NCBI RefSeq assembly: GCF_017356035.1 | Contig: NZ_JAFIQX010000001.1 | Coordinates: 682,001 to 746,000 of the forward strand | Origin: Longitalea luteola | Lineage (GTDB): Bacteria > Bacteroidota > Bacteroidia > Chitinophagales > Chitinophagaceae | Length of the DNA: 64,000 bases | Direction of reading: 5' to 3' | Made by a program: the position numbers and the translations under genes | Shown here: positions 1-64,000 of the stretch, piece by piece | Layout: each line of letters opens with the position of its first letter | Numbering within the stretch: the first letter of the stretch is position 1 | The notes under the pieces: model-generated | What the model was told of the DNA's origin: nothing | What the model saw: the letters and a program-made list of their open reading frames with translations, nothing else | Databases searched by the model: none

Positions 1-285
1 GCCTTTGAAGGTGGTATATCTATCGGTCAGCTCATATCTGCTCAGGCACTACATTTTGAAGGAGTAAAAGGCGTGTATTACGAAGACAACAGTCTTTTGA
101 ATAAAACGCAATTGAATTTTGTCACCGGCCTGAATGTTGGTTTGTTTCAACACAGCAAACATCCTGTATGGATAGGCCCCAACCTGCGATATGCACTCAA
201 TGGGTTGGTTAAAAAAGACGTGTCCTCCGGCCAATACCTTTGGTCAACCGGGCTTAGCGTAAAGATGATGCTGGGAAGGTTGTAA
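1..285 (+). CDS. C-terminal part of a probable outer-membrane beta-barrel protein (partial)
   Basis: The reading frame is open from base 1 to the TAA at 283-285, so only the last 94 residues are in the window. They alternate short hydrophobic and polar stretches with many Gly, Tyr and Asn, as in transmembrane beta strands. There is no cytoplasmic-enzyme motif. The gene lies 77 bases before an LVIVD lipoprotein gene on the same strand, so both could serve the cell envelope. The family cannot be named from this fragment; barrel character is inferred from composition only. Confidence 0.5.
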   Translation, partial: AFEGGISIGQLISAQALHFEGVKGVYYEDNSLLNKTQLNFVTGLNVGLFQHSKHPVWIGPNLRYALNGLVKKDVSSGQYLWSTGLSVKMMLGRL

Positions 286-362
286 AAACAGTCCTGTAAA
301 ATTTACAGGTTATTGCAACGCTTGTTTCATGCAGTTTGTCAGTTATAAAAAAGCTAAAACTT

Positions 363-1616
363 ATGAAACGGCATCCCATGCTGGTTTTACAGTTAATGGT
401 GACTGTAATACTGATCGGTTTTTTTTCTAACTGCGATAAAGAAAAGGCCACCCGCACATACACCTGGTACGAGCCTGTTTACAAAACATTGACCGAAGTA
501 CGGGCCGGGATGAAAAGCGGTCCGGCCCAGGCGCTGAAACATCCGGGTAAGATCTATATCTACGGGAACTACATATTCCTCAATGAACAGAATGAAGGCA
601 TTCATATCATTGATAACACGCAGCCGGCAGCACCCAAAAGGATTTCGTTTATTCCGATTCCCGGCAATGTTGATCTCGCTGTTAATGGCAACACCTTATA
701 TGCCGATTCATATAGTGACCTGGTGACATTTGATATCAGCAATCCCCAGGCCGTAGTGGTAAAAAAGTTTACAAGCGACGCGTTCCCCAATCGCATATAC
801 TATTACAGCAATTATAACAGCAGGAATCCTGATTCGATTAAAATTCCTGTAAGCTGGATAAGACACGATACAACACTTCCTGCTGACCAGTATCCGCGCA
901 GTCTTCTCGGTCTCGATTATATAGCCAGCAGCAGCTTTGCATCAAGTGCTCCGGGTAAAAGCGGTATTGGCGGATCGATGGCCCGGTTCACCCTGTTGAA
1001 TAACTACCTGTATACAGTAACCGACCGTGAGTTATATGCTTTTGATATTTCTACTCCGCAGGATCCTCAATTCGTTAAAAAATCATTCATCGATAACCAG
1101 CTGATAGAAACCATCTATCCGTTCAAGAACAAATTATTTATAGGTTCTACGCAGGGCATGTTCATCTATGATGTATCAACGCCTGGCAACCCGGTTAAAC
1201 AAGCCCAGTTCACCCATGCCCGTAGTTGTGACCCGGTTATCGCCGATGACAATACCGCTTATGTTACCCTGCGTTCCGGTACTTTTTGCGGTGGTAACAT
1301 AAACCAGCTGGAAGCGATCAATATCACCGATATTTTCAGACCTACGCTTATAAAGACGTATAGCATGACCAATCCATTCGGTTTGGGTAAAGATGGCAAT
1401 GTGTTGTTCATCTGTGATGGCAAGGACGGCGTTAAAGTGTATGATGCAGCTCAGCCGGCCGATCTCAAGTTGATAAAACAGATTAGTGGTATGGAAACCT
1501 ATGATGTAATAGCCTGGAATAAAAAAGCATTGGTAGTAGCGAAAGATGGTTTGTACCAGTTTGATTATTCCAATGTAAACCAGATCCGGTTACTCAGTAA
1601 AATAAGCCTGAACTAA
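363..1616 (+). CDS. LVIVD-repeat lipoprotein
   Basis: A 417-residue protein starting at the ATG at 363; a TTG nine codons upstream is possible, but the ATG leaves a normal signal sequence. The N-terminus is basic, then hydrophobic, and ends at a lipobox-like FFSNC, so the mature protein is probably an envelope lipoprotein. The rest is a series of repeats of the type 'x-YI-x-(8-12)-G-IHIIDN' and 'LYAFDISTPQDP', as in LVIVD repeats that form beta propellers. Repeats are visible near residues 70-95, 120-135, 215-230, 255-270 and 360-375. The next gene starts 9 bases downstream, so the two are probably co-transcribed. The ligand is unknown. Confidence 0.8.
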   Translation: MKRHPMLVLQLMVTVILIGFFSNCDKEKATRTYTWYEPVYKTLTEVRAGMKSGPAQALKHPGKIYIYGNYIFLNEQNEGIHIIDNTQPAAPKRISFIPIPGNVDLAVNGNTLYADSYSDLVTFDISNPQAVVVKKFTSDAFPNRIYYYSNYNSRNPDSIKIPVSWIRHDTTLPADQYPRSLLGLDYIASSSFASSAPGKSGIGGSMARFTLLNNYLYTVTDRELYAFDISTPQDPQFVKKSFIDNQLIETIYPFKNKLFIGSTQGMFIYDVSTPGNPVKQAQFTHARSCDPVIADDNTAYVTLRSGTFCGGNINQLEAINITDIFRPTLIKTYSMTNPFGLGKDGNVLFICDGKDGVKVYDAAQPADLKLIKQISGMETYDVIAWNKKALVVAKDGLYQFDYSNVNQIRLLSKISLN

Positions 1617-1625
1617 TTCCCGGAT

Positions 1626-2216
1626 ATGCGAATAAAGATCTTTTTATTAGTTGTTCTTAGCGGGTATGGTCTCATATCCACTGCACAGGAAGCCAAACAG
1701 GAACAGCCGGCCACTAAAGGCTGTTCCTGTTCCTTCAGTTCCATAAACCAGGGTGGTGTGTTACACGGCAGCCGCGGCCAGTATTTCCAGTTCCAGACGA
1801 TCAATGGTGTTAAATATAAAGCCTGGTTTGCCGGTATAGGCCTGGGGCTCGATCATTACTACCGCCTGGGTTTCCCGGTATTCCTGGATGTAAGGAAGTA
1901 TTTGTTTGATAAACCAACCACGCCCTTCCTGTATGTTGACGGCGGTGTTCACCTTATAGCCCAAAAAAAAGAACAGGTGAGCCAATGGCATTATAACCGG
2001 TATAAGAGTGGGTGGTATGCCGATGCCGGCATCGGAATGAAATTTGGTTTCCAGGGCAAAGGCCGCTGGTTGATAAGCACCGGCTATAGCTACAAGAACA
2101 TTACCCGCGACTTTAAATCCAGTGTTGATTGTCCTACCAACCGTTGCTATGAAACGTTTGAAACTTACAGGAATTATCTGCACCGGTTGTCGTTGAAACT
2201 GGGTCTGCAGTTTTAA
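1626..2216 (+). CDS. Secreted small barrel-like protein, function unknown
   Basis: A 196-residue protein with a clear signal peptide (about residues 1-20, cleavage after STA). A Cys-rich KGCSCS stretch follows, and then a Gly/Tyr-rich region with alternating hydrophobic residues. It ends with an aromatic residue (LKLGLQF), the usual terminal signal of outer-membrane beta barrels. The start lies 9 bases after the stop of the LVIVD lipoprotein gene, so an operon is likely. No named domain was recognised; an outer-membrane location is inferred. Confidence 0.7.
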   Translation: MRIKIFLLVVLSGYGLISTAQEAKQEQPATKGCSCSFSSINQGGVLHGSRGQYFQFQTINGVKYKAWFAGIGLGLDHYYRLGFPVFLDVRKYLFDKPTTPFLYVDGGVHLIAQKKEQVSQWHYNRYKSGWYADAGIGMKFGFQGKGRWLISTGYSYKNITRDFKSSVDCPTNRCYETFETYRNYLHRLSLKLGLQF

Positions 2217-2287
2217 TAGATGCGCTGTGCACCTGCCTGTCGGCAGACGGATTTAGCCATTTAAAGAGCAGAAACTGTGGCACAGTC

Positions 2288-3217
2288 TTAACCCTTCAGA
2301 AATTTCACATTACGCTGGATGCCCTGGAATTTGGCGCGCTTTAAGGGCGAGTGCCTGAAGATCTGTTTGAACGCTTCTTCGGTCAGCGATTCCCATTCTT
2401 TGGTAGTGAAGTTGAGTATTTCCGGGATAGGAGTAAACTCCGTTTCCCGGGTTGGCTGGGCAAAGCGGTTCCACGGACAAACATCCTGGCATACATCGCA
2501 GCCAAACATCCAGTCGGCGAACTGACCTTTTTTATCATCGGGCAATAACAGATCTTTTAATTCAATCGTATAATAGGAAATGCACTGGCTGCCATTGATC
2601 ACTTTGCCTTCCGAAATAGCGCCGGTGGGGCACGCATCGATACAACGGCGGCAGCTGCCGCAATAATCTTTGGCAATGGGATCGTCGTATTCCAGCTCAA
2701 GATCAACGATGAGCGTGGCAATGAAGAAAAAAGAGCCCTGTTGTTTGGTAATGAGGTTGCCGTTTTTACCTATCCAGCCCAATCCGCTGCGGTGCGCCCA
2801 GCTTCGTTCGAGTACCGGCGCGGAATCAACGAACCCTCTACCCTGTACTTCTCCGATGTGTTCATTAATGAGCGCCAGCAGGGCATGCAGCTTCTTTTTG
2901 ATCACTTCATGATAGTCAGCCCCAAATGCATATTTCGAAATATGCGGCGTGCCCGTTGTTTGCTGCTGCTGCGGAAAGTAATTCAGTAATACTGTGATCA
3001 CCGATCTGGCGCCAGGCACCAGTTTGGTGGGGTCGATGCGCAGATCGAAATAATTTTCCATGTACTGCATGTTGCCATGCAAGCCTTTGTTCAGCCATTG
3101 CTCCAGCCGCCGGGCATCATCGTCCAGCCGTTGGGCCCGGGCAATCCCGCAAAAGTCGAAACCCAGTTCGCGCACGAATGATCTTATTTGCTGGGTATGT
3201 TCAAGTTTATAGTTCAA
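2288..3217 (-). CDS. queG: Epoxyqueuosine reductase QueG
   Basis: A 309-residue iron-sulfur protein that makes queuosine from epoxyqueuosine in the last step of tRNA queuosine synthesis, using cobalamin and two [4Fe-4S] clusters. Ferredoxin-type cysteines are at about residues 186, 189, 192 and 196 (CGSCRRCIDACPTG), and a second set is at 240, 243 and 247 (CDVCQDVCPWN). The probable catalytic Asp is in VDSAPVLER near residue 131. It is shorter than the E. coli enzyme because it lacks the C-terminal extension. The only plausible in-frame start is a TTG at 3217, which lies inside a heptad repeat array, with an in-frame stop a few codons upstream. queD is 17 kb away. Confidence 0.93.
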   Translation of the reverse strand: MNYKLEHTQQIRSFVRELGFDFCGIARAQRLDDDARRLEQWLNKGLHGNMQYMENYFDLRIDPTKLVPGARSVITVLLNYFPQQQQTTGTPHISKYAFGADYHEVIKKKLHALLALINEHIGEVQGRGFVDSAPVLERSWAHRSGLGWIGKNGNLITKQQGSFFFIATLIVDLELEYDDPIAKDYCGSCRRCIDACPTGAISEGKVINGSQCISYYTIELKDLLLPDDKKGQFADWMFGCDVCQDVCPWNRFAQPTRETEFTPIPEILNFTTKEWESLTEEAFKQIFRHSPLKRAKFQGIQRNVKFLKG

Positions 3218-3256
3218 AGTTTTAGGTTCAAAGTTTTAGGTTCAAAGTTTTAAGTT
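3208..3256. repeat. Heptad tandem array, GTTCAAA/GTTTTAG words
   Basis: Alternating 7-bp words GTTCAAA and GTTTTAG run without interruption from the 5' end of queG into the upstream gap. The first codons of queG (TTG AAC TAT AAA) are themselves repeat words read on the minus strand. Confidence 0.85.
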
Positions 3257-3316
3257 GTTTGGAAGTTTGTACCTGCATTATCGGTTTGCAATTTTATGAC
3301 TGCATTTCGGAAGGCT

Positions 3317-3344
3317 GCGTTGTGCGTTAAGCATTAAGCGTTCT
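3317..3344. repeat. Heptad array GCGTTNN overlapping the araC-type stop
   Basis: Four 7-bp words (GCGTTGT, GCGTTAA, GCATTAA, GCGTTCT) lie back to back. On the minus strand they encode the last residues (TLNA) and the TAA stop of the AraC-type regulator. Confidence 0.75.
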
Positions 3345-4220
3345 GAATTCGTCTTGTAAGTATTCTTCCTGTTCCTGAATGCGGAATTTTTTGCGGAAGC
3401 CCGATGGGGTAAGCTGTTTCAGCTTCAGGAATTGTTTGTTGAAATTAGCCAGCGTATTGAAGCCGCTTTCGATACTGATCTCGAGAACGGTCTTCTGTGT
3501 ATCGATCAACAGTTTGCAGGCATGGCCGATGCGTACTTCGTTCAAAAAATCGACATAGGTCTTCTTGGTGCTTTTTTTAAAATAACTGCAAAAGGCCGGA
3601 ATGCTCATGCCAGCGGTGGACGCCACATCACAAAGGGCAATCGGTTCCTGGAAATTATCGATGGTGAACTGGTAAATGCGGTCGATACGGTCCTTGTTTT
3701 TGGCCTGAAAGGTTTTCACCTCCTGTGTAGACACCGTTTCATATTCATGAGCGGCGGCTATTACCTGTAAACATTCGCAGAGCCGGATGATGCGGGCAAA
3801 TCCTTCTAAATGTTCGAGTTCAATTAACAAGGTTTTTAATTGCTGCCGGCTGGCGCCCCGGATCTTCAGTCCCTGGGAAGCTATGGCAAACAGTTTCAGG
3901 ATGCTTTTGCTTTCAGGTAATTGCATGAAGCCGGGACCCCAGAAATCGTCGGTGAACTGCACAACGACTGCTGCGGTAACCAGGTCTTTATGGGCTTTTT
4001 GAAATGTATGGGGCAGGTTGCTGCCCAGGAAAAAAACGTCGTCGGTCTTGAATTCGCCAATATAATTGCCAATAAAGGCAGTGCCTTCGCCTTCGATGAA
4101 CAGGATCAGTTCATACTCAATATGCTGGTGCCAGGGTACTTCAAAATGGGGCGTACGGTAGGTGCGCGCCACAAATGAGGTGTTCTGGGAAAGTGGTAAT
4201 TTTTCAACTAAAGGTTTCAT
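3327..4220 (-). CDS. AraC-family transcriptional regulator with N-terminal cupin, probable xylose-locus regulator
   Basis: A 297-residue regulator. Residues about 20-90 form a cupin-like sensor (HFEVPWHQHIEYELILF and a later glycine-rich turn). Residues about 185-285 form two helix-turn-helix motifs typical of AraC/XylS (ALCDVASTAGMSIPAFCSYFKK and VLEISIESGFNTLANFNKQF, each split here only by the domain fold). The gene is transcribed divergently from the xylulokinase gene across a 389-base gap. That is the usual arrangement for a local activator, so control of xylB-xylA-symporter is inferred; the ligand is not shown. The last four residues and the stop are encoded by a heptad repeat. Confidence 0.85.
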   Translation of the reverse strand: MKPLVEKLPLSQNTSFVARTYRTPHFEVPWHQHIEYELILFIEGEGTAFIGNYIGEFKTDDVFFLGSNLPHTFQKAHKDLVTAAVVVQFTDDFWGPGFMQLPESKSILKLFAIASQGLKIRGASRQQLKTLLIELEHLEGFARIIRLCECLQVIAAAHEYETVSTQEVKTFQAKNKDRIDRIYQFTIDNFQEPIALCDVASTAGMSIPAFCSYFKKSTKKTYVDFLNEVRIGHACKLLIDTQKTVLEISIESGFNTLANFNKQFLKLKQLTPSGFRKKFRIQEQEEYLQDEFRTLNA

Positions 4221-4609
4221 GCCTTAGCCCCTCCGTTACACTATTTTAAGCAAAAATAAACATATTGGATATCAGTTATATTAAAATAGTTTATGTTTTC
4301 GAAAATAAAGTGGAAGGCCAATTTATTAATATCTGATAATTTCGATTCTTCGATAAAGGTTTTTGGTTAACAGGGCAGCAGGTGTAGGGCGTAGAATCAG
4401 AACTATCTCGAGCTTGCTGCCTTTTCTTTTAAATCTCAAATCACAAATCACAAGAACCAAATAATAAAGCAAAGATTTTAAATCTCAAGATCCAGAAATA
4501 AATCACAAATCTTAAATCACAAATGGTTGCAATTTGGGATTTGATTTTGATCATTGGTATTTATTTTTTGGCTCTTGGTTTTTGGTTCCTGGAATTTTAA
4601 CTCTGCCAT
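4221..4609. other. Divergent control region between the AraC-type gene and xylB
   Basis: No gene is seen. The part next to the regulator (4240-4330) is AT-rich and could hold promoters and operators. The rest is taken up by a repeat array. No clear AraC half-site pair could be proved by eye. Confidence 0.6.
4428..4592. repeat. Inverted heptad array, AAATCAC / TTTGGTT words
   Basis: The left arm repeats AAATCAC, AAATCTC and similar 7-bp words. The right arm repeats roughly complementary words (ATTTGAT, ATTTGGG, TTTGGTT). Together they could fold back on each other. The array ends 18 bases before the xylB start codon. Confidence 0.75.
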
Positions 4610-6088
4610 ATGCTATTGCTTGGAATTGATGTAGGCACATCCTCTATCAAAGTTTCTGTTGTAGATGCCCAAACGCAAACTGTAAAAGCATCTGCCCAGT
4701 ACCCCGAATCAGAATCTCCCATTATTTCACCGCAACCCGGCTGGGCCGAACAATCGCCCGATATGTGGTGGGAACATGTGCAGCAGGCTATTAAAAAAGC
4801 AAATACCTCCAATGCGTATAATCCGGCTGATATTGGCGCCATAGGCATTTCTTATCAAATGCATGGACTGGTAATGGTTGATGAGCAGCAGCAGGCGCTG
4901 CGCAATTCGATCATCTGGTGCGATAGCCGGGCTGTTGAAATAGGCGATAAAGCCTTTAATGCCATCGGTAAGAAGACAAGCCTTTCACACCTGCTGAACT
5001 CGCCCGGTAATTTTACTGCTTCGAAACTGGCCTGGGTAAAAGAAACAGAGCCGGATACGTATAAGAAAGCCGTCAGGATCATGCTGCCCGGTGATTTTAT
5101 TGCCATGAAAATGACAGGTAATATCACCACCAGTGTGTCCGCATTATCGGAAGGTATTTTCTGGGATTTCAGGAAAGACCGCATCAGCCGCGATGTGATG
5201 GATCATTTTGGTTTTAACGACAAACTGATACCGGAGGTGCAAAACGTATTTTCTGACCATGGCCGGTTATCGGCGAATGTGGCCTCAGCGTTATCATTAC
5301 GAACCGGCATCCCGGTTACCTATAAAGCCGGCGATCAACCCAATAATGCATTGTCGTTAAACGTGCTGGAACCCGGGGAAGTAGCTGCAACAGCTGGTAC
5401 TTCCGGCGTAATTTATGGCGTAAGTGATGAGCTTACCTATGATCCTGAATCGCGGGTGAATACTTTTGCACACGTGAATTATACCAATGAAAAAAAGCGG
5501 TTAGGCGTGTTGTTATGTATCAATGGCACCGGAATTTTAAACCGCTGGGTCAAGAATATTTTCACGCCGGCCATCAGCTATTCGCAAATGAACAGCGAAG
5601 CATCAAAAGTGCCGGTAGGCGCCGATGGCCTGCGCGTGCTGCCCTTTGGGAATGGCGCCGAGCGCATGCTGAAGAACCAGATCATCGGCGTGCACTTCCA
5701 TCATATTGACCTGAACCTGCACTCGCAGGCGCATTTGTTCCGTGCAGCGCAGGAGGGTATTGCCTGTGCCTTTAGGTATGGACTGGACATCATGCGTGAA
5801 AATGGCATGAACCCACAGGTGATCAGGGCAGGTAAAGCCAATTTGTTCCTCAGTGACCTGTTTGTAGAAGCATTTGTAAACACCACGCACGTGCCGGTTG
5901 AACTGTACAATTGCGACGGCAGTGTGGGCGCTGCTATTGGCGCCGGAATTGGGGTGGGCGAATATAAAACGCCAAAAGAGGCATTTACGCAGATAAAGCC
6001 GTTGACCGTCATAGAACCTGCGAAGAAAAAGGAGTATAAGGCCGTGTATGAGGAATGGAAGGAATTGCTGGATAATGTGCTTGATTAA
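4610..6088 (+). CDS. xylB: Xylulokinase
   Basis: A 492-residue FGGY sugar kinase that phosphorylates D-xylulose to xylulose 5-phosphate. The N-terminal phosphate-binding loop LLGIDVGTSSIK is at residues 2-13. The substrate region ISYQMHGLV is near residue 80. The catalytic Asp is in AGDQPNNA near residue 244, followed by the second nucleotide-binding turn ATAGTSGV near residue 262. Length is typical. The gene precedes the xylose isomerase gene by 255 bases on the same strand, which supports xylulose as the substrate over other pentuloses. The ATG at 4610 is the first start in frame and places the phosphate loop at the extreme N-terminus, as in the family. Confidence 0.95.
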   Translation: MLLLGIDVGTSSIKVSVVDAQTQTVKASAQYPESESPIISPQPGWAEQSPDMWWEHVQQAIKKANTSNAYNPADIGAIGISYQMHGLVMVDEQQQALRNSIIWCDSRAVEIGDKAFNAIGKKTSLSHLLNSPGNFTASKLAWVKETEPDTYKKAVRIMLPGDFIAMKMTGNITTSVSALSEGIFWDFRKDRISRDVMDHFGFNDKLIPEVQNVFSDHGRLSANVASALSLRTGIPVTYKAGDQPNNALSLNVLEPGEVAATAGTSGVIYGVSDELTYDPESRVNTFAHVNYTNEKKRLGVLLCINGTGILNRWVKNIFTPAISYSQMNSEASKVPVGADGLRVLPFGNGAERMLKNQIIGVHFHHIDLNLHSQAHLFRAAQEGIACAFRYGLDIMRENGMNPQVIRAGKANLFLSDLFVEAFVNTTHVPVELYNCDGSVGAAIGAGIGVGEYKTPKEAFTQIKPLTVIEPAKKKEYKAVYEEWKELLDNVLD

Positions 6089-6111
6089 TTAGCAAACGTG
6101 AAAATTTGAAG

Positions 6112-6131
6112 GTCCCGACTAAAGTCGGGAC
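6112..6131. other. Perfect short hairpin after xylB
   Basis: GTCCCGACT and AGTCGGGAC are separated by two bases and form a 9-bp stem without a T run. It may protect the 3' end of the xylB message or act as a processing site. Confidence 0.6.
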
Positions 6132-6139
6132 AGGCTGGG

Positions 6140-6305
6140 CAAATGAATATAGTTGCGGTTACCAGTTGGCGAGCCGGTAACCTGAAAAAGGATAAATTTT
6201 AAATTTGAGCATTTGCCGTTTGCCGTACTTCTCCGCCGAAGCCTTCGCATAGGCGGATTGACCATTCACCATTCACTTCCCGACAGTTACCGGGAACCTG
6301 ATTAA
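6140..6305. repeat. Mixed heptad-like repeat between xylB and xylA
   Basis: Words such as GTTACCAG, ATTTGCC/GTTTGCC and ACCATTC occur in short 7-bp runs, with a GTTACC-type arm at each side (near 6152 and 6285). It looks like a decayed member of the inverted arrays seen throughout the window. Confidence 0.55.
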
Positions 6306-6343
6306 TTAGAAAATCTTTCAAGTAAATAAATAACATAAGGTAT

Positions 6344-7672
6344 ATGAAAATAATTACTGGCGACAAGGAATTCTTTAAAGGTATTGGTTCCATTAAGTAT
6401 GAAGGCGTGGAGAGCGACAACCCACTGGCCTTTAAATGGTATGATGAAAATAAGGTAATAGCCGGCAAAACCATGAAAGAGCATTTACGCTTTGCGGTAT
6501 GTTACTGGCACACCTTCTGTAACACCGGCGCCGATCCGTTTGGTCCGGGTACAAAACATTTCGCCTGGGATGCAGCCGGCGATGCCAATCAGCGCGCAAA
6601 AGATAAAATGGATGCGGCGTTTGAGTTCATCACTAAACTGGGGGTTCCATATTATTGCTTCCACGATATCGACCTGGTTGATGAAGGCGCGAACTTAAAG
6701 GAATATGAAAGCCGTTTACAAACCATTGTAGACTATGCAAAACAAAAACAACAGGCCAGCGGCGTGAAATTGTTGTGGGGAACGGCAAATGTGTTTTCGA
6801 ATCCCCGTTATATGAACGGAGCTTCCACCAATCCTGATTTTGCTGCTGTAGCTTATGCCGGTACGCAGGTAAAAAATGCACTGGATGCTACCATAGCACT
6901 GGGCGGTGAGAACTATGTGTTCTGGGGTGGCCGTGAAGGTTATATGAGCCTGCTGAACACCAATATGAAGCGGGAGCTGGATCACCTGGCCCGTTTTCTG
7001 ACCATGGCGCGCGACTATGCCCGCAAACAGGGCTTCAAAGGCGTATTCTTTATTGAACCCAAACCTTGCGAACCTACCAAACACCAATACGATTTTGACT
7101 GCGCTACTGTGGTAGGCTTCCTCCGCCATTACGGACTTGATAAAGACTTTAAAATAAATATCGAGGTGAACCACGCTACCCTGGCCGGACATACCTTCCA
7201 GCACGAGTTACAGGTGGCTGCCGATGCCGGTATGCTGGGTAGCATCGATGCCAACCGCGGTGATGATCAGAACGGCTGGGATACCGATCAGTTCCCGATC
7301 GACCTGAATGAGCTGGTAGAAAGCATGCTCATCATCCTGGAAGCCGGCGGCTTTGCGGGTGGCGGTGTGAACTTCGATGCCAAAACACGCCGGAATTCTA
7401 CTGACCTGGAAGATATCTTTATTGCGCATATCGGTGGAATGGATGCATTTGCCCGTGCCCTGACAATTGCTGACCGGGTACTGCAGAAATCGCCTTACCT
7501 GAAATTCCGTAAAGACCGTTATGCTTCATTCGACAGCGGCAAAGGAAAAGAATTTGAGACCGGCCTCCTGAAGCTGGAAGACCTGCGTGAGTACGCCTTG
7601 GCGAACGGCGAGCCCAAACAGATCAGTGGTAAACAGGAGTGGCTGGAGAACATCATCAATCAATACATTTAG
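6344..7672 (+). CDS. xylA: Xylose isomerase
   Basis: A 442-residue class II xylose isomerase that interconverts D-xylose and D-xylulose in the cytoplasm. The catalytic His and its Asp partner are in [10 protein letters not shown] (H107, D110). Metal ligands are in [18 protein letters not shown] (about residues 232-250), in the [12 protein letters not shown] region and in [19 protein letters not shown]. The signature VFWGGREGY is near residue 190. Length and the long N-terminus fit class II enzymes. It lies between xylB and the symporter gene on one strand, forming a complete uptake and entry route for xylose. Confidence 0.97.
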
Positions 7673-7674
7673 GA

Positions 7675-7832
7675 TTTCTGATTTCGAGATTTCCGATTTA
7701 GGGGATTTAGGGATTTTGAGATTTAGGGATTTTGAGATTTATGCATTTGAAGATTTAGAAATTTAGAGATTTGTCGGAATGTAGAACAGAAGCAAATCTC
7801 AAAATCTCGAAATCTCGAAATCAGAAATTTCC
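7675..7832. repeat. Inverted octad array, GATTTAGG / AAATCTCG words
   Basis: It begins directly after the xylA stop. The left arm is a run of 8-bp words (GATTTAGG, GATTTTGA and variants). A loop around 7770-7793 follows, then a right arm of AAATCTCG words complementary to the left arm. The whole could form a long imperfect hairpin at the 3' end of the xylA message. Confidence 0.85.
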
Positions 7833-7906
7833 TCTGGTTTGCGAAGCATGCCATTATCACAAAGCAAACCATTAATAACGATTGTCTTAAACTAAATACT
7901 TGCCGT

Positions 7907-9532
7907 ATGCAATTTCTTGGTCCAATCGATTGGCTGTTCATAGGCCTGTACATGGTTGTGATAGCAGCGATCTCCATCTGGTCGATTAGAAAAGCAAAAG
8001 ACTCACCGTCTGATTACTTCCTGGCCAACCGGAACCTCGGGTGGTTTGTGATCGGTGCCTCCATCCTGGCTTCCAACGTAGGTTCGGAACACATTGTAGG
8101 GTTGGCCGGTACCGCCGCCAATAGCGGGGTAGTGATGGGGCATTACGAATTGCACTCCTGGATCATCCTGACGCTGGGCTGGGTATTTGTACCTTTCTAT
8201 ATGCGCAGTATGGTGTACACGATGCCTGAGTTCCTCGAAAGACGTTTCAATGCCAAAGCAAGATGGCTGTTGTCGATCATTCAGCTGATCAGCTATGTGA
8301 TCGCGAAGGCGGCTGTAACCATTTACGCAGGGGCCCTGGTATTTAATTCGCTGCTGGGGGTCGACTTCTGGACGGGCGCCATCATTCTCGTAGTAGTTAC
8401 CGGGGTATATACCATCTTCGGCGGATTGCATGCCGTAATGTACACGGAAGCCATCCAGGCCATCGTGTTGTTGGTAGGTTCCGCCGTGCTGTTGTTTATG
8501 GGATTGAATAAGGTCGGCGGCTGGGATGTGCTGATCAGTTCACTGCCCAAAGAAAAAGTAAATATGTTCCCGCCATTATCAGATCCTGATTTCCCGTGGG
8601 CAGGAATATTGTTTGCCTCGCCCATTGTTGGTATATGGTACTGGTGTACCGACCAGCATATTGTGCAACGCTGCCTGGCAGCGCGCAATGAAAAAGAGGC
8701 AAGACGCGGAACCATTTTCGCCGCTTATTTAAAACTGCTTCCCTTCTTTATCTTCATGATCCCCGGCCTGATCGCTTATGTGTTACATCAACAGGGGAAA
8801 TTGAACATGTCAGAGACCGATACAGCTTTTCCCACCCTGGTGAAGGAGATCATGCCCGTGGGGCTTAGAGGATTATTGGCCGGAGGTCTGCTGGCCGCGT
8901 TAATGAGTTCGCTGGCTTCGGTTTACAATGCCTGTTCAACGCTGTTTACGATGGATATTTACCAGAAAATGAAGCCACATGCCAACAGTCATGAACTGGT
9001 GCGGGTAGGCCGGATTGCAACCGGTATTGTGGTATTGCTGGGGATGATCTGGATCCCGTTGATGAAGAATATATCCAAAGGATTGTACGGCTATCTGCAA
9101 AGCGTGCAATCGTACCTGGCGCCGCCTATTGCGGCCGCCTTCCTGCTGGGTGTATTTTCAAAACGTATCAATGCAAAAGGAGCCTACACGGCTATGGTAG
9201 CAGGTTTTATCATTGGTATTTTAAAGCTGGTGTTCGAACTGATGAAAGGCAGCCTGTCTGGCATCCTGTACGATTTTGCCACCATGAACTTTTTATACTT
9301 CTGTATTGCGTTGTTTGTGTTTTCGATCGTGTTGATGATCGCCGTAAGCCTGGCTTCGCCGCCACCGAACGAAAAACAAATAAAAGGCTTGACGTTTGCT
9401 ACTACCGTAGCTGAAGATAAAGCCGCTTCCCGCGCAAGCTGGAACCAGAAAGATGTGATATTAACGGTGATCGTATTGTTGTTCATCGTTGCCGCCTTTA
9501 TGTACTTCTCGCCTTTAGGCGTTGCTAAATAA
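7907..9532 (+). CDS. Sodium/solute symporter (SSS family), probable xylose transporter
   Basis: A 541-residue membrane protein with about 14 hydrophobic segments. It carries the SSS hallmark region GGLHAVMYTEAIQAIVLL (about residues 168-185) and the N-terminal SDYFLANRNLGW segment, as in vSGLT-like Na+/sugar carriers. It is third in line after xylB and xylA, so D-xylose is the most likely cargo, although the substrate is inferred from context. The ATG at 7907 gives the family's typical short N-terminus before the first helix. Confidence 0.9.
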   Translation: MQFLGPIDWLFIGLYMVVIAAISIWSIRKAKDSPSDYFLANRNLGWFVIGASILASNVGSEHIVGLAGTAANSGVVMGHYELHSWIILTLGWVFVPFYMRSMVYTMPEFLERRFNAKARWLLSIIQLISYVIAKAAVTIYAGALVFNSLLGVDFWTGAIILVVVTGVYTIFGGLHAVMYTEAIQAIVLLVGSAVLLFMGLNKVGGWDVLISSLPKEKVNMFPPLSDPDFPWAGILFASPIVGIWYWCTDQHIVQRCLAARNEKEARRGTIFAAYLKLLPFFIFMIPGLIAYVLHQQGKLNMSETDTAFPTLVKEIMPVGLRGLLAGGLLAALMSSLASVYNACSTLFTMDIYQKMKPHANSHELVRVGRIATGIVVLLGMIWIPLMKNISKGLYGYLQSVQSYLAPPIAAAFLLGVFSKRINAKGAYTAMVAGFIIGILKLVFELMKGSLSGILYDFATMNFLYFCIALFVFSIVLMIAVSLASPPPNEKQIKGLTFATTVAEDKAASRASWNQKDVILTVIVLLFIVAAFMYFSPLGVAK

Positions 9533-9539
9533 AAGGCAC

Positions 9540-9592
9540 TGCGCAGTAGGCAGTGGGCAGTAGACGCTGCCTGCTGCCTACTTTCTTTTTGC
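9540..9592. repeat. Inverted heptad array GCAGTAG / CTGCCTG
   Basis: Three 7-bp GCAGTNG words are followed by the complementary CTGCCTG/CTGCCTA words. The array fills the gap between the convergent symporter and CAP-protein genes and may act as a two-way 3' end. Confidence 0.75.
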
Positions 9593-10167
9593 TACCAGTT
9601 GTGTTTGGCGATAATGATACAGATGTAGGATTGATACTTACCGCCATCGCATTTTACAAAGCCAATACCTACATCAACCAGGGAGGCATCCCATTTACCT
9701 ATGCCCAGTAAGTGATCGCGGTGGCCCTTTGTGGCATCTTCGGCATCTATGATCAGGGATTTTATAGCTTCTACACCCGAATCATGCCCCGATCCGATCG
9801 ATTCAAAAAAATTCTCCTTTTTATCCTTTAGCCAGTCCGGATTCAACGTATAACCACTTTGGTTGATAAAATAATTGATGCCATAACCGTCGGGATCAAC
9901 GTGGTCGAAATAATTGCGTTTGGCCATATCCATGGCCTTTGCCTCGGCTACTCTGGCCAGCGTGTCGTTCCAGCGTAAGGGTGTCCTGGTTATGGGCAGT
10001 TTGGCATTCAGGTGTAATTCTTTATAATATTTCTGGGGGTTATTGCGAATGGCGTTCAATAATTGAAAAGCCTGTTGCGCTTCCTCTTTAACTATAAAGG
10101 GATTGTTATTGTAAAGAAACGACAATAGTAACATCACCACTGGTACCATGTAAGAGATTGCTTTCAT
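9592..10167 (-). CDS. Secreted CAP (SCP/PR1-like) domain protein
   Basis: A 191-residue protein with an N-terminal signal peptide (about residues 1-20). A CAP/SCP domain follows: LLNAIRNNPQKYY, LRWNDTLARVAEAKAMDM, the YFDHVDPDG loop, the ESIG turn and GHRDHLLG with its conserved His. Bacterial CAP proteins are exported and of mostly unknown function. No cysteine pairs were seen that would fix a subclass. The gene is convergent with the symporter gene across a repeat array. The ATG at 10167 gives the signal peptide. Confidence 0.88.
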   Translation of the reverse strand: MKAISYMVPVVMLLLSFLYNNNPFIVKEEAQQAFQLLNAIRNNPQKYYKELHLNAKLPITRTPLRWNDTLARVAEAKAMDMAKRNYFDHVDPDGYGINYFINQSGYTLNPDWLKDKKENFFESIGSGHDSGVEAIKSLIIDAEDATKGHRDHLLGIGKWDASLVDVGIGFVKCDGGKYQSYICIIIAKHNW

Positions 10168-10257
10168 AAGAAGTACGGTCTGGTTTTGGAAAATATAACT
10201 GATTAATTAAATATAAGCATATCCGGCCGGTTTTGCAATAGGCCGGCATGGGGAGAA

Positions 10258-10335
10258 CATGGATTTAACAATACAGGTAGTTAATGGTTACGGTAACCAG
10301 CTACGAGGTCAATGGTGCGTGATGAATGGTGAATC
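10258..10335. repeat. Possible decayed intergenic repeat with AATACAGG core
   Basis: AATACAGGTAG at about 10271 is followed by GTTACGGTAACC-type words and GAATGGTG words. The core matches the shared core of other arrays here, but the arms are short. Confidence 0.4.
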
Positions 10336-10378
10336 ACTCGCGGCATACGAAATTAACAATGGAACTTTGCTGGCGTGT

Positions 10379-10413
10379 TTGCCAATTGTCTGTTGTCAAT
10401 TGTCTATTGTTCA
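10379..10413. repeat. Heptad array TTGTCNN at the 3' end of a small gene
   Basis: Five 7-bp words (TTGCCAA, TTGTCTG, TTGTCAA, TTGTCTA, TTGTTCA) lie end to end. The TAG stop of the minus-strand gene at 10404 lies inside this array. Confidence 0.75.
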
Positions 10414-10697
10414 TGATACAACCCTTCTTCACCGGTAGCCAGGGACTGAATGGTAATGATGTTATTATTGCCTATCAGGTCGCCCGAGGTCATCACTACA
10501 ACTGCTACGGGCAAATCACTTTTCAATATGGTATCGCCGCGAACGCTGAAGTTCTTGTTGTCGAACTGCAATTTGTCGCCGATGCGGTATCCCTTGCCAT
10601 AGAGCCACTGGTGGCTTTTGATATGATCGGGGCTAAGTGTAGTACAGTGGGGTAACAGGGGAATGGAAAGGATGGATAGGATGGTGAACGTTTTCAT
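10404..10697 (-). CDS. Small exported protein, possibly a lipoprotein, function unknown
   Basis: A 97-residue protein starting at an ATG at 10697. It has a basic-hydrophobic N-terminus and a possible lipobox (LPHC near residue 18). The mature part is short, with a SHQWLYGKGYRIGDKL segment suggesting a compact beta fold. No family was recognised. The final residues and the stop codon are encoded by the adjacent heptad array. It is tandem with the CAP-protein gene on the minus strand. It is called a gene because of the signal sequence and the absence of a better frame. Confidence 0.55.
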   Translation of the reverse strand: MKTFTILSILSIPLLPHCTTLSPDHIKSHQWLYGKGYRIGDKLQFDNKNFSVRGDTILKSDLPVAVVVMTSGDLIGNNNIITIQSLATGEEGLYHEQ

Positions 10698-10750
10698 AAG
10701 TAAGAAGGTTGGTTACATAAAAGTTAAGCAAGAACCGGGCCGGGTGAGTT

Positions 10751-10942
10751 AATTAGCTAATGTGATAATTTGATAATGTGATAATGTGATGATGTGATGA
10801 TGTGATGATGTGCTAATGGAAATGCAGTTTAGGTGAGTGCTATGCATTAGGCTCTTGCCATAAGTACACACCCGGAAGATCAGACTGCCGAACCAGGAAC
10901 ATTATCACATCATCACATCATCTCATTGATTATTACTAGCTG
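10751..10942. repeat. Inverted octad element GTGATAAT (copy 1)
   Basis: The left arm begins at TTAGCTAAT and repeats GTGATAAT/GTGATGAT 8-bp words, then GGAAATGCAG, a variant of the shared core. A loop of about 75 nt follows. The right arm is the complement (ATTATCAC, ATCATCAC) and ends near 10942. Confidence 0.88.
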
Positions 10943-11112
10943 TTTTAAGTGATTTTGTGTATTTGGAATATTTGTAATGTCCATAACACCGTGGCGGCGT
11001 TAAATAGTAATTATTTTTCGGTTCTAACAGCAGGAATGATCTGATCTGCTCATAACTTATTAGGACTGATGATGAACACAGGGTGTTCCGGGATGCCGGG
11101 ATGCCCTTTTTG
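10943..11112 (+). ncRNA. Candidate small RNA region ending in an orphan terminator
   Basis: No coding frame of useful length is seen here, and no plus-strand gene lies upstream. Even so, a good intrinsic terminator for the plus strand closes the region. Promoter-like TTTG-rich sequence lies near 10975-11000. A short transcript of about 100 nt is therefore possible. This is a hypothesis from terminator position only. Confidence 0.3.
11081..11112 (+). terminator. Intrinsic terminator without an obvious upstream gene
   Basis: GGGTGTTCCGG pairs with CCGGGATGCCC (11 pairs counting G-T) around a GATG loop, followed by five T. Confidence 0.7.
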
Positions 11113-11268
11113 TTAATGTGATAATATGATAATGTGATAATTTGATAATGGAAATACAGATTGTATGAGCGCTGTGTGTCGGCATCCGGAGCAAAAGTAA
11201 AGCTTCGGAAAATCCGGCTGCATCACAGAAGCATTATCACATTATCGAATTATCACATCATCACATTG
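11112..11268. repeat. Inverted octad element GTGATAAT (copy 2)
   Basis: The left arm of GTGATAAT words is followed by the core GGAAATACAG at 11159-11168. A loop of about 60 nt follows. The right arm of ATTATCAC/ATCATCAC words ends one base before the stop codon of the serine hydrolase gene. Confidence 0.9.
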
Positions 11269-11269
11269 C

Positions 11270-12325
11270 TTACTTACAGTTTCCGCCAACGGCCTCATCT
11301 ACAGCGGCCTTGAACTGTAATGCGAAATCTTTTTTCTGTTCGTTCAATAACGACTTCACGAATATGATAGCGGCATAATTACGGCACTTGTCAATATACG
11401 GCCAGGTGCCGAACAAACCGGGACTGCTTACTACCGTACTGTTGCCGTTGGCATCTTCTTCCTGGATCCATTGACCCAAACCGTAGTGAAAGCCTTCTGC
11501 CACTTTTGGGGTATGTTTTACCGGTAGGTTGGTGAATTGCGGTTTCTGCATTTCTTCAATGGCTTTTTCACTGAGTATCCTTTTGCCCTCAAACATGCCC
11601 TTGTTCAATATCATCGATAAAAAGTTCATATAGTCATTGGCAGTACTGCGCGCGCCGCCGGAAGGATTGGGGGCATACCCGTTTTCATTCATAAAGGAGG
11701 TGGCCCTCATCTTCAACGGGCGTAATAACTTTTCCTGTATCAGCCGGTCGAACGGTTTCTTCGAGATCACTTCCAGTACGCGGCCGGCCACATTCAGGCC
11801 AATGGTGCCATAATGGAATTCAGTGCCTGCATTGTTTGAAATTTCTTTAGCGGCAAAAGCATTCACTTCTTCTTCCAGGTTCATGAATTTGCGGCGTTGT
11901 ACGATCTTTAGCAGGTTGCCTTTATCTTTTTCAATGCCGGTCGTATGCGTCAGGCACTGGCGGATGGTGACATGGCTTTTCATGTATTTGTCAAAAACGG
12001 GGAGGTACTTATTTACCGGGTCATCGAGGTCGAGTTTCCCTTCATCTACAAAGATCATCACCAGGGCAGCGGTCAGCCATTTACTGGCGCTGGCAATCGG
12101 GGCGGCTGTTTTGGCATTGAAATCAGTTCCGAGCTCTTTGGTGTAAATCACCCTGCCGTCTTTATACACCATGGCAACAAGGTCGTTGCCCAGGAGTTTC
12201 TGGTTCTTATTTAACAGGGCGTCCACATTGCTGAAGTCCGGTTGGGCGAACGAAAACTGAAAGATTAACAGGTATACGGTTAAAATACTGCAACTGAGGC
12301 AGATGGGTCTCATTTTTAATGACAT
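11270..12325 (-). CDS. Exported beta-lactamase-like serine hydrolase
   Basis: A 351-residue protein of the class C beta-lactamase / esterase / penicillin-binding fold. A signal peptide spans about residues 1-28; a start at the Met five codons in is equally possible. The nucleophile motif SxxK is S79-A-S-K82, followed by a Tyr motif in FHYGTIGLN near residue 166 and a C-terminal SSPGLFGTW that takes the place of the KTG/HxG box. Such proteins hydrolyse peptides, amides or esters in the periplasm; the substrate cannot be told. It is divergent from clpB and followed by a GTGATAAT element that touches its stop. Confidence 0.85.
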   Translation of the reverse strand: MSLKMRPICLSCSILTVYLLIFQFSFAQPDFSNVDALLNKNQKLLGNDLVAMVYKDGRVIYTKELGTDFNAKTAAPIASASKWLTAALVMIFVDEGKLDLDDPVNKYLPVFDKYMKSHVTIRQCLTHTTGIEKDKGNLLKIVQRRKFMNLEEEVNAFAAKEISNNAGTEFHYGTIGLNVAGRVLEVISKKPFDRLIQEKLLRPLKMRATSFMNENGYAPNPSGGARSTANDYMNFLSMILNKGMFEGKRILSEKAIEEMQKPQFTNLPVKHTPKVAEGFHYGLGQWIQEEDANGNSTVVSSPGLFGTWPYIDKCRNYAAIIFVKSLLNEQKKDFALQFKAAVDEAVGGNCK

Positions 12326-12465
12326 AAATGCATAAATTTTTGGCCTGGATTGTGATTTGCAGGTAATGTACAGCTTAATTGAATATCAAAGCTCGGGTTT
12401 GAACCGATTGTTTATTTGTACGTTGAGTATGGGTAAACGGTTGGAAGACCAGCAGGTTGAAATAG

Positions 12466-12515
12466 CTGGCTTGTATTCAATTAGCAAATTATCACATAAT
12501 CAAATTATCACTTTA
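12466..12515. repeat. Half element: core GAATACAAGC plus ATTATCAC arm upstream of clpB
   Basis: Read on the minus strand this has the GATAATTTG words and then GAATACAAGCC, matching the shared core of other elements. No partner arm is evident. It ends just before the clpB start codon. Confidence 0.65.
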
Positions 12516-12520
12516 GCTAT

Positions 12521-15133
12521 ATGAACTTAGGAAATTTTACCATAAAGGCAGCGGAGGCTTTTCAACAGGCACAGCAGGTAGCTTTTAATTCGCAGAGTCC
12601 GAATATAGAAACGGAACATCTGTTAAAGGCCTTACTCGACCAGGAGGATTCTCCGGTTGAATACCTTTTGAAGAAGAACAATGTTACCGTTAACCTGCTC
12701 GAAAACAAATTGCAGGAGTCGATCGGTAAATTACCCAAAACAAGTGGTGATGCGGCACAAATGGTTAGCCGCGAAACGAACAATGTGGTACTGCGGGCCG
12801 GTGCGGCTTTGAAGGAATTCGGCGATGAATTCATCACGCCCGAACATTTGTTGCTGGCCATCGTGCAGGGCAACGATTCTACTGCCCGTTTGTTAAAAGA
12901 GGCCGGACTAAGCGAGAAAGGTCTTGTAACCGCTATTAAAGAATTACGCAAGGGCGCAACGGTTAGCTCTCAAACGCAGGAAACCCAATTCAATGCGCTG
13001 AATAAATATGCGCGTAATTTAAACGATCTGGCACGCCGCGGCAAGTTAGACCCGGTTATTGGCCGGGACGAAGAGATCCGCAGGACCTTGCACATTTTGT
13101 CGCGCCGTACCAAGAATAATCCGATCCTCGTAGGTGAACCCGGTGTGGGTAAAACCGCGATTGCAGAAGGAATAGCCCACCGGGTGGTAAATGGCGACGT
13201 ACCGGAGAACCTGAAAACCAAAGTTATTTATGCGCTGGATATGGGACAACTGATCGCCGGCGCCAAATATAAAGGGGAGTTTGAGGAAAGGCTGAAAGGT
13301 GTAGTGAAAGAAGTAAGCGATAGCAATGGCGAGATCATTCTGTTCATTGATGAAATACATACCCTCGTGGGCGCCGGCGGCGGTGAAGGCGCTATGGACG
13401 CAGCGAATATTTTAAAGCCCGCCCTGGCGCGGGGCGAGCTGCGGGCCATAGGCGCCACTACCCTGAATGAATACCAGAAATTTTTTGAAAAAGATAAAGC
13501 CCTTGAACGCAGGTTCCAGAAAGTAATGATAGATGAACCATCGGTTGAGGATGCCATCTCCATTCTGCGTGGATTGAAAGACCGTTACGAAACGCACCAC
13601 CATGTGCGCATTAAAGACGAAGCCATTATTTCGGCAGTGGAATTATCGGCCCGGTATATTACCGACCGGTTCCTTCCCGACAAGGCGATCGACCTCATCG
13701 ATGAAGCAGCGGCCAAATTGCGGCTCGAAATGAATTCCATGCCCGAAGAGCTGGATCATTTGATACGACAAATACGTCAGCTGGAGATTGAACGCGAGGC
13801 TATTAAACGCGAGAACGATGAGGACAAGCTAAAATCGCTGAATACCGAAATAGCCAACCTGAGTGTTGAACGGGATACCGTAAAAGCCAAATGGCAGGAA
13901 GAAAAAGAGCTGGTTGATAAAGTGCAGGACGCCAAGTCAAAAGTGGAACAGTTGAAGCAGCAGGCTGAACAGGCAGAAAGAAATGGCGATTACGGAATGG
14001 TGGCCGAGATCCGTTACGGTAAAATAAAAGAGCAGGAGCGCCTGATCAATGAGTATTCAAACCAATTGAATGCCATTAGTGAGAACAAGCGGTTGATGAA
14101 AGAAGAAGTGGACGCAGAAGATATTGCTGAAACAATAGCTAAAGCTACCGGCATACCGGTGACCCGTATGTTGCAGAGCGATAAGGAGAAATTGTTGCAG
14201 CTGGAAGAAAAACTGCACGAGCGGGTAGTAGGGCAGGACGAAGCGATTACCGCGGTAGCCGATGCTATTCGCAGAAGCAGGGCGGGATTGCATGATCCCA
14301 AAAAGCCGATAGGGTCATTTATTTTTCTGGGAACTACCGGTGTTGGTAAAACCGAGTTGGCCAAGGCCCTGGCCGATTACCTGTTCGATGATGAAAGCAT
14401 GATGACCCGCATCGATATGAGCGAATACCAGGAGAAGCATACGGTAAGCCGTTTGGTAGGCGCACCTCCGGGTTATGTAGGATATGAAGAAGGTGGGCAA
14501 CTAACCGAGGCTGTTCGTCGTAAACCATATAGTGTGGTGCTGCTCGATGAAATCGAAAAAGCACATCCCGATGTGTGGAACGTGTTATTGCAGGTGCTGG
14601 ACGATGGGCGGCTGACAGATGCCAAAGGCCGGGTGGTGAATTTCAAGAACACCATCATCATTATGACGAGCAATATCGGAAGCCACCTCATACAGGAAGC
14701 GTTCGAAGATGTAAAAGAAAGCGCTGTGGAAGAAGCTACAGAACGGGCCAAAGTGGAAGTGATGAATTTGCTGCGGCAAACCATCAGGCCCGAATTCCTG
14801 AACAGGGTGGATGAGATCATCATGTTCCAGCCATTGCTGAAGAAAGAGATCTTTGGCATTGTGCAGATCCAGCTGAATCACCTGAAAAAGCAGGTAGCCG
14901 AAAATGGCATCGATCTGCGGTTCAGCGATTACGCCCTTGAATACCTGGCCGAGCAGGGTTTCGATATGCAATTTGGCGCCCGGCCGTTGAAACGGCTGAT
15001 CCAGAAGGAGATCGTTAATCCGCTGAGCAAAAAGATCCTGGCCGCCGACATCGACAAATCCAAACCGGTGATGGTTGACGTATTTGATGGAGTAGTGGTC
15101 TTCAGAAATGAGGCGCCGGAAAAAGTGAGATAA
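12521..15133 (+). CDS. clpB: ATP-dependent disaggregase ClpB
   Basis: An 870-residue Hsp100 chaperone that, with DnaK, threads aggregated proteins through a hexameric ring. Domains in order: an N domain with two Clp repeats (1-145); the first AAA+ module with Walker A GEPGVGKT near residue 206 and Walker [11 protein letters not shown]; the coiled-coil middle domain (about 410-530) that defines ClpB rather than ClpA/C; the second AAA+ module with GTTGVGKTE near residue 606 and [11 protein letters not shown]; and the C-terminal small domain. Length is typical. No heat-shock operator was recognised upstream; the gap carries a half repeat element. Confidence 0.98.
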
Positions 15134-15275
15134 GCAAAGTGCTGAATATATAAATGACAGGATCAGTTAATTGAAATTTTAATGAATCGTTAAAGAAATG
15201 GGAATTGCCGGCAGCACAAAACCAAATGAACGAGCCGATGTTATTTAAAGTGAGTGAGAGAGAAAGCCTGTGATC

Positions 15276-15336
15276 AAAAACCTGTCAGGTCCATTTACGA
15301 GGTAACAGATTTTGGGGAGGACCTGACAGGTTTTGT
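15276..15336. other. Inverted repeat with about 16-bp stem
   Basis: AAAACCTGTCAGGTCC and GGACCTGACAGGTTTT are separated by about 27 bases. It could be a bidirectional transcription end or a structured 3' region of the clpB message. Confidence 0.7.
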
Positions 15337-15376
15337 ATGAACGGGTAATTTGAGGAATTATTAGTTAATTGGACCA

Positions 15377-15410
15377 GGCCACTCTGCTAAAAGTAGAGTG
15401 GCCTTTTTTA
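15377..15410 (+). terminator. Intrinsic terminator downstream of clpB
   Basis: GGCCACTCT pairs with AGAGTGGCC across a nine-base loop and is followed by six T. Confidence 0.88.
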
Positions 15411-15437
15411 ATCCATTCATAAAAAGCGTAACAAAAC

Positions 15438-15455
15438 AATGAGGAGCGATATATG
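15438..15455 (+). promoter_or_regulatory. Strong Shine-Dalgarno site
   Basis: GAGGAG lies seven bases before the ATG at 15453. Such a strong ribosome site is unusual next to the other genes here, and it fixes the start of the DsbA-like gene. Confidence 0.7.
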
Positions 15456-16010
15456 CCTGTAAAAAATGATAAAAACAAGGATATCATTTCAACTAAAGGG
15501 CTATGGGCTGGAGAGCCGGATGCGCCGGTGAGTCTGGTTTTATATGGTGACTATGAAAGTGAAGAATGTGCCAAGGTACATAAGGTGATTCTAAAGTTGC
15601 TCGATTCGCATGGAAAGAAGATCAGATTCAATTACCGGCATTTTCCGATGACCCAGATACATCAGCATGCGCATAAAGCGGCTGAAGCGGCGGTGGCAGC
15701 TGCCCAGGAAGGCAAATTCTGGGAAATGCATAACCTGTTATATGCACACCATCGCCGCCTGGGTACCATCAGTTTACGGGAATACGCCCGGGAAGTGGGG
15801 GTAACCAGTAAGAACTTTTTGCCCGACCTGGTAGAAAGCAAATACGGTTGGACCGTGCGGACCGACCTGCTGGAAGGATTAAATAAGGGCGTTCGCAGCG
15901 TACCAACGCTGTTTATTAACGATCGCCTGTATCATGGCCGGCTTAGTCAGCCAGAATTAGCGCGGGCCATTGAGGAAGAATGTCACACAGTTAAGCGTAA
16001 GAGAGCCTAG
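15453..16010 (+). CDS. DsbA-like thioredoxin-fold protein with a single active-site cysteine
   Basis: A 185-residue protein without a signal peptide. The fold is DsbA/FrnE-like: LVLYGDYESEECAKVH (about residues 30-45), the helical insert, and the cis-proline loop RSVPTLFING-like SVPTLFINDRLYHG near residue 150. In relatives the active site reads DFECPYC; here it reads DYESEEC, so the first cysteine of the CxxC pair is Ser and only the second remains. Dithiol oxidoreductase action is therefore unlikely; a monothiol, glutathione-linked or scaffolding role is possible. A strong ribosome site and flanking terminators mark it as its own unit. The fold is well supported; the function is open. Confidence 0.82.
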   Translation: MPVKNDKNKDIISTKGLWAGEPDAPVSLVLYGDYESEECAKVHKVILKLLDSHGKKIRFNYRHFPMTQIHQHAHKAAEAAVAAAQEGKFWEMHNLLYAHHRRLGTISLREYAREVGVTSKNFLPDLVESKYGWTVRTDLLEGLNKGVRSVPTLFINDRLYHGRLSQPELARAIEEECHTVKRKRA

Positions 16011-16096
16011 CGTGGATCGCTAGTGAAAACAGAAAGAATTGCAGAATAAGAAGAGTTTAGTGTTGGATGAAGGGTGATCTTTATGAAGTCTAAGTA

Positions 16097-16128
16097 AAAA
16101 AGGTGTTGTGAAAACAACACCTTTTGCT
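16097..16128 (+). terminator. Intrinsic terminator of the DsbA-like gene
   Basis: AAAAGGTGTTGT pairs with ACAACACCTTTT around a short A-rich loop, giving a stem with a T-rich tail. Confidence 0.85.
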
Positions 16129-16339
16129 TTTTAGTCCCGGATCTTACCAAAAACATCCATTTCAGGGCGGATTTTAAAAAAAAATTAAAATTTTTTTTCG
16201 GCTTAAATGGTTTTATGCTGAGTCACGAAAAACTAACAAATTCACGTGGTTTGTTGAAAAGGCAGCTATAGGAAGGGTATAGGATGAATGATTTTTATTT
16301 ATAAATGTGGTGAAAATAAATTTTAGGTTCCGAAAGTGC

Positions 16340-16499
16340 CACATTTTATTTTGTTTAATATTATGTCTGCAGACCTGCTGTAAGGACAAATTTTTTACTA
16401 ACACTTGTTTGATTGCCGGGAAAAAAGAAACTTTGGTTAATCATTGAAATTATAACGATTGCCTGTTCATACACGCTCCCGGTTCCGGGAGCTTTTTTT
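16340..16499 (+). ncRNA. Candidate small RNA ahead of an orphan terminator
   Basis: The region between two plus-strand terminators has no coding frame of note but ends in a strong terminator. A -7-like TTATTTTG lies near 16346. A short non-coding transcript is possible; the evidence is positional only. Confidence 0.3.
16475..16499 (+). terminator. Strong intrinsic terminator
   Basis: GCTCCCGG and CCGGGAGC form an 8-bp stem around TT, followed by seven T. Confidence 0.88.
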
Positions 16500-16574
16500 A
16501 TGCCCATACTAAAAAAGGCAGTGTAGAAACACCGCCCTGAATGAATGAATGATTGCTTGCCATATGAAAAACTG

Positions 16575-16645
16575 CAGTTACGGGTGGATTCGAACCACCG
16601 TAAGAGGGTTTGCTAGCCTCTGCCTTCCCCCTCGGCCACGTAACT
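16575..16645 (-). tRNA. tRNA-like gene, Cys(GCA)-like but with unusual anticodon arm
   Basis: Read on the minus strand this folds as a 71-nt class I tRNA. The acceptor is a perfect 7-bp stem AGTTACG/CGTAACT. The D arm is GGCCG...AGGC with the GG pair. The variable region is four bases. The T arm is perfect (GGTGG/CCACC with TTCGAAT). The anticodon arm is GAGGC, loop TAGCAAA, CCCTC: the anticodon position reads GCA (Cys), but base 33 is A instead of the near-universal U, and pair 31-39 is C against C. The base after the acceptor is G, unlike the U73 usual for Cys. CCA is not encoded. It could be a variant tRNA or a decaying one. Confidence 0.6.
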
Positions 16646-16661
16646 CATTTTAAACGCAAAA

Positions 16662-16722
16662 CGCTGAACCTGCCTGGCGGCCCCACTGGCCACTTGCCAT
16701 TTTACTACTCGCCATTTATTAC
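16662..16722. repeat. Heptad array, GCTGAAC then CCACTTG words
   Basis: Short runs of 7-bp words (CGCTGAA-like, then CCACTGG, CCACTTG, CCATTTT) lie between the tRNA-like gene and the 3' end of the hydroxylase gene. The last words encode the final residues and stop of that gene. Confidence 0.55.
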
Positions 16723-17940
16723 CCGCTCATTATACACCCATCGTACATACCAGTTGCGGATATCTTCGAAATAGTAAGTGAATACAACCGCAGCAGCCGG
16801 GATCAACCATAAACTGTACCATCCCGTTGAGTAAGCGATCATAACCCCGATGGTAACAGTTAGCAATCGAAGGAATTCCAGGTGTACCACCCACTGTTTC
16901 TGTTCCATAATAGCTCCGCAATTGATCAGCGTAAGCAATAAGGCAATGGTGATCAGTAGCTGTTGATGCAGGGGCAGGTATCCTTCAAAAAGTATGAATA
17001 CGAACAACAGGACAATGCTTAAGACGATCTGCCATACAACATACCTGTTAAGCGGTTTATCTACCGGTACATCCTTCTTTTGAACCAACAGTTTTGCTTC
17101 GGCGTGCTCGCGGAACCGATGATCAATTAAATCAGGTTTACCAAAAAGCAGTTTCATCTTATTGATAACCCCTTTTGTTTTACGGGCTGCTAATAACAAT
17201 TCAGCAATGAAGTGAAAATGCTGCCACAAAAAACTATAACTTTTAAGCGGATGTGTTAAACCATATTGAATAGCCACACCATCTTCTTCTTTTTGAAAAG
17301 TACCGAACAACTTATCCCAGATGATGAATACATCTCCGTAGTTCTTGTCGAGGTACTGTTCATTGCTTGCATGGTGTACCCGGTGGTGTGAAGGAGTAAC
17401 CAGCACATATTCAAGTATTCCCAGTTTCCTGATCAGTTGGGTATGGATAAAGAAAGGGTACAACCCATGCACCAGCAAAATGCTGGTGATCATGGAAGCC
17501 GGGAAGCCCAGTATCGGCAGCACTGCCCAGAAACCCGTTCGCACAAAAGCCTGAAACACGGTTATTCGCGCCGATACCGTATAGTTAAAATCTTCGCTTT
17601 GATGATGTACTACATGCACTGCCCAGAACAGATTGATCTCATGCGCCAGCCGGTGATACCAGTACCACAGAAAATCGGTGCATAACAGGAGTACGATCCA
17701 CAACAGGATGCCTGGTTGAATATTGAACAAACCGAATTTTTTCTGCAAATGATCATATATAAAAAAGAACAAACCGGTAACCCACACATCCAGCAGCCGC
17801 TCTGCAATCCCTACGCTGATATTAGCAATGGAATGGTGCAGATTAAAAAAAGGCTTCTTTTTTTGCCGGGCTATAAAAAATTCCAGGGCCATGAAAACAA
17901 CAAAAAAGGGCACTGCCAGTGCCAGCAGGTTCAATTTCAT
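16705..17940 (-). CDS. Fatty acid hydroxylase / sterol desaturase family membrane protein
   Basis: A 411-residue integral membrane protein. The di-iron histidine motifs of the fatty acid hydroxylase superfamily are present in order: HRLAHE, then HVVHH (about residues 117-140), then HHRVHH (about residue 185). The N-terminal half is a TMEM195/alkylglycerol-monooxygenase-like catalytic region. The C-terminal 150 residues add several hydrophobic helices. It probably hydroxylates or desaturates a lipid using oxygen in the membrane; the substrate is not known. A cluster of membrane helices begins right at the ATG at 17940. Confidence 0.87.
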   Translation of the reverse strand: MKLNLLALAVPFFVVFMALEFFIARQKKKPFFNLHHSIANISVGIAERLLDVWVTGLFFFIYDHLQKKFGLFNIQPGILLWIVLLLCTDFLWYWYHRLAHEINLFWAVHVVHHQSEDFNYTVSARITVFQAFVRTGFWAVLPILGFPASMITSILLVHGLYPFFIHTQLIRKLGILEYVLVTPSHHRVHHASNEQYLDKNYGDVFIIWDKLFGTFQKEEDGVAIQYGLTHPLKSYSFLWQHFHFIAELLLAARKTKGVINKMKLLFGKPDLIDHRFREHAEAKLLVQKKDVPVDKPLNRYVVWQIVLSIVLLFVFILFEGYLPLHQQLLITIALLLTLINCGAIMEQKQWVVHLEFLRLLTVTIGVMIAYSTGWYSLWLIPAAAVVFTYYFEDIRNWYVRWVYNERVINGE

Positions 17941-17970
17941 AACCGGTAAAGATTGATGCGGATATTTGCT

Positions 17971-18294
17971 TTATTGTTTCGGATCCAGTTTTATAAGTTG
18001 ATACTGCGATGCATCTGTTACGCGGATCTTCTTTTTATTATATACAGGATGCTCTATCGATAAAATAACTGGTAGTTCCTGCCAGGTGGAAATAGTAAAG
18101 GCGCCTTTGTTATTCGAAAGCGCTTCCTCCTCACCTGATATTATATAGATATAAGCGTTCTCAATGTATTTACCTGTAGCACTGTTCTTTACCGCACCTT
18201 CTATGGTATATGGTTTGGCCGGAAAAATTTCTGATGTATTGAAAATAACAGCCGGCAACGCAATCAGCCAGCTATTGCGATGTATGCGATTCAT
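17971..18294 (-). CDS. Small exported protein with carboxypeptidase-regulatory-like domain
   Basis: A 107-residue protein. A signal-like N-terminus (residues about 1-25) precedes a single beta-sandwich domain: YTIEGAVKNSATGKYIENAYIYI, then LSNNKGAFTIS, then a final strand. This is the pattern of the CarboxypepD_reg / CNA-B-like domain found at the start of SusC-type receptors, here standing alone. It lies 30 bases upstream of the hydroxylase gene on the same strand, so the two may share a transcript. Its role is unknown; stand-alone copies may be adaptor or surface proteins. Confidence 0.72.
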   Translation of the reverse strand: MNRIHRNSWLIALPAVIFNTSEIFPAKPYTIEGAVKNSATGKYIENAYIYIISGEEEALSNNKGAFTISTWQELPVILSIEHPVYNKKKIRVTDASQYQLIKLDPKQ

Positions 18295-18684
18295 GCGTCA
18301 ATATTTTTAAATGATGATAGACTATATATACCTCCCGGTAATATTATCAACATCGTTCTTTTGAATAATAAAGTCGCATGGTGGTGTCGATTTCACCACA
18401 ATGATACATCAATTAATTAAGTCTACAAAATAGGTGGACTAAAAAAATATACAAATAGAATTTCGAGGAGGCAGAATTTAGACTATCTATTTTTCAGAAG
18501 GTTTAATTCTTGTGGTATAAATAGTGTCATAACAGGCTGTTTTTTTCCGCTCAGGCGGTGTAGGTTACAGGTAGTATAAGGTTGGGTACGTGCAAACATT
18601 TATAGTAACCGTTTTTTATTACAAAGGCATGGAAATTGTTAAGCTCTCTTGAAATGTTTTTGATTCAAAACAAACCAATCGAAA
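18295..18684. other. Divergent gap, AT-rich, no gene seen
   Basis: The gap separates divergent genes and should hold both promoters. No clear TAnnTTTG box was found close to either start. No repeat array is present, unlike most gaps here. Confidence 0.5.
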
Positions 18685-19542
18685 ATGAAATCAATGAGAA
18701 ACCTGTTTAAGTATGTAATGATTGTAGCAACAGGAGCAATCATTTTTTATGCTTGTTCCAAAGACAAATCAGATAATAGTTCAACTGTGCCTCCGGGTAA
18801 GCAGGAGTTAAGCCTTTATCTTACTGATGGTCCTACTGATTATTTCGACAAGGTGTTGATCGATATTAAATCAGTAAAAGTGCTGGTTGATACCTGCGAT
18901 AAAAGCCGCCGCCGTCGCGATGATTGGGACAGTACCAAAAAATGTAACATCTGGGATTCCCTGAACATTGCCCCGGGCGTATATGATCTGTTGACCTTAC
19001 GTAATGGTGTTGATACCCTGCTGGGCAGTGGCATGGTAAGCGATGGCACCATCCGCAAAATTGTTATAACCCTTGGCACCAACAACTCGATCGTAAAGGA
19101 TAGCGTTTCCTATCCGCTTAACCTGGTCAATAAGCAGACTTCCATCACGATCAGGCTGTATGGTCATGAGTGGGACAATTTCTCCAATGGCCGCTACCGC
19201 CTGTGGCTTGATTTTGATTGCGGCCGTTCCATTGTTCGCCTGCGCAATAATGAATTTTACCTGGCCCCGTTTATCCGTGCCTTCATCATTAAAGAATCCG
19301 GTTCGGTGAAAGGTATTGTTAAACCTGCTGATGCCTATCCGATCATTTCCATTTACAACGCTACTGATACCGCTTATGCATTCCCCTGGCGCGATGGCCG
19401 GTATAAGGTGCGCGGATTAGATGCCGGTTCATATTCTGTTTACATAAATGCCGGCAATGGCTACCAGGATACAACGATCAATAATATATCGGTGGCTATC
19501 GGCAGGGAAACAGACCTTGGCACCATTACCCTTCACAAATAA
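18685..19542 (+). CDS. DUF4382 lipoprotein
   Basis: A 285-residue protein. The N-terminus ends in a lipobox-like FYAC at residue 24, with the Lys/Asp-rich tail typical of Bacteroidota lipoproteins. Residues about 40-190 match DUF4382: LSLYLTDGPTDYFDKVLIDIKSVKV, then GVYDLLTLRNGVDTLLG and the later LWLDFDCGRSIV. The C-terminal 80 residues form a carboxypeptidase-like sandwich (GSVKGIVKPADAYPIISIYN). A Met three codons in could also start the protein. The molecular role of DUF4382 is unknown. The gene has its own terminator 20 bases downstream. Confidence 0.85.
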   Translation: MKSMRNLFKYVMIVATGAIIFYACSKDKSDNSSTVPPGKQELSLYLTDGPTDYFDKVLIDIKSVKVLVDTCDKSRRRRDDWDSTKKCNIWDSLNIAPGVYDLLTLRNGVDTLLGSGMVSDGTIRKIVITLGTNNSIVKDSVSYPLNLVNKQTSITIRLYGHEWDNFSNGRYRLWLDFDCGRSIVRLRNNEFYLAPFIRAFIIKESGSVKGIVKPADAYPIISIYNATDTAYAFPWRDGRYKVRGLDAGSYSVYINAGNGYQDTTINNISVAIGRETDLGTITLHK

Positions 19543-19561
19543 TACAAGCAAAAAGCAACAC

Positions 19562-19596
19562 AAACCCTGGCAGCTCCGATTGCCGGGGTTTTTTAT
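19562..19596 (+). terminator. Intrinsic terminator of the DUF4382 gene
   Basis: AACCCTGGCA pairs with TGCCGGGGTT across a short loop and is followed by a T run. Confidence 0.87.
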
Positions 19597-19607
19597 TGGG
19601 AGTGGTG

Positions 19608-19790
19608 AATGGTGAGTCGTGAAGGTTGAAGGAGAGTGAGGGGGGATGATGCTGTTACCGGGGGGTTCCGGTCACCGGGCAAAGATTTAAGCCTCCGGTC
19701 CCTGGTAACTGGTGCCCGGTAACTGGTAGCCTGCAACCTGTATTCCCATTAGCAAATTATCTCATTAGCACATTAGCACATTTTTCTTCA
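19608..19790. repeat. Composite intergenic array: GTGGTGA, GTTACCGG and ATTAGCAC words with shared core
   Basis: Three different word types follow one another: GTGGTGA/ATGGTGA heptads, GTAACTG/GTTACCG-type heptads in both orientations, and ATTAGCAC/ATTATCTC octads. ACCTGTATTCCC at 19738 is the shared core read on the minus strand. Different arm types are thus joined in one gap. Confidence 0.7.
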
Positions 19791-19791
19791 C

Positions 19792-19799
19792 TACCTTTG
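19792..19799 (+). promoter_or_regulatory. -7 box of the queD promoter
   Basis: TACCTTTG fits the Bacteroidota TAnnTTTG box. It ends eight bases before the queD ATG, so the message would be almost leaderless. No convincing -33 TTTG was found at the right distance. Confidence 0.5.
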
Positions 19800-19807
19800 C
19801 GGGTCTT

Positions 19808-20164
19808 ATGCTGCTTTATAAAGAATTTACATTTGATTCAGCCCATTTTCTGCCCAATGTGCCCGATGGTCATAAGTGCAAGAATATTCATGGCCATACC
19901 TATCGTTTACGTGTGTGGCTGAAAGGCAAACCAGACCCCAGGCTGGGTTGGATCATTGATTTTGCTGAGTTGAAAACGATCATCAAACCAGTAGTAGCTC
20001 AGCTCGATCACAAGCTCATGAATGATATTGCGGGGCTTGAAAACCCAACCTGCGAGCTGATAGCCGTATGGATCTGGGACCAGCTGAAACCTGCACTGCC
20101 CGCCATGCATCGCATTGAACTGCATGAGACGCCCACATCCGGGGTCATTTATGAAGGAGAGTAA
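19808..20164 (+). CDS. queD: 6-carboxy-5,6,7,8-tetrahydropterin synthase QueD
   Basis: A 118-residue member of the PTPS/QueD family, which makes carboxytetrahydropterin from dihydroneopterin triphosphate at the start of 7-deazaguanine (queuosine) synthesis. Zinc ligands are H13 (FDSAHFLP) and H28/H30 (IHGHTY). The catalytic Cys is C24, and the C-terminal ELHETPTSGVIYEG carries the conserved Glu. The short length fits QueD over eukaryotic-type PTPS. Together with queG at 2.3-3.2 kb, this supports a working queuosine pathway in this organism. Confidence 0.93.
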   Translation: MLLYKEFTFDSAHFLPNVPDGHKCKNIHGHTYRLRVWLKGKPDPRLGWIIDFAELKTIIKPVVAQLDHKLMNDIAGLENPTCELIAVWIWDQLKPALPAMHRIELHETPTSGVIYEGE

Positions 20165-20199
20165 TTTGATTTATGTTTCTCATACTAAAGTAGAGACGT

Positions 20200-20338
20200 A
20201 ATTTCTGATTTCGGGATTTTGAGATTTGCTGCGGACTGAACGGTCTTAAAATCGCTAACTCTGTAAATCTCGAGATCCGGAAATCGAGAGATTGTCAAAT
20301 CCAGAAATCCCGCAATCCCGAAATCCCGCAATCAAAAT
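20200..20338. repeat. Inverted octad array GATTTCGG / AAATCCCG
   Basis: The left arm carries GATTT words. The loop (20228-20262) has no repeat. The right arm carries AAATCCNG/CAATCCCG words complementary to the left. The right arm abuts the TGA stop of the DoxX gene at 20338. Confidence 0.8.
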
Positions 20339-20769
20339 CAGGCTTCGTGTTTGCTGAAAAAGTTATCCAGCGAAATAGGGCCGCCTCCTTCAACCAGGAA
20401 GAGTATCAGCAACAACAAGACGATCAATGCAAACGGTAATTCAAAATTGCCAAATGCCTCCCGCTGCGTATTGATGAAAATAATGGCGCCCATTAAGATG
20501 GGTATGTTCAGCAAGGCAGCCCAGCGGGTAAGCAATCCAATGATTATCAGGAAACCGCCCAGCAGGTGCGACCAGGTGATAAAGATGACCAGCCAGTCGG
20601 AGCGGTTGGCAACCAGACTGCCTTTAACCAGTTCTTCCAACGTAGCCGTGTTTACCAGGAAAAAGATGCCTTTTAAGAAGAGACAGATCCCTAAAGCTAC
20701 CCGCAGCACTACCAGCCAACGGGGATGGTGTGTAAGGCTCCACTGATGAATTTGTTGAAGCGTACCCAT
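20338..20769 (-). CDS. DoxX family membrane protein
   Basis: A 143-residue protein with four hydrophobic helices (about residues 18-40, 62-84, 87-107 and 110-130). The DoxX pattern RVALGICLFLKGIFFL at the first helix and the WSHLLGGFLIIIGLLTRWAAL segment are present. DoxX proteins are small inner-membrane proteins linked to redox or quinone processes in some species; the role here is unknown. It is convergent with queD across a repeat array. The ATG at 20769 is the first start before helix one. Confidence 0.82.
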   Translation of the reverse strand: MGTLQQIHQWSLTHHPRWLVVLRVALGICLFLKGIFFLVNTATLEELVKGSLVANRSDWLVIFITWSHLLGGFLIIIGLLTRWAALLNIPILMGAIIFINTQREAFGNFELPFALIVLLLLILFLVEGGGPISLDNFFSKHEA

Positions 20770-21069
20770 GGCAGGACATTTTATGATTTGTAAAATGCTA
20801 ATGGCTAATGGGTAAAACCCGCTAACAAAATAACCGGGTGAACCCGTTAACTGTTAACGTACTATAAAGTTACACTTGAAATTTTTATTATAGACCAGTG
20901 CCTGTAATAAATTTGAAATGTGAAAGCCCTGCTAAATCAGTCAGGTGCCAAAATATATTCACATATAATGCGTTGTTAACAAATTACCCGATCTTTATCC
21001 CTTCCTGTAGAGCAACTTATGATTCATCAAAATGAGGCCAGGCGGCCTTCCGTTAAAAAATCAATTACC

Positions 21070-22119
21070 ATGAAGAAATCTGCCCGTATATGGACAGGCG
21101 CACTATTCGTACTCTCCGTTTCCGCTTTATCTTTCAGTATGTGTAAACCTGGCGATGCCAAAGGACAACCAGGTGCGGCGGATACCGGCAAAGAGGTTGT
21201 GAAAAATGATACCGAGGTTGTAAAGCCTTCATTACCACCACTGGATACTGCGTTATTTCTCGCTAAACTGCAAAAGAACGCCAATGGCGACTCAAGCGGC
21301 AAATGGCCGGTAAAAGGCGCTTATCCAAAACCTGGCGCCATTTTCCCTTTTAAACGGGTTATAGCCTATTATGGTAATTTCTATTCTAAAAAGATGGGTA
21401 TTCTGGGCGAATATGCCGAGGATGTGGTCATCGACAAATTAAATGGAGAAGTAAAAAAATGGCAGGCGGCCGACACCTCTGTGGAAGTGATCCCCGCTAT
21501 TCATTATATCGCAGTTACAGCACAGGGCAGTCCCGGCGAAACGGGAAAATACCGGTTGCGCATGCCTGCTTCCCATATTGAAAGAGCGATCAATATGGCC
21601 AGGAAAATGAATGCCCTGGTTTTCCTGGATATTCAAATTGCCTTAAGTACCCTGCAGGAGGAAGTGCCCCAGCTGGAAAAATACCTGAAACTGCCCAATG
21701 TGCACCTGGGTATCGATCCGGAGTTTTCGATGAAGACCGGCAAAAAGCCCGGCTCAGTGATCGGCTCCATGGATGCCGCCGACATCAATTATACTACTGA
21801 CTACCTGGCCAAACTGGTGAAGGCCCATAATCTGCCGCCCAAGATCCTGGTGGTGCACCGCTTCACTCAAGGTATGGTCACTAATTATAAACAGATCAAA
21901 CTACAGCCTGAAGTTCAGATCGTCATGGATATGGATGGATGGGGACACCAGGCCCGTAAGTTCAATACCTACAAACAGTTCGTTTATAAAGAGCCTGTAC
22001 AGTTCACCGGTTTCAAGATCTTTTACAAGAACGACCTGCGCGAGGCCAACAGCCATGTGTTACAGCCGGCAGAAGTGTTGAAATTGAAGCCACAGCCGAT
22101 CTATATTCAATACCAATAG
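21070..22119 (+). CDS. Lipoprotein of unknown function, possible barrel-fold hydrolase
   Basis: A 349-residue protein from the ATG at 21070. A longer frame from 21019 exists but would put 17 polar residues before the signal sequence. The lipobox-like FSMC is at about residue 23, followed by an Ala/Lys/Asp-rich linker. From about residue 95 the chain reads as alternating beta strands and helices: RVIAYYGNFYS, VIPAIHYIAVTA, LVFLDIQI, VHLGIDPEFSM, ILVVHRFT, IVMDMDGWG. This suggests a TIM-barrel with acidic residues at strand ends (D and E in IDPEF, D in MDMDG). I do not recognise the family. A glycosidase or deacetylase-like role is only a guess. Confidence 0.75.
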   Translation: MKKSARIWTGALFVLSVSALSFSMCKPGDAKGQPGAADTGKEVVKNDTEVVKPSLPPLDTALFLAKLQKNANGDSSGKWPVKGAYPKPGAIFPFKRVIAYYGNFYSKKMGILGEYAEDVVIDKLNGEVKKWQAADTSVEVIPAIHYIAVTAQGSPGETGKYRLRMPASHIERAINMARKMNALVFLDIQIALSTLQEEVPQLEKYLKLPNVHLGIDPEFSMKTGKKPGSVIGSMDAADINYTTDYLAKLVKAHNLPPKILVVHRFTQGMVTNYKQIKLQPEVQIVMDMDGWGHQARKFNTYKQFVYKEPVQFTGFKIFYKNDLREANSHVLQPAEVLKLKPQPIYIQYQ

Positions 22120-22142
22120 TGTAATTAACATATTTGCTGCAC

Positions 22143-22175
22143 AGATGTGCCACACTTTTAAAGTGTGGCACATCT
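22143..22175. terminator. Bidirectional terminator between convergent genes
   Basis: A near-perfect palindrome, AGATGTGCCACACTT with its complement around a TT centre (15-bp stem). It sits between the convergent lipoprotein and pyk genes. Confidence 0.75.
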
Positions 22176-22182
22176 CTTTAAA

Positions 22183-22225
22183 ATGCGAGTGGCGAGTAGG
22201 AACTCCTACTCGCCACCCGCCATTT
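22183..22225. repeat. Heptad hairpin GCGAGTG / CACTCGC type
   Basis: GTGGCGAGTAGGA and TCCTACTCGCCAC are separated by two bases, and the arms are built from GCGAGTN heptads. It lies just before the pyk 3' end. Confidence 0.75.
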
Positions 22226-22239
22226 AAAATGCTTTTATT

Positions 22240-23733
22240 TTAGTCCACTTTCGTGATCTTCAATACGTTCGTAGGAATGTGCAGGTGCACCGGTGTACTA
22301 CCTGTATTCACCACTACATCGCCGGTTTTCAGGAAACCTCTTTCTTTCAGGATCCTGATCTGGTCGAACATGATATCATCCAGGCTTTCCTCTTCATCAT
22401 AAAAGAAGGCGCGAACACCCCAGCTTAAGCTCAACTGGTTTACCAGCGTTCTTTCCTTGGTAAAAATGTACAAGGGCGAATAGGGACGGTAGCTGCTGAG
22501 CACAAAAGCAGTATAACCACTTTGCGTCATACCGATCAGCGCATCGGCCTTGGTATCCTTAGCGAGTTTACAACCATTGTAACAAATGGCGTCGCTCAGG
22601 AAAGAAGGTGAGTGCGGCAGCGGTTTCAGGTCCTCTTCGCGGTTATAACGGTATTCGGTGCGTTCCACTTCCAGGATGATCTTGCGCATGGTTTCCACCA
22701 CCAGGGCGGGGTGTTTACCGGTAGCCGTTTCGCCGCTCAGCATCACTGCATCGGCGCCCTCCAGCACAGCGTTGGCCACATCGGTGATCTCGCTGCGGTT
22801 AGGTTTTACGCGGTCGATCATGCTTTCCATCATCTGGGTAGCCACGATAACCGGTTTTGCGCGGTGGATACATTTACGAATGATATCGCGTTGCGCTAAA
22901 GGAACTTTTTCAACCGGCAGTTCAACACCCAGGTCGCCGCGGGCCACCATTACGCCGTCTGATTCAAGAATGATATTGCGCAGGTCAACCAGGGCAGAAG
23001 GCATTTCTATTTTGGCAATGACTTTCGATTTGCTGTTGCGGTCCTGCAATCTTTTCTTCAGGTCGATTATGTCATCAACTTTCCGCACGAACGACAATGC
23101 AACCCAGTCAACTTTCTGATCAATGATGAAATCCAGGTCTACAAGGTCTTTTTCGGTTAATGCAGGAAGCGAGATCTTTGTATCTGGCAGGTTAACCCCT
23201 TTCTTGGGCAGTAACATACCGCCGTAGGTTACCTGTACTTTTACATCGCCTGCTTTGGTAACATCAACTACTACCACTTCCAGTTTACCATCGTCGATCA
23301 TGATCTTGTTCCCTACTTCCACATCTTCATGCAGGTTGGGGTAGGAGACATAGATCTTTTCCTTGGTGCCTACTACTTTTTCTTTGGAGGTGAAGGTGAG
23401 GATGTCGCCCGGTTCAATGAGCAGGGCGCCGTTCTCAATTTCACCAACGCGTAACTTGGGGCCCTGTAAATCGGCCAGTATGGAAATGTTGTACGGTTCT
23501 TTTGAGTTGATGGCACGGATGTGTTCGATGATCTGTGCCTTGTTTTCATGGGTTCCGTGAGAAAAATTCAGGCGGAAAATATTAACCCCTGCTTTTACCA
23601 GCTCCAGCAATTTTTCGTAAGTGTCACAGGCAGGCCCTACGGTAGCTACAATTTTGGTTCTATGTGTACTATGTTGAATGCCTGCTTCCTTGTCCATTTC
23701 ATTGTGCAGGTACTTGGTAATATCTCGTGCCAT
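22240..23733 (-). CDS. pyk: Pyruvate kinase
   Basis: A 497-residue glycolytic enzyme converting phosphoenolpyruvate and ADP to pyruvate and ATP. Visible signatures: TKIVATVGPAC at the start of the barrel, RLNFSHGTHE, the active-site segment KVIAKIEMP (catalytic Lys), MVARGDLGVELP, VATQMMESM and LSGETATGKHP. A C-terminal domain (about residues 365-495) is of the kind that binds allosteric effectors. It lies 66 bases downstream of pfkA on the same strand, so the two controlled steps of glycolysis appear co-transcribed. About 25 residues precede the barrel, normal for the family. Confidence 0.97.
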   Translation of the reverse strand: MARDITKYLHNEMDKEAGIQHSTHRTKIVATVGPACDTYEKLLELVKAGVNIFRLNFSHGTHENKAQIIEHIRAINSKEPYNISILADLQGPKLRVGEIENGALLIEPGDILTFTSKEKVVGTKEKIYVSYPNLHEDVEVGNKIMIDDGKLEVVVVDVTKAGDVKVQVTYGGMLLPKKGVNLPDTKISLPALTEKDLVDLDFIIDQKVDWVALSFVRKVDDIIDLKKRLQDRNSKSKVIAKIEMPSALVDLRNIILESDGVMVARGDLGVELPVEKVPLAQRDIIRKCIHRAKPVIVATQMMESMIDRVKPNRSEITDVANAVLEGADAVMLSGETATGKHPALVVETMRKIILEVERTEYRYNREEDLKPLPHSPSFLSDAICYNGCKLAKDTKADALIGMTQSGYTAFVLSSYRPYSPLYIFTKERTLVNQLSLSWGVRAFFYDEEESLDDIMFDQIRILKERGFLKTGDVVVNTGSTPVHLHIPTNVLKITKVD

Positions 23734-23799
23734 TGTATTTTTTTCTTGATTCTAAAATTCTGGTTTATTCGATGCAGGTTATGGTATCTAATAAATTGA

Positions 23800-24783
23800 T
23801 TAGCTGGCCAGGATCTTCACGATCTTGATCCATTCTTCGCTGATCTTCTGTTTCGATTTCACCGCTCTTTCCAACAGGGTATAGTGCATCCGGTTATTCA
23901 ATATGCCCACCATTACATTGTGCCGGCCTTCGAGCAGGGATTCCACGGCAGCGTATCCCATGCGGCTGGCAATAAGGCGGTCGAGACAGGTTGGCGAACC
24001 ACCCCGTTGAATATGCCCCAGGATACAAACCCTGGTATCTGCGAACGGCAGGCGTTCTTTTACCACTTTAGCCACTTCATTGGCGCCGCCAAATTCATCA
24101 CCTTCGGCCACTACCACCATGTTCACGAGTTTTTTGCGGCGTTCTTTTTCCTGAAGCGAGGCTATCAGTTCCTCAATATCCGTCTTACGTTCTGGTATCA
24201 AAATATGTTCCGCACCTGTGGCAATTCCACTGTGCAGGGCAATATAGCCAGCATCCCGGCCCATTACTTCTATAATGAACAAACGGTCGTGAGCATCGGC
24301 TGTATCGCGAATTTTATCAATAGCTTCAACAGCAGTATTTACAGCAGTATCGAAACCAATGGTAAAATCGGTTCCGGCAATGTCTTTGTCGATGGTACCG
24401 GGTAAACCAATGCAGGGGATGTCGAATTCGCGGCTGAAGATGTCGGCGCCGCGGAATGAACCATCACCGCCAATGACCACCAGGCCGTCGATACCCAGTT
24501 TTTTAAGGTTTTGATAAGCTTTCTGACGTCCTTCGGGTTGAAAGAATTCTTTGCAGCGGGCTGTTTTCAAGATCGTTCCACCCCGTTGAATGATATTGGC
24601 TACACTGCGCGAATGCATGGGTACTATATCATTTTCAATAATACCGCTATAACCGCGCATAATACCAAACACCTCCAGTCCATAATAATTCCCGGTTCTC
24701 ACAACTGCCCGTATGGCGGCGTTCATACCCGGAGAATCACCCCCTGAGGTAAGGACACCGATTTTAGTCACCTTTTTTGCCAT
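23800..24783 (-). CDS. pfkA: ATP-dependent 6-phosphofructokinase
   Basis: A 327-residue enzyme that phosphorylates fructose 6-phosphate at C1. Motifs in order: GGDSPGMNAAIRA (ATP site, about residues 14-26), IGGDGSFRGA (a Gly after GGD marks ATP rather than pyrophosphate use), PGTIDKDI (catalytic Asp), VMGRDAGYIAL (substrate Arg) and GHIQRGGSP. Length is typical for bacterial PfkA. It is the first gene of a pfkA-pyk pair. An imperfect -7 box (TTCCTTTG on the minus strand) lies upstream. Confidence 0.97.
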   Translation of the reverse strand: MAKKVTKIGVLTSGGDSPGMNAAIRAVVRTGNYYGLEVFGIMRGYSGIIENDIVPMHSRSVANIIQRGGTILKTARCKEFFQPEGRQKAYQNLKKLGIDGLVVIGGDGSFRGADIFSREFDIPCIGLPGTIDKDIAGTDFTIGFDTAVNTAVEAIDKIRDTADAHDRLFIIEVMGRDAGYIALHSGIATGAEHILIPERKTDIEELIASLQEKERRKKLVNMVVVAEGDEFGGANEVAKVVKERLPFADTRVCILGHIQRGGSPTCLDRLIASRMGYAAVESLLEGRHNVMVGILNNRMHYTLLERAVKSKQKISEEWIKIVKILAS

Positions 24784-25222
24784 GAATAAAATCTGTTTTA
24801 TTTATAAATCTTCGAATCTGCAAAGGAAATCGATAAAGGCTGTCTACTTTTTTGAAAGGCGGCCCAAAAATAAGGTTTTGTTTTGATACACGTATTAAGT
24901 ACACGCTGACTCAAAAAAACACTAAAATTGTTTTATAAATCGATATTTTTTTTACGAAACACTATTTTTTTTAACCATTATTGCGGTTTTATTAAGGAAA
25001 CGGGTTTAGCTAACATTAGTTGCCCGTTAATGGCTTACAAGGTTCAAGATAATAAATGTGTTAGAAAGAAATGATTAATAAATTGAACAACCGTATGCAT
25101 AATACGATTCGTGTGTTGAATGAAAGAAAACGAAATACTAAATAATGATATGAAACGGTCATCCCCGTGTAAACAGGATGACAAGGTTCAATCTGGTCAA
25201 AGCGAATAATAATAATAATCAG
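24784..25222. other. Divergent gap between pfkA and the SDR gene
   Basis: Very AT-rich, with A and T runs near 24940-24990. It should hold both promoters. No gene and no repeat array were seen. Confidence 0.5.
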
Positions 25223-26107
25223 ATGAAAATATTGATCACCGGAGCGAATGGATTGTTGGGGCAGCATTTAACCAAATTATTACTCAGTAAAAATTATCAG
25301 GTCGTAGCCACCAGCCGCGGCGAATCGAGATTGCCCTTTGAGCCATCCGGTAATTATACATACCATTCCATGGATGTTGCCGATGGCTTTCAAACAGCTG
25401 CAGTCATGAGCCTTGAAAAGCCCGATGTAGTGGTACATGCCGCTGCAATGACCCAGGTTGATGAATGCGAGCTGCGCCCGCAGCAATGCGAACGCATCAA
25501 TGTGCAGGGCACATCTCAAATACTCACGGATGCTGAAACTTTTAGCAGTCACTTTATTTATATTTCTACCGATTTTGTTTTTGACGGCGAGAAGGGAAAT
25601 TATGCAGAAGAGGATGATCCCAGACCGATCAGCTTGTATGGGTTTTCAAAACTCCAGGCCGAAAGTATGGTGCAAACCTGTGAGATCCCATTTGCCATTG
25701 TGCGTACCTGTTTGGTGTATGGCAATCTGCTGAAAGGTACGCGCAGTAATATTGTAAGCTGGGTTAAAGAAAGTCTTGAAGCGGGCAAGACCATTCAGGT
25801 AGTAAGTGATCAGCTGCGCACGCCCACGTATGTGGAAGACCTGGCAAAAGGCATTGCCCTGATCATTGAAAAAAAAGCAACCGGGATCTTTCACATTTCC
25901 GGTAAAGACTGGTTAACGCCGTACGATATCGCTATCAGGACAGCCAACAAGTTTAATCTGGATGCCAGCAGGATCGTAAAAGTAGATGCATCTACCTTTA
26001 CACAACCCGGCCGCCGGCCATTAAAGACAGGGTTTGTAATTGAAAAGGCCAGGAAAGAATTGGGGTATGAGCCAATGTCGTTTGATGAAGGCTTAGCGCT
26101 AATGTGA
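25223..26107 (+). CDS. SDR-family sugar-nucleotide reductase-like protein (RmlD-like)
   Basis: A 294-residue protein from the ATG at 25223. The longer frame from 25178 would add an Asn run (NNNNN) ahead of the fold and is unlikely. The NAD(P)-binding GANGLLGQHL is at residues 8-17, VVHAAAMTQVDECE near residue 75, the catalytic YGFSK near residue 140, and a C-terminal GRRPLKTGF region as in dTDP-4-dehydrorhamnose reductases. There are no rhamnose genes beside it, so the substrate is uncertain. The last residues (ALM) and stop come from a GTGATAAT repeat element. Confidence 0.82.
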   Translation: MKILITGANGLLGQHLTKLLLSKNYQVVATSRGESRLPFEPSGNYTYHSMDVADGFQTAAVMSLEKPDVVVHAAAMTQVDECELRPQQCERINVQGTSQILTDAETFSSHFIYISTDFVFDGEKGNYAEEDDPRPISLYGFSKLQAESMVQTCEIPFAIVRTCLVYGNLLKGTRSNIVSWVKESLEAGKTIQVVSDQLRTPTYVEDLAKGIALIIEKKATGIFHISGKDWLTPYDIAIRTANKFNLDASRIVKVDASTFTQPGRRPLKTGFVIEKARKELGYEPMSFDEGLALM

Positions 26108-26252
26108 TAATGTGATAGTTTGATGATGTGATAATTCTTTAGGTGCAGCAGTCCTATTTTTTGTGGCCTCACGTGATGTCAGCCGATAAACAGCCCTGCG
26201 TCAGCAGTAGGCTTGTATTTCATTATCAAATTATCACATTATCAAATCAGCT
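26097..26252. repeat. Inverted octad element GTGATAAT (copy 3)
   Basis: It spans the whole gap between convergent genes and supplies both stop codons. The left arm GCTAATGTGATAATG contains the TGA of the SDR gene. The right arm ends in CAGCTAATT and contains the stop of the CtlX gene. The core, GAAATACAAGCC on the minus strand, is next to the right arm. Confidence 0.9.
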
Positions 26253-27161
26253 AATTGGTTTTAAAAAGATCTCCGCCAGCATACACCTTGCGCTGCCACC
26301 GCCATTGGTCTCAATGGTCGTTAATGGCGCATGCAGGATGCGGTTATACGTTTCCAGTTTTTTTACCTGCTCAGGACGTAAAGACTGATAGGCCTGGGTC
26401 GACATCACCAGTAATTTTTCACCCTCCTGGTTCTGCACCTGCAACATATTGCCGGCAAAATGATTCATTTGGTCAAAGCTGATATTGAACAGCTCCTTAC
26501 CGGTTTTGCCAATAATTCCCTGCACCATTTGATACTCTGCATGGTTCGGCAGCGATTCAAGGCAAATGACCACATACCGGTCTGCCACGCACATCATTAC
26601 ATTGGTATGATAAATGGCCTTGCCCTGGCCATCTACCGAAGTGAATAATACCGGCCGGTACCCCAGCTTTTTACAAAAATCATCCAACACCGCCTGATGC
26701 GTGCGGGGCGACAGGCAGGCATAAGCTATTTTATGCTCGCGGTCAAGCACCATACTACCCGTGCCTTCCAGGTACTGTTGCTCGTTCTCGTAACCGGTAA
26801 AATCCAAAGTATTGTGAATGGCAAATTGTTGTTGAAGTTGTTTTATCACCGGTGGTTTGCGTTCCTGCCGCCGGTTCTCCGCAAACATGGGATACAGGCA
26901 AATGGTATCAGGTTCATGAAAGGAGATCCAGTTATTGGGAAAAATAGAATCCGGTGTGTGAGGTTCGGGAGTATCGTCGATAACGGTGACATTTACCCCA
27001 TTTTGCTTTAGCAGGTTTACAAAATCATCAAATTCCACCTGGGCCTTTTCCTGGGCTGCCGCATCAGCGCCTGCAACCTGGAAGGCATTGTTCACCGCTG
27101 TTTGGGCATTAAAGCCGAAATTCACCGGTCTTATCATCAATAAATGGGCTGTTGTTTGCAT
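26247..27161 (-). CDS. ctlX: Citrulline hydrolase-like protein CtlX
   Basis: A 304-residue member of the amidinotransferase/arginine deiminase superfamily. Motifs: MIRPVNFGFN (9-18), DSIFPNNWIS near residue 70, GTGSMVLDR, the catalytic His region YHTNVMMCV near residue 163 and the nucleophile Cys in GGSARCMLAE at C293. Length and these motifs fit the CtlX group, which splits citrulline to ornithine. It follows an arginine deiminase-like gene with a 7-base gap, so the pair could turn arginine into ornithine. The last two residues and stop lie in a repeat arm. Confidence 0.85.
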   Translation of the reverse strand: MQTTAHLLMIRPVNFGFNAQTAVNNAFQVAGADAAAQEKAQVEFDDFVNLLKQNGVNVTVIDDTPEPHTPDSIFPNNWISFHEPDTICLYPMFAENRRQERKPPVIKQLQQQFAIHNTLDFTGYENEQQYLEGTGSMVLDREHKIAYACLSPRTHQAVLDDFCKKLGYRPVLFTSVDGQGKAIYHTNVMMCVADRYVVICLESLPNHAEYQMVQGIIGKTGKELFNISFDQMNHFAGNMLQVQNQEGEKLLVMSTQAYQSLRPEQVKKLETYNRILHAPLTTIETNGGGSARCMLAEIFLKPIS

Positions 27162-27168
27162 ACATGCA

Positions 27169-28620
27169 TTAATTTATATCTTCCCTGAGTAATGGCATAC
27201 TCATACAATGAAATCCACCGCGGGCGCGTGATAGCTCGGCCGACGGAATAAGTATAAGGGTGTCTTCCAGGTCATCGGGCTGCACTTCTTCCTTTTCGAA
27301 TTGATCGAGCAGGTCTTTTACATGCACGATATTGAAACCCGCTTCGCGGAATGCTTCTACTGTTTTATCATTGCGGTCATAACCCAGCACTACGCCTTCT
27401 TTCAACGCCAGCAGATTGCAACTGTCGGTCCATTGTTCACGGGTGTCGAAGGGAAACTGGTTATTACCGGAGTAAATAAACTTTACTTTCGAATTGCACT
27501 CGAGGTCATTTTCGCTGATATTTGTCAATAGTTCTTCCAGGTTATCGAAGTATACCGGATTCTCGGGGTCTTTTTTCCTGAATTGAATGATCCTGATCTT
27601 ATCTTCTTTTTTAGGGCCTTCCAGGATGCGTTCAACCGGATCGGCTCCTTCATGTTTCATCACTTTTTTGCTGAAGGCGCCCAGCATTACCCAAACATTG
27701 CGTTTTACCTGCGTGAAGATGGTATCGATGTGCATGTAATCGCGCCGGCGCGGAATTTTGATCACCGTGATCTTTTTCACAATGTTGCGGGCGAACAGCA
27801 TGTTCACTACCTGGCGGGCCGCTTCCATCGTGGTACGTTCACTTATCCCGATCAGTAAGTGGTCTTTATGTACTACCATTACATCCCCGCCTTCGAGGGT
27901 AACTTTCTTTTCATCGCCATCACGGGGCAGCAGAAAATGGTGGGCTGTGTCGGGGATCTCTAAAATATTATCGCGATAAGTTTCAAACAGCGGATGGTTA
28001 AAGAAAATGTATTTGGCCAGCAGGGCCTCGCGCAGGCGGGCTGTCTTGGCCGGCTTGTTCAGCAGCACATAGTCATTGATCACGATGCCAATATCGCGGG
28101 TAAATATGAAATTGGGGATGGGCGGAAAGATCAACCGGTGTTCATTGATAGTGCCGCTGATGATCGTTTTCGACAACGTGGTGGGTGACAGGGCCAGCAA
28201 TTCGTTCTGCGTAGCATAGGAACAACCTTCCACGGCGCATACCGAAGCTACCAGTTTCAACTTTATTTCCTGGTCCTCCAGGATGTCGGCCAGCAGCCAT
28301 TCCAGCTCCACTACTTTTTCCGATCTGTAGAAATCGGGTTTCCCCGGTTTATAAAAATCGCGGCTGTTCTCAGGAGCATCTATCTGGTGCAGGCGGCCCC
28401 TGATCTTTTTCGGATCCAGGAAATACAATAATACCTTGGTATAGTAATCATACTCTTTTTTACGCATGGTTTCCAGGTGCACAATGTCTTCAAATAACCA
28501 GTCCTGGGCTTTGGATGGCACTACCTTACCCAAACCACTATCCGGGCTATGTACTAACAATCGTCGCAGGCGGCCGATCTCCGAAGTAACCTGAACCACT
28601 TTTTTTTCTTTATGGGACAT
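27169..28620 (-). CDS. Arginine deiminase family protein
   Basis: A 483-residue guanidino-group modifying enzyme. Visible motifs: RLRRLLVHSP near the N-terminus, FIFTRDIGIVI (the FTRD substrate loop) near residue 182, LEGGDVMVV (acidic GGD motif) near residue 245, YMHIDTIFT (catalytic His) near residue 300 and the nucleophile in RGGFHCMSMPL at C472. It is longer than ArcA (about 410) owing to an N-terminal region of about 70 extra residues. Citrulline formation is inferred from the motifs and from the downstream CtlX gene. A related amidinotransferase reaction is not excluded. Confidence 0.86.
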   Translation of the reverse strand: MSHKEKKVVQVTSEIGRLRRLLVHSPDSGLGKVVPSKAQDWLFEDIVHLETMRKKEYDYYTKVLLYFLDPKKIRGRLHQIDAPENSRDFYKPGKPDFYRSEKVVELEWLLADILEDQEIKLKLVASVCAVEGCSYATQNELLALSPTTLSKTIISGTINEHRLIFPPIPNFIFTRDIGIVINDYVLLNKPAKTARLREALLAKYIFFNHPLFETYRDNILEIPDTAHHFLLPRDGDEKKVTLEGGDVMVVHKDHLLIGISERTTMEAARQVVNMLFARNIVKKITVIKIPRRRDYMHIDTIFTQVKRNVWVMLGAFSKKVMKHEGADPVERILEGPKKEDKIRIIQFRKKDPENPVYFDNLEELLTNISENDLECNSKVKFIYSGNNQFPFDTREQWTDSCNLLALKEGVVLGYDRNDKTVEAFREAGFNIVHVKDLLDQFEKEEVQPDDLEDTLILIPSAELSRARGGFHCMSMPLLREDIN

Positions 28621-28750
28621 AGATATTTCAATTTTTATTCTGATTGATAGCTACTTATATAAGTAAAAGCAGGGGGTACCAAATATAGCAAATCCGTTCC
28701 AACACCCTAAAATTAATACGAACAAATGTTAGTTTTGTAATGAATTCCAT

Positions 28751-28758
28751 TATTTTTG
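28751..28758 (+). promoter_or_regulatory. -7 box of the acyl-CoA dehydrogenase promoter
   Basis: TATTTTTG matches TAnnTTTG and lies 23 bases before the ATG. A TTTG lies upstream at 28734 but closer than the ideal -33 distance. Confidence 0.5.
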
Positions 28759-28781
28759 CGGCCAAGTATTAAATTCGTGAT

Positions 28782-29936
28782 ATGCAATTTCAACTTACCG
28801 AGGAACACTTAATGATCCAGAAAGCTGCCCGCGATTTTGCCCAGTACGATTGCCTGCCGGGGGTTATAGAACGCGATGAGCACCAGAAGTTCCCGCGTGA
28901 ACAAATCCTGAAACTGGCTGAACTGGGTTTTATGGGCATGATGGTTAGTCCGGATTACGGCGGCGCCGGTATGGATACCATCAGTTATGTACTGGCCATG
29001 GAAGAGATCAGTAAGATAGATGCCAGCGTAAGTGTATGTATGAGCGTAAACAATAGCCTGGTTTGCTGGGGACTGGAAAAATTTGGTTCTGAAGAACAAA
29101 AACAAAAATACCTGGTGCCGCTGGCACAGGGCCGTAAAAACGGCGATTTGTACATAGGCGCCTTCCTGTTAAGTGAACCGGAGGCCGGCAGCGATGCTAC
29201 TTCGCAACGCACTTTTGCTGAAGACAAAGGCGATCATTACCTGTTGAACGGCACAAAGAACTGGATCACCAACGGAAGCTCTGCATCTGTATACCTGGTA
29301 ATGGCCCAGTCAGATGTTTCGAAAGGAAGCAAAGGCATCAATGTATTTATAGTAGAAAAGAACTGGCCAGGCGTAGCGGTGGGCGCCAAGGAAAATAAAC
29401 TCGGCATTCGCGGCAGCGATACCCACAGCATAACATTTACCGACGTAAAAGTGCCCAAAGAGAACAGGATAGGAGGCGACGGCTTTGGTTTTACGTTTGC
29501 CATGAAGACCCTGGCCGGGGGCCGTATCGGTATTGCATCACAGGCATTGGGTATTGCCAGTGGCGCTTATGAGTTGTCATTGAAATATTCCAAAGAAAGA
29601 AAAGCATTCGGTAAAGAGATCATGCATCACCAGGCCATTCAGTTCAAGCTGGCCGACATGGCTACCCGCATCGAATGCGCCCGTTTACTATGTTTGAAGG
29701 CCGCCTGGGAAAAAGACCAGCATCTTGATTATACATTAAGTTCATCCATGGCCAAAGTGTATGCCAGTGAAACTGCCATGTGGGTAACCGTGGAAGCGGT
29801 GCAGGTACATGGTGGTTACGGATATGTTAAAGAGTACCACGTAGAACGCCTCATGCGCGATGCCAAGATCACTCAGATCTACGAAGGCACCAGCGAAGTA
29901 CAGCGCATTGTGATCAGCCGCTCTATATTGAAATAA
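28782..29936 (+). CDS. Acyl-CoA dehydrogenase (short/medium-chain type)
   Basis: A 384-residue FAD enzyme that oxidises acyl-CoA to trans-2-enoyl-CoA in fatty-acid or branched-chain amino-acid breakdown. FAD and substrate motifs: LSEPEAGSDATS near residue 130, GTKNWITNGS near residue 155, RIGIASQALGIA near residue 245 and the C-terminal QIYEGTSEVQR with the catalytic Glu at about E368. Length is typical of butyryl-CoA dehydrogenase-like members. The chain-length preference cannot be read by eye. Its TAA is followed directly by a GTGATAAT repeat. Confidence 0.95.
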   Translation: MQFQLTEEHLMIQKAARDFAQYDCLPGVIERDEHQKFPREQILKLAELGFMGMMVSPDYGGAGMDTISYVLAMEEISKIDASVSVCMSVNNSLVCWGLEKFGSEEQKQKYLVPLAQGRKNGDLYIGAFLLSEPEAGSDATSQRTFAEDKGDHYLLNGTKNWITNGSSASVYLVMAQSDVSKGSKGINVFIVEKNWPGVAVGAKENKLGIRGSDTHSITFTDVKVPKENRIGGDGFGFTFAMKTLAGGRIGIASQALGIASGAYELSLKYSKERKAFGKEIMHHQAIQFKLADMATRIECARLLCLKAAWEKDQHLDYTLSSSMAKVYASETAMWVTVEAVQVHGGYGYVKEYHVERLMRDAKITQIYEGTSEVQRIVISRSILK

Positions 29937-29985
29937 TTAGCTAATGTGATAATTAGCTGATGTGATAATGGAATACAGATTAAAC
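29935..29985. repeat. Half octad element with shared core
   Basis: TTAGCTAATGTGATAAT followed by a second TTAGCTGATGTGATAATGG, then GAATACAG (the shared core). No right arm was found. It begins at the stop codon of the acyl-CoA dehydrogenase gene. Confidence 0.75.
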
Positions 29986-30074
29986 TGAGAGAAACGTCCC
30001 TTATGAAGTTTTTCTCTTTCCCTTCTATTTTTCTGCCATTCATTTGATCGAAAAGCTTTAATAGCTTTTCCTTG

Positions 30075-30082
30075 TACCTTTG
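30075..30082 (+). promoter_or_regulatory. -7 box upstream of the YggS gene
   Basis: TACCTTTG matches TAnnTTTG, about 50 bases before the ATG at 30132. Confidence 0.5.
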
Positions 30083-30131
30083 CGCCAGTTAGTAAGGTAT
30101 TGTTTATATCATAGACTAAACAGAACTATTA

Positions 30132-30809
30132 ATGGCGGTTAATACAGAAGCTTATCTGGAAATTAATGCACAATTAAAGGCGAAAAATGTAACCCTGGTT
30201 GCTGTTTCTAAAACCAAACCGGTTGCAGATATTCAGGAATTATATGATCAGGGTCATCGCGATTTTGGCGAGAACTATGTGCAGGAGCTGGCCGAAAAAC
30301 AGGTGGTGCTGCCGAACGATATCCGCTGGCATTTCATCGGCCACCTGCAATCGAACAAGGTGAAATACATTGCTCCTTTTGTACATCTTATACATGGTGT
30401 AGACAGCTATAAACTATTACTCGAAATTGACAAGCAGGCCCGCAAATTCGATCGCGTGATCCATTGCCTGTTACAGGTACATGTAGCCCAGGAAGAAACC
30501 AAATTCGGTTTTAATGAGCTGGAGCTGATGGAGGTGATGGATGCTATTCATAAGTATAAACTCTTAAACGAGCTCAGGAACGTGGAAGTAAGAGGTTTAA
30601 TGGGCATGGCTTCCTTTACCGACGATATGGAGCAGGTTAGTAAAGAATTCAAATACCTCAAATTACTGTTCGATCATTGCGCCGGCCTTCCCTGGAATAC
30701 CCAATTTGATACGTTATCAATGGGCATGAGCAGTGATTACCAACTGGCTATAGAGGAGGGCAGTAACCTGGTGCGCATCGGAAGCCTGTTATTTGGCGCC
30801 CGCCTGTAA
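30132..30809 (+). CDS. YggS/PLPBP family pyridoxal-phosphate homeostasis protein
   Basis: A 225-residue single-domain PLP-barrel protein. The PLP-binding Lys is in VAVSKTKP near residue 27. The FGENYVQEL and WHFIGHLQSNK signatures follow. The SMGMSSDYQLAIEEGSNLVRIGS segment near the C-terminus binds the phosphate. These proteins have no known catalysis and keep free PLP and amino-acid pools in balance. Length is normal. The gene stands alone with its own -7 box and a terminator downstream. Confidence 0.94.
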   Translation: MAVNTEAYLEINAQLKAKNVTLVAVSKTKPVADIQELYDQGHRDFGENYVQELAEKQVVLPNDIRWHFIGHLQSNKVKYIAPFVHLIHGVDSYKLLLEIDKQARKFDRVIHCLLQVHVAQEETKFGFNELELMEVMDAIHKYKLLNELRNVEVRGLMGMASFTDDMEQVSKEFKYLKLLFDHCAGLPWNTQFDTLSMGMSSDYQLAIEEGSNLVRIGSLLFGARL

Positions 30810-30945
30810 TAGCTTATCGGTTTTTCCAGTTAATTCATCGGGGTTTTATATGCAAACATCGAATTGATTATGACCCGGGCATTACACTGTTTATCTTTGA
30901 CTTACATAATTAAATAGTGTTTTTCATAGGTTATTGATTAATGGT

Positions 30946-30978
30946 AAAGGGCTGTTTCTACAGCTCTTTTTTCTTTTA
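30946..30978 (+). terminator. Intrinsic terminator after the YggS gene
   Basis: AGGGCTGT pairs with ACAGCTCT (one G-T pair) across a four-base loop and is followed by a T-rich tail. Confidence 0.75.
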
Positions 30979-31082
30979 TACCCCCCATCCCCCTAAAGGG
31001 GGCAAAAGGCAGTTCATCAAGCAAATGCTACTATACCTGTAACATTTTATCCCCTTTCAATTTTGTATATTTAATTGCATGT

Positions 31083-32102
31083 ATGAAAACGGCTGGTTTT
31101 ATACAACGTTATTACCTGCATCATCTGCTGGGCTGGGCATTGCTGTTCTTCGGCTGGCATTTTTTCCGTTACCAGGATTACCCCGCCGGTAAGGGATGGT
31201 ATATAACCTTCATAAAAGTGGCTGATCTGGCCCTGATGGTGTACCTCACCAACTACCTGCTTATTCCGCGGCTGCTGTATAAGAAAAGATATTTCCTGTT
31301 TGCGCTCTTTTTCATAACGCTTGTGTTTACATTTAGCATTGGCAAAATGTATGTAGAAGCAGCCCTGCTGCAAACTTCCTTTGATATCTGGGACCGGTTT
31401 AAAGTTCGGGTGTACGATAATGTGATCCCGCATTTTTTGCTGGTAAGCACCGGTGCTGCCATTAAACTGTTAACAGATCATGCGCGCGCCCAGCGGCGCC
31501 TCGGTGAAATGGCCAGGGAAAAGGCTGAAACGGAATTGAATTTTTTGAAATCACAGATCAATCCGCACTTTTTATTCAATTCGCTGAACACAATTTATTT
31601 TTTGATCGATAAGCAGAATGCGGAAGCCCGTACCACCTTATTGCAAATGGCAGGCCTGTTGCGTTACCAGTTGTATGATTGCAACAGCGATACCATTGAA
31701 ATAGAAAAAGAAGTGCATTACCTGCAGGATTATATCCGATTGCAGGAACTGCGAAAAGACAATCAATATGAAGTAGGCATTGAAGTAGGGGAGCAGGTGA
31801 AAGGGTTCCGGATAACACCCCTGTTGCTGATACCTTTCGTTGAAAATGCGTTCAAGCATATTTCACATGATAGCCATCAAAAAAATTATATCCGGGTTAG
31901 TCTGCAGCGGCAAAACGGAACCCTTACTTTTATCGTAGAGAACTCGAAAGACGATCAGCAGCGCAGCACAGAACCTCCAGGCGGCATTGGACTAGCGAAT
32001 GTAAAACGCAGACTGGAGTTATTATATCCCGGCAAACATACTTTACAGATCTCGAACAACGCCCATACCTTTAAAATTGAACTCAACCTGCTATTAACAT
32101 GA
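31083..32102 (+). CDS. LytS/YehU-type sensor histidine kinase
   Basis: A 339-residue membrane sensor. Four hydrophobic segments (about residues 11-28, 42-60, 70-86 and 112-130) form the input domain. A short coiled coil with EMAREKAETELNFLKSQ follows. The His-kinase domain of the LytS type has the phospho-accepting H162 in INPHFLFNSLN, then VENAFKH (N box) and GIGLANVKRRL (G box). It overlaps the start of the LytTR regulator by 4 bases (ATGA), so the two are translationally coupled and surely act as a pair. The signal is unknown. Confidence 0.93.
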   Translation: MKTAGFIQRYYLHHLLGWALLFFGWHFFRYQDYPAGKGWYITFIKVADLALMVYLTNYLLIPRLLYKKRYFLFALFFITLVFTFSIGKMYVEAALLQTSFDIWDRFKVRVYDNVIPHFLLVSTGAAIKLLTDHARAQRRLGEMAREKAETELNFLKSQINPHFLFNSLNTIYFLIDKQNAEARTTLLQMAGLLRYQLYDCNSDTIEIEKEVHYLQDYIRLQELRKDNQYEVGIEVGEQVKGFRITPLLLIPFVENAFKHISHDSHQKNYIRVSLQRQNGTLTFIVENSKDDQQRSTEPPGGIGLANVKRRLELLYPGKHTLQISNNAHTFKIELNLLLT

Positions 32103-32818
32103 CACTCCGCTGTGTAATCATAGATGACGAACCAATCGCCCGCAAAGGGTTAAGGGAATACATCCAGGATGTTTCATTCCTGCAGTTGGCCGGGGAGTTC
32201 GATAATCCATTAAAAGCAGCGGAACTGTTGATGAAAGAAAAGATAGACCTGTTGTTCCTGGATATACAAATGCCCAAAATGACCGGCCTTGCATTTTTAA
32301 AGACCCTGACATACCCGCCCATGGTGATCTTCACGACTGCTTATCCGCAATATGCGGTGGAAGGGTTTGAGTGGAATGCCATTGATTACCTGTTGAAACC
32401 ATTTTCGTTTGAGCGTTTCTGGAAGGCGGTATCCAAAGCGCGAACTATGCAGGAAGCCATCACGCAACCTGTGGCTGCACCGGCCGAAGAACCCGGTTAC
32501 TTTTTTATAAAGTGTGAAAACAAGCTGGTGAAGATTCTATATGAAGATATCTTGTTTGTAGAAGCATTACAGAACTATGTAGCCGTATATACCACCGCGA
32601 AGAGGTACATAACTTATCTCACTTTTCACAGCATTGAAAGTCATTTACCGGCCGGCCGCTTTATACGCACGCATAAATCATACATTGTAGCTGCGGCAAA
32701 AGTGGAAAGTATTGAAGGCAATGATATAACCATTGGCGGGCATCATATACCTATCAGCCGCACCGAAAAAGAAGCGGTATTACAGCAATTGATACAGAAC
32801 CGCCTGTTGCGGCGATGA
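32099..32818 (+). CDS. LytTR-family response regulator
   Basis: A 239-residue two-domain regulator. The receiver domain (1-120) has the acidic pair D9/D10, the phospho-accepting D55 in LFLDIQMP, a Thr in FTTAYPQYA and Lys in YLLKPFSF. The LytTR DNA-binding domain (about 138-235) has ILFVEALQNYVAVYT and FIRTHKSYIV. It is the partner of the overlapping LytS-type kinase. Targets are not known; the exported-protein gene just downstream is a possible one. Confidence 0.94.
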   Translation: MTLRCVIIDDEPIARKGLREYIQDVSFLQLAGEFDNPLKAAELLMKEKIDLLFLDIQMPKMTGLAFLKTLTYPPMVIFTTAYPQYAVEGFEWNAIDYLLKPFSFERFWKAVSKARTMQEAITQPVAAPAEEPGYFFIKCENKLVKILYEDILFVEALQNYVAVYTTAKRYITYLTFHSIESHLPAGRFIRTHKSYIVAAAKVESIEGNDITIGGHHIPISRTEKEAVLQQLIQNRLLRR

Positions 32819-32882
32819 TATTACCAAAATATTATTTTAGTCACAATCTATACGATAGGGTTACCTTTTCCCGTTTTTTGTA

Positions 32883-32890
32883 TAAATTTG
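32883..32890 (+). promoter_or_regulatory. -7 box for a small exported protein gene
   Basis: TAAATTTG matches TAnnTTTG. It implies an untranslated leader of about 135 bases before the ATG at 33032. Confidence 0.45.
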
Positions 32891-33031
32891 CAACAGATTA
32901 ATCGTTCTTTTTAACTCCATCTATTCAACGCTGCTTGTCTTCACTTGTTAATCAACCGCTTGCCAGCTTGCCCCTATAATATAAACGATTTGCTTTCATA
33001 TTAACATTTTTTGTATTAAAACAAAACGAAT

Positions 33032-33442
33032 ATGAAATCAATCATGCTTAATGCTTTTTCTTCAGGAAAGAAAACAGCTTTATTACTAATGGCGGTTATT
33101 ATGACCCTCACATCTGCAACAGCGAAAGTTGCTGATTCTACGATCGATGATGAAAACGCTACTGTATCCTGCCTCAAAATGGAAGAAGGCCAGGTTTACT
33201 TTAATGTAAAGTTCGAAAACGCTGATGGTGGCCGTTTCGATGTACTGGTTAATGACGTTAATGGCGATAACCTGTACCGTGCTACTTTCACTGGCAAGAA
33301 CTTCAGTAAAGTGTTCAGAGCGCCGGTTGAAAATGGTAAACTGGTGATCATCATCCGTGACAGCAATAACAAGACAAGCCACAAGTTTGAGCTGGCTACC
33401 GAATCAAAAATGGTTCAACAGATCTATGTAAAAAGAATGTAG
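33032..33442 (+). CDS. Small exported protein, function unknown
   Basis: A 136-residue protein with a signal peptide (about residues 1-32, cleavage after a TSATA-type site). The mature part of about 100 residues is rich in beta strands (QVYFNVKFENADGGRFDVLVNDVNGDNLYR), suggesting one immunoglobulin-like sandwich. Such small secreted proteins are common in Chitinophagaceae, but I recognise no named family. It lies downstream of the LytS/LytTR pair with a long leader, which would suit regulated expression; that link is inference. Confidence 0.7.
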   Translation: MKSIMLNAFSSGKKTALLLMAVIMTLTSATAKVADSTIDDENATVSCLKMEEGQVYFNVKFENADGGRFDVLVNDVNGDNLYRATFTGKNFSKVFRAPVENGKLVIIIRDSNNKTSHKFELATESKMVQQIYVKRM

Positions 33443-33522
33443 TAACTGACGCTTTTGCGCAGTATGGCTACTTTTGAAGATCTTATTTGAACACGAATTT
33501 GTTTTGTCATAGCTGCCCTTAA

Positions 33523-33550
33523 GTTTCATTCCGGTCAATCGGAATGAAAC
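33523..33550. other. Hairpin without T tract downstream of a small exported protein
   Basis: GTTTCATTCCG pairs with CGGAATGAAAC across a 6-base loop. It lacks a T tail and may be a 3' stability structure. Confidence 0.6.
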
Positions 33551-33639
33551 TCACCGAAGGGGGAGCAACCGGCCCTAAAAAATATTCCCATCCCGGCGAG
33601 AACGATCGCCTGTACCCCAACTAAGACGCCGGAATTACG

Positions 33640-33647
33640 TAAATTTG
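33640..33647 (+). promoter_or_regulatory. -7 box of the glnS promoter
   Basis: TAAATTTG matches TAnnTTTG, 21 bases before the glnS ATG. Confidence 0.5.
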
Positions 33648-33668
33648 CCAAATTCAATTTATTGAGTT

Positions 33669-35351
33669 ATGGCAGAGATCACCACACCGGAAGAAAAAAG
33701 TCTGAATTTTATAGAAGAGATCATTGAAGAGGATCTGAAATCGGGAAAATATAAATCTATCGTTACCCGTTTTCCACCCGAGCCGAATGGCTACCTGCAT
33801 ATTGGTCATGCTTCAAGCATCTGTTTAAATTTCGGGCTCACCCAAAAATACCCCGGATACACCAACCTCCGTTTTGATGATACCAATCCCGTTACCGAAG
33901 AAACGGAGTATGTGGAAAGCATTAAGGACGATATCCGGTGGCTGGGTTTTACGTGGAAGAACGAGTTGTATGCTTCCGATTATTTCGACAGGTTGTATGA
34001 ATACGCCGTAAAACTTATAAAAAATGGATTGGCGTATGTGGATGACTCTACCTCTGAGCAAATAGCTGCCATGAAAGGTACGCCTACCGAACCCGGTAAA
34101 GACAGCCCTTTTCGTACCCGCTCTGTGGAAGAAAACCTGGACCTGTTTGCCCGCATGAAGAACGGCGAGTTCCCCGATGGCTCCCGTACCCTGCGTGCTA
34201 AAATTGATATGACGCATCCCAACATGTTGATGCGCGACCCGGTCCTATACCGCATTAAACACGCGCATCATCACCGCACAGGCGATAAATGGTGTATTTA
34301 CCCCATGTATGATATGGCGCATGGTCAAAGCGATTCAATTGAAAATGTTACCCATTCCATTTGTACGCTGGAGTTTGTGCCACATCGTGAGTTGTACGAC
34401 TGGTTGATCGAAAAACTGGAAATATATCCTTCTCATCAATATGAGTTTGCCCGCCGCAATATGAACTACACCGTTACCAGCAAAAGAAAACTGCTGCAAC
34501 TGGTGAACGAAAAATTTGTTAGCGGCTGGGATGATCCCCGTATGCCAACCATCTCGGGCTTACGCCGGGCCGGTTATACGCCGGAAAGCATTCGCGAATT
34601 TTGCGATCGCATAGGCATTGCCAAACGGGAGAACATGATCGATGTGTCGCTGTTGGAGTTTTGCGTTCGTGAGCACCTGAACAAGATCGCCCTGCGCCGC
34701 ATGGTGGTATTTGATCCGTTGAAGGTGGTGCTTACCAACTACCCGGCCGATGGTTCTTTTGAAATGGTGAAAAGTGAAGACAATCCGGAAGATCCGAATA
34801 CAACGCACCGGGAAATTCCCTTCAGCCGTGAAATTTTTATTGAACGGGAAGACTTCATGGAGAATCCCCCCAAGAAATTCTTCCGCCTGGCGCCCGGACA
34901 AATGGTTCGACTGAAAAGCGCTTATATCATCAGGTGTGATGAAGTAATTAAAGACAGCAATGGTAAAATAACCGAATTGCATTGCACCTACCTGCCTGAA
35001 AGTAAAAGTGGTTCCGATACATCAGGTATTCATGTAAAAGGTACTTTGCATTGGGTGAGCGTAGCCCAGGCCATTAATGTGGAAGTTCGGCTGTACGACC
35101 GGTTGTTCAGGGTAGAAGACCCCACCAGCGAAGAAGGCGATTTCAAGGAGTATATCAATCCCAATTCATTGCAGGTGATCAGTTCCGCCTATGCAGAACC
35201 TTCTTTGATGAACATCCGCTTCAGCGACCGCTGCCAGTTCCTGCGGAAAGGGTATTTCTGTTTGGATAAAGATACCTCTGAAGAGAAGATGGTGTTCAAC
35301 CGAACGGTGACGTTGAAGGATACCTGGGCGAAGGAGCAGAAAAAGGCTTAA
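33669..35351 (+). CDS. glnS: Glutaminyl-tRNA synthetase
   Basis: A 560-residue class I aminoacyl-tRNA synthetase that charges tRNA-Gln. The HIGH motif is in PPEPNGYLHIGHASS near residue 40, and the KMSKS-equivalent VTSKRKLL is near residue 275. The N-terminal RFPPEPNGYLHIGH signature and the C-terminal two-barrel anticodon-binding region (about 345-555) identify GlnRS rather than GluRS. Direct charging of tRNA-Gln is therefore likely. Its TAA stop lies inside a GCTTAAC-type heptad run. Confidence 0.97.
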   Translation: MAEITTPEEKSLNFIEEIIEEDLKSGKYKSIVTRFPPEPNGYLHIGHASSICLNFGLTQKYPGYTNLRFDDTNPVTEETEYVESIKDDIRWLGFTWKNELYASDYFDRLYEYAVKLIKNGLAYVDDSTSEQIAAMKGTPTEPGKDSPFRTRSVEENLDLFARMKNGEFPDGSRTLRAKIDMTHPNMLMRDPVLYRIKHAHHHRTGDKWCIYPMYDMAHGQSDSIENVTHSICTLEFVPHRELYDWLIEKLEIYPSHQYEFARRNMNYTVTSKRKLLQLVNEKFVSGWDDPRMPTISGLRRAGYTPESIREFCDRIGIAKRENMIDVSLLEFCVREHLNKIALRRMVVFDPLKVVLTNYPADGSFEMVKSEDNPEDPNTTHREIPFSREIFIEREDFMENPPKKFFRLAPGQMVRLKSAYIIRCDEVIKDSNGKITELHCTYLPESKSGSDTSGIHVKGTLHWVSVAQAINVEVRLYDRLFRVEDPTSEEGDFKEYINPNSLQVISSAYAEPSLMNIRFSDRCQFLRKGYFCLDKDTSEEKMVFNRTVTLKDTWAKEQKKA

Positions 35352-35380
35352 CGCTGAACGCATAACGCTCAACGCCACAA
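35345..35380. repeat. Heptad array ACGCTNA at the glnS 3' end
   Basis: Words ACGCTGA, ACGCATA, ACGCTCA and ACGCCAC follow one another. The glnS stop codon is in the first word. Confidence 0.75.
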
Positions 35381-35425
35381 CCGTCAAAGGCGGATCAAAA
35401 AACATAACGCTTCGTGTATAAATCA

Positions 35426-35467
35426 GAATGCCGGATGTTACATTCATCCGGCATTCTGCATTTTTTG
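35426..35467. terminator. Strong terminator between convergent glnS and M20 genes
   Basis: GAATGCCGGATG and CATCCGGCATTC form a 12-bp stem around seven bases, followed by six T on the plus strand. Confidence 0.9.
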
Positions 35468-35469
35468 TA

Positions 35470-35520
35470 TTAGCGTTCCGCATTAGGCGTTCATCGTTTA
35501 ATGTTTTGCGTTTGTTTCGC
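35470..35520. repeat. Heptad array GCGTTNN overlapping the M20 amidohydrolase 3' end
   Basis: Six 7-bp words (GCGTTCC, GCATTAG, GCGTTCA, TCGTTTA, ATGTTTT, GCGTTTG) run without a gap. On the minus strand they encode the last residues (TQNIKR) and the TGA of the neighbouring gene. Confidence 0.8.
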
Positions 35521-36816
35521 ATAATCGAAGACAAGATTGCAGAATGCCTTCACGCCCACATCGAGCCGGCTGTCATCTATGTAAAAATCCGGGGTATGAT
35601 GCGGTGGAGCTTTCGATCTATCGGTTCCCCTGGGCATACCTCCGAAGTAAATAAAGAATACCGGCGCTTTCTCACCATAATAAGAAAAGTCCTCAGAGCC
35701 CGTTACCCATGCCCGTTCCTTTACATTTTCCTTTCCCGCCGTTCTTTCAAAGGTGGGTAACATCATCTTAACCAGGGCAGGATCGTTATACGTTACAAGT
35801 GTTTTGGTATCGATCGAAACTTCTGCCGTGGCGTCCATGGCGGATGCTATGGCTGTGGCTATTTTACGAATGCGTTCATGTGTTTCCTGTTGCATTTTGC
35901 TATCCAGCGCCCGGATGGTGCCCTGTAATATTGCTTCCTCCGGAATAATATTGGGTCGAACCCCGCTGTGAAATTTGCCTACGGTAATCACCACCGGCGC
36001 CCTGGTGAGCTCCGATTGCCGGCTCACAATGGTCTGCAGCGCGTTTACAATTTCAGTGCCCACTACTATCGGATCAACACCTTTCCAGGGCTGTGAACCA
36101 TGGCTTTGTTTGCCTTTTATGTGAATGGTGAACCAGTCGGACGATGCCATGAATGCGCCGGACTTATATTCAAAATTGCCTGCTTCTATATCCGATTCAA
36201 TATGCATTCCGAAAACCGCATCTACTTTCGGATTATCCATACAACCTTCTTTGACCATCAGGGGCGCGCCGCCTTCTTCGTCACCGGGCGGACCTTCTTC
36301 TGCCGGTTGAAAGAAGAACTTGACCGTACCCGGTACTTCCTTTTTGAACTTTGATAATACCTCGGCAGCGCCCATCAGCATGGCTACGTGGCTGTCGTGT
36401 CCGCAGGCATGCATGACCGGTACCGTATCGCCCATGTATTCGGCCTGTACGGTAGATTTAAAAGGAATATCCACCCGTTCCTTCACCGGTAAAGCATCCA
36501 TGTCGGCCCGTAAAGCCACCACCGGCCCGGGCTTGCCGCCACGCAGCATAGCCACGATGCCTGTTTTGGCAACACCGGTTTGCACTTCGAGACCCAGTTT
36601 CTTCAAATGAGCAGCAATATATTCAGCGGTCTTGTATTCGCGGTTCGAAAGCTCGGGATGTTGGTGCAGGTAGCGGCGCCATTCGATCACTTTCGATTTG
36701 ATGGAACTGACCTCGTTGTCGATCATCGTATTCAGTCCTGGTTGGGCCTGAACAGTAATTGTAAACAGGAGCAGGAGCAGTTGCAGGATCCACGGGATTG
36801 ACTGTTTTGGCTGCAT
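35491..36816 (-). CDS. Exported M20-family amidohydrolase
   Basis: A 441-residue zinc hydrolase. A signal peptide spans about residues 1-24 (IPWILQLLLLLFTITVQA). The M20D amidohydrolase domain follows: GIVAMLRGGKPGPVVALRADMDALP near residue 92, the metal ligands in HACGHDSHVAML near residue 140, the catalytic Glu in FQPAEEGPPG near residue 173, GMHIESD and a dimerisation insert (about 215-320). Members cleave N-acyl or peptide amides such as hippurate or N-acetyl amino acids. The substrate is unknown, but export suggests a periplasmic role. Its last residues come from a heptad array. Confidence 0.9.
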   Translation of the reverse strand: MQPKQSIPWILQLLLLLFTITVQAQPGLNTMIDNEVSSIKSKVIEWRRYLHQHPELSNREYKTAEYIAAHLKKLGLEVQTGVAKTGIVAMLRGGKPGPVVALRADMDALPVKERVDIPFKSTVQAEYMGDTVPVMHACGHDSHVAMLMGAAEVLSKFKKEVPGTVKFFFQPAEEGPPGDEEGGAPLMVKEGCMDNPKVDAVFGMHIESDIEAGNFEYKSGAFMASSDWFTIHIKGKQSHGSQPWKGVDPIVVGTEIVNALQTIVSRQSELTRAPVVITVGKFHSGVRPNIIPEEAILQGTIRALDSKMQQETHERIRKIATAIASAMDATAEVSIDTKTLVTYNDPALVKMMLPTFERTAGKENVKERAWVTGSEDFSYYGEKAPVFFIYFGGMPRGTDRSKAPPHHTPDFYIDDSRLDVGVKAFCNLVFDYAKQTQNIKR

Positions 36817-36996
36817 GCGGGATTATTTTTCTGAATGTAGAAAAAAAATGTGAGTTGCCATCCCGGTTAAACATATGATTTTTAATCTACTTTATATGGT
36901 ACTTATGTTTTTTATAATTGATTGACGGCCATAGCTATAATAAGGAAATATATTTATCGTTTAATAAGTGTTTTAATCCCGAAAACCCCTTCCGAG

Positions 36997-38172
36997 ATGC
37001 CCGTGCTCCCAATGACAACTGCCATACCCCATGGCAGGCCCAAATGGTTCTTATCTCCTGATAAGACCATGGTCGGTATGTTACTACTGACTTTGTTTAC
37101 CTTCCCCTGTCTGTCACAAACGATCGGCAACTGGACGTTCAACAATACCCTGGCTGGCACTGGTGGTACCTATAATTCGGTTGCGAACGCCGACTTTAGC
37201 GGAAGCATACCTTCAAAAGTCTTTAATGGCAGCGGAGAATATTATGGTGAGGATGGCTGGCCGGCCGGGGCCGTTAATACCGGTTCTTATCTGCAGTTCA
37301 GCATCAGTCCGAATACCGGGTATCAACTCGATCTTTCCAGTATCGTTCTGCGCATCCGGCGCAGCAATACGGGGTCACCAGCCGGTTCTGGTCCAACTGC
37401 ATGGAGCCTGCGGTCAAGCCTCGATGGATTTACCACAGATATCGCTTCCAACAGCCTGGTACATACGTACACCAATTATACAGTTCCCCTGGGCAGTGCC
37501 TTTTTGCAGGTTTATTCAACAGTTACATTCCGGTTATATGGCTATAATGTAAGTATCAACAGTGGAGGTCTTAGCCGGCTTGTATTGGACAATATCAGCA
37601 TCCAGGGGATAGGCGCTGTATTACCTGTACACATAACCGGCATACAGGCAATACGCAGCAATGCGAACGGTATTAATGTAAAATGGCAGATGAGCCAGGT
37701 TCAGGAGGGAACTGTTTTCAAGGTGCAGCGTTCAACAAACGGCATCGATTATACCACCATCAACACCTATACCGAAAAAGAGTTTAAAGCAACGTATTCT
37801 TATAATTATTCCGATGTAAATGTGCCGGCTGTTTATTCCAAATTATATTACCGGGTACAGGGCCAAACACCGGATGGAAGAACGTTTTTGTCGCCCATAG
37901 TTAGGGTAAGTAAGGAAACGGCAACACAGGCAGTGATAAATCATGCCAGCATACAGGGGGAGCTACTTTACACTTCGCTGCAGACGCCGGAAACAGGATG
38001 CTACACCATTTCGGTAGTAGCTATGAATGGCGCAGTGTTGAAACTGAAAAGGATTGAGCTGGAAGCGGGTGTGCACGGGGTTACATTGCCGCTGCCATCT
38101 TTATCACGCGGTACCTATCTAATTCGGTTAACCGGCAACGGAATAATGACCGGTAAGAAGATTGTTTGGTAA
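36997..38172 (+). CDS. Exported protein with type IX secretion C-terminal sorting domain
   Basis: About 391 residues if started at the ATG at 36997. ATGs at 37012 and 37069 and a TTG at 36922 are alternatives, and the 37069 start gives the cleanest signal peptide (VGMLLLTLFTFPCLSQ). A beta-rich domain of about 175 residues follows, opening with IGNWTFNNTLAGTGGT, then a fibronectin-like strand set (VKWQMSQVQEGTVFKVQRS). The last 75 residues are a type A sorting domain ending in GTYLIRLTGNGIMTGKKIVW. The protein is thus likely exported by the T9SS to the surface or medium. The function of the first domain is unknown. Confidence 0.82.
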   Translation: MPVLPMTTAIPHGRPKWFLSPDKTMVGMLLLTLFTFPCLSQTIGNWTFNNTLAGTGGTYNSVANADFSGSIPSKVFNGSGEYYGEDGWPAGAVNTGSYLQFSISPNTGYQLDLSSIVLRIRRSNTGSPAGSGPTAWSLRSSLDGFTTDIASNSLVHTYTNYTVPLGSAFLQVYSTVTFRLYGYNVSINSGGLSRLVLDNISIQGIGAVLPVHITGIQAIRSNANGINVKWQMSQVQEGTVFKVQRSTNGIDYTTINTYTEKEFKATYSYNYSDVNVPAVYSKLYYRVQGQTPDGRTFLSPIVRVSKETATQAVINHASIQGELLYTSLQTPETGCYTISVVAMNGAVLKLKRIELEAGVHGVTLPLPSLSRGTYLIRLTGNGIMTGKKIVW

Positions 38173-38312
38173 TAGTTTACAGTTTACAGTTTACAGTTTA
38201 CAGTTCACAGTTCAAAGTTTAAAGTTCATAGTTCGCGCGGTTCAAAGTTCCCAGTTTATAGTATACAGTTTGCGGTTTAAAGGAACTTAAAACTTAGAAC
38301 TTAAAACTTTGA
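38172..38312. repeat. Inverted heptad array GTTTACA / AACTTAA
   Basis: It starts at the stop codon of the T9SS cargo gene. Four GTTTACA words are followed by GTTCACA, GTTCAAA and GTTCATA words. The right arm carries AACTTAA, AACTTAG and AACTTTG words and ends three bases before the stop of the mutase gene. Confidence 0.87.
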
Positions 38313-38314
38313 AC

Positions 38315-39877
38315 TCATTTATATTCACCGTACACTTCCCGTAACGTGTCAGCAATTTCTCCCAATGTACATTTTTGCTCAACGGCTTCAATAACAGTGG
38401 GCATTATGTTTTCACCGGAAGTAGCTTTGTCTGAAAGATATTGTAACACCTGGTCGCATTTGGCGGGATCGCGGTCGTTACGCAGTCTGGCCAGTTTTTG
38501 ACTTTGTACCTGGCGAATGGAGTCGTCTACCCGGAAGACAGGGGTAGTATCTTTTTCGGTTGACTGGAACTTATTAACGCCTACAATGATCTTTTCTCCA
38601 TTTTCGATCCTGCGTTGATATTCATACGAGCTGCGGGCAATAGCCTCCTGGATGAATCCCTCTTCAATAGCCGATACGCTGCCTCCCATGGCATCGATGG
38701 TAGCTATAAGTTCATAGGCTTTTTGTTCTATTTCGCTGGTGAGCGCTTCTACGTAATAAGAACCGGCCAACGGGTCAACTGTATCTGCAGCGCCGCTTTC
38801 AAAAGCAACGATCTGCTGTGTACGTAAAGCTATGCGGGCCGCTTCTTCGGTAGGCAGGCTTAAGGCTTCGTCATAGCCGTTGGTATGCAGCGATTGGGTT
38901 CCGCCCAGGACAGCGGCGAGCGTTTGTACCGTGACGCGGCTGATATTGTTTTGCGGTTGTTGGGCCGTTAAGGTGCTGCCGCCGGTCTGGGTATGAAAAC
39001 GCAGCATCATGGCTTTGGGATCGGTAGCGCCCAATTCCTTCATGATATTGGCCCACATGCGCCGGGCAGCTCTGAACTTGGCTATTTCTTCGAACAGGTT
39101 ATTGTGCGCATTGAAAAAGAACGACAGGCGGCGGCCGAATACATTGATGTCGAGCCCTTTTGCCAGTGCCGCCTTCACATAGGCTTTACCATTGCTCAGC
39201 GTAAAGGCAATTTCCTGAACGGCCGTGCTGCCGGCTTCCCGGATATGATAACCAGAAATGGAAATGGTGTTCCATTTAGGCAGTTCCCTGCTGCACCATT
39301 CGAAAATATCAGTGATGATGCGCATGGAAGGTTGCGGTGGATAGATGTAGGTACCGCGGGCGGCATATTCTTTCAGAATATCGTTTTGAATGGTGCCGGA
39401 GATCTTTTTCAGATCGGCGCCCTGCTGTTTGGCCAGTGCTACATACAATGAGAGCAGGATATAAGCCGTGGCATTGATGGTCATGGAGGTGGACACCTCT
39501 TCGAGCCTAATGCCTTTGAACAGCGTTTGCATGTCTTCAATGCTGTCGATGGCTACGCCTACTTTTCCAACTTCTCCTTCTGCCAGCGGATGATCGCTGT
39601 CGTACCCGATCTGGGTGGGCAGGTCGAATGCTACACTCAGTCCCATTACGCCCTGTGACAGCAAATAGTGATACCGTTTATTGCTTTCTTCGGCAGTGCT
39701 GAACCCGGCATACTGGCGCATGGTCCACAGTTTACCGCGATACATATCTTCCTGCACGCCCCGGGTAAAGGGAAACTGTCCCGGTTTTTCAGCCTGACTG
39801 GAAGCAGGTACATCATCGGCAGTGTACACCTGTTTTATTTCAATGGCGCTATCGGTATATAGTTTTTTTTCTGGCAT
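38315..39877 (-). CDS. Methylmalonyl-CoA mutase-type large subunit (no B12 domain)
   Basis: A 520-residue acyl-CoA mutase large subunit with the TIM-barrel substrate domain only. Signatures: [19 protein letters not shown] near residue 50, [18 protein letters not shown] near residue 77, [16 protein letters not shown] near residue 207 and [16 protein letters not shown] near residue 300. The usual C-terminal cobalamin-binding domain (DxHxxG) is missing, so it must pair with a separate small subunit not in this window. It probably isomerises methylmalonyl-CoA and succinyl-CoA, but isobutyryl-CoA mutase activity is not excluded. Confidence 0.9.
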
Positions 39878-39888
39878 ATCATTCTTTA

Positions 39889-39963
39889 GAGGTCTGAGGT
39901 CTGACGTCTGAAGTCTGAAGAGCTTGTATTTCCGACTTCCGACCTCTGACTTCAGATTTCGTC
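39889..39963. repeat. Inverted heptad array GTCTGAA with shared core
   Basis: The left arm has words GTCTGAG, GTCTGAC and GTCTGAA. CTTGTATTTCC follows, the shared core on the minus strand. The right arm, GACTTCC, GACCTCT and GACTTCA, is complementary to the left. The right arm abuts the stop of the gene at 39964. Confidence 0.88.
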
Positions 39964-40497
39964 TTAGCTCATTAGTTTTTTCGCTTCAAAACTCAGGACA
40001 TCGGCCACTACGTTGTGCAAAGAGGCCTTGGGCGATTGCATCAGCATTTCGAGGATGCTGCGACTGAGGTCCTGGCCAGTGGCGTCTGCCGGTAAAAATG
40101 AAGCGATCTGATTAATAATCAATATATTCTGATCTTTCAGGTTACGTACTGCTTCCCACGATTCCTGCGACACATAGATCTGCTGTGTAACATTATATTC
40201 AAACTCCTGGCGGATCTGTTGAACCAGCAATGCCTGCATGTCACGGGCGCTCAGGCCGGCCTGGCTGGTACGGCTGATGATATTGGGTAATGCAATCCTG
40301 TCTACCAGTAACATTAAACGTTCATAAGCCTGCAATTGAAGCGGTTGGGCAGAGGGTGCAGCAGCCTTTTGCTTCTCGTGCTTTTCCATCAGTTCTTTGG
40401 CTTCTTTGCGTTGCTTCCAAAGCGCATAGGCCAGAAAACCGCCCAGCGTAAGGGCAATCAACACAGAAATTACCATTTGGGTGGTAGTTAGTTGCAT
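39964..40497 (-). CDS. Conserved membrane-anchored protein of unknown function
   Basis: A 177-residue protein. One N-terminal membrane helix (about residues 8-26) is followed by a charged Lys/Glu coiled-coil-like stretch ([19 protein letters not shown]). A mostly helical domain of about 125 residues follows ([41 protein letters not shown]). The topology places the bulk in the cytoplasm. I recall similar proteins in many Bacteroidota beside varied genes, but no function. It precedes the mutase gene on the same strand with an array in between. Confidence 0.75.
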
Positions 40498-40591
40498 TCA
40501 ATAGGTTTTAGGTGAACAAAAATAGTTCTTAGTTTTAAGTTATTAGTAATAAGTTATTTAAACGAAAAGGTAGTAGTTACAGTATATAAAA

Positions 40592-40722
40592 CAAAAGTTC
40601 CCGGTTACCGGTTCCGTGTGCCGGTTTTGGGGCATTGCAACATGTTCTGTTAAATCATTTCAAAGGCAGGTATGCTCTTAGAACCGGTGACCGGTTAACT
40701 GGCAGCCTGTAACCCGTTTTAT
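40592..40722. repeat. Inverted heptad-type array GTTACCG / ACCGGTT
   Basis: GGTTACCGGTTCC-type words lie on the left and ACCGGTGACCGGTTAACTGG-type words on the right, with a loop of about 60 bases between them. The arms are short and degenerate. Confidence 0.6.
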
Positions 40723-40724
40723 CG

Positions 40725-40732
40725 TAATTTTG
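40725..40732 (+). promoter_or_regulatory. -7 box of the IscA-like gene
   Basis: TAATTTTG matches TAnnTTTG, 19 bases before the ATG. Confidence 0.5.
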
Positions 40733-40751
40733 CAATATAAATGATTCAAGT

Positions 40752-41096
40752 ATGGAAATGACAATGGCCGTTCCTGTGAGCTTTACTGCCGGCGCCCTGG
40801 CTGAGATCCGTCGCCTGATGACCGCTCCGGACTTTGACACTACCAAATTCTTACGGGTTGGTGTAAAGGGCGGTGGCTGTTCGGGCCTTTCTTATATCCT
40901 GGGTTTTGACGACAAACAAGCCGATGATGAGGTGTTTGAATTCGAGGGGCAGACCTTTATCATGAACAGGTCACACGGCATATACCTGATGGGAATGCAA
41001 ATCGACTGGGCCGATGGGTTGAACGCACGTGGATTCACATTTAATAATCCCAATGCCAGCAAAACCTGCGGCTGTGGAACTTCGTTTGCAGTATAG
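40752..41096 (+). CDS. HesB/IscA-type iron-sulfur cluster assembly protein
   Basis: A 114-residue A-type carrier. The three conserved cysteines are in GGCSGLSY near residue 40 and in the C-terminal CGCGTSFAV. The core VSFTAGALAEIRRLM and FNNPNASKTCGCG fit ErpA/IscA proteins, which hand Fe-S clusters to target enzymes such as QueG or dehydratases. There are no other isc or suf genes around it. The start at 40752 has an ATG six bases in as an alternative. Confidence 0.92.
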   Translation: MEMTMAVPVSFTAGALAEIRRLMTAPDFDTTKFLRVGVKGGGCSGLSYILGFDDKQADDEVFEFEGQTFIMNRSHGIYLMGMQIDWADGLNARGFTFNNPNASKTCGCGTSFAV

Positions 41097-41107
41097 GCAG
41101 CTATCCG

Positions 41108-41422
41108 ATGGTTGATCCCGCAACATTCAAAGAACTGGCGCTTTCGTTCGAGGGCGTGGAAGAACAACCTCACTTTGAAAAGACCTCTTTCAGGGTGAAG
41201 AAAAAGATCTTTGCTACGCATGCTCCCGGCAGCCACCTGATCTGTGTAAAGCTGTCTGAAGTGGATCAATCGGTTTTTTGCGCTATTGATAAAACCGTCA
41301 TTTACCCGGTTGAGAATAAATGGGGCAAGCAGGGCTGGACATTCGTAGATCTGAAGAAAATACGAAAAACAATATTGAAAGATATTCTTACTACTGCCTA
41401 TAATGAAATAAAGAACCGGTAA
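41108..41422 (+). CDS. MmcQ/YjbR family protein
   Basis: A 104-residue protein with the YjbR fold: FKELALSFEGVEEQPHFEKTSFRVKKKIFA, then VKLSEVDQS and a C-terminal GWTFVDLKKIRKTILKDILTTAYN segment. The family has a CyaY-like DNA-binding fold of uncertain role. It starts 11 bases after the IscA-like gene on the same strand, so they are probably co-transcribed. Confidence 0.87.
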   Translation: MVDPATFKELALSFEGVEEQPHFEKTSFRVKKKIFATHAPGSHLICVKLSEVDQSVFCAIDKTVIYPVENKWGKQGWTFVDLKKIRKTILKDILTTAYNEIKNR

Positions 41423-41436
41423 CCGGCGTCCGCCAT

Positions 41437-42135
41437 CTAGCTTACGGTTGCGTTGAACCGGAAACCCACACCATGGATGGTTTCAAGCATTATATTGGGA
41501 TCGGCTTTAAAGTATTTACGCAGCTTGGTCATGAATACATCCATACTTCTTCCCAGGAAATAATCATCTTTACCCCACACGTTCAGTAATACTTCATCGC
41601 GTTTTAAAATGTGGTTCGCATGTTCGCACAGGAACTTCAGCAGGTCGGCTTCCTTTTGTGTTAGCGTAAAGGTTTCTGCCGGTGTGTGCAGTTTCAGATC
41701 GGTATGGGAGAACCTCATATTGCCGATGCTGAATTCCTGAATACTATCGGCCCGCAGTTTACGTGAGCGACGGATGAATACCTCCATGCGCAGTAACAGT
41801 TCCTGCATGCTGAAAGGTTTGGTAATATAATCATCGGCGCCGGTAAGAAAGCCTTTGATTTTGTCTTCTTCCATTGACTTGGCGGTGAGGAACAAAATAG
41901 GGACCATGTCGCTTTGCTGGCGGATCTTTCGCGCTACCGTGAATCCATCCTTATTGGGCATCATTACGTCGAGCAGACAAATATCGTATTGTGTTTTATC
42001 GAATTTCTCAATGGCGGTTTGTCCGTCGGCACATAAAACCACTTCATAACCTGCGTCCTGCAGGTTGTCTTTTATTACATATCCTAATGACAGGTCGTCT
42101 TCGGCCAATAGTACTTTAGCTTTTTTTGTTAGCAT
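41437..42135 (-). CDS. rprY: OmpR/RprY-type response regulator
   Basis: A 232-residue regulator. The receiver has the acidic pair in LLAEDDLS and phospho-accepting D56 in ICLLDVMMPNKDG, with ITKPFSMQEL carrying the Lys. The winged-helix DNA-binding domain (about 130-228) has LTQKEADLLKFLCEHANHI and the SMDVFMTKLRKYF recognition helix. It is downstream of its sensor with a 2-base gap. The order and similarity fit the RprXY pair of Bacteroidota; the symbol is given on that basis, and the signal is unknown. Confidence 0.9.
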   Translation of the reverse strand: MLTKKAKVLLAEDDLSLGYVIKDNLQDAGYEVVLCADGQTAIEKFDKTQYDICLLDVMMPNKDGFTVARKIRQQSDMVPILFLTAKSMEEDKIKGFLTGADDYITKPFSMQELLLRMEVFIRRSRKLRADSIQEFSIGNMRFSHTDLKLHTPAETFTLTQKEADLLKFLCEHANHILKRDEVLLNVWGKDDYFLGRSMDVFMTKLRKYFKADPNIMLETIHGVGFRFNATVS

Positions 42136-42137
42136 GA

Positions 42138-43451
42138 TCAGCTGTTTACAGTTGCTGGAAGAATAAGCCTGAACTCGGTTCCAATACCGGGCAGGCTGTT
42201 TATTTTAATAGTGCCATGATGGGCATCGATGATCCGTTTTACAAAGTTTAATCCCAGTCCAAACCCTTTTACATTATGCACGTCGCCGGTGGGCACGCGG
42301 TAAAATTTATTGAACAGGCGCTTCTGGTATTTCTTGTCAATGCCAATGCCGTTGTCTTTAACTGAAATGTAAATATTGCCCTCTTCTTGGCCAATGGAAA
42401 CAATGATGTACGGTTTTGCCGAAAACTTGAGGGCATTTTCCAACAGGTTAACGATGGCCAGTTCCAGGTGCGCCCGGTCGGCAGACAACTCCATGTTATA
42501 CTGTTCTTCATCGACCTGGATCTTTACTTCTGCTTTTTTCTCATCGATCAGGGGTTGCATTTTGGCAACGGCCTGTTCAATGAGGTCTTTCAACGGCACC
42601 TGTTTTTTCTCGATGGTCAGGTCTTTCCTGTCTGACCGCGCGATCTGCAACAGTCTTTCCACCTGGTCCTGCAGGTGCTGCGTTTGATTTGCGATGATGG
42701 TGGCATATTTACGTAAGCGATCCGGTTGTGCGGTTATCTTTTCCTGTAACAATACTTCTGCTGATATTTTCATTACGGCCAGCGGTGTTTTGAATTCGTG
42801 GGTGAAATTGTTCACGAAATCTTTCTGGATCTCTGCGAGGAACCGCTGCCGGTAGAAGAAGAACAGGATCATGGCCAGTCCGATAAGCACGAGGAAAACA
42901 ATGGCGCTGCTGATAAACCAGAAATTCATTTGTTGCAGCACATATTTATTGCGGTGCGGAAAATACAGCAAGATATAGCTGAAGGGACGATTGTAAACAG
43001 AGAGGTTGATGGTGCTGGGCGGATAACGCGAAGCTGCTGCGGTAATATAGGATGTGTCTTTATAGCGGGTATGCCCGGCGTCATAGTAAGCAATGTATGC
43101 ATCGGTCAATACATCGAATTCGTTGAGCTCATGTTGCAGGTGGTAGGCGATGGAGTCCTTTGAGTGAAAGTTATCGACGCGCATCAGAAAATAATCGATA
43201 CTGGGATGTTCGATGAGGTCCTGCAGGTGCGCGCGGCTATTAACCAGGTTCAGGTCTTCATACAGGCCGCGGATGCTTTTGACAACGTTGGTATTAAACG
43301 TTTTTTGTTCGAACGAATACACTTTGTTAAGCCAGAATAACTGCACTGTTATGATCAGCATTATTAAAATGCTGGCCAGCAATACCAGCCACCTGAGTGT
43401 TGATGAACGCATATTATCTGATAAACTCCCGTAGGCAAATTTGCTACCCAT
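42138..43451 (-). CDS. rprX: RprX-type sensor histidine kinase
   Basis: A 437-residue kinase. Two membrane helices (about residues 21-41 and 176-200) frame a periplasmic sensor of about 135 residues. The dimerisation helix has the phospho-accepting H218 in NFTHEFKTPLAVM. The ATPase domain has the N box (NLLENALKFS), DNGIGID and GFGLGLNFVK. The next gene, its regulator, starts 2 bases on. The frame starts with MGSKFAYGSLSDNM, so a start at the Met at residue 14 is possible. Confidence 0.92.
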   Translation of the reverse strand: MGSKFAYGSLSDNMRSSTLRWLVLLASILIMLIITVQLFWLNKVYSFEQKTFNTNVVKSIRGLYEDLNLVNSRAHLQDLIEHPSIDYFLMRVDNFHSKDSIAYHLQHELNEFDVLTDAYIAYYDAGHTRYKDTSYITAAASRYPPSTINLSVYNRPFSYILLYFPHRNKYVLQQMNFWFISSAIVFLVLIGLAMILFFFYRQRFLAEIQKDFVNNFTHEFKTPLAVMKISAEVLLQEKITAQPDRLRKYATIIANQTQHLQDQVERLLQIARSDRKDLTIEKKQVPLKDLIEQAVAKMQPLIDEKKAEVKIQVDEEQYNMELSADRAHLELAIVNLLENALKFSAKPYIIVSIGQEEGNIYISVKDNGIGIDKKYQKRLFNKFYRVPTGDVHNVKGFGLGLNFVKRIIDAHHGTIKINSLPGIGTEFRLILPATVNS

Positions 43452-43606
43452 TATGCACAGAATTTTTTCTATCTGGTTAACTGCTTGTTAAGGAAAGTTA
43501 CGAAGATGGTAACAGCTGGTCAAGGCAAGGGGGATTGTTAATCGCCGGTTAAGCAGGCCGTAAAATTTTTCCCGGGTAATGCATTTGAATACTTTCACAT
43601 TATCGG

Positions 43607-43655
43607 AGGCTACAAGGCATAGAGGCACAAGGCAAAAAGCAAAAAAGCACAGAGG
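43607..43655. repeat. Heptad array AAGGCAN
   Basis: Words GGCTACA, AGGCATA, GAGGCAC, AAGGCAA and AAAGCAA follow one another at about 7-bp spacing. Confidence 0.65.
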
Positions 43656-43719
43656 TTTACCACACACCATCATCCATTCAATAAAAACATTTAAGTAGGT
43701 CGGTTTCTTTAGGGTTTAA

Positions 43720-43749
43720 ACGTCGCTCCGGGTGGGCGGCGTTTTTTTA
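43720..43749 (+). terminator. Orphan plus-strand intrinsic terminator
   Basis: CGTCGC pairs with GCGGCG (one T-G) and is followed by seven T. No plus-strand gene lies upstream within 2 kb. Confidence 0.6.
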
Positions 43750-43895
43750 CCTCATCCCAGCCCCGCTCCCCAGCCCCTAAAGGGGGAGTGATAAAGCATT
43801 CCGTTTTTTTATTGCCACCGCCGTCTACAAATGGCTGATTGGTACCGGCATGAAGCGATTCACTGTACCAATTGCCAATTCACTGCCTATACAAG

Positions 43896-43930
43896 CAAAA
43901 AGCCCCTCGATGTATCGAGAGGCTTTTCTT
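43896..43930 (-). terminator. Terminator of secDF
   Basis: Read on the minus strand, AAAAGCCTCTCGA pairs with TCGAGGGGCTTTT around TACA and is followed by a T run. Confidence 0.85.
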
Positions 43931-43950
43931 ATTTACGAATTTCTGTATTT

Positions 43951-46900
43951 CTATGCTTTCTTAGCCAGTGCCGGTTTCTGAGCGGCAGTTCCTGCTTTGG
44001 GTTCTGGAGCAGGCTCACCCAGAGGTTTATCTTTGGCAAAGTCGATCAGGATCGGCGCTGCCACAAAGATAGATGAATAACTACCGGTAACAACACCTAT
44101 CAACATCGCGAATGCGAAACCTTTGGTTACCTCGCCGCCTACCAGGAACAGGATCAGGATGGTGAGGAACACGGTGAGCGACGTCATGATGGTACGGCTC
44201 AGTGTTTCGTTGATCGCTTTGTTAATAATGGTCGTTTTATCGGCGCCGTGCATGGTATGACTGTATTCGCGAATACGGTCGTACACGATCACGGTATCGT
44301 TCATCGAGAAACCGATCACGGTCAGTATCGCTGCAATGAAGTGCTGGTCAATTTCAAGCGGGAATGGCACCACATCTTTCAGGAACGAGAACACGGCCAA
44401 TGTAACCAGTACGTCGTGCAGCAAGGCAACGATGGTTCCAACAGAATATCGCCAGTCCCGGAAACGGATGAAGATATAAAGAGCAATGATCAGCAGTGAC
44501 CAGAAAGTTGCCCACTGTGCACCTGCTTTCAGGTCATCGGAAATAGTGGGGTTTACCTTGTTGCTGCCTTCCAGTAAACGGGTATTGAAATCCTGCTGGG
44601 TGGTTGCTTCCGGCAGGAAAGGTTTCAGTCCGGTGTACAGGGTGCTTTGCACGGCAGAATCAACCGTTAATCCGGTTTCTGCTATACGGTAATCGGTTGT
44701 GATATTCAATTTGTTCTCGCCGCCATAGGTCTTAATCACAGGCGTGCTTCCAAACGTTTTTTCCAGCGCATTCCGTACTTCTTCCGCATTCACTTCTTTA
44801 CCAAAGTTCACTACATAGCTTCTACCACCGCGAAATTCAACACCATACCTGAAACCATGGAAGAAAGAAGCCACACCCAGCAGCAGTACTACAGCAGAAA
44901 TGGTGTAAGCGATCTTCCGGTATTGAATGAATTTATAAGCGGCATGTTTGAAGATGCGTTTTGATAAAGCGGTAAAGTACTGGAAGTGCCTGTTCTTTTT
45001 GGTATAGAAATCGGTGATCAGGCGGGATACCAGGATACCGCAGAACAGCGATAACAGAATACCCAGGATCTGGGTGGTGGCAAAACCTAATACCGGGCCC
45101 AAACCATAGATGAACAGAATGATAGCTGTTAACAGGGTAGTGATGTGACCATCGAGAACCGGAGGCAAAGAACGCAGGTAACCGGCTTTAACTGCCTGGG
45201 CGTATGTGCTGCCTTTTGACAGTTCTTCCTTGATACGTTCAAAGATGATCACGTTCGTGTCTACCGCCATACCAATGGTTAACACCAGACCGGCAATACC
45301 GGGGGCAGTTAAGGTGGCATTCAGGGCGCTCAGTACGCCGATGGTAAACAACAGGTTCAATATAAGGGCGATGTTGGCCACAATACCACCGGTATTGTAA
45401 TAAACCAGCATCAGAATGAATATTACCAGGAATGAAATAGCGAAGGCCATGATACCGCCGTTTACGGCCTGCTCACCGAGGGTGGGACCAACCACCTGCT
45501 CCTGTACAATGACGGCAGGAGCTTCCAGTTTCCCGGCTTTCAGGATGTTGGCCAGGTCATTGGCTTCTTCTATCACCAGTTGCTGGTTCTTGCCGCCTGA
45601 ACCCATCGTAATGCGGGAGTTACCGCCTTCGATCTTTTGAATTACGTTGGGAGCGCTGTAAACGATATCATCGAGCACGATAGCGATGGGTTTGCCTACG
45701 TTCTTTTCGGTCATGCGGGCCCAGTTCTTGGCGCCGCTGGCATTCATTTCCATGGCAACTGCCACCTCGTTGGTAACCTGGTCAAATTCCTGGCGGGCGT
45801 CTACGATCGCATCACCTTCCAGTTCTGCGCGGTCTCTGCCGGGAACGGTCTTGATGGCGTACAGCCTGAGGAAATTGCTCAATTTGCCATCGTCGTCGCG
45901 GTCTTGTTTGCCCCACAGGAACTTAATGTTCGAAGGGAAGGCGTTGCGAACAGCAGGGATGTTCAGGTACCTGTTCACCGCGCCGGTATCAGACAACAGG
46001 GCCAGACCCAGTGAAGGAGAATAGCTCACCTTGCCGGTTTGCGGATCCTGTTGCGGTGGAATGAATTTTATTTTGCTGGCCAGGATGTTACGGCTGGCGG
46101 CAGATGTGTCTTTTTTGGTAGAATCGATGGCGCCGGTTGAATCAAGTTTTGTGTATGACAGGTAGTCATCGAGCGCTTTAGACGCGTTCATCACAGAATT
46201 TGAAAGCTCTTCGAGGGTATAAACCTCCCAGAATTGCAGGTTGGCGGTCGATTGCAGGTATTTACGAACCCTTTCCGGATCGCTGGCGCCGGCCAGTTCT
46301 ACAGTGATAATACCTTTGTTCTCATCAAGGCTGATGTTAGGTTGCGCTACACCGAACTTGTCAATACGTTTGCGCAGCACCTGGAAGGTCTGGCTCATAG
46401 CGGCTTTCGCCTGCTCGTAGATGTAGTCTAACACCCGGTTATCGGAAGCTGTAGGGCTCAGTTTGTTGTTGGCGTTGGCGAACAGGGGGGCCAGTTTGCC
46501 GCCTGCGTTCTGCTCGCGGTAGGCGTTGGCAAACAGATCGATAAAGTTTTGATCGCTGGTTAATTTTCTTCTTTGGGCTTCAGCGATCGCTTTCAGTAAC
46601 TGTGGATCTTTGGGGTTGTTAGCCAGGCCTTTAATGAGACCGTCGAGGGCTACATCCATCGTTACGTTGATACCACCTTGCAGGTCAAGACCCAGCAACA
46701 GTTCGCTTTCTTTAGCTTTCTGGTAGGTTTGTCCCCACCAGGTAATTTTTTTGTCTCTTGAAGCAGTCAGCAAGCTGTCGAGATAAGCGTCGCGTGCATT
46801 GTCCACGGTGTCTTTGTATAAAGCCCGGGCTTCGGTGTTGGTGGGGTACTTTTGGGCAGGAGTAAGGGGATAGGTCCGTTTTACATAGGCATCTGCTTTT

Positions 46901-47004
46901 TTACCCATTTCTTTTTCGTGCTGGTTAACAAACCAGGTAAACGAAAGCTGGTATAAAGAGATCAGGATCAACAGACCTGCAAAAATGCTAACCAGTGCTC
47001 TCAT
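43951..47004 (-). CDS. secDF: Protein translocase SecDF (fused)
   Basis: A 1017-residue fusion of SecD and SecF, which use the proton gradient to help Sec-dependent export. The N-terminal half has the SecD hallmark LLGLDLQGGINVTMDV near residue 105, a long periplasmic region and six helices with IGMAVDTNVIIFERIKEEL near residue 590. The C-terminal half is SecF with FHGFRYGVEFRGGRSYVV near residue 705 and TVIGFSMNDTVIVYDRI near residue 895. The long periplasmic loop and fusion are usual in Bacteroidota. yajC, a partner, is elsewhere in the window (54.6 kb). A terminator follows. Confidence 0.96.
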   Translation of the reverse strand: MRALVSIFAGLLILISLYQLSFTWFVNQHEKEMGKKADAYVKRTYPLTPAQKYPTNTEARALYKDTVDNARDAYLDSLLTASRDKKITWWGQTYQKAKESELLLGLDLQGGINVTMDVALDGLIKGLANNPKDPQLLKAIAEAQRRKLTSDQNFIDLFANAYREQNAGGKLAPLFANANNKLSPTASDNRVLDYIYEQAKAAMSQTFQVLRKRIDKFGVAQPNISLDENKGIITVELAGASDPERVRKYLQSTANLQFWEVYTLEELSNSVMNASKALDDYLSYTKLDSTGAIDSTKKDTSAASRNILASKIKFIPPQQDPQTGKVSYSPSLGLALLSDTGAVNRYLNIPAVRNAFPSNIKFLWGKQDRDDDGKLSNFLRLYAIKTVPGRDRAELEGDAIVDARQEFDQVTNEVAVAMEMNASGAKNWARMTEKNVGKPIAIVLDDIVYSAPNVIQKIEGGNSRITMGSGGKNQQLVIEEANDLANILKAGKLEAPAVIVQEQVVGPTLGEQAVNGGIMAFAISFLVIFILMLVYYNTGGIVANIALILNLLFTIGVLSALNATLTAPGIAGLVLTIGMAVDTNVIIFERIKEELSKGSTYAQAVKAGYLRSLPPVLDGHITTLLTAIILFIYGLGPVLGFATTQILGILLSLFCGILVSRLITDFYTKKNRHFQYFTALSKRIFKHAAYKFIQYRKIAYTISAVVLLLGVASFFHGFRYGVEFRGGRSYVVNFGKEVNAEEVRNALEKTFGSTPVIKTYGGENKLNITTDYRIAETGLTVDSAVQSTLYTGLKPFLPEATTQQDFNTRLLEGSNKVNPTISDDLKAGAQWATFWSLLIIALYIFIRFRDWRYSVGTIVALLHDVLVTLAVFSFLKDVVPFPLEIDQHFIAAILTVIGFSMNDTVIVYDRIREYSHTMHGADKTTIINKAINETLSRTIMTSLTVFLTILILFLVGGEVTKGFAFAMLIGVVTGSYSSIFVAAPILIDFAKDKPLGEPAPEPKAGTAAQKPALAKKA

Positions 47005-47065
47005 TGGATTGTGTCATTTATTTTTTTAGAGTTGGCAAAGATAGTGTTTTCGGTCAGGAAACAAT

Positions 47066-47325
47066 AGGGTTACAGGTTACAAGTTACAGGTTTCACGGGG
47101 GATTCAGGCTTTAAACGGGGTATTTTGGAACTAAAAACGAGTTTTAGTGAGAAATATGCGTGTCGGGCTAAAATTTTCACTTACGGAAGGATCTGCACTA
47201 TTTCGGAAAAGCGGAGTTGTTCAGTTGTTCGGGGCCGGTTGGTGAGGAATTTTGCAATTCTTATAAGTTTTTGGCCATGAAGGCCCTGTAACCTGAAACC
47301 TGCAACCCGTAACAGCCCGCGCATT
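47066..47325. repeat. Widely spaced inverted heptad array GGTTACA / TGTAACC
   Basis: The left arm has GGTTACA, GGTTACA, AGTTACA and GGTTTCA. The right arm has TGTAACC, TGAAACC, TGCAACC and CGTAACA. They are about 185 bases apart, the widest pair in the window. Confidence 0.75.
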
Positions 47326-47387
47326 TTTCAATTTTCTAATATTTCAGGGCGGCACATTTTCAGATAAGTACATTAGCACATTTGCAG

Positions 47388-47395
47388 TACTTTTG
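47388..47395 (+). promoter_or_regulatory. -7 box of the aminotransferase promoter
   Basis: TACTTTTG matches TAnnTTTG, 32 bases before the ATG. Confidence 0.5.
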
Positions 47396-47427
47396 CGGCA
47401 CAAAAAAATTACCAACCTAATTTTAGT

Positions 47428-48618
47428 ATGCAACTATCATCCCGTTTACAGTTATTCAACGAGCCGGAAACCTTGAAGATGGCTAAGTTGGGCCGTGAAT
47501 TGCGCGCCAAAGGAATTGATGTGATCGACCTGAGCCTGGGCGAACCAGATTTTGATACCCCTGCGCATATTAAGGAAGCTGCCAAGAAGGCAATTGATGA
47601 CAACTGGAGCCACTATACACCGGTAGCCGGTTATCCTGAATTGCGTGAAGCGGTTTGTACCAAGCTGAAGCGTGATAATAACCTGAACTATAAGCCTGAA
47701 AATATTATTGCTTCCACCGGCGCCAAACACAGCCTGGCCAATGCGGTATTTGCTACGGTGAGCAAAGGCGATGAAGTGATCATCCCTACGCCTTACTGGG
47801 TTACTTACTCCGAGATCGTGAAACTGGGCGAAGGCGTTGTGAAACTGGTGCCTACTTCTTTGAAGAACAAGTACAAGATCACTCCTGCTGAGCTGGAAGC
47901 TGCCATCAGCGATAAAACAAGGCTGTTCATTTTCTCTTCACCCTGTAACCCGAGTGGAAGCGTGTACAGCAAAGCCGAGCTGGAAGGCCTGGCCAATGTA
48001 TTCAAAAAATATCCCAACTGTTATATCCTGTCTGACGAAATTTATGAATACATCAATTTCGTAGGCAAACACGAGAGCATCGCGCAGTTCGAAGAACTGA
48101 AAGACCGCGTTATCGTTCTGAATGGTTTAAGTAAAGGTTTTGCCATGACCGGTTACCGGTTAGGTTACCTGGCCGCTCATCCTGATGTGATCAAAGCCTG
48201 TGAGAAATTACAGGGTCAGTTCACCAGCGGTACCAACAGTATCACCCAGCGTGCCGCTATCACGGCTTTAACTACCGATCTGAAACCTTCCATGGATATG
48301 ACCAAAGAGTTCGAGCGTCGTAAAAAACGCGTTATTGAACTGATGAGCGCTATTCCTGGTTTGACTTTCGCTGAGCCGGATGGTGCGTTCTATGTATTCC
48401 CCACTGTAAGCTCTTACTTTGGCAAGAGCGACGGCGAGGAAACTATCAAAGATGCGGATGACCTGTGTATGTACCTGCTGAACAAAGCGCATGTAAGTAC
48501 CGTTACCGGTCGCGCTTTTGGTGAGCCTACCGCTATCCGGATCTCTTTTGCCAACAGCATGGAAAAGATCGAAGAAGCCTGGAAGCGCATCACTGCTGCT
48601 TTGGCGAAGCTGAAATAG
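47428..48618 (+). CDS. Aspartate-type aminotransferase (PLP class I)
   Basis: A 396-residue PLP enzyme. The fold-type I signatures are DVIDLSLGEPDFDTP near residue 35, YTPVAGYPELREAV near residue 64, FSSPCNPSGSVYS near residue 170, LSDEIYEYI near residue 202 and the PLP-binding K236 in LNGLSKGFAMTGYRLGY. This is the group of aspartate/prephenate aminotransferases. It moves amino groups between aspartate (or other amino acids) and 2-oxoglutarate. The exact substrate cannot be fixed by eye. A terminator follows. Confidence 0.93.
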   Translation: MQLSSRLQLFNEPETLKMAKLGRELRAKGIDVIDLSLGEPDFDTPAHIKEAAKKAIDDNWSHYTPVAGYPELREAVCTKLKRDNNLNYKPENIIASTGAKHSLANAVFATVSKGDEVIIPTPYWVTYSEIVKLGEGVVKLVPTSLKNKYKITPAELEAAISDKTRLFIFSSPCNPSGSVYSKAELEGLANVFKKYPNCYILSDEIYEYINFVGKHESIAQFEELKDRVIVLNGLSKGFAMTGYRLGYLAAHPDVIKACEKLQGQFTSGTNSITQRAAITALTTDLKPSMDMTKEFERRKKRVIELMSAIPGLTFAEPDGAFYVFPTVSSYFGKSDGEETIKDADDLCMYLLNKAHVSTVTGRAFGEPTAIRISFANSMEKIEEAWKRITAALAKLK

Positions 48619-48648
48619 TGATAAGTAGATTACAAGGTAATATCACCC

Positions 48649-48684
48649 CGGTAACGGTTCAAACGTTGCCGGGGTTTTTTTGTT
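48649..48684 (+). terminator. Intrinsic terminator of the aminotransferase gene
   Basis: CCCCGGTAACG pairs with CGTTGCCGGGG across a short loop and is followed by seven T. Confidence 0.88.
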
Positions 48685-48740
48685 TTCCAATATGTTATAA
48701 ATCATACGTATTTTTAACTGTCAGGGGACTATAAATTTAT

Positions 48741-50075
48741 ATGGAACAAATAGCTAAAGCATTACAACTCAAAATAGAGTTGGATAAACTGCGTCCCATA
48801 GACGAGGAGCGTGAAGCCATCATTATGCAAAAGCTTCGGCTAGATTGGGATTACCATTCCAATCACTTGGAAGGAAATTCCCTGACCTATGGTGAAACAA
48901 AGGCGCTTATTTTGTTTGGTATTACTGCGCAGGGTAAACCTTTACATGACCATCTGGAAATAACCGGTCATGACGAAGCCATAAAGTGGGTAACAGAAAT
49001 TGTAAAGGATGATTATCCGATAACAGAAGTGTTTATTCGGGAGCTTCATAAATTACTTTTGAAAGAACCGTATGAGCGGAAAGCGGTTACTGCTGATGGA
49101 AAGGAAACTACGAAGAGAATTGAAATAGGCAAATACAAGTCGGTGCCCAATCACGTTTTAACGAGAACTGGTGAAATATTCCGGTTTGCTACACCAGAAG
49201 AGACACCTGCTAAGATGCAGGAATTGATTCAATGGTACCGGCAAAAAAAAGACGCGCGGGATACTAACCCGGTTATACTTGCCGCCGAATTTCATTACAA
49301 ATTTATTCTCATTCATCCCTTCGATGATGGCAATGGTAGAGTAGCTCGCATATTAATGAATTTCATTTTAATGCAGTATGGATTTCCGCCGGCGATTATT
49401 AAAACAGATGACAAGAGTAATTACTTTTCCGCCTTGCAACAAGCAGATAGCGGGAGTTATGAACCATTTTTTGATTACATCGCTAAAAATCTGGTGCGTT
49501 CACTAGAGATTATGATTGCGGGTGCAAGAGGAGAAATTATTGAGGAACCGGATGATCTGGATAAGGAGATAGCTTTGCTGGAGCAAAAGTTAAAGGGGGT
49601 TGGGAAAAAGTTAGAGCTCGAAAAAACACGTGAAGCAATTATCGATGTATTTGAAAATTCAATTAAGAAGCTATATAAAGCTTTTATTGAAACTTGTAGC
49701 AAATTTGACAGGTTTTACTCAACGACAGAATATAATATTTCGGTTATTAATAATGATGAGCATTCTGATATAAAGACCGATCAACTTGCTAATGTAAATG
49801 CTTTTCTAAAGAAAGACACAAATTCAGTAATATTTCATTATGGTTATGAGGGCTTTAATCGTTCTGGTTTTGGATATTTTAATTATACAAGCAATATTGT
49901 ATTTGAGTTCAAATATGGGAATTATGTAGTAAGTGTTCCAAAGAGAAGAATTGAATACTTATATGGAGAACAGCTAACCGAAAAGGAAATAAATGATTTC
50001 GTACAAACCGAAGCAAGACGACATATGGATTTTATTACCCAAAAGCTGAAAGAGGGGCAGAATTATATCAGTTAA
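48741..50075 (+). CDS. Fic-family protein (AMPylator-type) with inhibitory motif
   Basis: A 444-residue protein. The Fic core has the active-site loop HPFDDGNGRVAR at H192-R203, which fits transfer of AMP from ATP to a hydroxyl group on a target protein. The inhibitory helix motif [S/T]xxxE[G/N] is upstream as S40...E44-G45 (SNHLEGN), placing it in class II Fic proteins, which hold themselves in check through that Glu. The last 150 residues are a separate region with a coiled coil (EQKLKGVGKKLELEKTREA) and an AT-rich coding sequence. The target is unknown. There is no antitoxin partner gene beside it. Confidence 0.9.
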   Translation: MEQIAKALQLKIELDKLRPIDEEREAIIMQKLRLDWDYHSNHLEGNSLTYGETKALILFGITAQGKPLHDHLEITGHDEAIKWVTEIVKDDYPITEVFIRELHKLLLKEPYERKAVTADGKETTKRIEIGKYKSVPNHVLTRTGEIFRFATPEETPAKMQELIQWYRQKKDARDTNPVILAAEFHYKFILIHPFDDGNGRVARILMNFILMQYGFPPAIIKTDDKSNYFSALQQADSGSYEPFFDYIAKNLVRSLEIMIAGARGEIIEEPDDLDKEIALLEQKLKGVGKKLELEKTREAIIDVFENSIKKLYKAFIETCSKFDRFYSTTEYNISVINNDEHSDIKTDQLANVNAFLKKDTNSVIFHYGYEGFNRSGFGYFNYTSNIVFEFKYGNYVVSVPKRRIEYLYGEQLTEKEINDFVQTEARRHMDFITQKLKEGQNYIS

Positions 50076-50159
50076 CTCTGGTCATTTGTGTCACGACGAC
50101 ATTTCAAGCCATAGTATTCGTTTTTGCCGTATATTTAGTAGCTTAAAACGAACGCTTCC

Positions 50160-52199
50160 ATGATGAAACAAACCTTGTTTGGGCTGGCTGTTTTTGCTGC
50201 TAATCTCTCTTTTGCCCAACCCAAAGATTATCCCGTACAGGGCGTGAATTTTACGGCGGTTCAGTTTACCGATAATTTCTGGCTGCCGCGGATGAAGATC
50301 AATCACACCGTGACCATTCCTGCTTCTTTTGCCCGTTGCGAAAGTACCGGCCGTATTAAGAACTTTGAAATGGCCGCTGCCAAAAGCGGAAAGTTCTGTA
50401 CTACGTTTCCTTTCGATGATACCGATATTTACAAAACCATAGAAGGCGCTTCTTTTTCGCTAAGCCTGTTCCCCGATAAAAAGCTCGAAGCCTACATTGA
50501 CTCCCTGATCGATAAGGTGGCCAAAGCACAGGAGCCCGATGGCTATCTGTACACCGCCCGTACCATTAACCCGCAGGCGCCGCATGCCTGGGCCGGTGCA
50601 GAAAGATGGGTGAAAGAAAGGGAGCTCAGCCATGAACTGTATAATTCCGGCCATTTATACGAAGCCGCCTATGCGCATTATTATGCTACCGGTAAAAAGA
50701 ACCTGCTGAATATTGCCCTTAAAAATGCAGATCTCGTGTGTGCTGTGTTCGGGCCAAACAAAAAGCGCGTTGCGCCTGGTCATGAAATAGTTGAAATGGG
50801 ACTCGTGAAGCTGTACCGCATCACCGGTAAGCCCGAATACCTGCAAACCGCCAAATTCTTTATTGAAGAACGCGGACATTATAACGGATACGATGCCAAA
50901 AATAAAGATCCGTGGAAGAATGGGTCTTACTGGCAGGATCATCTGCCGGTGGCAGATCAGCGGGAGGCTGTAGGCCATGCGGTGCGGGCTGCTTACCTGT
51001 ATGCTGCGGTGGCCGATGTGGCTGCTTTAACGGGTGATGAAAAACTGCTGCTGGCCATTGATTCCATCTGGCAGAACGTCGTTGCCAAAAAGATCTATGT
51101 GCAGGGCGGGCTGGGGGCCATTCCCTCCGGTGAACGGTTTGGTGAGAATTATGAGCTGCCCAATGCCACGGCTTATAACGAAACCTGTGCGGCCATTGCC
51201 GGCGTATACTGGAACTACCGCATGTTCCTGCTGCATGGCGATTCAAAATATATGGATGTGCTGGAAAAAATGTTGTACAACGGCCTGATCAGCGGCGTAG
51301 GGCTCGATGGTAAATCGTTCTTTTATACCAATGCCATGCAGATCAGGAACCATTATTCGCACCACAGCATGGAACCGGCCCGCTCAGGCTGGTTTGAATG
51401 TTCGTGCTGCCCCACCAACCTCACCCGCCTGATCCCCTCCATCCCGGGTTATGTATATGCACAGAAAGGCGATGCCGTGTATGTAAACCTGTTTGTATCG
51501 GGCAAAGCAACCCTGCAGGTGCATGGTAAACCGGTGAATATTGTACAACAGAACAATTACCCATGGAATGGTGACCTCCAGTTTACTGTTTCTCCTGCAA
51601 AAAGCGATGCGTTCAGCCTGCTGGTGCGTATTCCGGGCTGGGCCCGCAACGAGGCCATCCCATCTGACCTGTACAGTTTCAGAGGGGATCAGTCAACCAG
51701 GCCGGCTATTACCATAAACGGACAACCGGTAGACTATACCCTCGAAAAAGGCTATGCTGTAATCAAACGTACCTGGAAAAAAGGCGATGTGCTGAAGGTA
51801 GACCTGCCGATGGAAGTTCGCCGCGTGGTGGCCAATGAAAAAGTAAAAGACGATCTGGGTAAAGTGGCCTTACAGCGCGGTCCGCTGATCTATTGCGCCG
51901 AATGGGCCGATAACGATGGCAAAGCGGCTAATATCCTGATACCTGCTGATGCCAGCTTTCAAACGTCATTCAAACCGGATCTGTTGAACGGAGTGGAAGT
52001 ATTGCAGACCGTAGCACCCGTGATCACGGTAGATGAAAACGCACAAACGGTGTCTACCACCCGAAAAAAGATTACAGCCATTCCTTATTATGCCTGGGCT
52101 AACCGCGGCAAAGGGGAGATGATGGTTTGGTTTCCTGAGAAGATCAGGGCTATCGATATTATTTCGATGGATGATCATCCGGTTATAAAGGGTAAGTAA
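50160..52199 (+). CDS. Exported beta-L-arabinofuranosidase, GH127
   Basis: A 679-residue glycoside hydrolase. A signal peptide spans residues about 1-20 (LFGLAVFAANLSFAQ). The (alpha/alpha)6 barrel of the GH127 family (formerly DUF1680) follows: NFTAVQFTDNFWLPRM, GHEIVEMGLVKLYRIT and the active-site zinc/nucleophile region GWFECSCCPTNLTRL with E413, C414, C416 and C417. A C-terminal beta domain starts near residue 440. It releases beta-L-arabinofuranose from plant glycans. With the xylose locus at 4.6-9.5 kb, this suggests growth on plant arabinoxylan or arabinan material. Two Met codons open the frame; either could start it. Confidence 0.92.
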   Translation: MMKQTLFGLAVFAANLSFAQPKDYPVQGVNFTAVQFTDNFWLPRMKINHTVTIPASFARCESTGRIKNFEMAAAKSGKFCTTFPFDDTDIYKTIEGASFSLSLFPDKKLEAYIDSLIDKVAKAQEPDGYLYTARTINPQAPHAWAGAERWVKERELSHELYNSGHLYEAAYAHYYATGKKNLLNIALKNADLVCAVFGPNKKRVAPGHEIVEMGLVKLYRITGKPEYLQTAKFFIEERGHYNGYDAKNKDPWKNGSYWQDHLPVADQREAVGHAVRAAYLYAAVADVAALTGDEKLLLAIDSIWQNVVAKKIYVQGGLGAIPSGERFGENYELPNATAYNETCAAIAGVYWNYRMFLLHGDSKYMDVLEKMLYNGLISGVGLDGKSFFYTNAMQIRNHYSHHSMEPARSGWFECSCCPTNLTRLIPSIPGYVYAQKGDAVYVNLFVSGKATLQVHGKPVNIVQQNNYPWNGDLQFTVSPAKSDAFSLLVRIPGWARNEAIPSDLYSFRGDQSTRPAITINGQPVDYTLEKGYAVIKRTWKKGDVLKVDLPMEVRRVVANEKVKDDLGKVALQRGPLIYCAEWADNDGKAANILIPADASFQTSFKPDLLNGVEVLQTVAPVITVDENAQTVSTTRKKITAIPYYAWANRGKGEMMVWFPEKIRAIDIISMDDHPVIKGK

Positions 52200-52201
52200 A
52201 T

Positions 52202-52412
52202 TCATTTAAGTGGTTAGTGGAATTTGGCTAGTGGTAAGTGGCTAGTAGCTGGCAGGGCTCAAATTCGCAACTCACCTTTGATCCTCTTGCAGCCATTACA
52301 GATGGCATATTGCTGCGTGCCGCCGGCCTGTATTTCCTACCCGTCACTAGTTACTTGTTACTCGCTATTTCCACGAGCGGTTTCCTGCTCGCCACTTGCT
52401 ATTTGTAACCAG
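52202..52412. repeat. Inverted heptad array GTGGCTA / CCACTTG with shared core
   Basis: The left arm is GTGGTTA, GTGGAAT, GTGGTAA and GTGGCTA words. A loop of about 75 bases follows. GGCCTGTATTTCC (the core on the minus strand) precedes CACTAGTTACTT, CTCGCCACTTGC words. It starts just after the GH127 stop codon. Confidence 0.83.
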
Positions 52413-52488
52413 CTTACCATTGGCATAGATTTTATTTATCTGCTATGTAATACCTTATCCGTTTCTTCCACTCTAAAAAAAATCATCA

Positions 52489-53451
52489 ATGAAAAGCGGA
52501 ACGATAAAGTCAGTGATCGACGTAAACTGGTTTATGGTAGCACCTGGCATATGGGGATTGCGCGATGCTTTTGTAAACATGTATTTCATTCATAATGCTG
52601 TTGATAAAAAATGGGTGCTGGTTGATGCCGGACTAAAGCGGTCAGCCTCCAAGATCAAGGAACTGGCTGAATACCTCTTCTGGCCCGAGTCAACACCGGC
52701 TGCCATTATTTTAACGCATGGACATTTCGATCATGTAGGTTCTGTGCTGGAACTCGCCAAGGAATGGGAAGTTCCGGTGTTTGCCCATTTGATGGAACTG
52801 CCGTATTTGTCGGGGCTGTCGTCTTACCCACCGCCCGATCCCTGGGCCGGCGGTGGCTTAATGACAGTAATGTCACCTGTATTCCCGAAAGGACCGATCA
52901 ATATCAGCGATCATATTCAGTTATTACCCGAAGATGGAAGTCTGCCCTACCTGCCAGACTGGAGGTATATTCATACGCCGGGGCATTCACCCGGGCATAT
53001 CAGCCTGTTCAGACGCCGTGACCGGGTATTACTGGCGGGTGATGCATTTGTAACTACCCGGCAGGAATCGGTTTGGTCGGTGATGATGCAAACTAAAAAG
53101 ATCACAGGCCCGCCGCGATATTTCACCAGCGACTGGAAGGCAGCCGCTAAATCGGTTAAAACGCTTGCAGCCCTGGAGCCGGATATAGTGGCGACAGGTC
53201 ACGGGCAGCCAATGAAGGGGGAAGAAATGCGGAAAATGCTCCACAATCTGGCAAATAATTTCAAGGAAATAGCGGTTCCTGCACATGGCCGTTATACCAG
53301 AGAAGCGGCCGTTGCCGATGAAGGCGGCGTAACCTATATTCCCAAGCCGGTGAGCAAGGTAGCGCCCGGGGTTGCAGTAGCTGCTGGAGTAGCAGTGCTG
53401 GCATTAACGGCGTGGTATGTTTATAAAAGCAGGAAAGCAAATTCAATTTGA
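52489..53451 (+). CDS. MBL-fold metallo-hydrolase with C-terminal membrane anchor
   Basis: A 320-residue protein. The zinc ligands are in THGHFDHVG near residue 76, HTPGHSPGHISLF near residue 165, the Asp in LLAGDAFVTT and VATGHGQP near residue 235. This is a metallo-beta-lactamase fold, likely a hydrolase of a thioester or phosphodiester. Residues about 295-312 form one hydrophobic helix (GVAVAAGVAVLALTAWYVY) followed by KSRK, so it probably hangs on the inner face of the membrane. The last two residues and the TGA stop lie within a GATAATTT repeat. Confidence 0.88.
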   Translation: MKSGTIKSVIDVNWFMVAPGIWGLRDAFVNMYFIHNAVDKKWVLVDAGLKRSASKIKELAEYLFWPESTPAAIILTHGHFDHVGSVLELAKEWEVPVFAHLMELPYLSGLSSYPPPDPWAGGGLMTVMSPVFPKGPINISDHIQLLPEDGSLPYLPDWRYIHTPGHSPGHISLFRRRDRVLLAGDAFVTTRQESVWSVMMQTKKITGPPRYFTSDWKAAAKSVKTLAALEPDIVATGHGQPMKGEEMRKMLHNLANNFKEIAVPAHGRYTREAAVADEGGVTYIPKPVSKVAPGVAVAAGVAVLALTAWYVYKSRKANSI

Positions 53452-53572
53452 TAATTTGATAATTTGATAATTCGATAATGCTTTAAAATCGTGAGGTCCG
53501 ATATTTTGCGGGCTTTTCGTATTAAGGCATTATCACATTATCACATCATCACATCATCACATCAGCTAATTT
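53443..53572. repeat. Inverted octad element TTGATAAT (copy 4)
   Basis: It fills the gap between convergent genes. The left arm has four TTGATAAT words, the first of which carries the TGA of the MBL gene. The loop carries CCGATATTTTGCGGGC. The right arm has ATTATCAC, ATCATCAC words and ends in CAGCTAATT, which carries the TAG of coaE. Confidence 0.92.
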
Positions 53573-54177
53573 TCGTTCGCTTTAATTTTAGCAGCAAGCC
53601 CTATTAATGTTTCATGCAACGTTATTACCTGCGGTATCACCGCCTGTTGCTCATCGTTATATACAACAAAATCGCATAGCCGCATTTTGATCACTTCCTG
53701 AATTTGTTTACCCATGCGGGCGAGTACCTGGTCGCGGGTAGAACCATCCCGTCTCATAGCACGTAGAATACGCAATGGAGTAGGGGCAGAAACCCCGATT
53801 ATATAATCCAGCTGATCCTGGGAGCCGCTTTCAAAGATCAGGGCCGCTTCCTTTATGGCATAAGGGGTGGTTTGTTTATGCATCCATTGTTCGGCATCCC
53901 GTATCGTGGCCGGGTGAACCAGAGAGTTCAGCAGTTCAAGCTTTTCTTTATCATTGAACACCTGGCTGGCGATATAAGGCCGGTCGAGCTGGTTGTTCTT
54001 GTAGGCCGCCGGACCGAAATGCCGGATGATCTGTTGCTGTAACAGCTCATCATCATTCATGATGCGTTTGGCGGCCTCGTCGGCATAGTATACCGGTATA
54101 CCCAGCACTTCAAATACTTTGGCCACTGTGCTTTTGCCACTGCCGATACCACCGGTTAGTCCAATACGTAGGGTCAT
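53566..54177 (-). CDS. coaE: Dephospho-CoA kinase
   Basis: A 203-residue kinase that makes coenzyme A from dephospho-CoA and ATP, the last step of CoA synthesis. The P-loop GLTGGIGSGKST is at residues 7-18. Then come VYYADEAAKRIMN, IKEAALIFESG near residue 108 and the lid region LRIMRAMRRDG-like (residues about 130-145). Length is typical. Its TAG stop is in a repeat arm, and its 5' side adjoins a large tandem repeat. The yajC gene lies upstream on the same strand. Confidence 0.95.
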   Translation of the reverse strand: MTLRIGLTGGIGSGKSTVAKVFEVLGIPVYYADEAAKRIMNDDELLQQQIIRHFGPAAYKNNQLDRPYIASQVFNDKEKLELLNSLVHPATIRDAEQWMHKQTTPYAIKEAALIFESGSQDQLDYIIGVSAPTPLRILRAMRRDGSTRDQVLARMGKQIQEVIKMRLCDFVVYNDEQQAVIPQVITLHETLIGLAAKIKANEN

Positions 54178-54179
54178 AG

Positions 54180-54458
54180 ATGCAGGTTTGGGATTGCAAG
54201 TTACAGGTTACAGGTTACAAGTTGCCGGTTACAGGTTGCCGGTTGCCGGTTACCGGTTGCAAGTTACAGGTTGCAAGTTACAGGTTACAGGTTGCAAGTT
54301 ACTGGTTACAGGTTACAAGTTGCCGGTTGCCAGTTACCGGTTGCCGGTTACCAGTTACCGGTTACCAGTTACCGGTTACCAGTTACCGGTTACCGCCGGT
54401 TACCAGTATCGGTTGCCAGTTACCGGTTGCCGGTTACCGGTTGCCGTCTGCCGTTTCA
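54180..54458. repeat. Long tandem heptad array GTTACCG/GTTGCCG/GTTACAG
   Basis: About 280 bases of uninterrupted 7-bp words (GTTACCG, GTTACCA, GTTGCCG, GTTACAG, GTTACAA) lie between the coaE start and the terminator of yajC. Because three heptads make 21 bases, all forward frames stay open and give a 7-residue peptide repeat of the type LPVTGYR. This is not taken as a gene. Confidence 0.93.
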
Positions 54459-54464
54459 GGCACA

Positions 54465-54495
54465 AAAAAGCCCCCCGCAATGGGCGGAAGGGCTT
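54465..54495 (-). terminator. Terminator of yajC
   Basis: On the minus strand, AAGCCCTTCCGCCC pairs with the complementary GCGGGGGGCTT and is followed by six T. Confidence 0.85.
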
Positions 54496-54562
54496 GCTAT
54501 ATATTTATCCGCTGTCCTTAAGAGCCGGGAGTTTTATCTCCCTTTTAGGGCGTGGGATGAAA

Positions 54563-54901
54563 TCACTTGGCTGGAGTAGCAGCTGCTGTTTTATTTACGT
54601 TGGCAGTCATCTCCATAGAGATGGCGCTTTTTTCCACTTTCATATAGCTGCCGGGGCTGGTTTCCAGATCAATGGTTCCATCGATATTCAGTTTTTTTAC
54701 GCGGCCATGGATACCGGCAATAGTAACGATTTTATCACCTTCCTGTAAATTCTCCTGGAATGATTTGGCCTGCTTTGCTTTTTTAGCCTGCGGACGGATC
54801 ATAAATAACCAGAATACGAGGATCATACCTACTAAAAGGATCAACTGCATGTACCCGGCGCCGCCACCCTGAGCCTGCAATAAATAAACTAAAAGAGTCA
54901 T
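54563..54901 (-). CDS. yajC: Preprotein translocase subunit YajC
   Basis: A 112-residue inner-membrane protein. One helix (about residues 20-37, LILLVGMILVFWLFMIRP) with the signature FMIRPQAKKAKQ, then a small cytosolic domain with LQEGDKIVTIAGIHGRVKKL. YajC joins SecDF in the export machinery. The secDF gene is 8 kb away rather than adjacent as in many bacteria. The gene is downstream of the DUF1573 gene on the same strand, separated by a repeat element. Confidence 0.94.
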   Translation of the reverse strand: MTLLVYLLQAQGGGAGYMQLILLVGMILVFWLFMIRPQAKKAKQAKSFQENLQEGDKIVTIAGIHGRVKKLNIDGTIDLETSPGSYMKVEKSAISMEMTANVNKTAAATPAK

Positions 54902-54956
54902 TGTTATGTGAATTTGAATATTTAAAAATTTAAGCTAAGCAACTAAAGTACGTACG

Positions 54957-55085
54957 AAATGTGATAATTCGATAATTTGATGATGTGATAATGGCCTTAT
55001 ATGAAAAGCCTGCAAAATATCGGCCCCATGAATTTAATGCATTATCTAATTATCATATTATCACATTATCACATTAGCTAATCAG
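54957..55085. repeat. Inverted octad element GTGATAAT (copy 5), inverted relative of copy 4
   Basis: The left arm has GTGATAAT/TCGATAAT words. The loop contains GAAAAGCCTGCAAAATATCGG. The right arm has ATTATCAC words and TTAGCTAATC next to the DUF1573 stop. The loop is nearly the reverse complement of the loop of the element at 53443-53572. Confidence 0.92.
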
Positions 55086-55519
55086 GTTTTAGGTTTCACC
55101 ACTTCAACATCAAAATGCACCTTATGGTTCTGTGTGCCTTTCGTGTTGGCGTCTACAAAGATGTCCTTGCTGTTATGTCCTTCCCGGCCATCGCTGTTGA
55201 AAGAAGCTTTGATCACACCTTCAGCACCCGGTGCAATGGGCTCTTTGGGTGGCTCGGCGGCTGTACAGCCGCAACCAGGCCGAACGGCCAGGATGATCAG
55301 GGGTTTATCGCCTGTATTCCGGAAACGGAAAGAAACATCCAGTTTTTGCCCTTCATTGATCTTGCCATAATCCCTGGTTGAATCGATCCATTCTATGGTC
55401 GTGAATTTGCTGCTGTCGAGCGCCTCTTTGGGAACCGCAGCCGCGCCATGTGGCGCTTTGTCGGCATAATCACAGCCAATGACGGAGGCTGCTACAACTA
55501 AGGCCAAAAAGTATTTCAT
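55082..55519 (-). CDS. DUF1573 lipoprotein
   Basis: A 145-residue protein from the ATG at 55519. The longer frame adds ten polar residues and hides the signal sequence. A signal peptide ends in a lipobox VIGC near residue 15. The mature part is one DUF1573 domain: IEWIDSTRDYGKINEGQKLDVSFRFRNTGDKPLII, then VRPGCGCTAAEPP and GVIKASFNSDGREGHNSKDIFV. This family forms an Ig-like fold and is common in Bacteroidota envelopes; its role is unknown. It follows nusB on the same strand. Confidence 0.9.
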   Translation of the reverse strand: MKYFLALVVAASVIGCDYADKAPHGAAAVPKEALDSSKFTTIEWIDSTRDYGKINEGQKLDVSFRFRNTGDKPLIILAVRPGCGCTAAEPPKEPIAPGAEGVIKASFNSDGREGHNSKDIFVDANTKGTQNHKVHFDVEVVKPKT

Positions 55520-55559
55520 CTGGGAACTAATTTTTGCAAATCTAATCATTGCCGCCCAA

Positions 55560-56540
55560 TCAGGAAGGTTTATTCACTGATGAGGGTGATTGTGTTGCAT
55601 TGGGTGAAAAAGCCACCTTATGCATTTGATTATCCCGTACCAGGTCCTTATGTATATTATCCAGGATACCATTTACAAACTGACCGCTTTGCTGGGTGCT
55701 GTATTCCTTGGCCAGGTCGATGTACTCGTTAATGGTAACTTTCGGGGGAATGGTCTCAAAGAACAGGAACTCGCATACGCCCATGCGCATTAAGATCATA
55801 TCCAGTGATGCAATACGGTCAGGATCCCAGTTCTTGAGTTTGGGTTTAATATATTGAAGCGCGAGGTCTTTTTTCTCGAGGGTGGTTTGCAGCAGATTCT
55901 TCGCAAACTGCCATTTCTCTTTGCTCAGCAATTCCTGGAAATTGTAAGCGGCCGGTTTGCTCAGGAAGTTCTGCATCAGCACTATCAGCATTTCCGCATC
56001 ATCGTCCCAGTTGGAGAAATATTCTTCAATATAACTGGTAAACGTTTCATTGGGCAGTAACAGGGTGTCGAAGATGTATTCCAGGATCTCCTTTTCATCT
56101 TTTTTATCACGGCCCTGGATGGCAATGTACTGCTGGTATTTCTCCGAATCAACGAGCTCCAGGTAAATTTTGCGCAGCAATTCTGCATTTACCAGTTGCT
56201 CGGGTTTATCCTCTTTTACAGCTTGTTTGTAAGAAGGATGATCGAGGATCTTCCATAACAATTCATTGCCGGCTAATTTGATATTAACGTTCAGGTCTTC
56301 TTTCGTTGGCAAGTGTTTCGAAGCGCGGTTGCGGGCATCGGTTTCCGCATAACGGGCCACTTCGGTGAGAAAATGGATCAAATAAATAAAAAGCTGCCGG
56401 GTTTGATCAAAGTGCTTCTGTAAAACTTTCACGGTATCAACAGGCTTAGTGGGCATTTCTCCGCCTGACTCTGCAAACTGACTTTCTACAGAATAGATGG
56501 TTTGCATAACTTTCACACGAATATTTCTTCTACTGATCAT
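55560..56540 (-). CDS. nusB: Transcription antitermination factor NusB (long type)
   Basis: A 326-residue protein from the ATG at 56540. An open frame continues to 56825, but the extra 95 residues resemble no domain, and MISRRNIRVKVMQTIY is the normal family start. Residues about 195-305 are the NusB fold: YIKPKLKNWDPDRIASLDMILMRMGVCEFL and VTINEYIDLAKEYSTQQSGQFVNGILD. NusB with NusE coats rRNA boxA to prevent early termination. Bacteroidota NusB proteins carry a long N-terminal helical region like this one. The gene is divergent from groES. Confidence 0.93.
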   Translation of the reverse strand: MISRRNIRVKVMQTIYSVESQFAESGGEMPTKPVDTVKVLQKHFDQTRQLFIYLIHFLTEVARYAETDARNRASKHLPTKEDLNVNIKLAGNELLWKILDHPSYKQAVKEDKPEQLVNAELLRKIYLELVDSEKYQQYIAIQGRDKKDEKEILEYIFDTLLLPNETFTSYIEEYFSNWDDDAEMLIVLMQNFLSKPAAYNFQELLSKEKWQFAKNLLQTTLEKKDLALQYIKPKLKNWDPDRIASLDMILMRMGVCEFLFFETIPPKVTINEYIDLAKEYSTQQSGQFVNGILDNIHKDLVRDNQMHKVAFSPNATQSPSSVNKPS

Positions 56541-56885
56541 CTTGCAAGAACTTGTTTTTGAGGGCACAAAGCTATGCGATTTACCGGGTACCCCCAAAAT
56601 CGTGTTCATGAACTTTAGAATATTCCCTATTTCTTGTTCAACGACAATATATTGGAGCAGAACCGGTTGGATCGCTGCAAAAATGGCATACCGAAAAACA
56701 ATCAGGTCCATGAATTGTTCCCGGTTTCTGCCATACTTAACCAAAAACGCTGAAAAAATGACCTTTAGGAAAGGATTGGTATAAAATTCGTTTACTTTTG
56801 CCGCCCGGCTTTTTGGCAGGGCCACCCAGTTTTTGGGAAAATCATATCCTCTATTACATCATCTAAAATCAAAAATTAATACACT
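56541..56885. other. Divergent control region between nusB and groES
   Basis: It should hold both promoters. A -7 box for groES is at 56793. No CIRCE-type inverted repeat (TTAGCACTC) was found, so HrcA control of groES is not supported here. Confidence 0.6.
56793..56800 (+). promoter_or_regulatory. -7 box of the groES promoter
   Basis: TACTTTTG matches TAnnTTTG. It implies a leader of about 80 bases before the groES ATG. Confidence 0.5.
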
Positions 56886-57173
56886 ATGGCTAAGAAAGTA
56901 GAAGCTATAAACGTTACCCCACTGCATGACAGGGTAATTGTTAAACCAGCTAAAGCGGAAGAGAAAACCGCCGGTGGTATCATCATCCCGGATACTGCTA
57001 AGGAAAAGCCTCAGCGTGGTACAGTAGTAGCTGCCGGTCCTGGAAAAAAAGATGAGCCGGTTACTGTAAAAGTTGGTGACGTAGTTCTGTATGGCAAATA
57101 TGCAGGAACTGAGATCCAGATCGAAGGCGATGACCTGTTGATCATGCGTGAAAGCGACATCTTAGCAATCGTA

Positions 57174-57176
<3 letters not shown>
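56886..57176 (+). CDS. groES: Co-chaperonin GroES
   Basis: A 96-residue subunit of the heptameric lid of the GroEL cage. The mobile loop [20 protein letters not shown] (residues about 21-40) and the C-terminal [25 protein letters not shown] strand set are complete. It lies 157 bases before groEL, with a GTGATAAT element between them. The pair is probably one transcript, though the element could weaken or process it. Confidence 0.97.
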
Positions 57177-58971
<1,795 letters not shown>

Positions 58972-59011
58972 TATCCCCCGGCCCCCTAAAGGGGGTGAGT
59001 TGGAAAATAAC

Positions 59012-59042
59012 AGGCCCTCCGGAATACCGGGGGGCTTTTTTG
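59012..59042 (+). terminator. Intrinsic terminator of groEL
   Basis: GCCCTCCGG pairs with CCGGGGGGC (one G-T pair) around AATA and is followed by six T. Confidence 0.88.
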
Positions 59043-59121
59043 CTTACCTGTGAGCTTTCACGGCTGCTTTTCCCGTTTCACGCTTTTATTTCGTAACTTA
59101 TACGCAATCAAAATTGCAGCC

Positions 59122-59757
59122 ATGAAACATATTGCCTGGTGTTTGCTCCTGCTGTGCCAGTGCGCCCTTGGTCAAAACAAAGAAGATGATCAGAATACAG
59201 TTACGGGAAATCCTTATTTACTAAAAGAATGGTGTGATGGCGTAGTGCGTTTTACAAGCGGTCGTACAGTGACCCAGTTCAAGCTGAAATTCGATTGTTT
59301 AAAGAATATGCTGTTGCTTCAGTTCAACGGCAGTGCCTTTGCCACCGAAAGTAAAGTGCAGGAATTTGTAATGTATCCCAGGAATAAAGACTCCATTCTC
59401 TTTCGCCGCGGATATCCTGCTACGGATAAGACTACAGAACAAACTTTTTTCAATGTGTTGCTGCAGGATCAGGTATCTCTGCTTCGCCTGGTTACCCGCA
59501 ACATCATAGAAGAAAAGCAACTGGTTGCTGTTAGCGGCCGCATGAACCGCCGCCTGGAAGAAGCGGAATATTATTACCTGTTCACGAATGGTCAGCTGCA
59601 CCAACTGCCGGCCAACCGGAATGAACTGCCTGCTGCCTTTGCAGATAAAAAAGAGCCTGTAGCCCGGTTTATAACCAGCCGGCAACTCAAAATGCATTCG
59701 CCCGAAGATTACGTACTGGTGGTGAAAAAATATAATGAGCTATTGGCAGCACAATAA
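59122..59757 (+). CDS. Small exported protein, function unknown
   Basis: A 211-residue protein from the ATG at 59122, chosen because a normal signal peptide (IAWCLLLLCQCALGQ) then starts at once. A longer frame from 59050 exists. The mature part begins TVTGNPYLLKEWCDGVVRFTSGRTV, is rich in Lys/Arg and has several beta strands followed by a helical C-terminal half. No domain name could be given. It is convergent with the DUF6266 gene. Confidence 0.72.
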   Translation: MKHIAWCLLLLCQCALGQNKEDDQNTVTGNPYLLKEWCDGVVRFTSGRTVTQFKLKFDCLKNMLLLQFNGSAFATESKVQEFVMYPRNKDSILFRRGYPATDKTTEQTFFNVLLQDQVSLLRLVTRNIIEEKQLVAVSGRMNRRLEEAEYYYLFTNGQLHQLPANRNELPAAFADKKEPVARFITSRQLKMHSPEDYVLVVKKYNELLAAQ

Positions 59758-59774
59758 ACCAGTAATAAATAATT

Positions 59775-59805
59775 AAGCATTCCTCCCGCGGTGAGGAATG
59801 CTTTA
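59775..59805. terminator. Bidirectional hairpin between convergent genes
   Basis: AAGCATTCCTC pairs with GAGGAATGCTT around seven bases, with T-rich flanks. Confidence 0.7.
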
Positions 59806-59927
59806 ATTAACAGGTTCCGGCCTGATCCCTGATCTGTCTGGGTTACACCGGGCGCAACATAAAATGTGTATAGCCCTTATTTTGTTTGGCAGGCACCTGT
59901 CGTGTAAGGATAAACGGTTTCTGATCA

Positions 59928-60566
59928 TCAGGCGAGCGTTACCTTACCAGCATATACGCTATCGGAAACATCTGATCGGTCTTCCGATATAAAGGCAACC
60001 CAGGTGTGCACGGTCTGGCCGCTAAAACCTGGCAGTTCCAGGTCTGCAGTGCCTGCACTACGCGGAGGGCCTTCTACTGTATATGCGCTTACCTTCATGG
60101 CTTCGCAATACGCCACGAGGATGGCTTTGTCGCCGGGCCTGGATCGACCCACACCACTTTTGGTGGTCCAGGTAAATGTAACTGTATCAGTTTTTGCAGA
60201 TGAAGCATCGGCTTTAAAGAGCTGCCTGATCTCACCGCGGCATATTTCTACCAGGCTATAGTCAATGGTATAGTCCGGATGATTGCCGCTGAGCGCATTT
60301 TTAAGCAGGTTTCTTACCGATGCATTGTACCCGGTCATTTTGACCGTTAAGTCGCGGTAACCCAGGGTTACCACTTCTTTGATGGTACGCATGAACTGAT
60401 TGGCTACTGCCATTTTAAGCCTTTGCTCCAGCTGTTTCTGTGTAGCGGGCTTTTTTGATTTTGATGGACGCCCTTTTACAACGGTTTTTTCTTTCCAGGA
60501 CGAGAAACTGATGTTCCCGATTTTTCCCGAAACGTTACCGAGAGGTCCTTGTTTTACTTGTGCCAT
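59928..60566 (-). CDS. DUF6266 family protein
   Basis: A 212-residue protein without a signal peptide. It opens with the family pattern KQGPLGNVSGKIGNISFSSWK and KGRPSKSKKPATQKQLEQRLK, then a helical stretch and a C-terminal Ig-like part (TVTFTWTTKSGVGRSRPGDKAILVAY). DUF6266 proteins occur only in Bacteroidota; their function is not known, and several sit in accessory regions. It lies beside a long repeat-rich gap and the HTH-duplicated protein gene. Confidence 0.87.
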   Translation of the reverse strand: MAQVKQGPLGNVSGKIGNISFSSWKEKTVVKGRPSKSKKPATQKQLEQRLKMAVANQFMRTIKEVVTLGYRDLTVKMTGYNASVRNLLKNALSGNHPDYTIDYSLVEICRGEIRQLFKADASSAKTDTVTFTWTTKSGVGRSRPGDKAILVAYCEAMKVSAYTVEGPPRSAGTADLELPGFSGQTVHTWVAFISEDRSDVSDSVYAGKVTLA

Positions 60567-60693
60567 AATACGTGAAGTTAAAAGGTGAACAATTGGGTTT
60601 ACTAACGGAAACGGCCCCTGGTGTAACCGGTATTTCCAGTGGTTCCGATTTCCACAGCAAACATACGGAGCCCGGAAAGAGGCGATTCCGGTT

Positions 60694-60735
60694 TACCAAC
60701 TTAGACCAACTTAAATCAACTTAGACCAACTTATG
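60694..60735. repeat. Iteron-like 10-bp repeats ACCAACTTAG
   Basis: Four copies of (A)CCAACTTAN-type decamers lie in direct tandem (ACCAACTTAG, ACCAACTTAA, ATCAACTTAG, ACCAACTTAT). Confidence 0.75.
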
Positions 60736-60829
60736 TCCCTTTCTGACGTTTATGTCGCGTTTTTGAAGTTTTATACAGCTGTTACAGCATTTATGCTGAG
60801 ACAGTACTCATATTACAGATGAGCTATAA

Positions 60830-61090
60830 GGCTTTTACCTTTTGTTTACCTCCTGGTTACCTCTGTATTTCGCAATTAGCTGACTTGCAACAAGTCAATT
60901 TCTATTTCTTTACCCTTTGTTTACCTCCTGGTTACCTCCTGCTTAGGTATTCACTAGGTTTTCTTTACCTTTTCTTTACCTCTTTTTCTCCTGTTTATTA
61001 CCACTGCCTGCCTGTTCGTTTCCTTTTCTTTTGATTACCTTTTTGTTCGCGTTATATTACCTTTTCTTTTTCATTACCTTTTTTGTACCT
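60830..61090. repeat. Pyrimidine-rich 11-bp word array GTTTACCTCCT
   Basis: Words of the type TTTTACCTTTT, GTTTACCTCCT and GGTTACCTCCT occur in two blocks and then degrade to CTTTACCTTTT. At 61094-61110 the complement GGGTAAACAAAAGGT appears, so a weak inverted arrangement exists. Confidence 0.7.
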
Positions 61091-61227
61091 AAGGGGTAAA
61101 CAAAAGGTTAACCTAACCAAACCACAACCAAACCGCAACCATACCACAACCTAAGGGAAGTATAACGGCTGTCCCGCAGTGTAAGCGCAAAAAAAAGTGA
61201 TCACCAATTTTATGATGACCACTAAAT

Positions 61228-61350
61228 AGCAATTGCTGATTTTGAGATTTATGATTTTGAGATTTCTATAAGTTCAGCAATCTAACAAATCTCGAAATCT
61301 CGAAATCTCGAAATCTCGAAATCTCGAAATCCCGAAATCTCAAAATCAAT
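61228..61350. repeat. Inverted octad array GATTTTGA / AAATCTCG
   Basis: The left arm is GATTTTGA/GATTTATG words. The loop is about 61269-61287. The right arm is at least five AAATCTCG units in exact 8-bp register. It ends about 20 bases from the stop of the downstream minus-strand gene. Confidence 0.88.
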
Positions 61351-61370
61351 GTATATACGAAGAACGCAGT

Positions 61371-62114
61371 TTAATCATCTTCCTCCTCCTCATCATCCCC
61401 ATGCAAGTCAGCCAGGTGTTTCCTTAGATCTTCTTCGTCCTCATTATGAACTGCACAAAACTTTTTGATGGAGACATACCTTCTTTGTTTTTTATCCGGA
61501 TCGTCGCCGTTCTCTCGGTCTTTGTCCCTGACTTCCCTCAACATTTGCTGGGCGGTACTTATGTGGCATCCATAGATTTGCGCCACCTCGAAAGCCCGGA
61601 TGACCATTTGCACCCATTTCTTCCTTTTGAACATGGCCTCACCCCATGGATTTGCCTCGTCCCAAAACTTTGCCCGCAGTGCCAGGGTTTCACTGCTTTC
61701 CATTATTCCCTGCCGTAAGTCGTCAACGACCTCGCTAATTTTCCATGGCCGGTCGGTAATGACCGGTTTGTTGATCGTTCTTACCGGCGGTAACGGGCCA
61801 TCTTCTTTAAGGGATGCAAGAAACAGATGAACAAGTGTAGCTTCAATTCCCAGGTGATCACAAAACTCCGACGTTCTAACCTTGTGGAAGAAAGTGTCTT
61901 TCCCTATTTTCTTTCCTACTTTTTTTAAAAGTTCGGAGGCAGTTGACCAGTCGCAGTTCATGAATTCCTTTACGTCATCTTCTTTAAGCGTGATAGTAAG
62001 CTGCTGGGCCGGGTAAAAATTGGTAACAACATAATATTGTTCTTCCATTTCATGGTCTCTGAGAAAACGACTTTCCCTGATGTTGCGGCGCTCGTGTTTG
62101 TTGAAAAGGGACAT
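61371..62114 (-). CDS. Protein with a duplicated helix-turn-helix-like module
   Basis: A 247-residue protein of the type found near mobile and accessory DNA in Bacteroidota. Two copies of one module are visible: C-x-x-STASELLKKVGKKIGKD ... VRTSEFCDHLGI (residues about 52-90) and C-x-x-STAQQMLREVRDK ... VSIKKFCAVHNE (residues about 185-230). They share the cysteine, STA, a leucine pattern and an FC motif 25-35 residues on. The C-terminus is highly acidic (DDEEEEDD). DNA binding is inferred from the module. The first copy starts about 50 residues after a charged N-terminus; the partner and targets are unknown. Confidence 0.78.
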   Translation of the reverse strand: MSLFNKHERRNIRESRFLRDHEMEEQYYVVTNFYPAQQLTITLKEDDVKEFMNCDWSTASELLKKVGKKIGKDTFFHKVRTSEFCDHLGIEATLVHLFLASLKEDGPLPPVRTINKPVITDRPWKISEVVDDLRQGIMESSETLALRAKFWDEANPWGEAMFKRKKWVQMVIRAFEVAQIYGCHISTAQQMLREVRDKDRENGDDPDKKQRRYVSIKKFCAVHNEDEEDLRKHLADLHGDDEEEEDD

Positions 62115-62581
62115 AGTGATACACTTTTAAAATTAAAAATGATCCCTTCCAGGAAACAAAGGAGCGCAGGAAAATGATGATCCGGTGTGATACTTGCAGA
62201 TTTCAAATTTATATAATAAATGCAAACGGACAGCACAAAATTTCGGTTGACACCCCTGAAAATGCGCTGATGAACAGATGGTTTGTGCAAATAAAAAAGG
62301 CTGGGTTCCACCAGCCGGCGGACCCACCCTTATTAAGTAATTTTGAGCCTGTGGTCTCAAAGATTACCCTTAACGGATCTAAAACGGGTTAAAGGAACAT
62401 TCATACTTTGAGCCCTGAGTCTCAAAGATCAGTTACGGGTATAAAACGGGCTAAAAAGGGAACGGGTAACCATATCAAGACGGCAATTTGTCTACGGGCG
62501 TTGTATGGATGCCGATAATTTGATGAAGATAAAAGCATGGCTGGCGGACGGGTTGACAATTAACAGGTTATTGAAGACCCG
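62115..62581. other. Gap with a duplicated hairpin motif, no firm gene
   Basis: A 72-residue plus-strand frame (62174-62392) exists but shows no recognised feature, so it is left out. Two copies of a hairpin-bearing unit lie at 62341-62456. Confidence 0.45.
62341..62456. repeat. Two direct copies of a 50-bp hairpin unit
   Basis: Each copy has TTTGAG, seven to eight bases, CTCAAAG (a short hairpin) and, about 20 bases on, TAAAACGGGYTAAA. The copies start 66 bases apart (62342 and 62408). The paired layout suggests a binding site or a processed RNA structure. Confidence 0.7.
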
Positions 62582-63181
62582 TCAATTTATCAATCGGATC
62601 CTGATATTCTTCCACCTCACCTTAATACCTCCTCCTGAATGGATCTGTAACGCAATAAAACCTTCACCCTGGCCTATTTTTTCATCTTTCAGGTAAACCA
62701 TCTGGTGGCCATTCAGCCAGGTGGTTACTTCGTCATTAATAACTTTAATTTTTAATGTATTCCACTCGCCGGGTTTCAGCCACTGCTCATCTTCAGGTTT
62801 TGGTTTAATGATCCAGCCGCGGCCATACGATTCATAAATACCCCCGGTAAACTTATTCAAAGGGGCCACTTCTACCTGCCAGCCGCTGATCTTTACGCCT
62901 TCGATGCTCGAACGAAAAAATACCCCGCTGTTGCCGTTGGCCTCCTGCCTGAACTGCAGTGTTAATTCAAAGTTTTTATATTTTTCATTAGTACTCAGGT
63001 AACCGTATTCTTTGTCGGGACCGCTTTCACATACCAGTTCTCCGTTGTCTACATACCATTTTTCTGTGCCGTGGATCGTCCAGCCGGTAAGGTCTTTACC
63101 GTTGAAAAGCGATCTTTTCTTTTGAGCTGCCAGACTACCTGTTATCAGGAGCAATCCGAAAAAGAACCATATTTGTTTCAT
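62582..63181 (-). CDS. Exported DUF1080 protein (keto-disaccharide hydrolase-like)
   Basis: A 199-residue protein from the ATG at 63181. A TTG two codons upstream falls within the repeat and is less likely. A signal peptide (about residues 1-19, ending SLAAQ) precedes one concanavalin-like domain: SLFNGKDLTGWTIHG, the GNSGVFFRSSI strand and GQGEGFIALQIHSGGGIKVRWKNIRIR. The domain is known as 3-keto-disaccharide hydrolase / DUF1080 and is frequent in polysaccharide-degrading Bacteroidota. The likely role is glycan breakdown outside the inner membrane. Confidence 0.9.
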   Translation of the reverse strand: MKQIWFFFGLLLITGSLAAQKKRSLFNGKDLTGWTIHGTEKWYVDNGELVCESGPDKEYGYLSTNEKYKNFELTLQFRQEANGNSGVFFRSSIEGVKISGWQVEVAPLNKFTGGIYESYGRGWIIKPKPEDEQWLKPGEWNTLKIKVINDEVTTWLNGHQMVYLKDEKIGQGEGFIALQIHSGGGIKVRWKNIRIRLIN

Positions 63182-63432
63182 GTTCAAAGTTTATAGTTCA
63201 AAGTTCAAAGTTTATAGTTCAAAGTTCAAAGTTCAAAGTTTATAGTTGTTCAGTTATTCAGTTCTTCAGTTATTTAGTTGTTCAGTTATTCAGTTAATTA
63301 TTAGGTATCGGATATTAGTGAGTTTTGAAGATTAGATTGTCGATAGTCGATTGTCGATTCACGATTGGCTTTGCCGTTTGCCGTCTGCCGTTTCACGTTT
63401 GCCGATCGCCGATTGTCGGTTGCCGATTGAGG
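63182..63432. repeat. Serial heptad/octad arrays of four word types
   Basis: In order: GTTCAAA/GTTTATA heptads (63182-63246), TATTCAGT octads (63246-63295), GATTGTC heptads (63333-63367) and TTTGCCG/ATTGTCG heptads (63368-63430). Each run is short and uninterrupted. It lies between the DUF1080 start and the cupin stop. Confidence 0.85.
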
Positions 63433-63447
63433 GAATTTATGGCCGGA

Positions 63448-63957
63448 TTACCCGATCGTCAGTTTCCTGATCAGGTCTGCATGTTGGGGATAGGCTGCCG
63501 CCAGCGTTGCCTGGCCGGCGAGTTCAAAATCGGCAAAATCGAAGCCGGGTGAAACGGTACAACCTACCAGGGCATAATCCCCGCCGGGCGCCACGCGGGC
63601 GGCAAACCAGTTGCCTGCTGCTATTACACATTGAAAGGATTCGTTGTTATCCGGATCGCTGCCAAGCCGGTGCTCAATGAGTTGCCCCTTCGCATCGATC
63701 TCATATACGATCAGCGCATCGCCATAATAGAAATGCCATACCTCATCGCTTTTGATCTTATGGAACGCAGAGAACTGATCCTGCTGCAGTAGAAAATAAA
63801 TGCTGGTACAATAAGAACGGGCGCCTGTAAATGCAGATGGTAATGCCGCCAAAGGCGCCAAAAGCGGTGACCGGTATATTTCCCTGAAAGCCCCGCCTTC
63901 AATATGCGTTGCCAGTTGTAACCGGTTGATCCAATATTCGGCTGTTCGTTTACTCAT
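63448..63957 (-). CDS. Cupin domain protein, DUF985 family
   Basis: A 169-residue protein. The cupin_5 / DUF985 pattern is complete: EYWINRLQLATHIEGGAFREIYRS, then SIYFLLQQDQFSAFHKIKSDEVWHFYYGDALIVYEI (with the metal His and Glu) and VAPGGDYALVGCTVSPGFDFADFELA. The family binds a metal and may act on sugars; its function is not settled. The gene has a normal length. Its 5' side carries GCTTAACGC-type heptads at the window edge. Confidence 0.92.
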   Translation of the reverse strand: MSKRTAEYWINRLQLATHIEGGAFREIYRSPLLAPLAALPSAFTGARSYCTSIYFLLQQDQFSAFHKIKSDEVWHFYYGDALIVYEIDAKGQLIEHRLGSDPDNNESFQCVIAAGNWFAARVAPGGDYALVGCTVSPGFDFADFELAGQATLAAAYPQHADLIRKLTIG

Positions 63958-63959
63958 AC

Positions 63960-64000
63960 TTTAATGCTTAACGCTCAACACAAAGGCTAAGCGCTTCTTC
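63960..64000. repeat. Heptad words at the window edge
   Basis: ATGCTTA, ACGCTCA, ACACAAA and GGCTAAG run at 7-bp spacing up to the end of the window. They resemble the ACGCTNA words near glnS. The array is probably cut by the window boundary. Confidence 0.5.

Follow-up and report, generated by a model that had tools for sequence, protein, structure and literature searches.

An octamer element at positions 26097-26252 of the window (the whole stretch of 64,000 nucleotides that was analysed, C11:682001-746000) was observed as a stop-to-stop feature between an rmlD-like SDR gene and the gene for CtlX, a citrulline hydrolase. The SDR gene (25178-26107, + strand) ends in ...L-A-L-M-TGA, and the convergent CtlX gene (26247-27161, − strand; NCBIfam NF046062) in ...K-P-I-S-TGA. 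The closest named relatives of this CtlX are those of N. caeni (83%) and N. yeongjuensis (80%); the genome belongs to a Niastella-like soil bacterium of the Chitinophagaceae. The element is a full one, consisting of inverted tandem arrays of an octamer (AATGTGAT) on either side of a core. The left arm (26100..26136, + strand; TAATGTGATAATGTGATAGTTTGATGATGTGATAATT) has the unit order TAATGTGA TAATGTGA TAGTTTGA TGATGTGA TAATT; the right arm (26222..26256, − strand; ATTATCAAATTATCACATTATCAAATCAGCTAATT) has the order ATTATCAA ATTATCAC ATTATCAA ATCAGCTAATT. The core between them (26137..26221, 85 bp) ends in CTTGTATTTC beside the right arm. The predicted fold of the element is -55.7 kcal/mol.

The TGA of the SDR gene (26105..26107, +) lies within the first array unit, in GCTAATGTGATAATG, and that of CtlX (26247..26249, −) inside the right arm, in CAGCTAATT read from the opposite strand. 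The first-pass annotation took this to mean that the repeat supplies both stop codons. Both genes do end in the arms, but the SDR TGA is probably native, since the same stop, following LM, LL or LI, is present in genome G005, which carries a heptamer element here, and in G008, which carries none. The SDR C-terminus in N. caeni and G009 reads LMG*/FMG*. The CtlX tail beyond AEIF/AEVF differs from species to species, and it is therefore probable that the element set the CtlX end. The gap itself is occupied by octamer elements in G000, G001, G003 and G004 (a GCAAAT variant in G004) and by different inverted 7-mer arrays in G002, G005, G007 and G009; these heptamer arrays were read by eye, and several of them fall under the automatic threshold. 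The gap in G008 is empty, and the two genes overlap by 15 bp.

Octamer arrays were found at other gene ends of the window as well. One (29934..29969, +) starts at the native TAA of an acyl-CoA dehydrogenase gene (28782-29936). A full element (53445..53572; arrays at 53445-53480 and 53530-53572) separates the genes of a metallo-beta-lactamase-fold hydrolase (stop 53449-53451, +) and CoaE (stop 53566-53568, −). Another (54958..55082; arrays at 54958-54993 and 55040-55082) has its right arm adjoining the stop of a DUF1573 protein gene (55082-55519, −), and one more (57179..57325; arrays at 57179-57214 and 57283-57325) fills the gap between groES (stop 57174-57176) and groEL (start 57334). A further full element, at 11109..11267, has its right arm ~5 bp away from the stop codon of a gene on the minus strand (11270-12325). 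The same terminal motif had been said to carry or abut stop codons at 29935, 53446, 53566, 55082 and 57176. The exact motif, TTAGCTAAT, was confirmed at 29935, 55082 and 57176; position 53446 reads CAATTTGATAAT and position 53566 reads CAGCTAAT. At 29936 and 57176 the stop is native and is conserved in element-free species, so that the element abuts it and does not supply it. Several counter-examples had been overlooked: a full element away from any stop codon, 48 bp from a start (10745..10924); a lone right arm in a divergent gap, immediately in front of a start codon (12474..12515, −), orthologous in G001, G002, G004 and G007 and absent from G003 and G005; and arms in degenerate form that lie upstream of genes, at 19742 and 47352.

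Repeats of other kinds share the window. A second octamer family (AAATCTCG/GATTTCGA), also with inverted arms, occurs at 7680-7835, 20194-20330 and 61246-61331; in the gap 20164/20338 it is common to four species, a GAAGTA heptamer stands in its place in G005 and G007, and the gap of G003 is only 5 bp long. A heptamer array of ~300 bp (GGTTACC/GGTTGCC; 54164-54460) lies in the gap upstream of coaE and overlaps spurious open reading frames, and a period-11 array (TTTACCTCCTG; 60834-61004) is among the few intergenic arrays with a period other than 7 or 8. ARAGORN called a tRNA-Ala at 16574-16645 with the anticodon AGC, which is unusual for bacteria. Searching the window with the Rfam covariance models gave a tRNA as the sole match and none for the element.

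The element belongs to a large family of extragenic Niastella repeats that are capable of forming hairpins. The family has a common architecture: two octamer arrays (AATNNGNN, in most cases AATGTGAT) lie in inverted orientation on either side of a core that varies, and the inner edge of an arm often has GAATACAG. The unit profile trained on the genome was [GT][TA]G[AC]T[AG]AT. A three-unit pattern gave 196 + 201 matches in the 7.30-Mb genome as against 0 for the reversed-pattern control. Placement statistics were obtained for 2.42 Mb (C11, C22 and part of C33), about one third of the genome, in which 1,797 genes were called with a home-made frame-specific Markov model. This third contained 217 non-redundant arms, which make up 144 elements; 58 of the elements are full, and 133 are located in gene gaps. 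An inverted partner was found around the core for 123 of the 217 arms, compared with 36 in the outside control, and AATAC occurred at the inner edge in 76 and at the outer edge in 13. Cores had similarity matches in 20 of 49 cases versus 2 among shuffled cores. The full elements folded with a median z of -3.3 relative to dinucleotide shuffles.

To place the elements relative to genes, we compared the types of gap that they occupy. An element was present in 42 of 271 convergent, 82 of 1253 codirectional and 9 of 270 divergent gaps; with the window excluded, the odds ratio for convergent versus divergent occupancy was 6.5 (p = 4e-7). The octamer family is the array family most tied to 3' ends, and heptamer arrays are spread more evenly across gap types. 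An element is faced by 166 gene 3' ends, of which 53% were within 10 bp of the element's edge; random placement in the same gap gave 32% (maximum 39% in 200 draws), and random intergenic positions gave 4%. Facing starts were within 10 bp in 25% of cases, compared with 28% under the same-gap null, so that proximity to starts is explained by short gaps. The 3'-end result was replicated on C11 (58% versus 29%) and on C22 and C33 (48% versus 36%). Of the 51 elements in roomy codirectional gaps, 22 were no more than 10 bp away from the stop, compared with 5 that were this close to the start. The residual gap was ≤ 10 bp for 10 of 42 convergent elements (0.13% expected by intergenic length; 10% by equal gaps, binomial p = 0.007) and for 16 of 82 codirectional ones (0.18% by bases; 10.6% per gap, p = 0.012). 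The excess over the per-base expectation indicates that the elements accumulate per gene end and not per base. The first-pass annotation had predicted that edge-to-stop distances would depart from random, and over the 2.42 Mb they do. The association with gene 3' ends is real and goes beyond chance in the third of the genome examined.

These data bear on the simplest alternative, namely that AT-rich repeats with stops in all frames seem, by chance and composition, to carry the stop of any neighbour. The forward octamer unit does have stops in all three frames (TAA/TGA/TAG), a necessity that has also been stated for the TAACTGA repeats of Beggiatoaceae (PMC4679880). Such an account leaves unexplained the edge distances that persist after conditioning on the gap, the gap-type bias and a register spike at -7 (28 of 92), and we consider it highly improbable. 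The same-gap null, with its replication on other contigs, led us to reject chance as the source of the stop overlap.

Because the forward unit has stops in every frame, any reading frame entering an array is closed immediately, and the element then seems to be the source of its stop. We sorted the 84 stops within 20 bp of an element edge: 46 lay before the array with a spacer, 28 were a TAA that is also part of the array's initial TAAT, and 10 were read into the array. C-termini were compared across seven sister species at sites that included GroES, acyl-CoA dehydrogenase and gaps 15, 30 and 31. At most of these sites the stop was native and the C-terminus was conserved with or without an element. 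The acyl-CoA dehydrogenase end RSILK* (stop at 29936) is identical in eight species, array or not, and the GroES end LAIV* (stop at 57176) is kept in 8 of 8. At gap 30, one C-terminus is retained across species as KFVW*/KIVW* or a small variant such as KFVY* in G005, the other as GEYK*/GEYR*, and the two stops are 0 bp apart in G007 and 2 bp apart in G008, which have no element, as against 72-142 bp where arrays are present. The C-termini at gap 15 are kept likewise, with 5 bp between them in G003 versus 88-173 bp in other species. Judged from these comparisons, stop supply is mostly an appearance, the touched stops being mostly the genes' own. The general claim that the element provides stops is not supported: only 10 of the 84 clearly read into an array, and most of the orthologous C-termini checked are native.

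The elements turn over between species. In the groES-groEL gap, G000 and G001 share an orthologous element, G002 and G004 have related arrays, and G003 has a possible remnant; in G005, G007, G008 and G009 the gap is a leader of 47-60 bp with no element. With an element the gap measures 146-157 bp (157 bp in the window, 56886-57334). Across ten genomes of the genus the octamer pattern is patchy, with hundreds of matches in five and 0 in two. Gaps shared by different array families numbered 83, compared with 87 by permutation, which is no excess. We therefore claim turnover and no proven hotspot: repeated occupancy of a gap is only what permissive gaps would give.

The placement at 3' ends could mean that the elements are selected there as transcript 3'-end signals, acting as bidirectional terminators or insulators and supplying convergent stops. 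This would agree with the strong 3'-end association and the preference for convergent over divergent gaps, with the different array families that hold the SDR-CtlX stop-stop junction in sister species, with the stable folding of the long inverted arms and with some cores that, by eye, resemble a GC hairpin followed by a T run (e.g. at C22:930299). Yet the convergent stops of gap 30 manage with 0-2 bp and no element in two sister species, occupancy of the tight codirectional gaps, which are probably operonic, is no lower than the per-gap expectation, the AT-rich arms have no consistent U tract when the sequences are read by eye, and co-occupancy of gaps by different families does not exceed permutation. 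Moreover, elements sit in the groES-groEL and aro gaps, and a strong terminator there would cut off the essential genes that follow. Strong termination is unlikely on account of this placement inside the groESL and aro operons, and we regard the 3'-end-signal explanation as a whole as improbable. The earlier suggestion that insertion next to stops is selected for a role at transcript ends does not follow from the pattern, as insertion preference together with purifying selection gives the same one; the placement inside the two operons also argues against termination.

A second alternative is growth in place. Here, polymerase slippage by 7 or 8 nt from seeds at gene ends (TAATGTGA-like ends, CAAATTNN leaders) would build the arrays, and template switching from arm to arm would yield the inverted copies, with no transposition. 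The intergenic tandem arrays do have almost only the periods 7 (203) and 8 (139) and their multiples, while a Markov control gave 0 arrays and 2.0 Mb of coding sequence about four. At least 10 unit families coexist side by side in the genome, the first unit often merges with the TAA (28 of the 84 nearby stops), CAAATTNN octamers are already present in the groEL leader of element-free species, and the SDR end TTA ATG TGA fits a unit. However, slippage does not account for dispersed copies that have cores and the GAATACAG inner edge in common, for hundreds of copies of one unit family in one genome, or for the 70-150 bp gained at once between abutting stops. We consider growth in place rather unlikely, if less so than an origin as 3'-end signals. 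The periods themselves are not confined to this genome: in the surroundings of ctlX at 80 further loci from Bacteroidota, 14 period-7 and 7 period-8 arrays were found, at lower density, with one of period 6 and none of period 5 or 9-13.

The reading that we favour, and consider moderately probable, is that these are REP/MITE-like mobile or duplicated repeats that insert or survive at cistron ends, most often flush against existing stops, and not elements whose evolution was driven by the provision of stop codons. Dispersal is supported by the inner-edge motif GAATACAG, the core similarity of some copies and the patchy distribution in the genus. On this reading, mobile or duplicated units would disperse, with fixation confined almost entirely to the boundaries of cistrons. 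They may insert at, or be joined by microhomology to, TAAT/TGAT-like sequence at the ends of open reading frames, and insertions elsewhere in genes would be lost. The joins with TAA/TGA-like ends and with CAAATT leaders suggest microhomology or target preference of this kind. The analysis shows the anatomy of the elements, their dispersal, their placement and their turnover between species; we infer the mode of mobility, as we do any function in RNA. No target-site duplication was recognisable at the elements, whose flanks are too diverged between species, and no parent autonomous element was found. Only two genes are flanked by outward arms and could be candidates for a parent element; both are small.

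We also looked for a transposase tied to the octamer family and found none. A single-copy Y1_Tnp gene lies within the aro operon, immediately downstream of inverted arrays that are of the heptamer and not the octamer type. It scored 23.1 bits against the NCBIfam RAYT model (cut-off 80). Each of ten genomes of the genus has one strong Y1_Tnp match, and in the bacterial family the domain occurs in 225 of 299 genomes (75%). Linkage to a RAYT was rejected: the sole Y1_Tnp gene fails the RAYT model, and such genes are so widespread in the family that its presence says little. As a candidate for mobilisation it is a lead only. The gaps of this operon (DAHP synthase, Y1_Tnp-domain gene, aroB, aroA) contain three different array elements, at L272:132-250, 1349-1470 and 2930-2987.

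In mRNA, a long AT-rich stem would be expected directly after the stop. Such a stem could protect the upstream message at its 3' end or delay the ribosome during termination, with no strong termination of transcription. Protection of 3' ends or slowed termination has been proposed for enterobacterial REP sequences and is reported for some of them. Duplex energy was -20.4 kcal/mol within elements versus -19.3 kcal/mol between elements (p = 0.07), and the arms co-varied only at the subfamily level (r = 0.59 for GCTAAT versus GATAAT, nothing at two other positions). This weak gain and the subfamily-level correlation leave selection for an RNA stem unsupported, and we do not claim conserved arm pairing.

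If confirmed, these observations would mean that intergenic space and 3' UTRs are built and replaced wholesale by short repeats aimed at gene ends. The same gene pair with a 0-bp gap, element A or element B in sister species would then be a natural experiment, by which the effect of a 3' hairpin on mRNA stability, operon stoichiometry and convergent transcription could be measured. It would also raise the question of which process yields arrays of period 7 and 8 only.

Like MITEs, the elements are small, non-coding and dispersed, have terminal inverted repeats and vary in presence at orthologous sites; neither a target-site duplication nor a parent transposon or fixed terminal sequence was identified for them. 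The likeness to REP, BIME and REPIN sequences lies in the hundreds of short extragenic copies and in inverted pairs around a spacer with predicted hairpins. Like the present elements, REPs and REPINs show enrichment in convergent and unidirectional gaps and are seldom found in divergent gaps (PMC3733652, PMC3116915). In contrast, a REP is an imperfect palindrome of 20-40 bp with a GTAG/CGTC tag, whereas the arms described here are tandem octamer arrays, on which neither tag was found. REPIN doublets fit a random extragenic model (PMC3116915), while placement here is per gene end, and REPINs are mobilised by RAYTs, whereas the sole Y1 transposase gene of this genome reaches 23 bits against the RAYT cut-off of 80.

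Heptanucleotide intergenic repeats are known as bacterial long simple sequence repeats, with TAACTGA arrays in Beggiatoaceae, cyanobacteria and some Bacteroidetes (PMC4679880). They resemble the arrays of this genome in their period-7 tandem intergenic arrangement, forward stops in all frames, occasional overlap with gene ends and patchy distribution (PMC4679880). They are, however, mostly unpaired direct arrays of one unit upstream of starts, whereas the present arrays form inverted pairs at 3' ends, have units of both 7 and 8 nt and belong to many families in a single genome. A literature search gave no relevant account of arrays of this kind from Niastella or Chitinophaga. We raise, as a tentative proposal, that Niastella and its relatives harbour an undescribed class of mobile foldback elements with arms of 7- or 8-nt units that target stop codons, often at the exact stop-stop or stop-start junction, and that unrelated unit families independently colonise the same junctions in sister species, making new 3' UTRs. 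With its 8-nt units and inverted arms, the SDR-CtlX element lies outside the LSSR/TAACTGA class, and heptamer elements coexist with it in the same genome.
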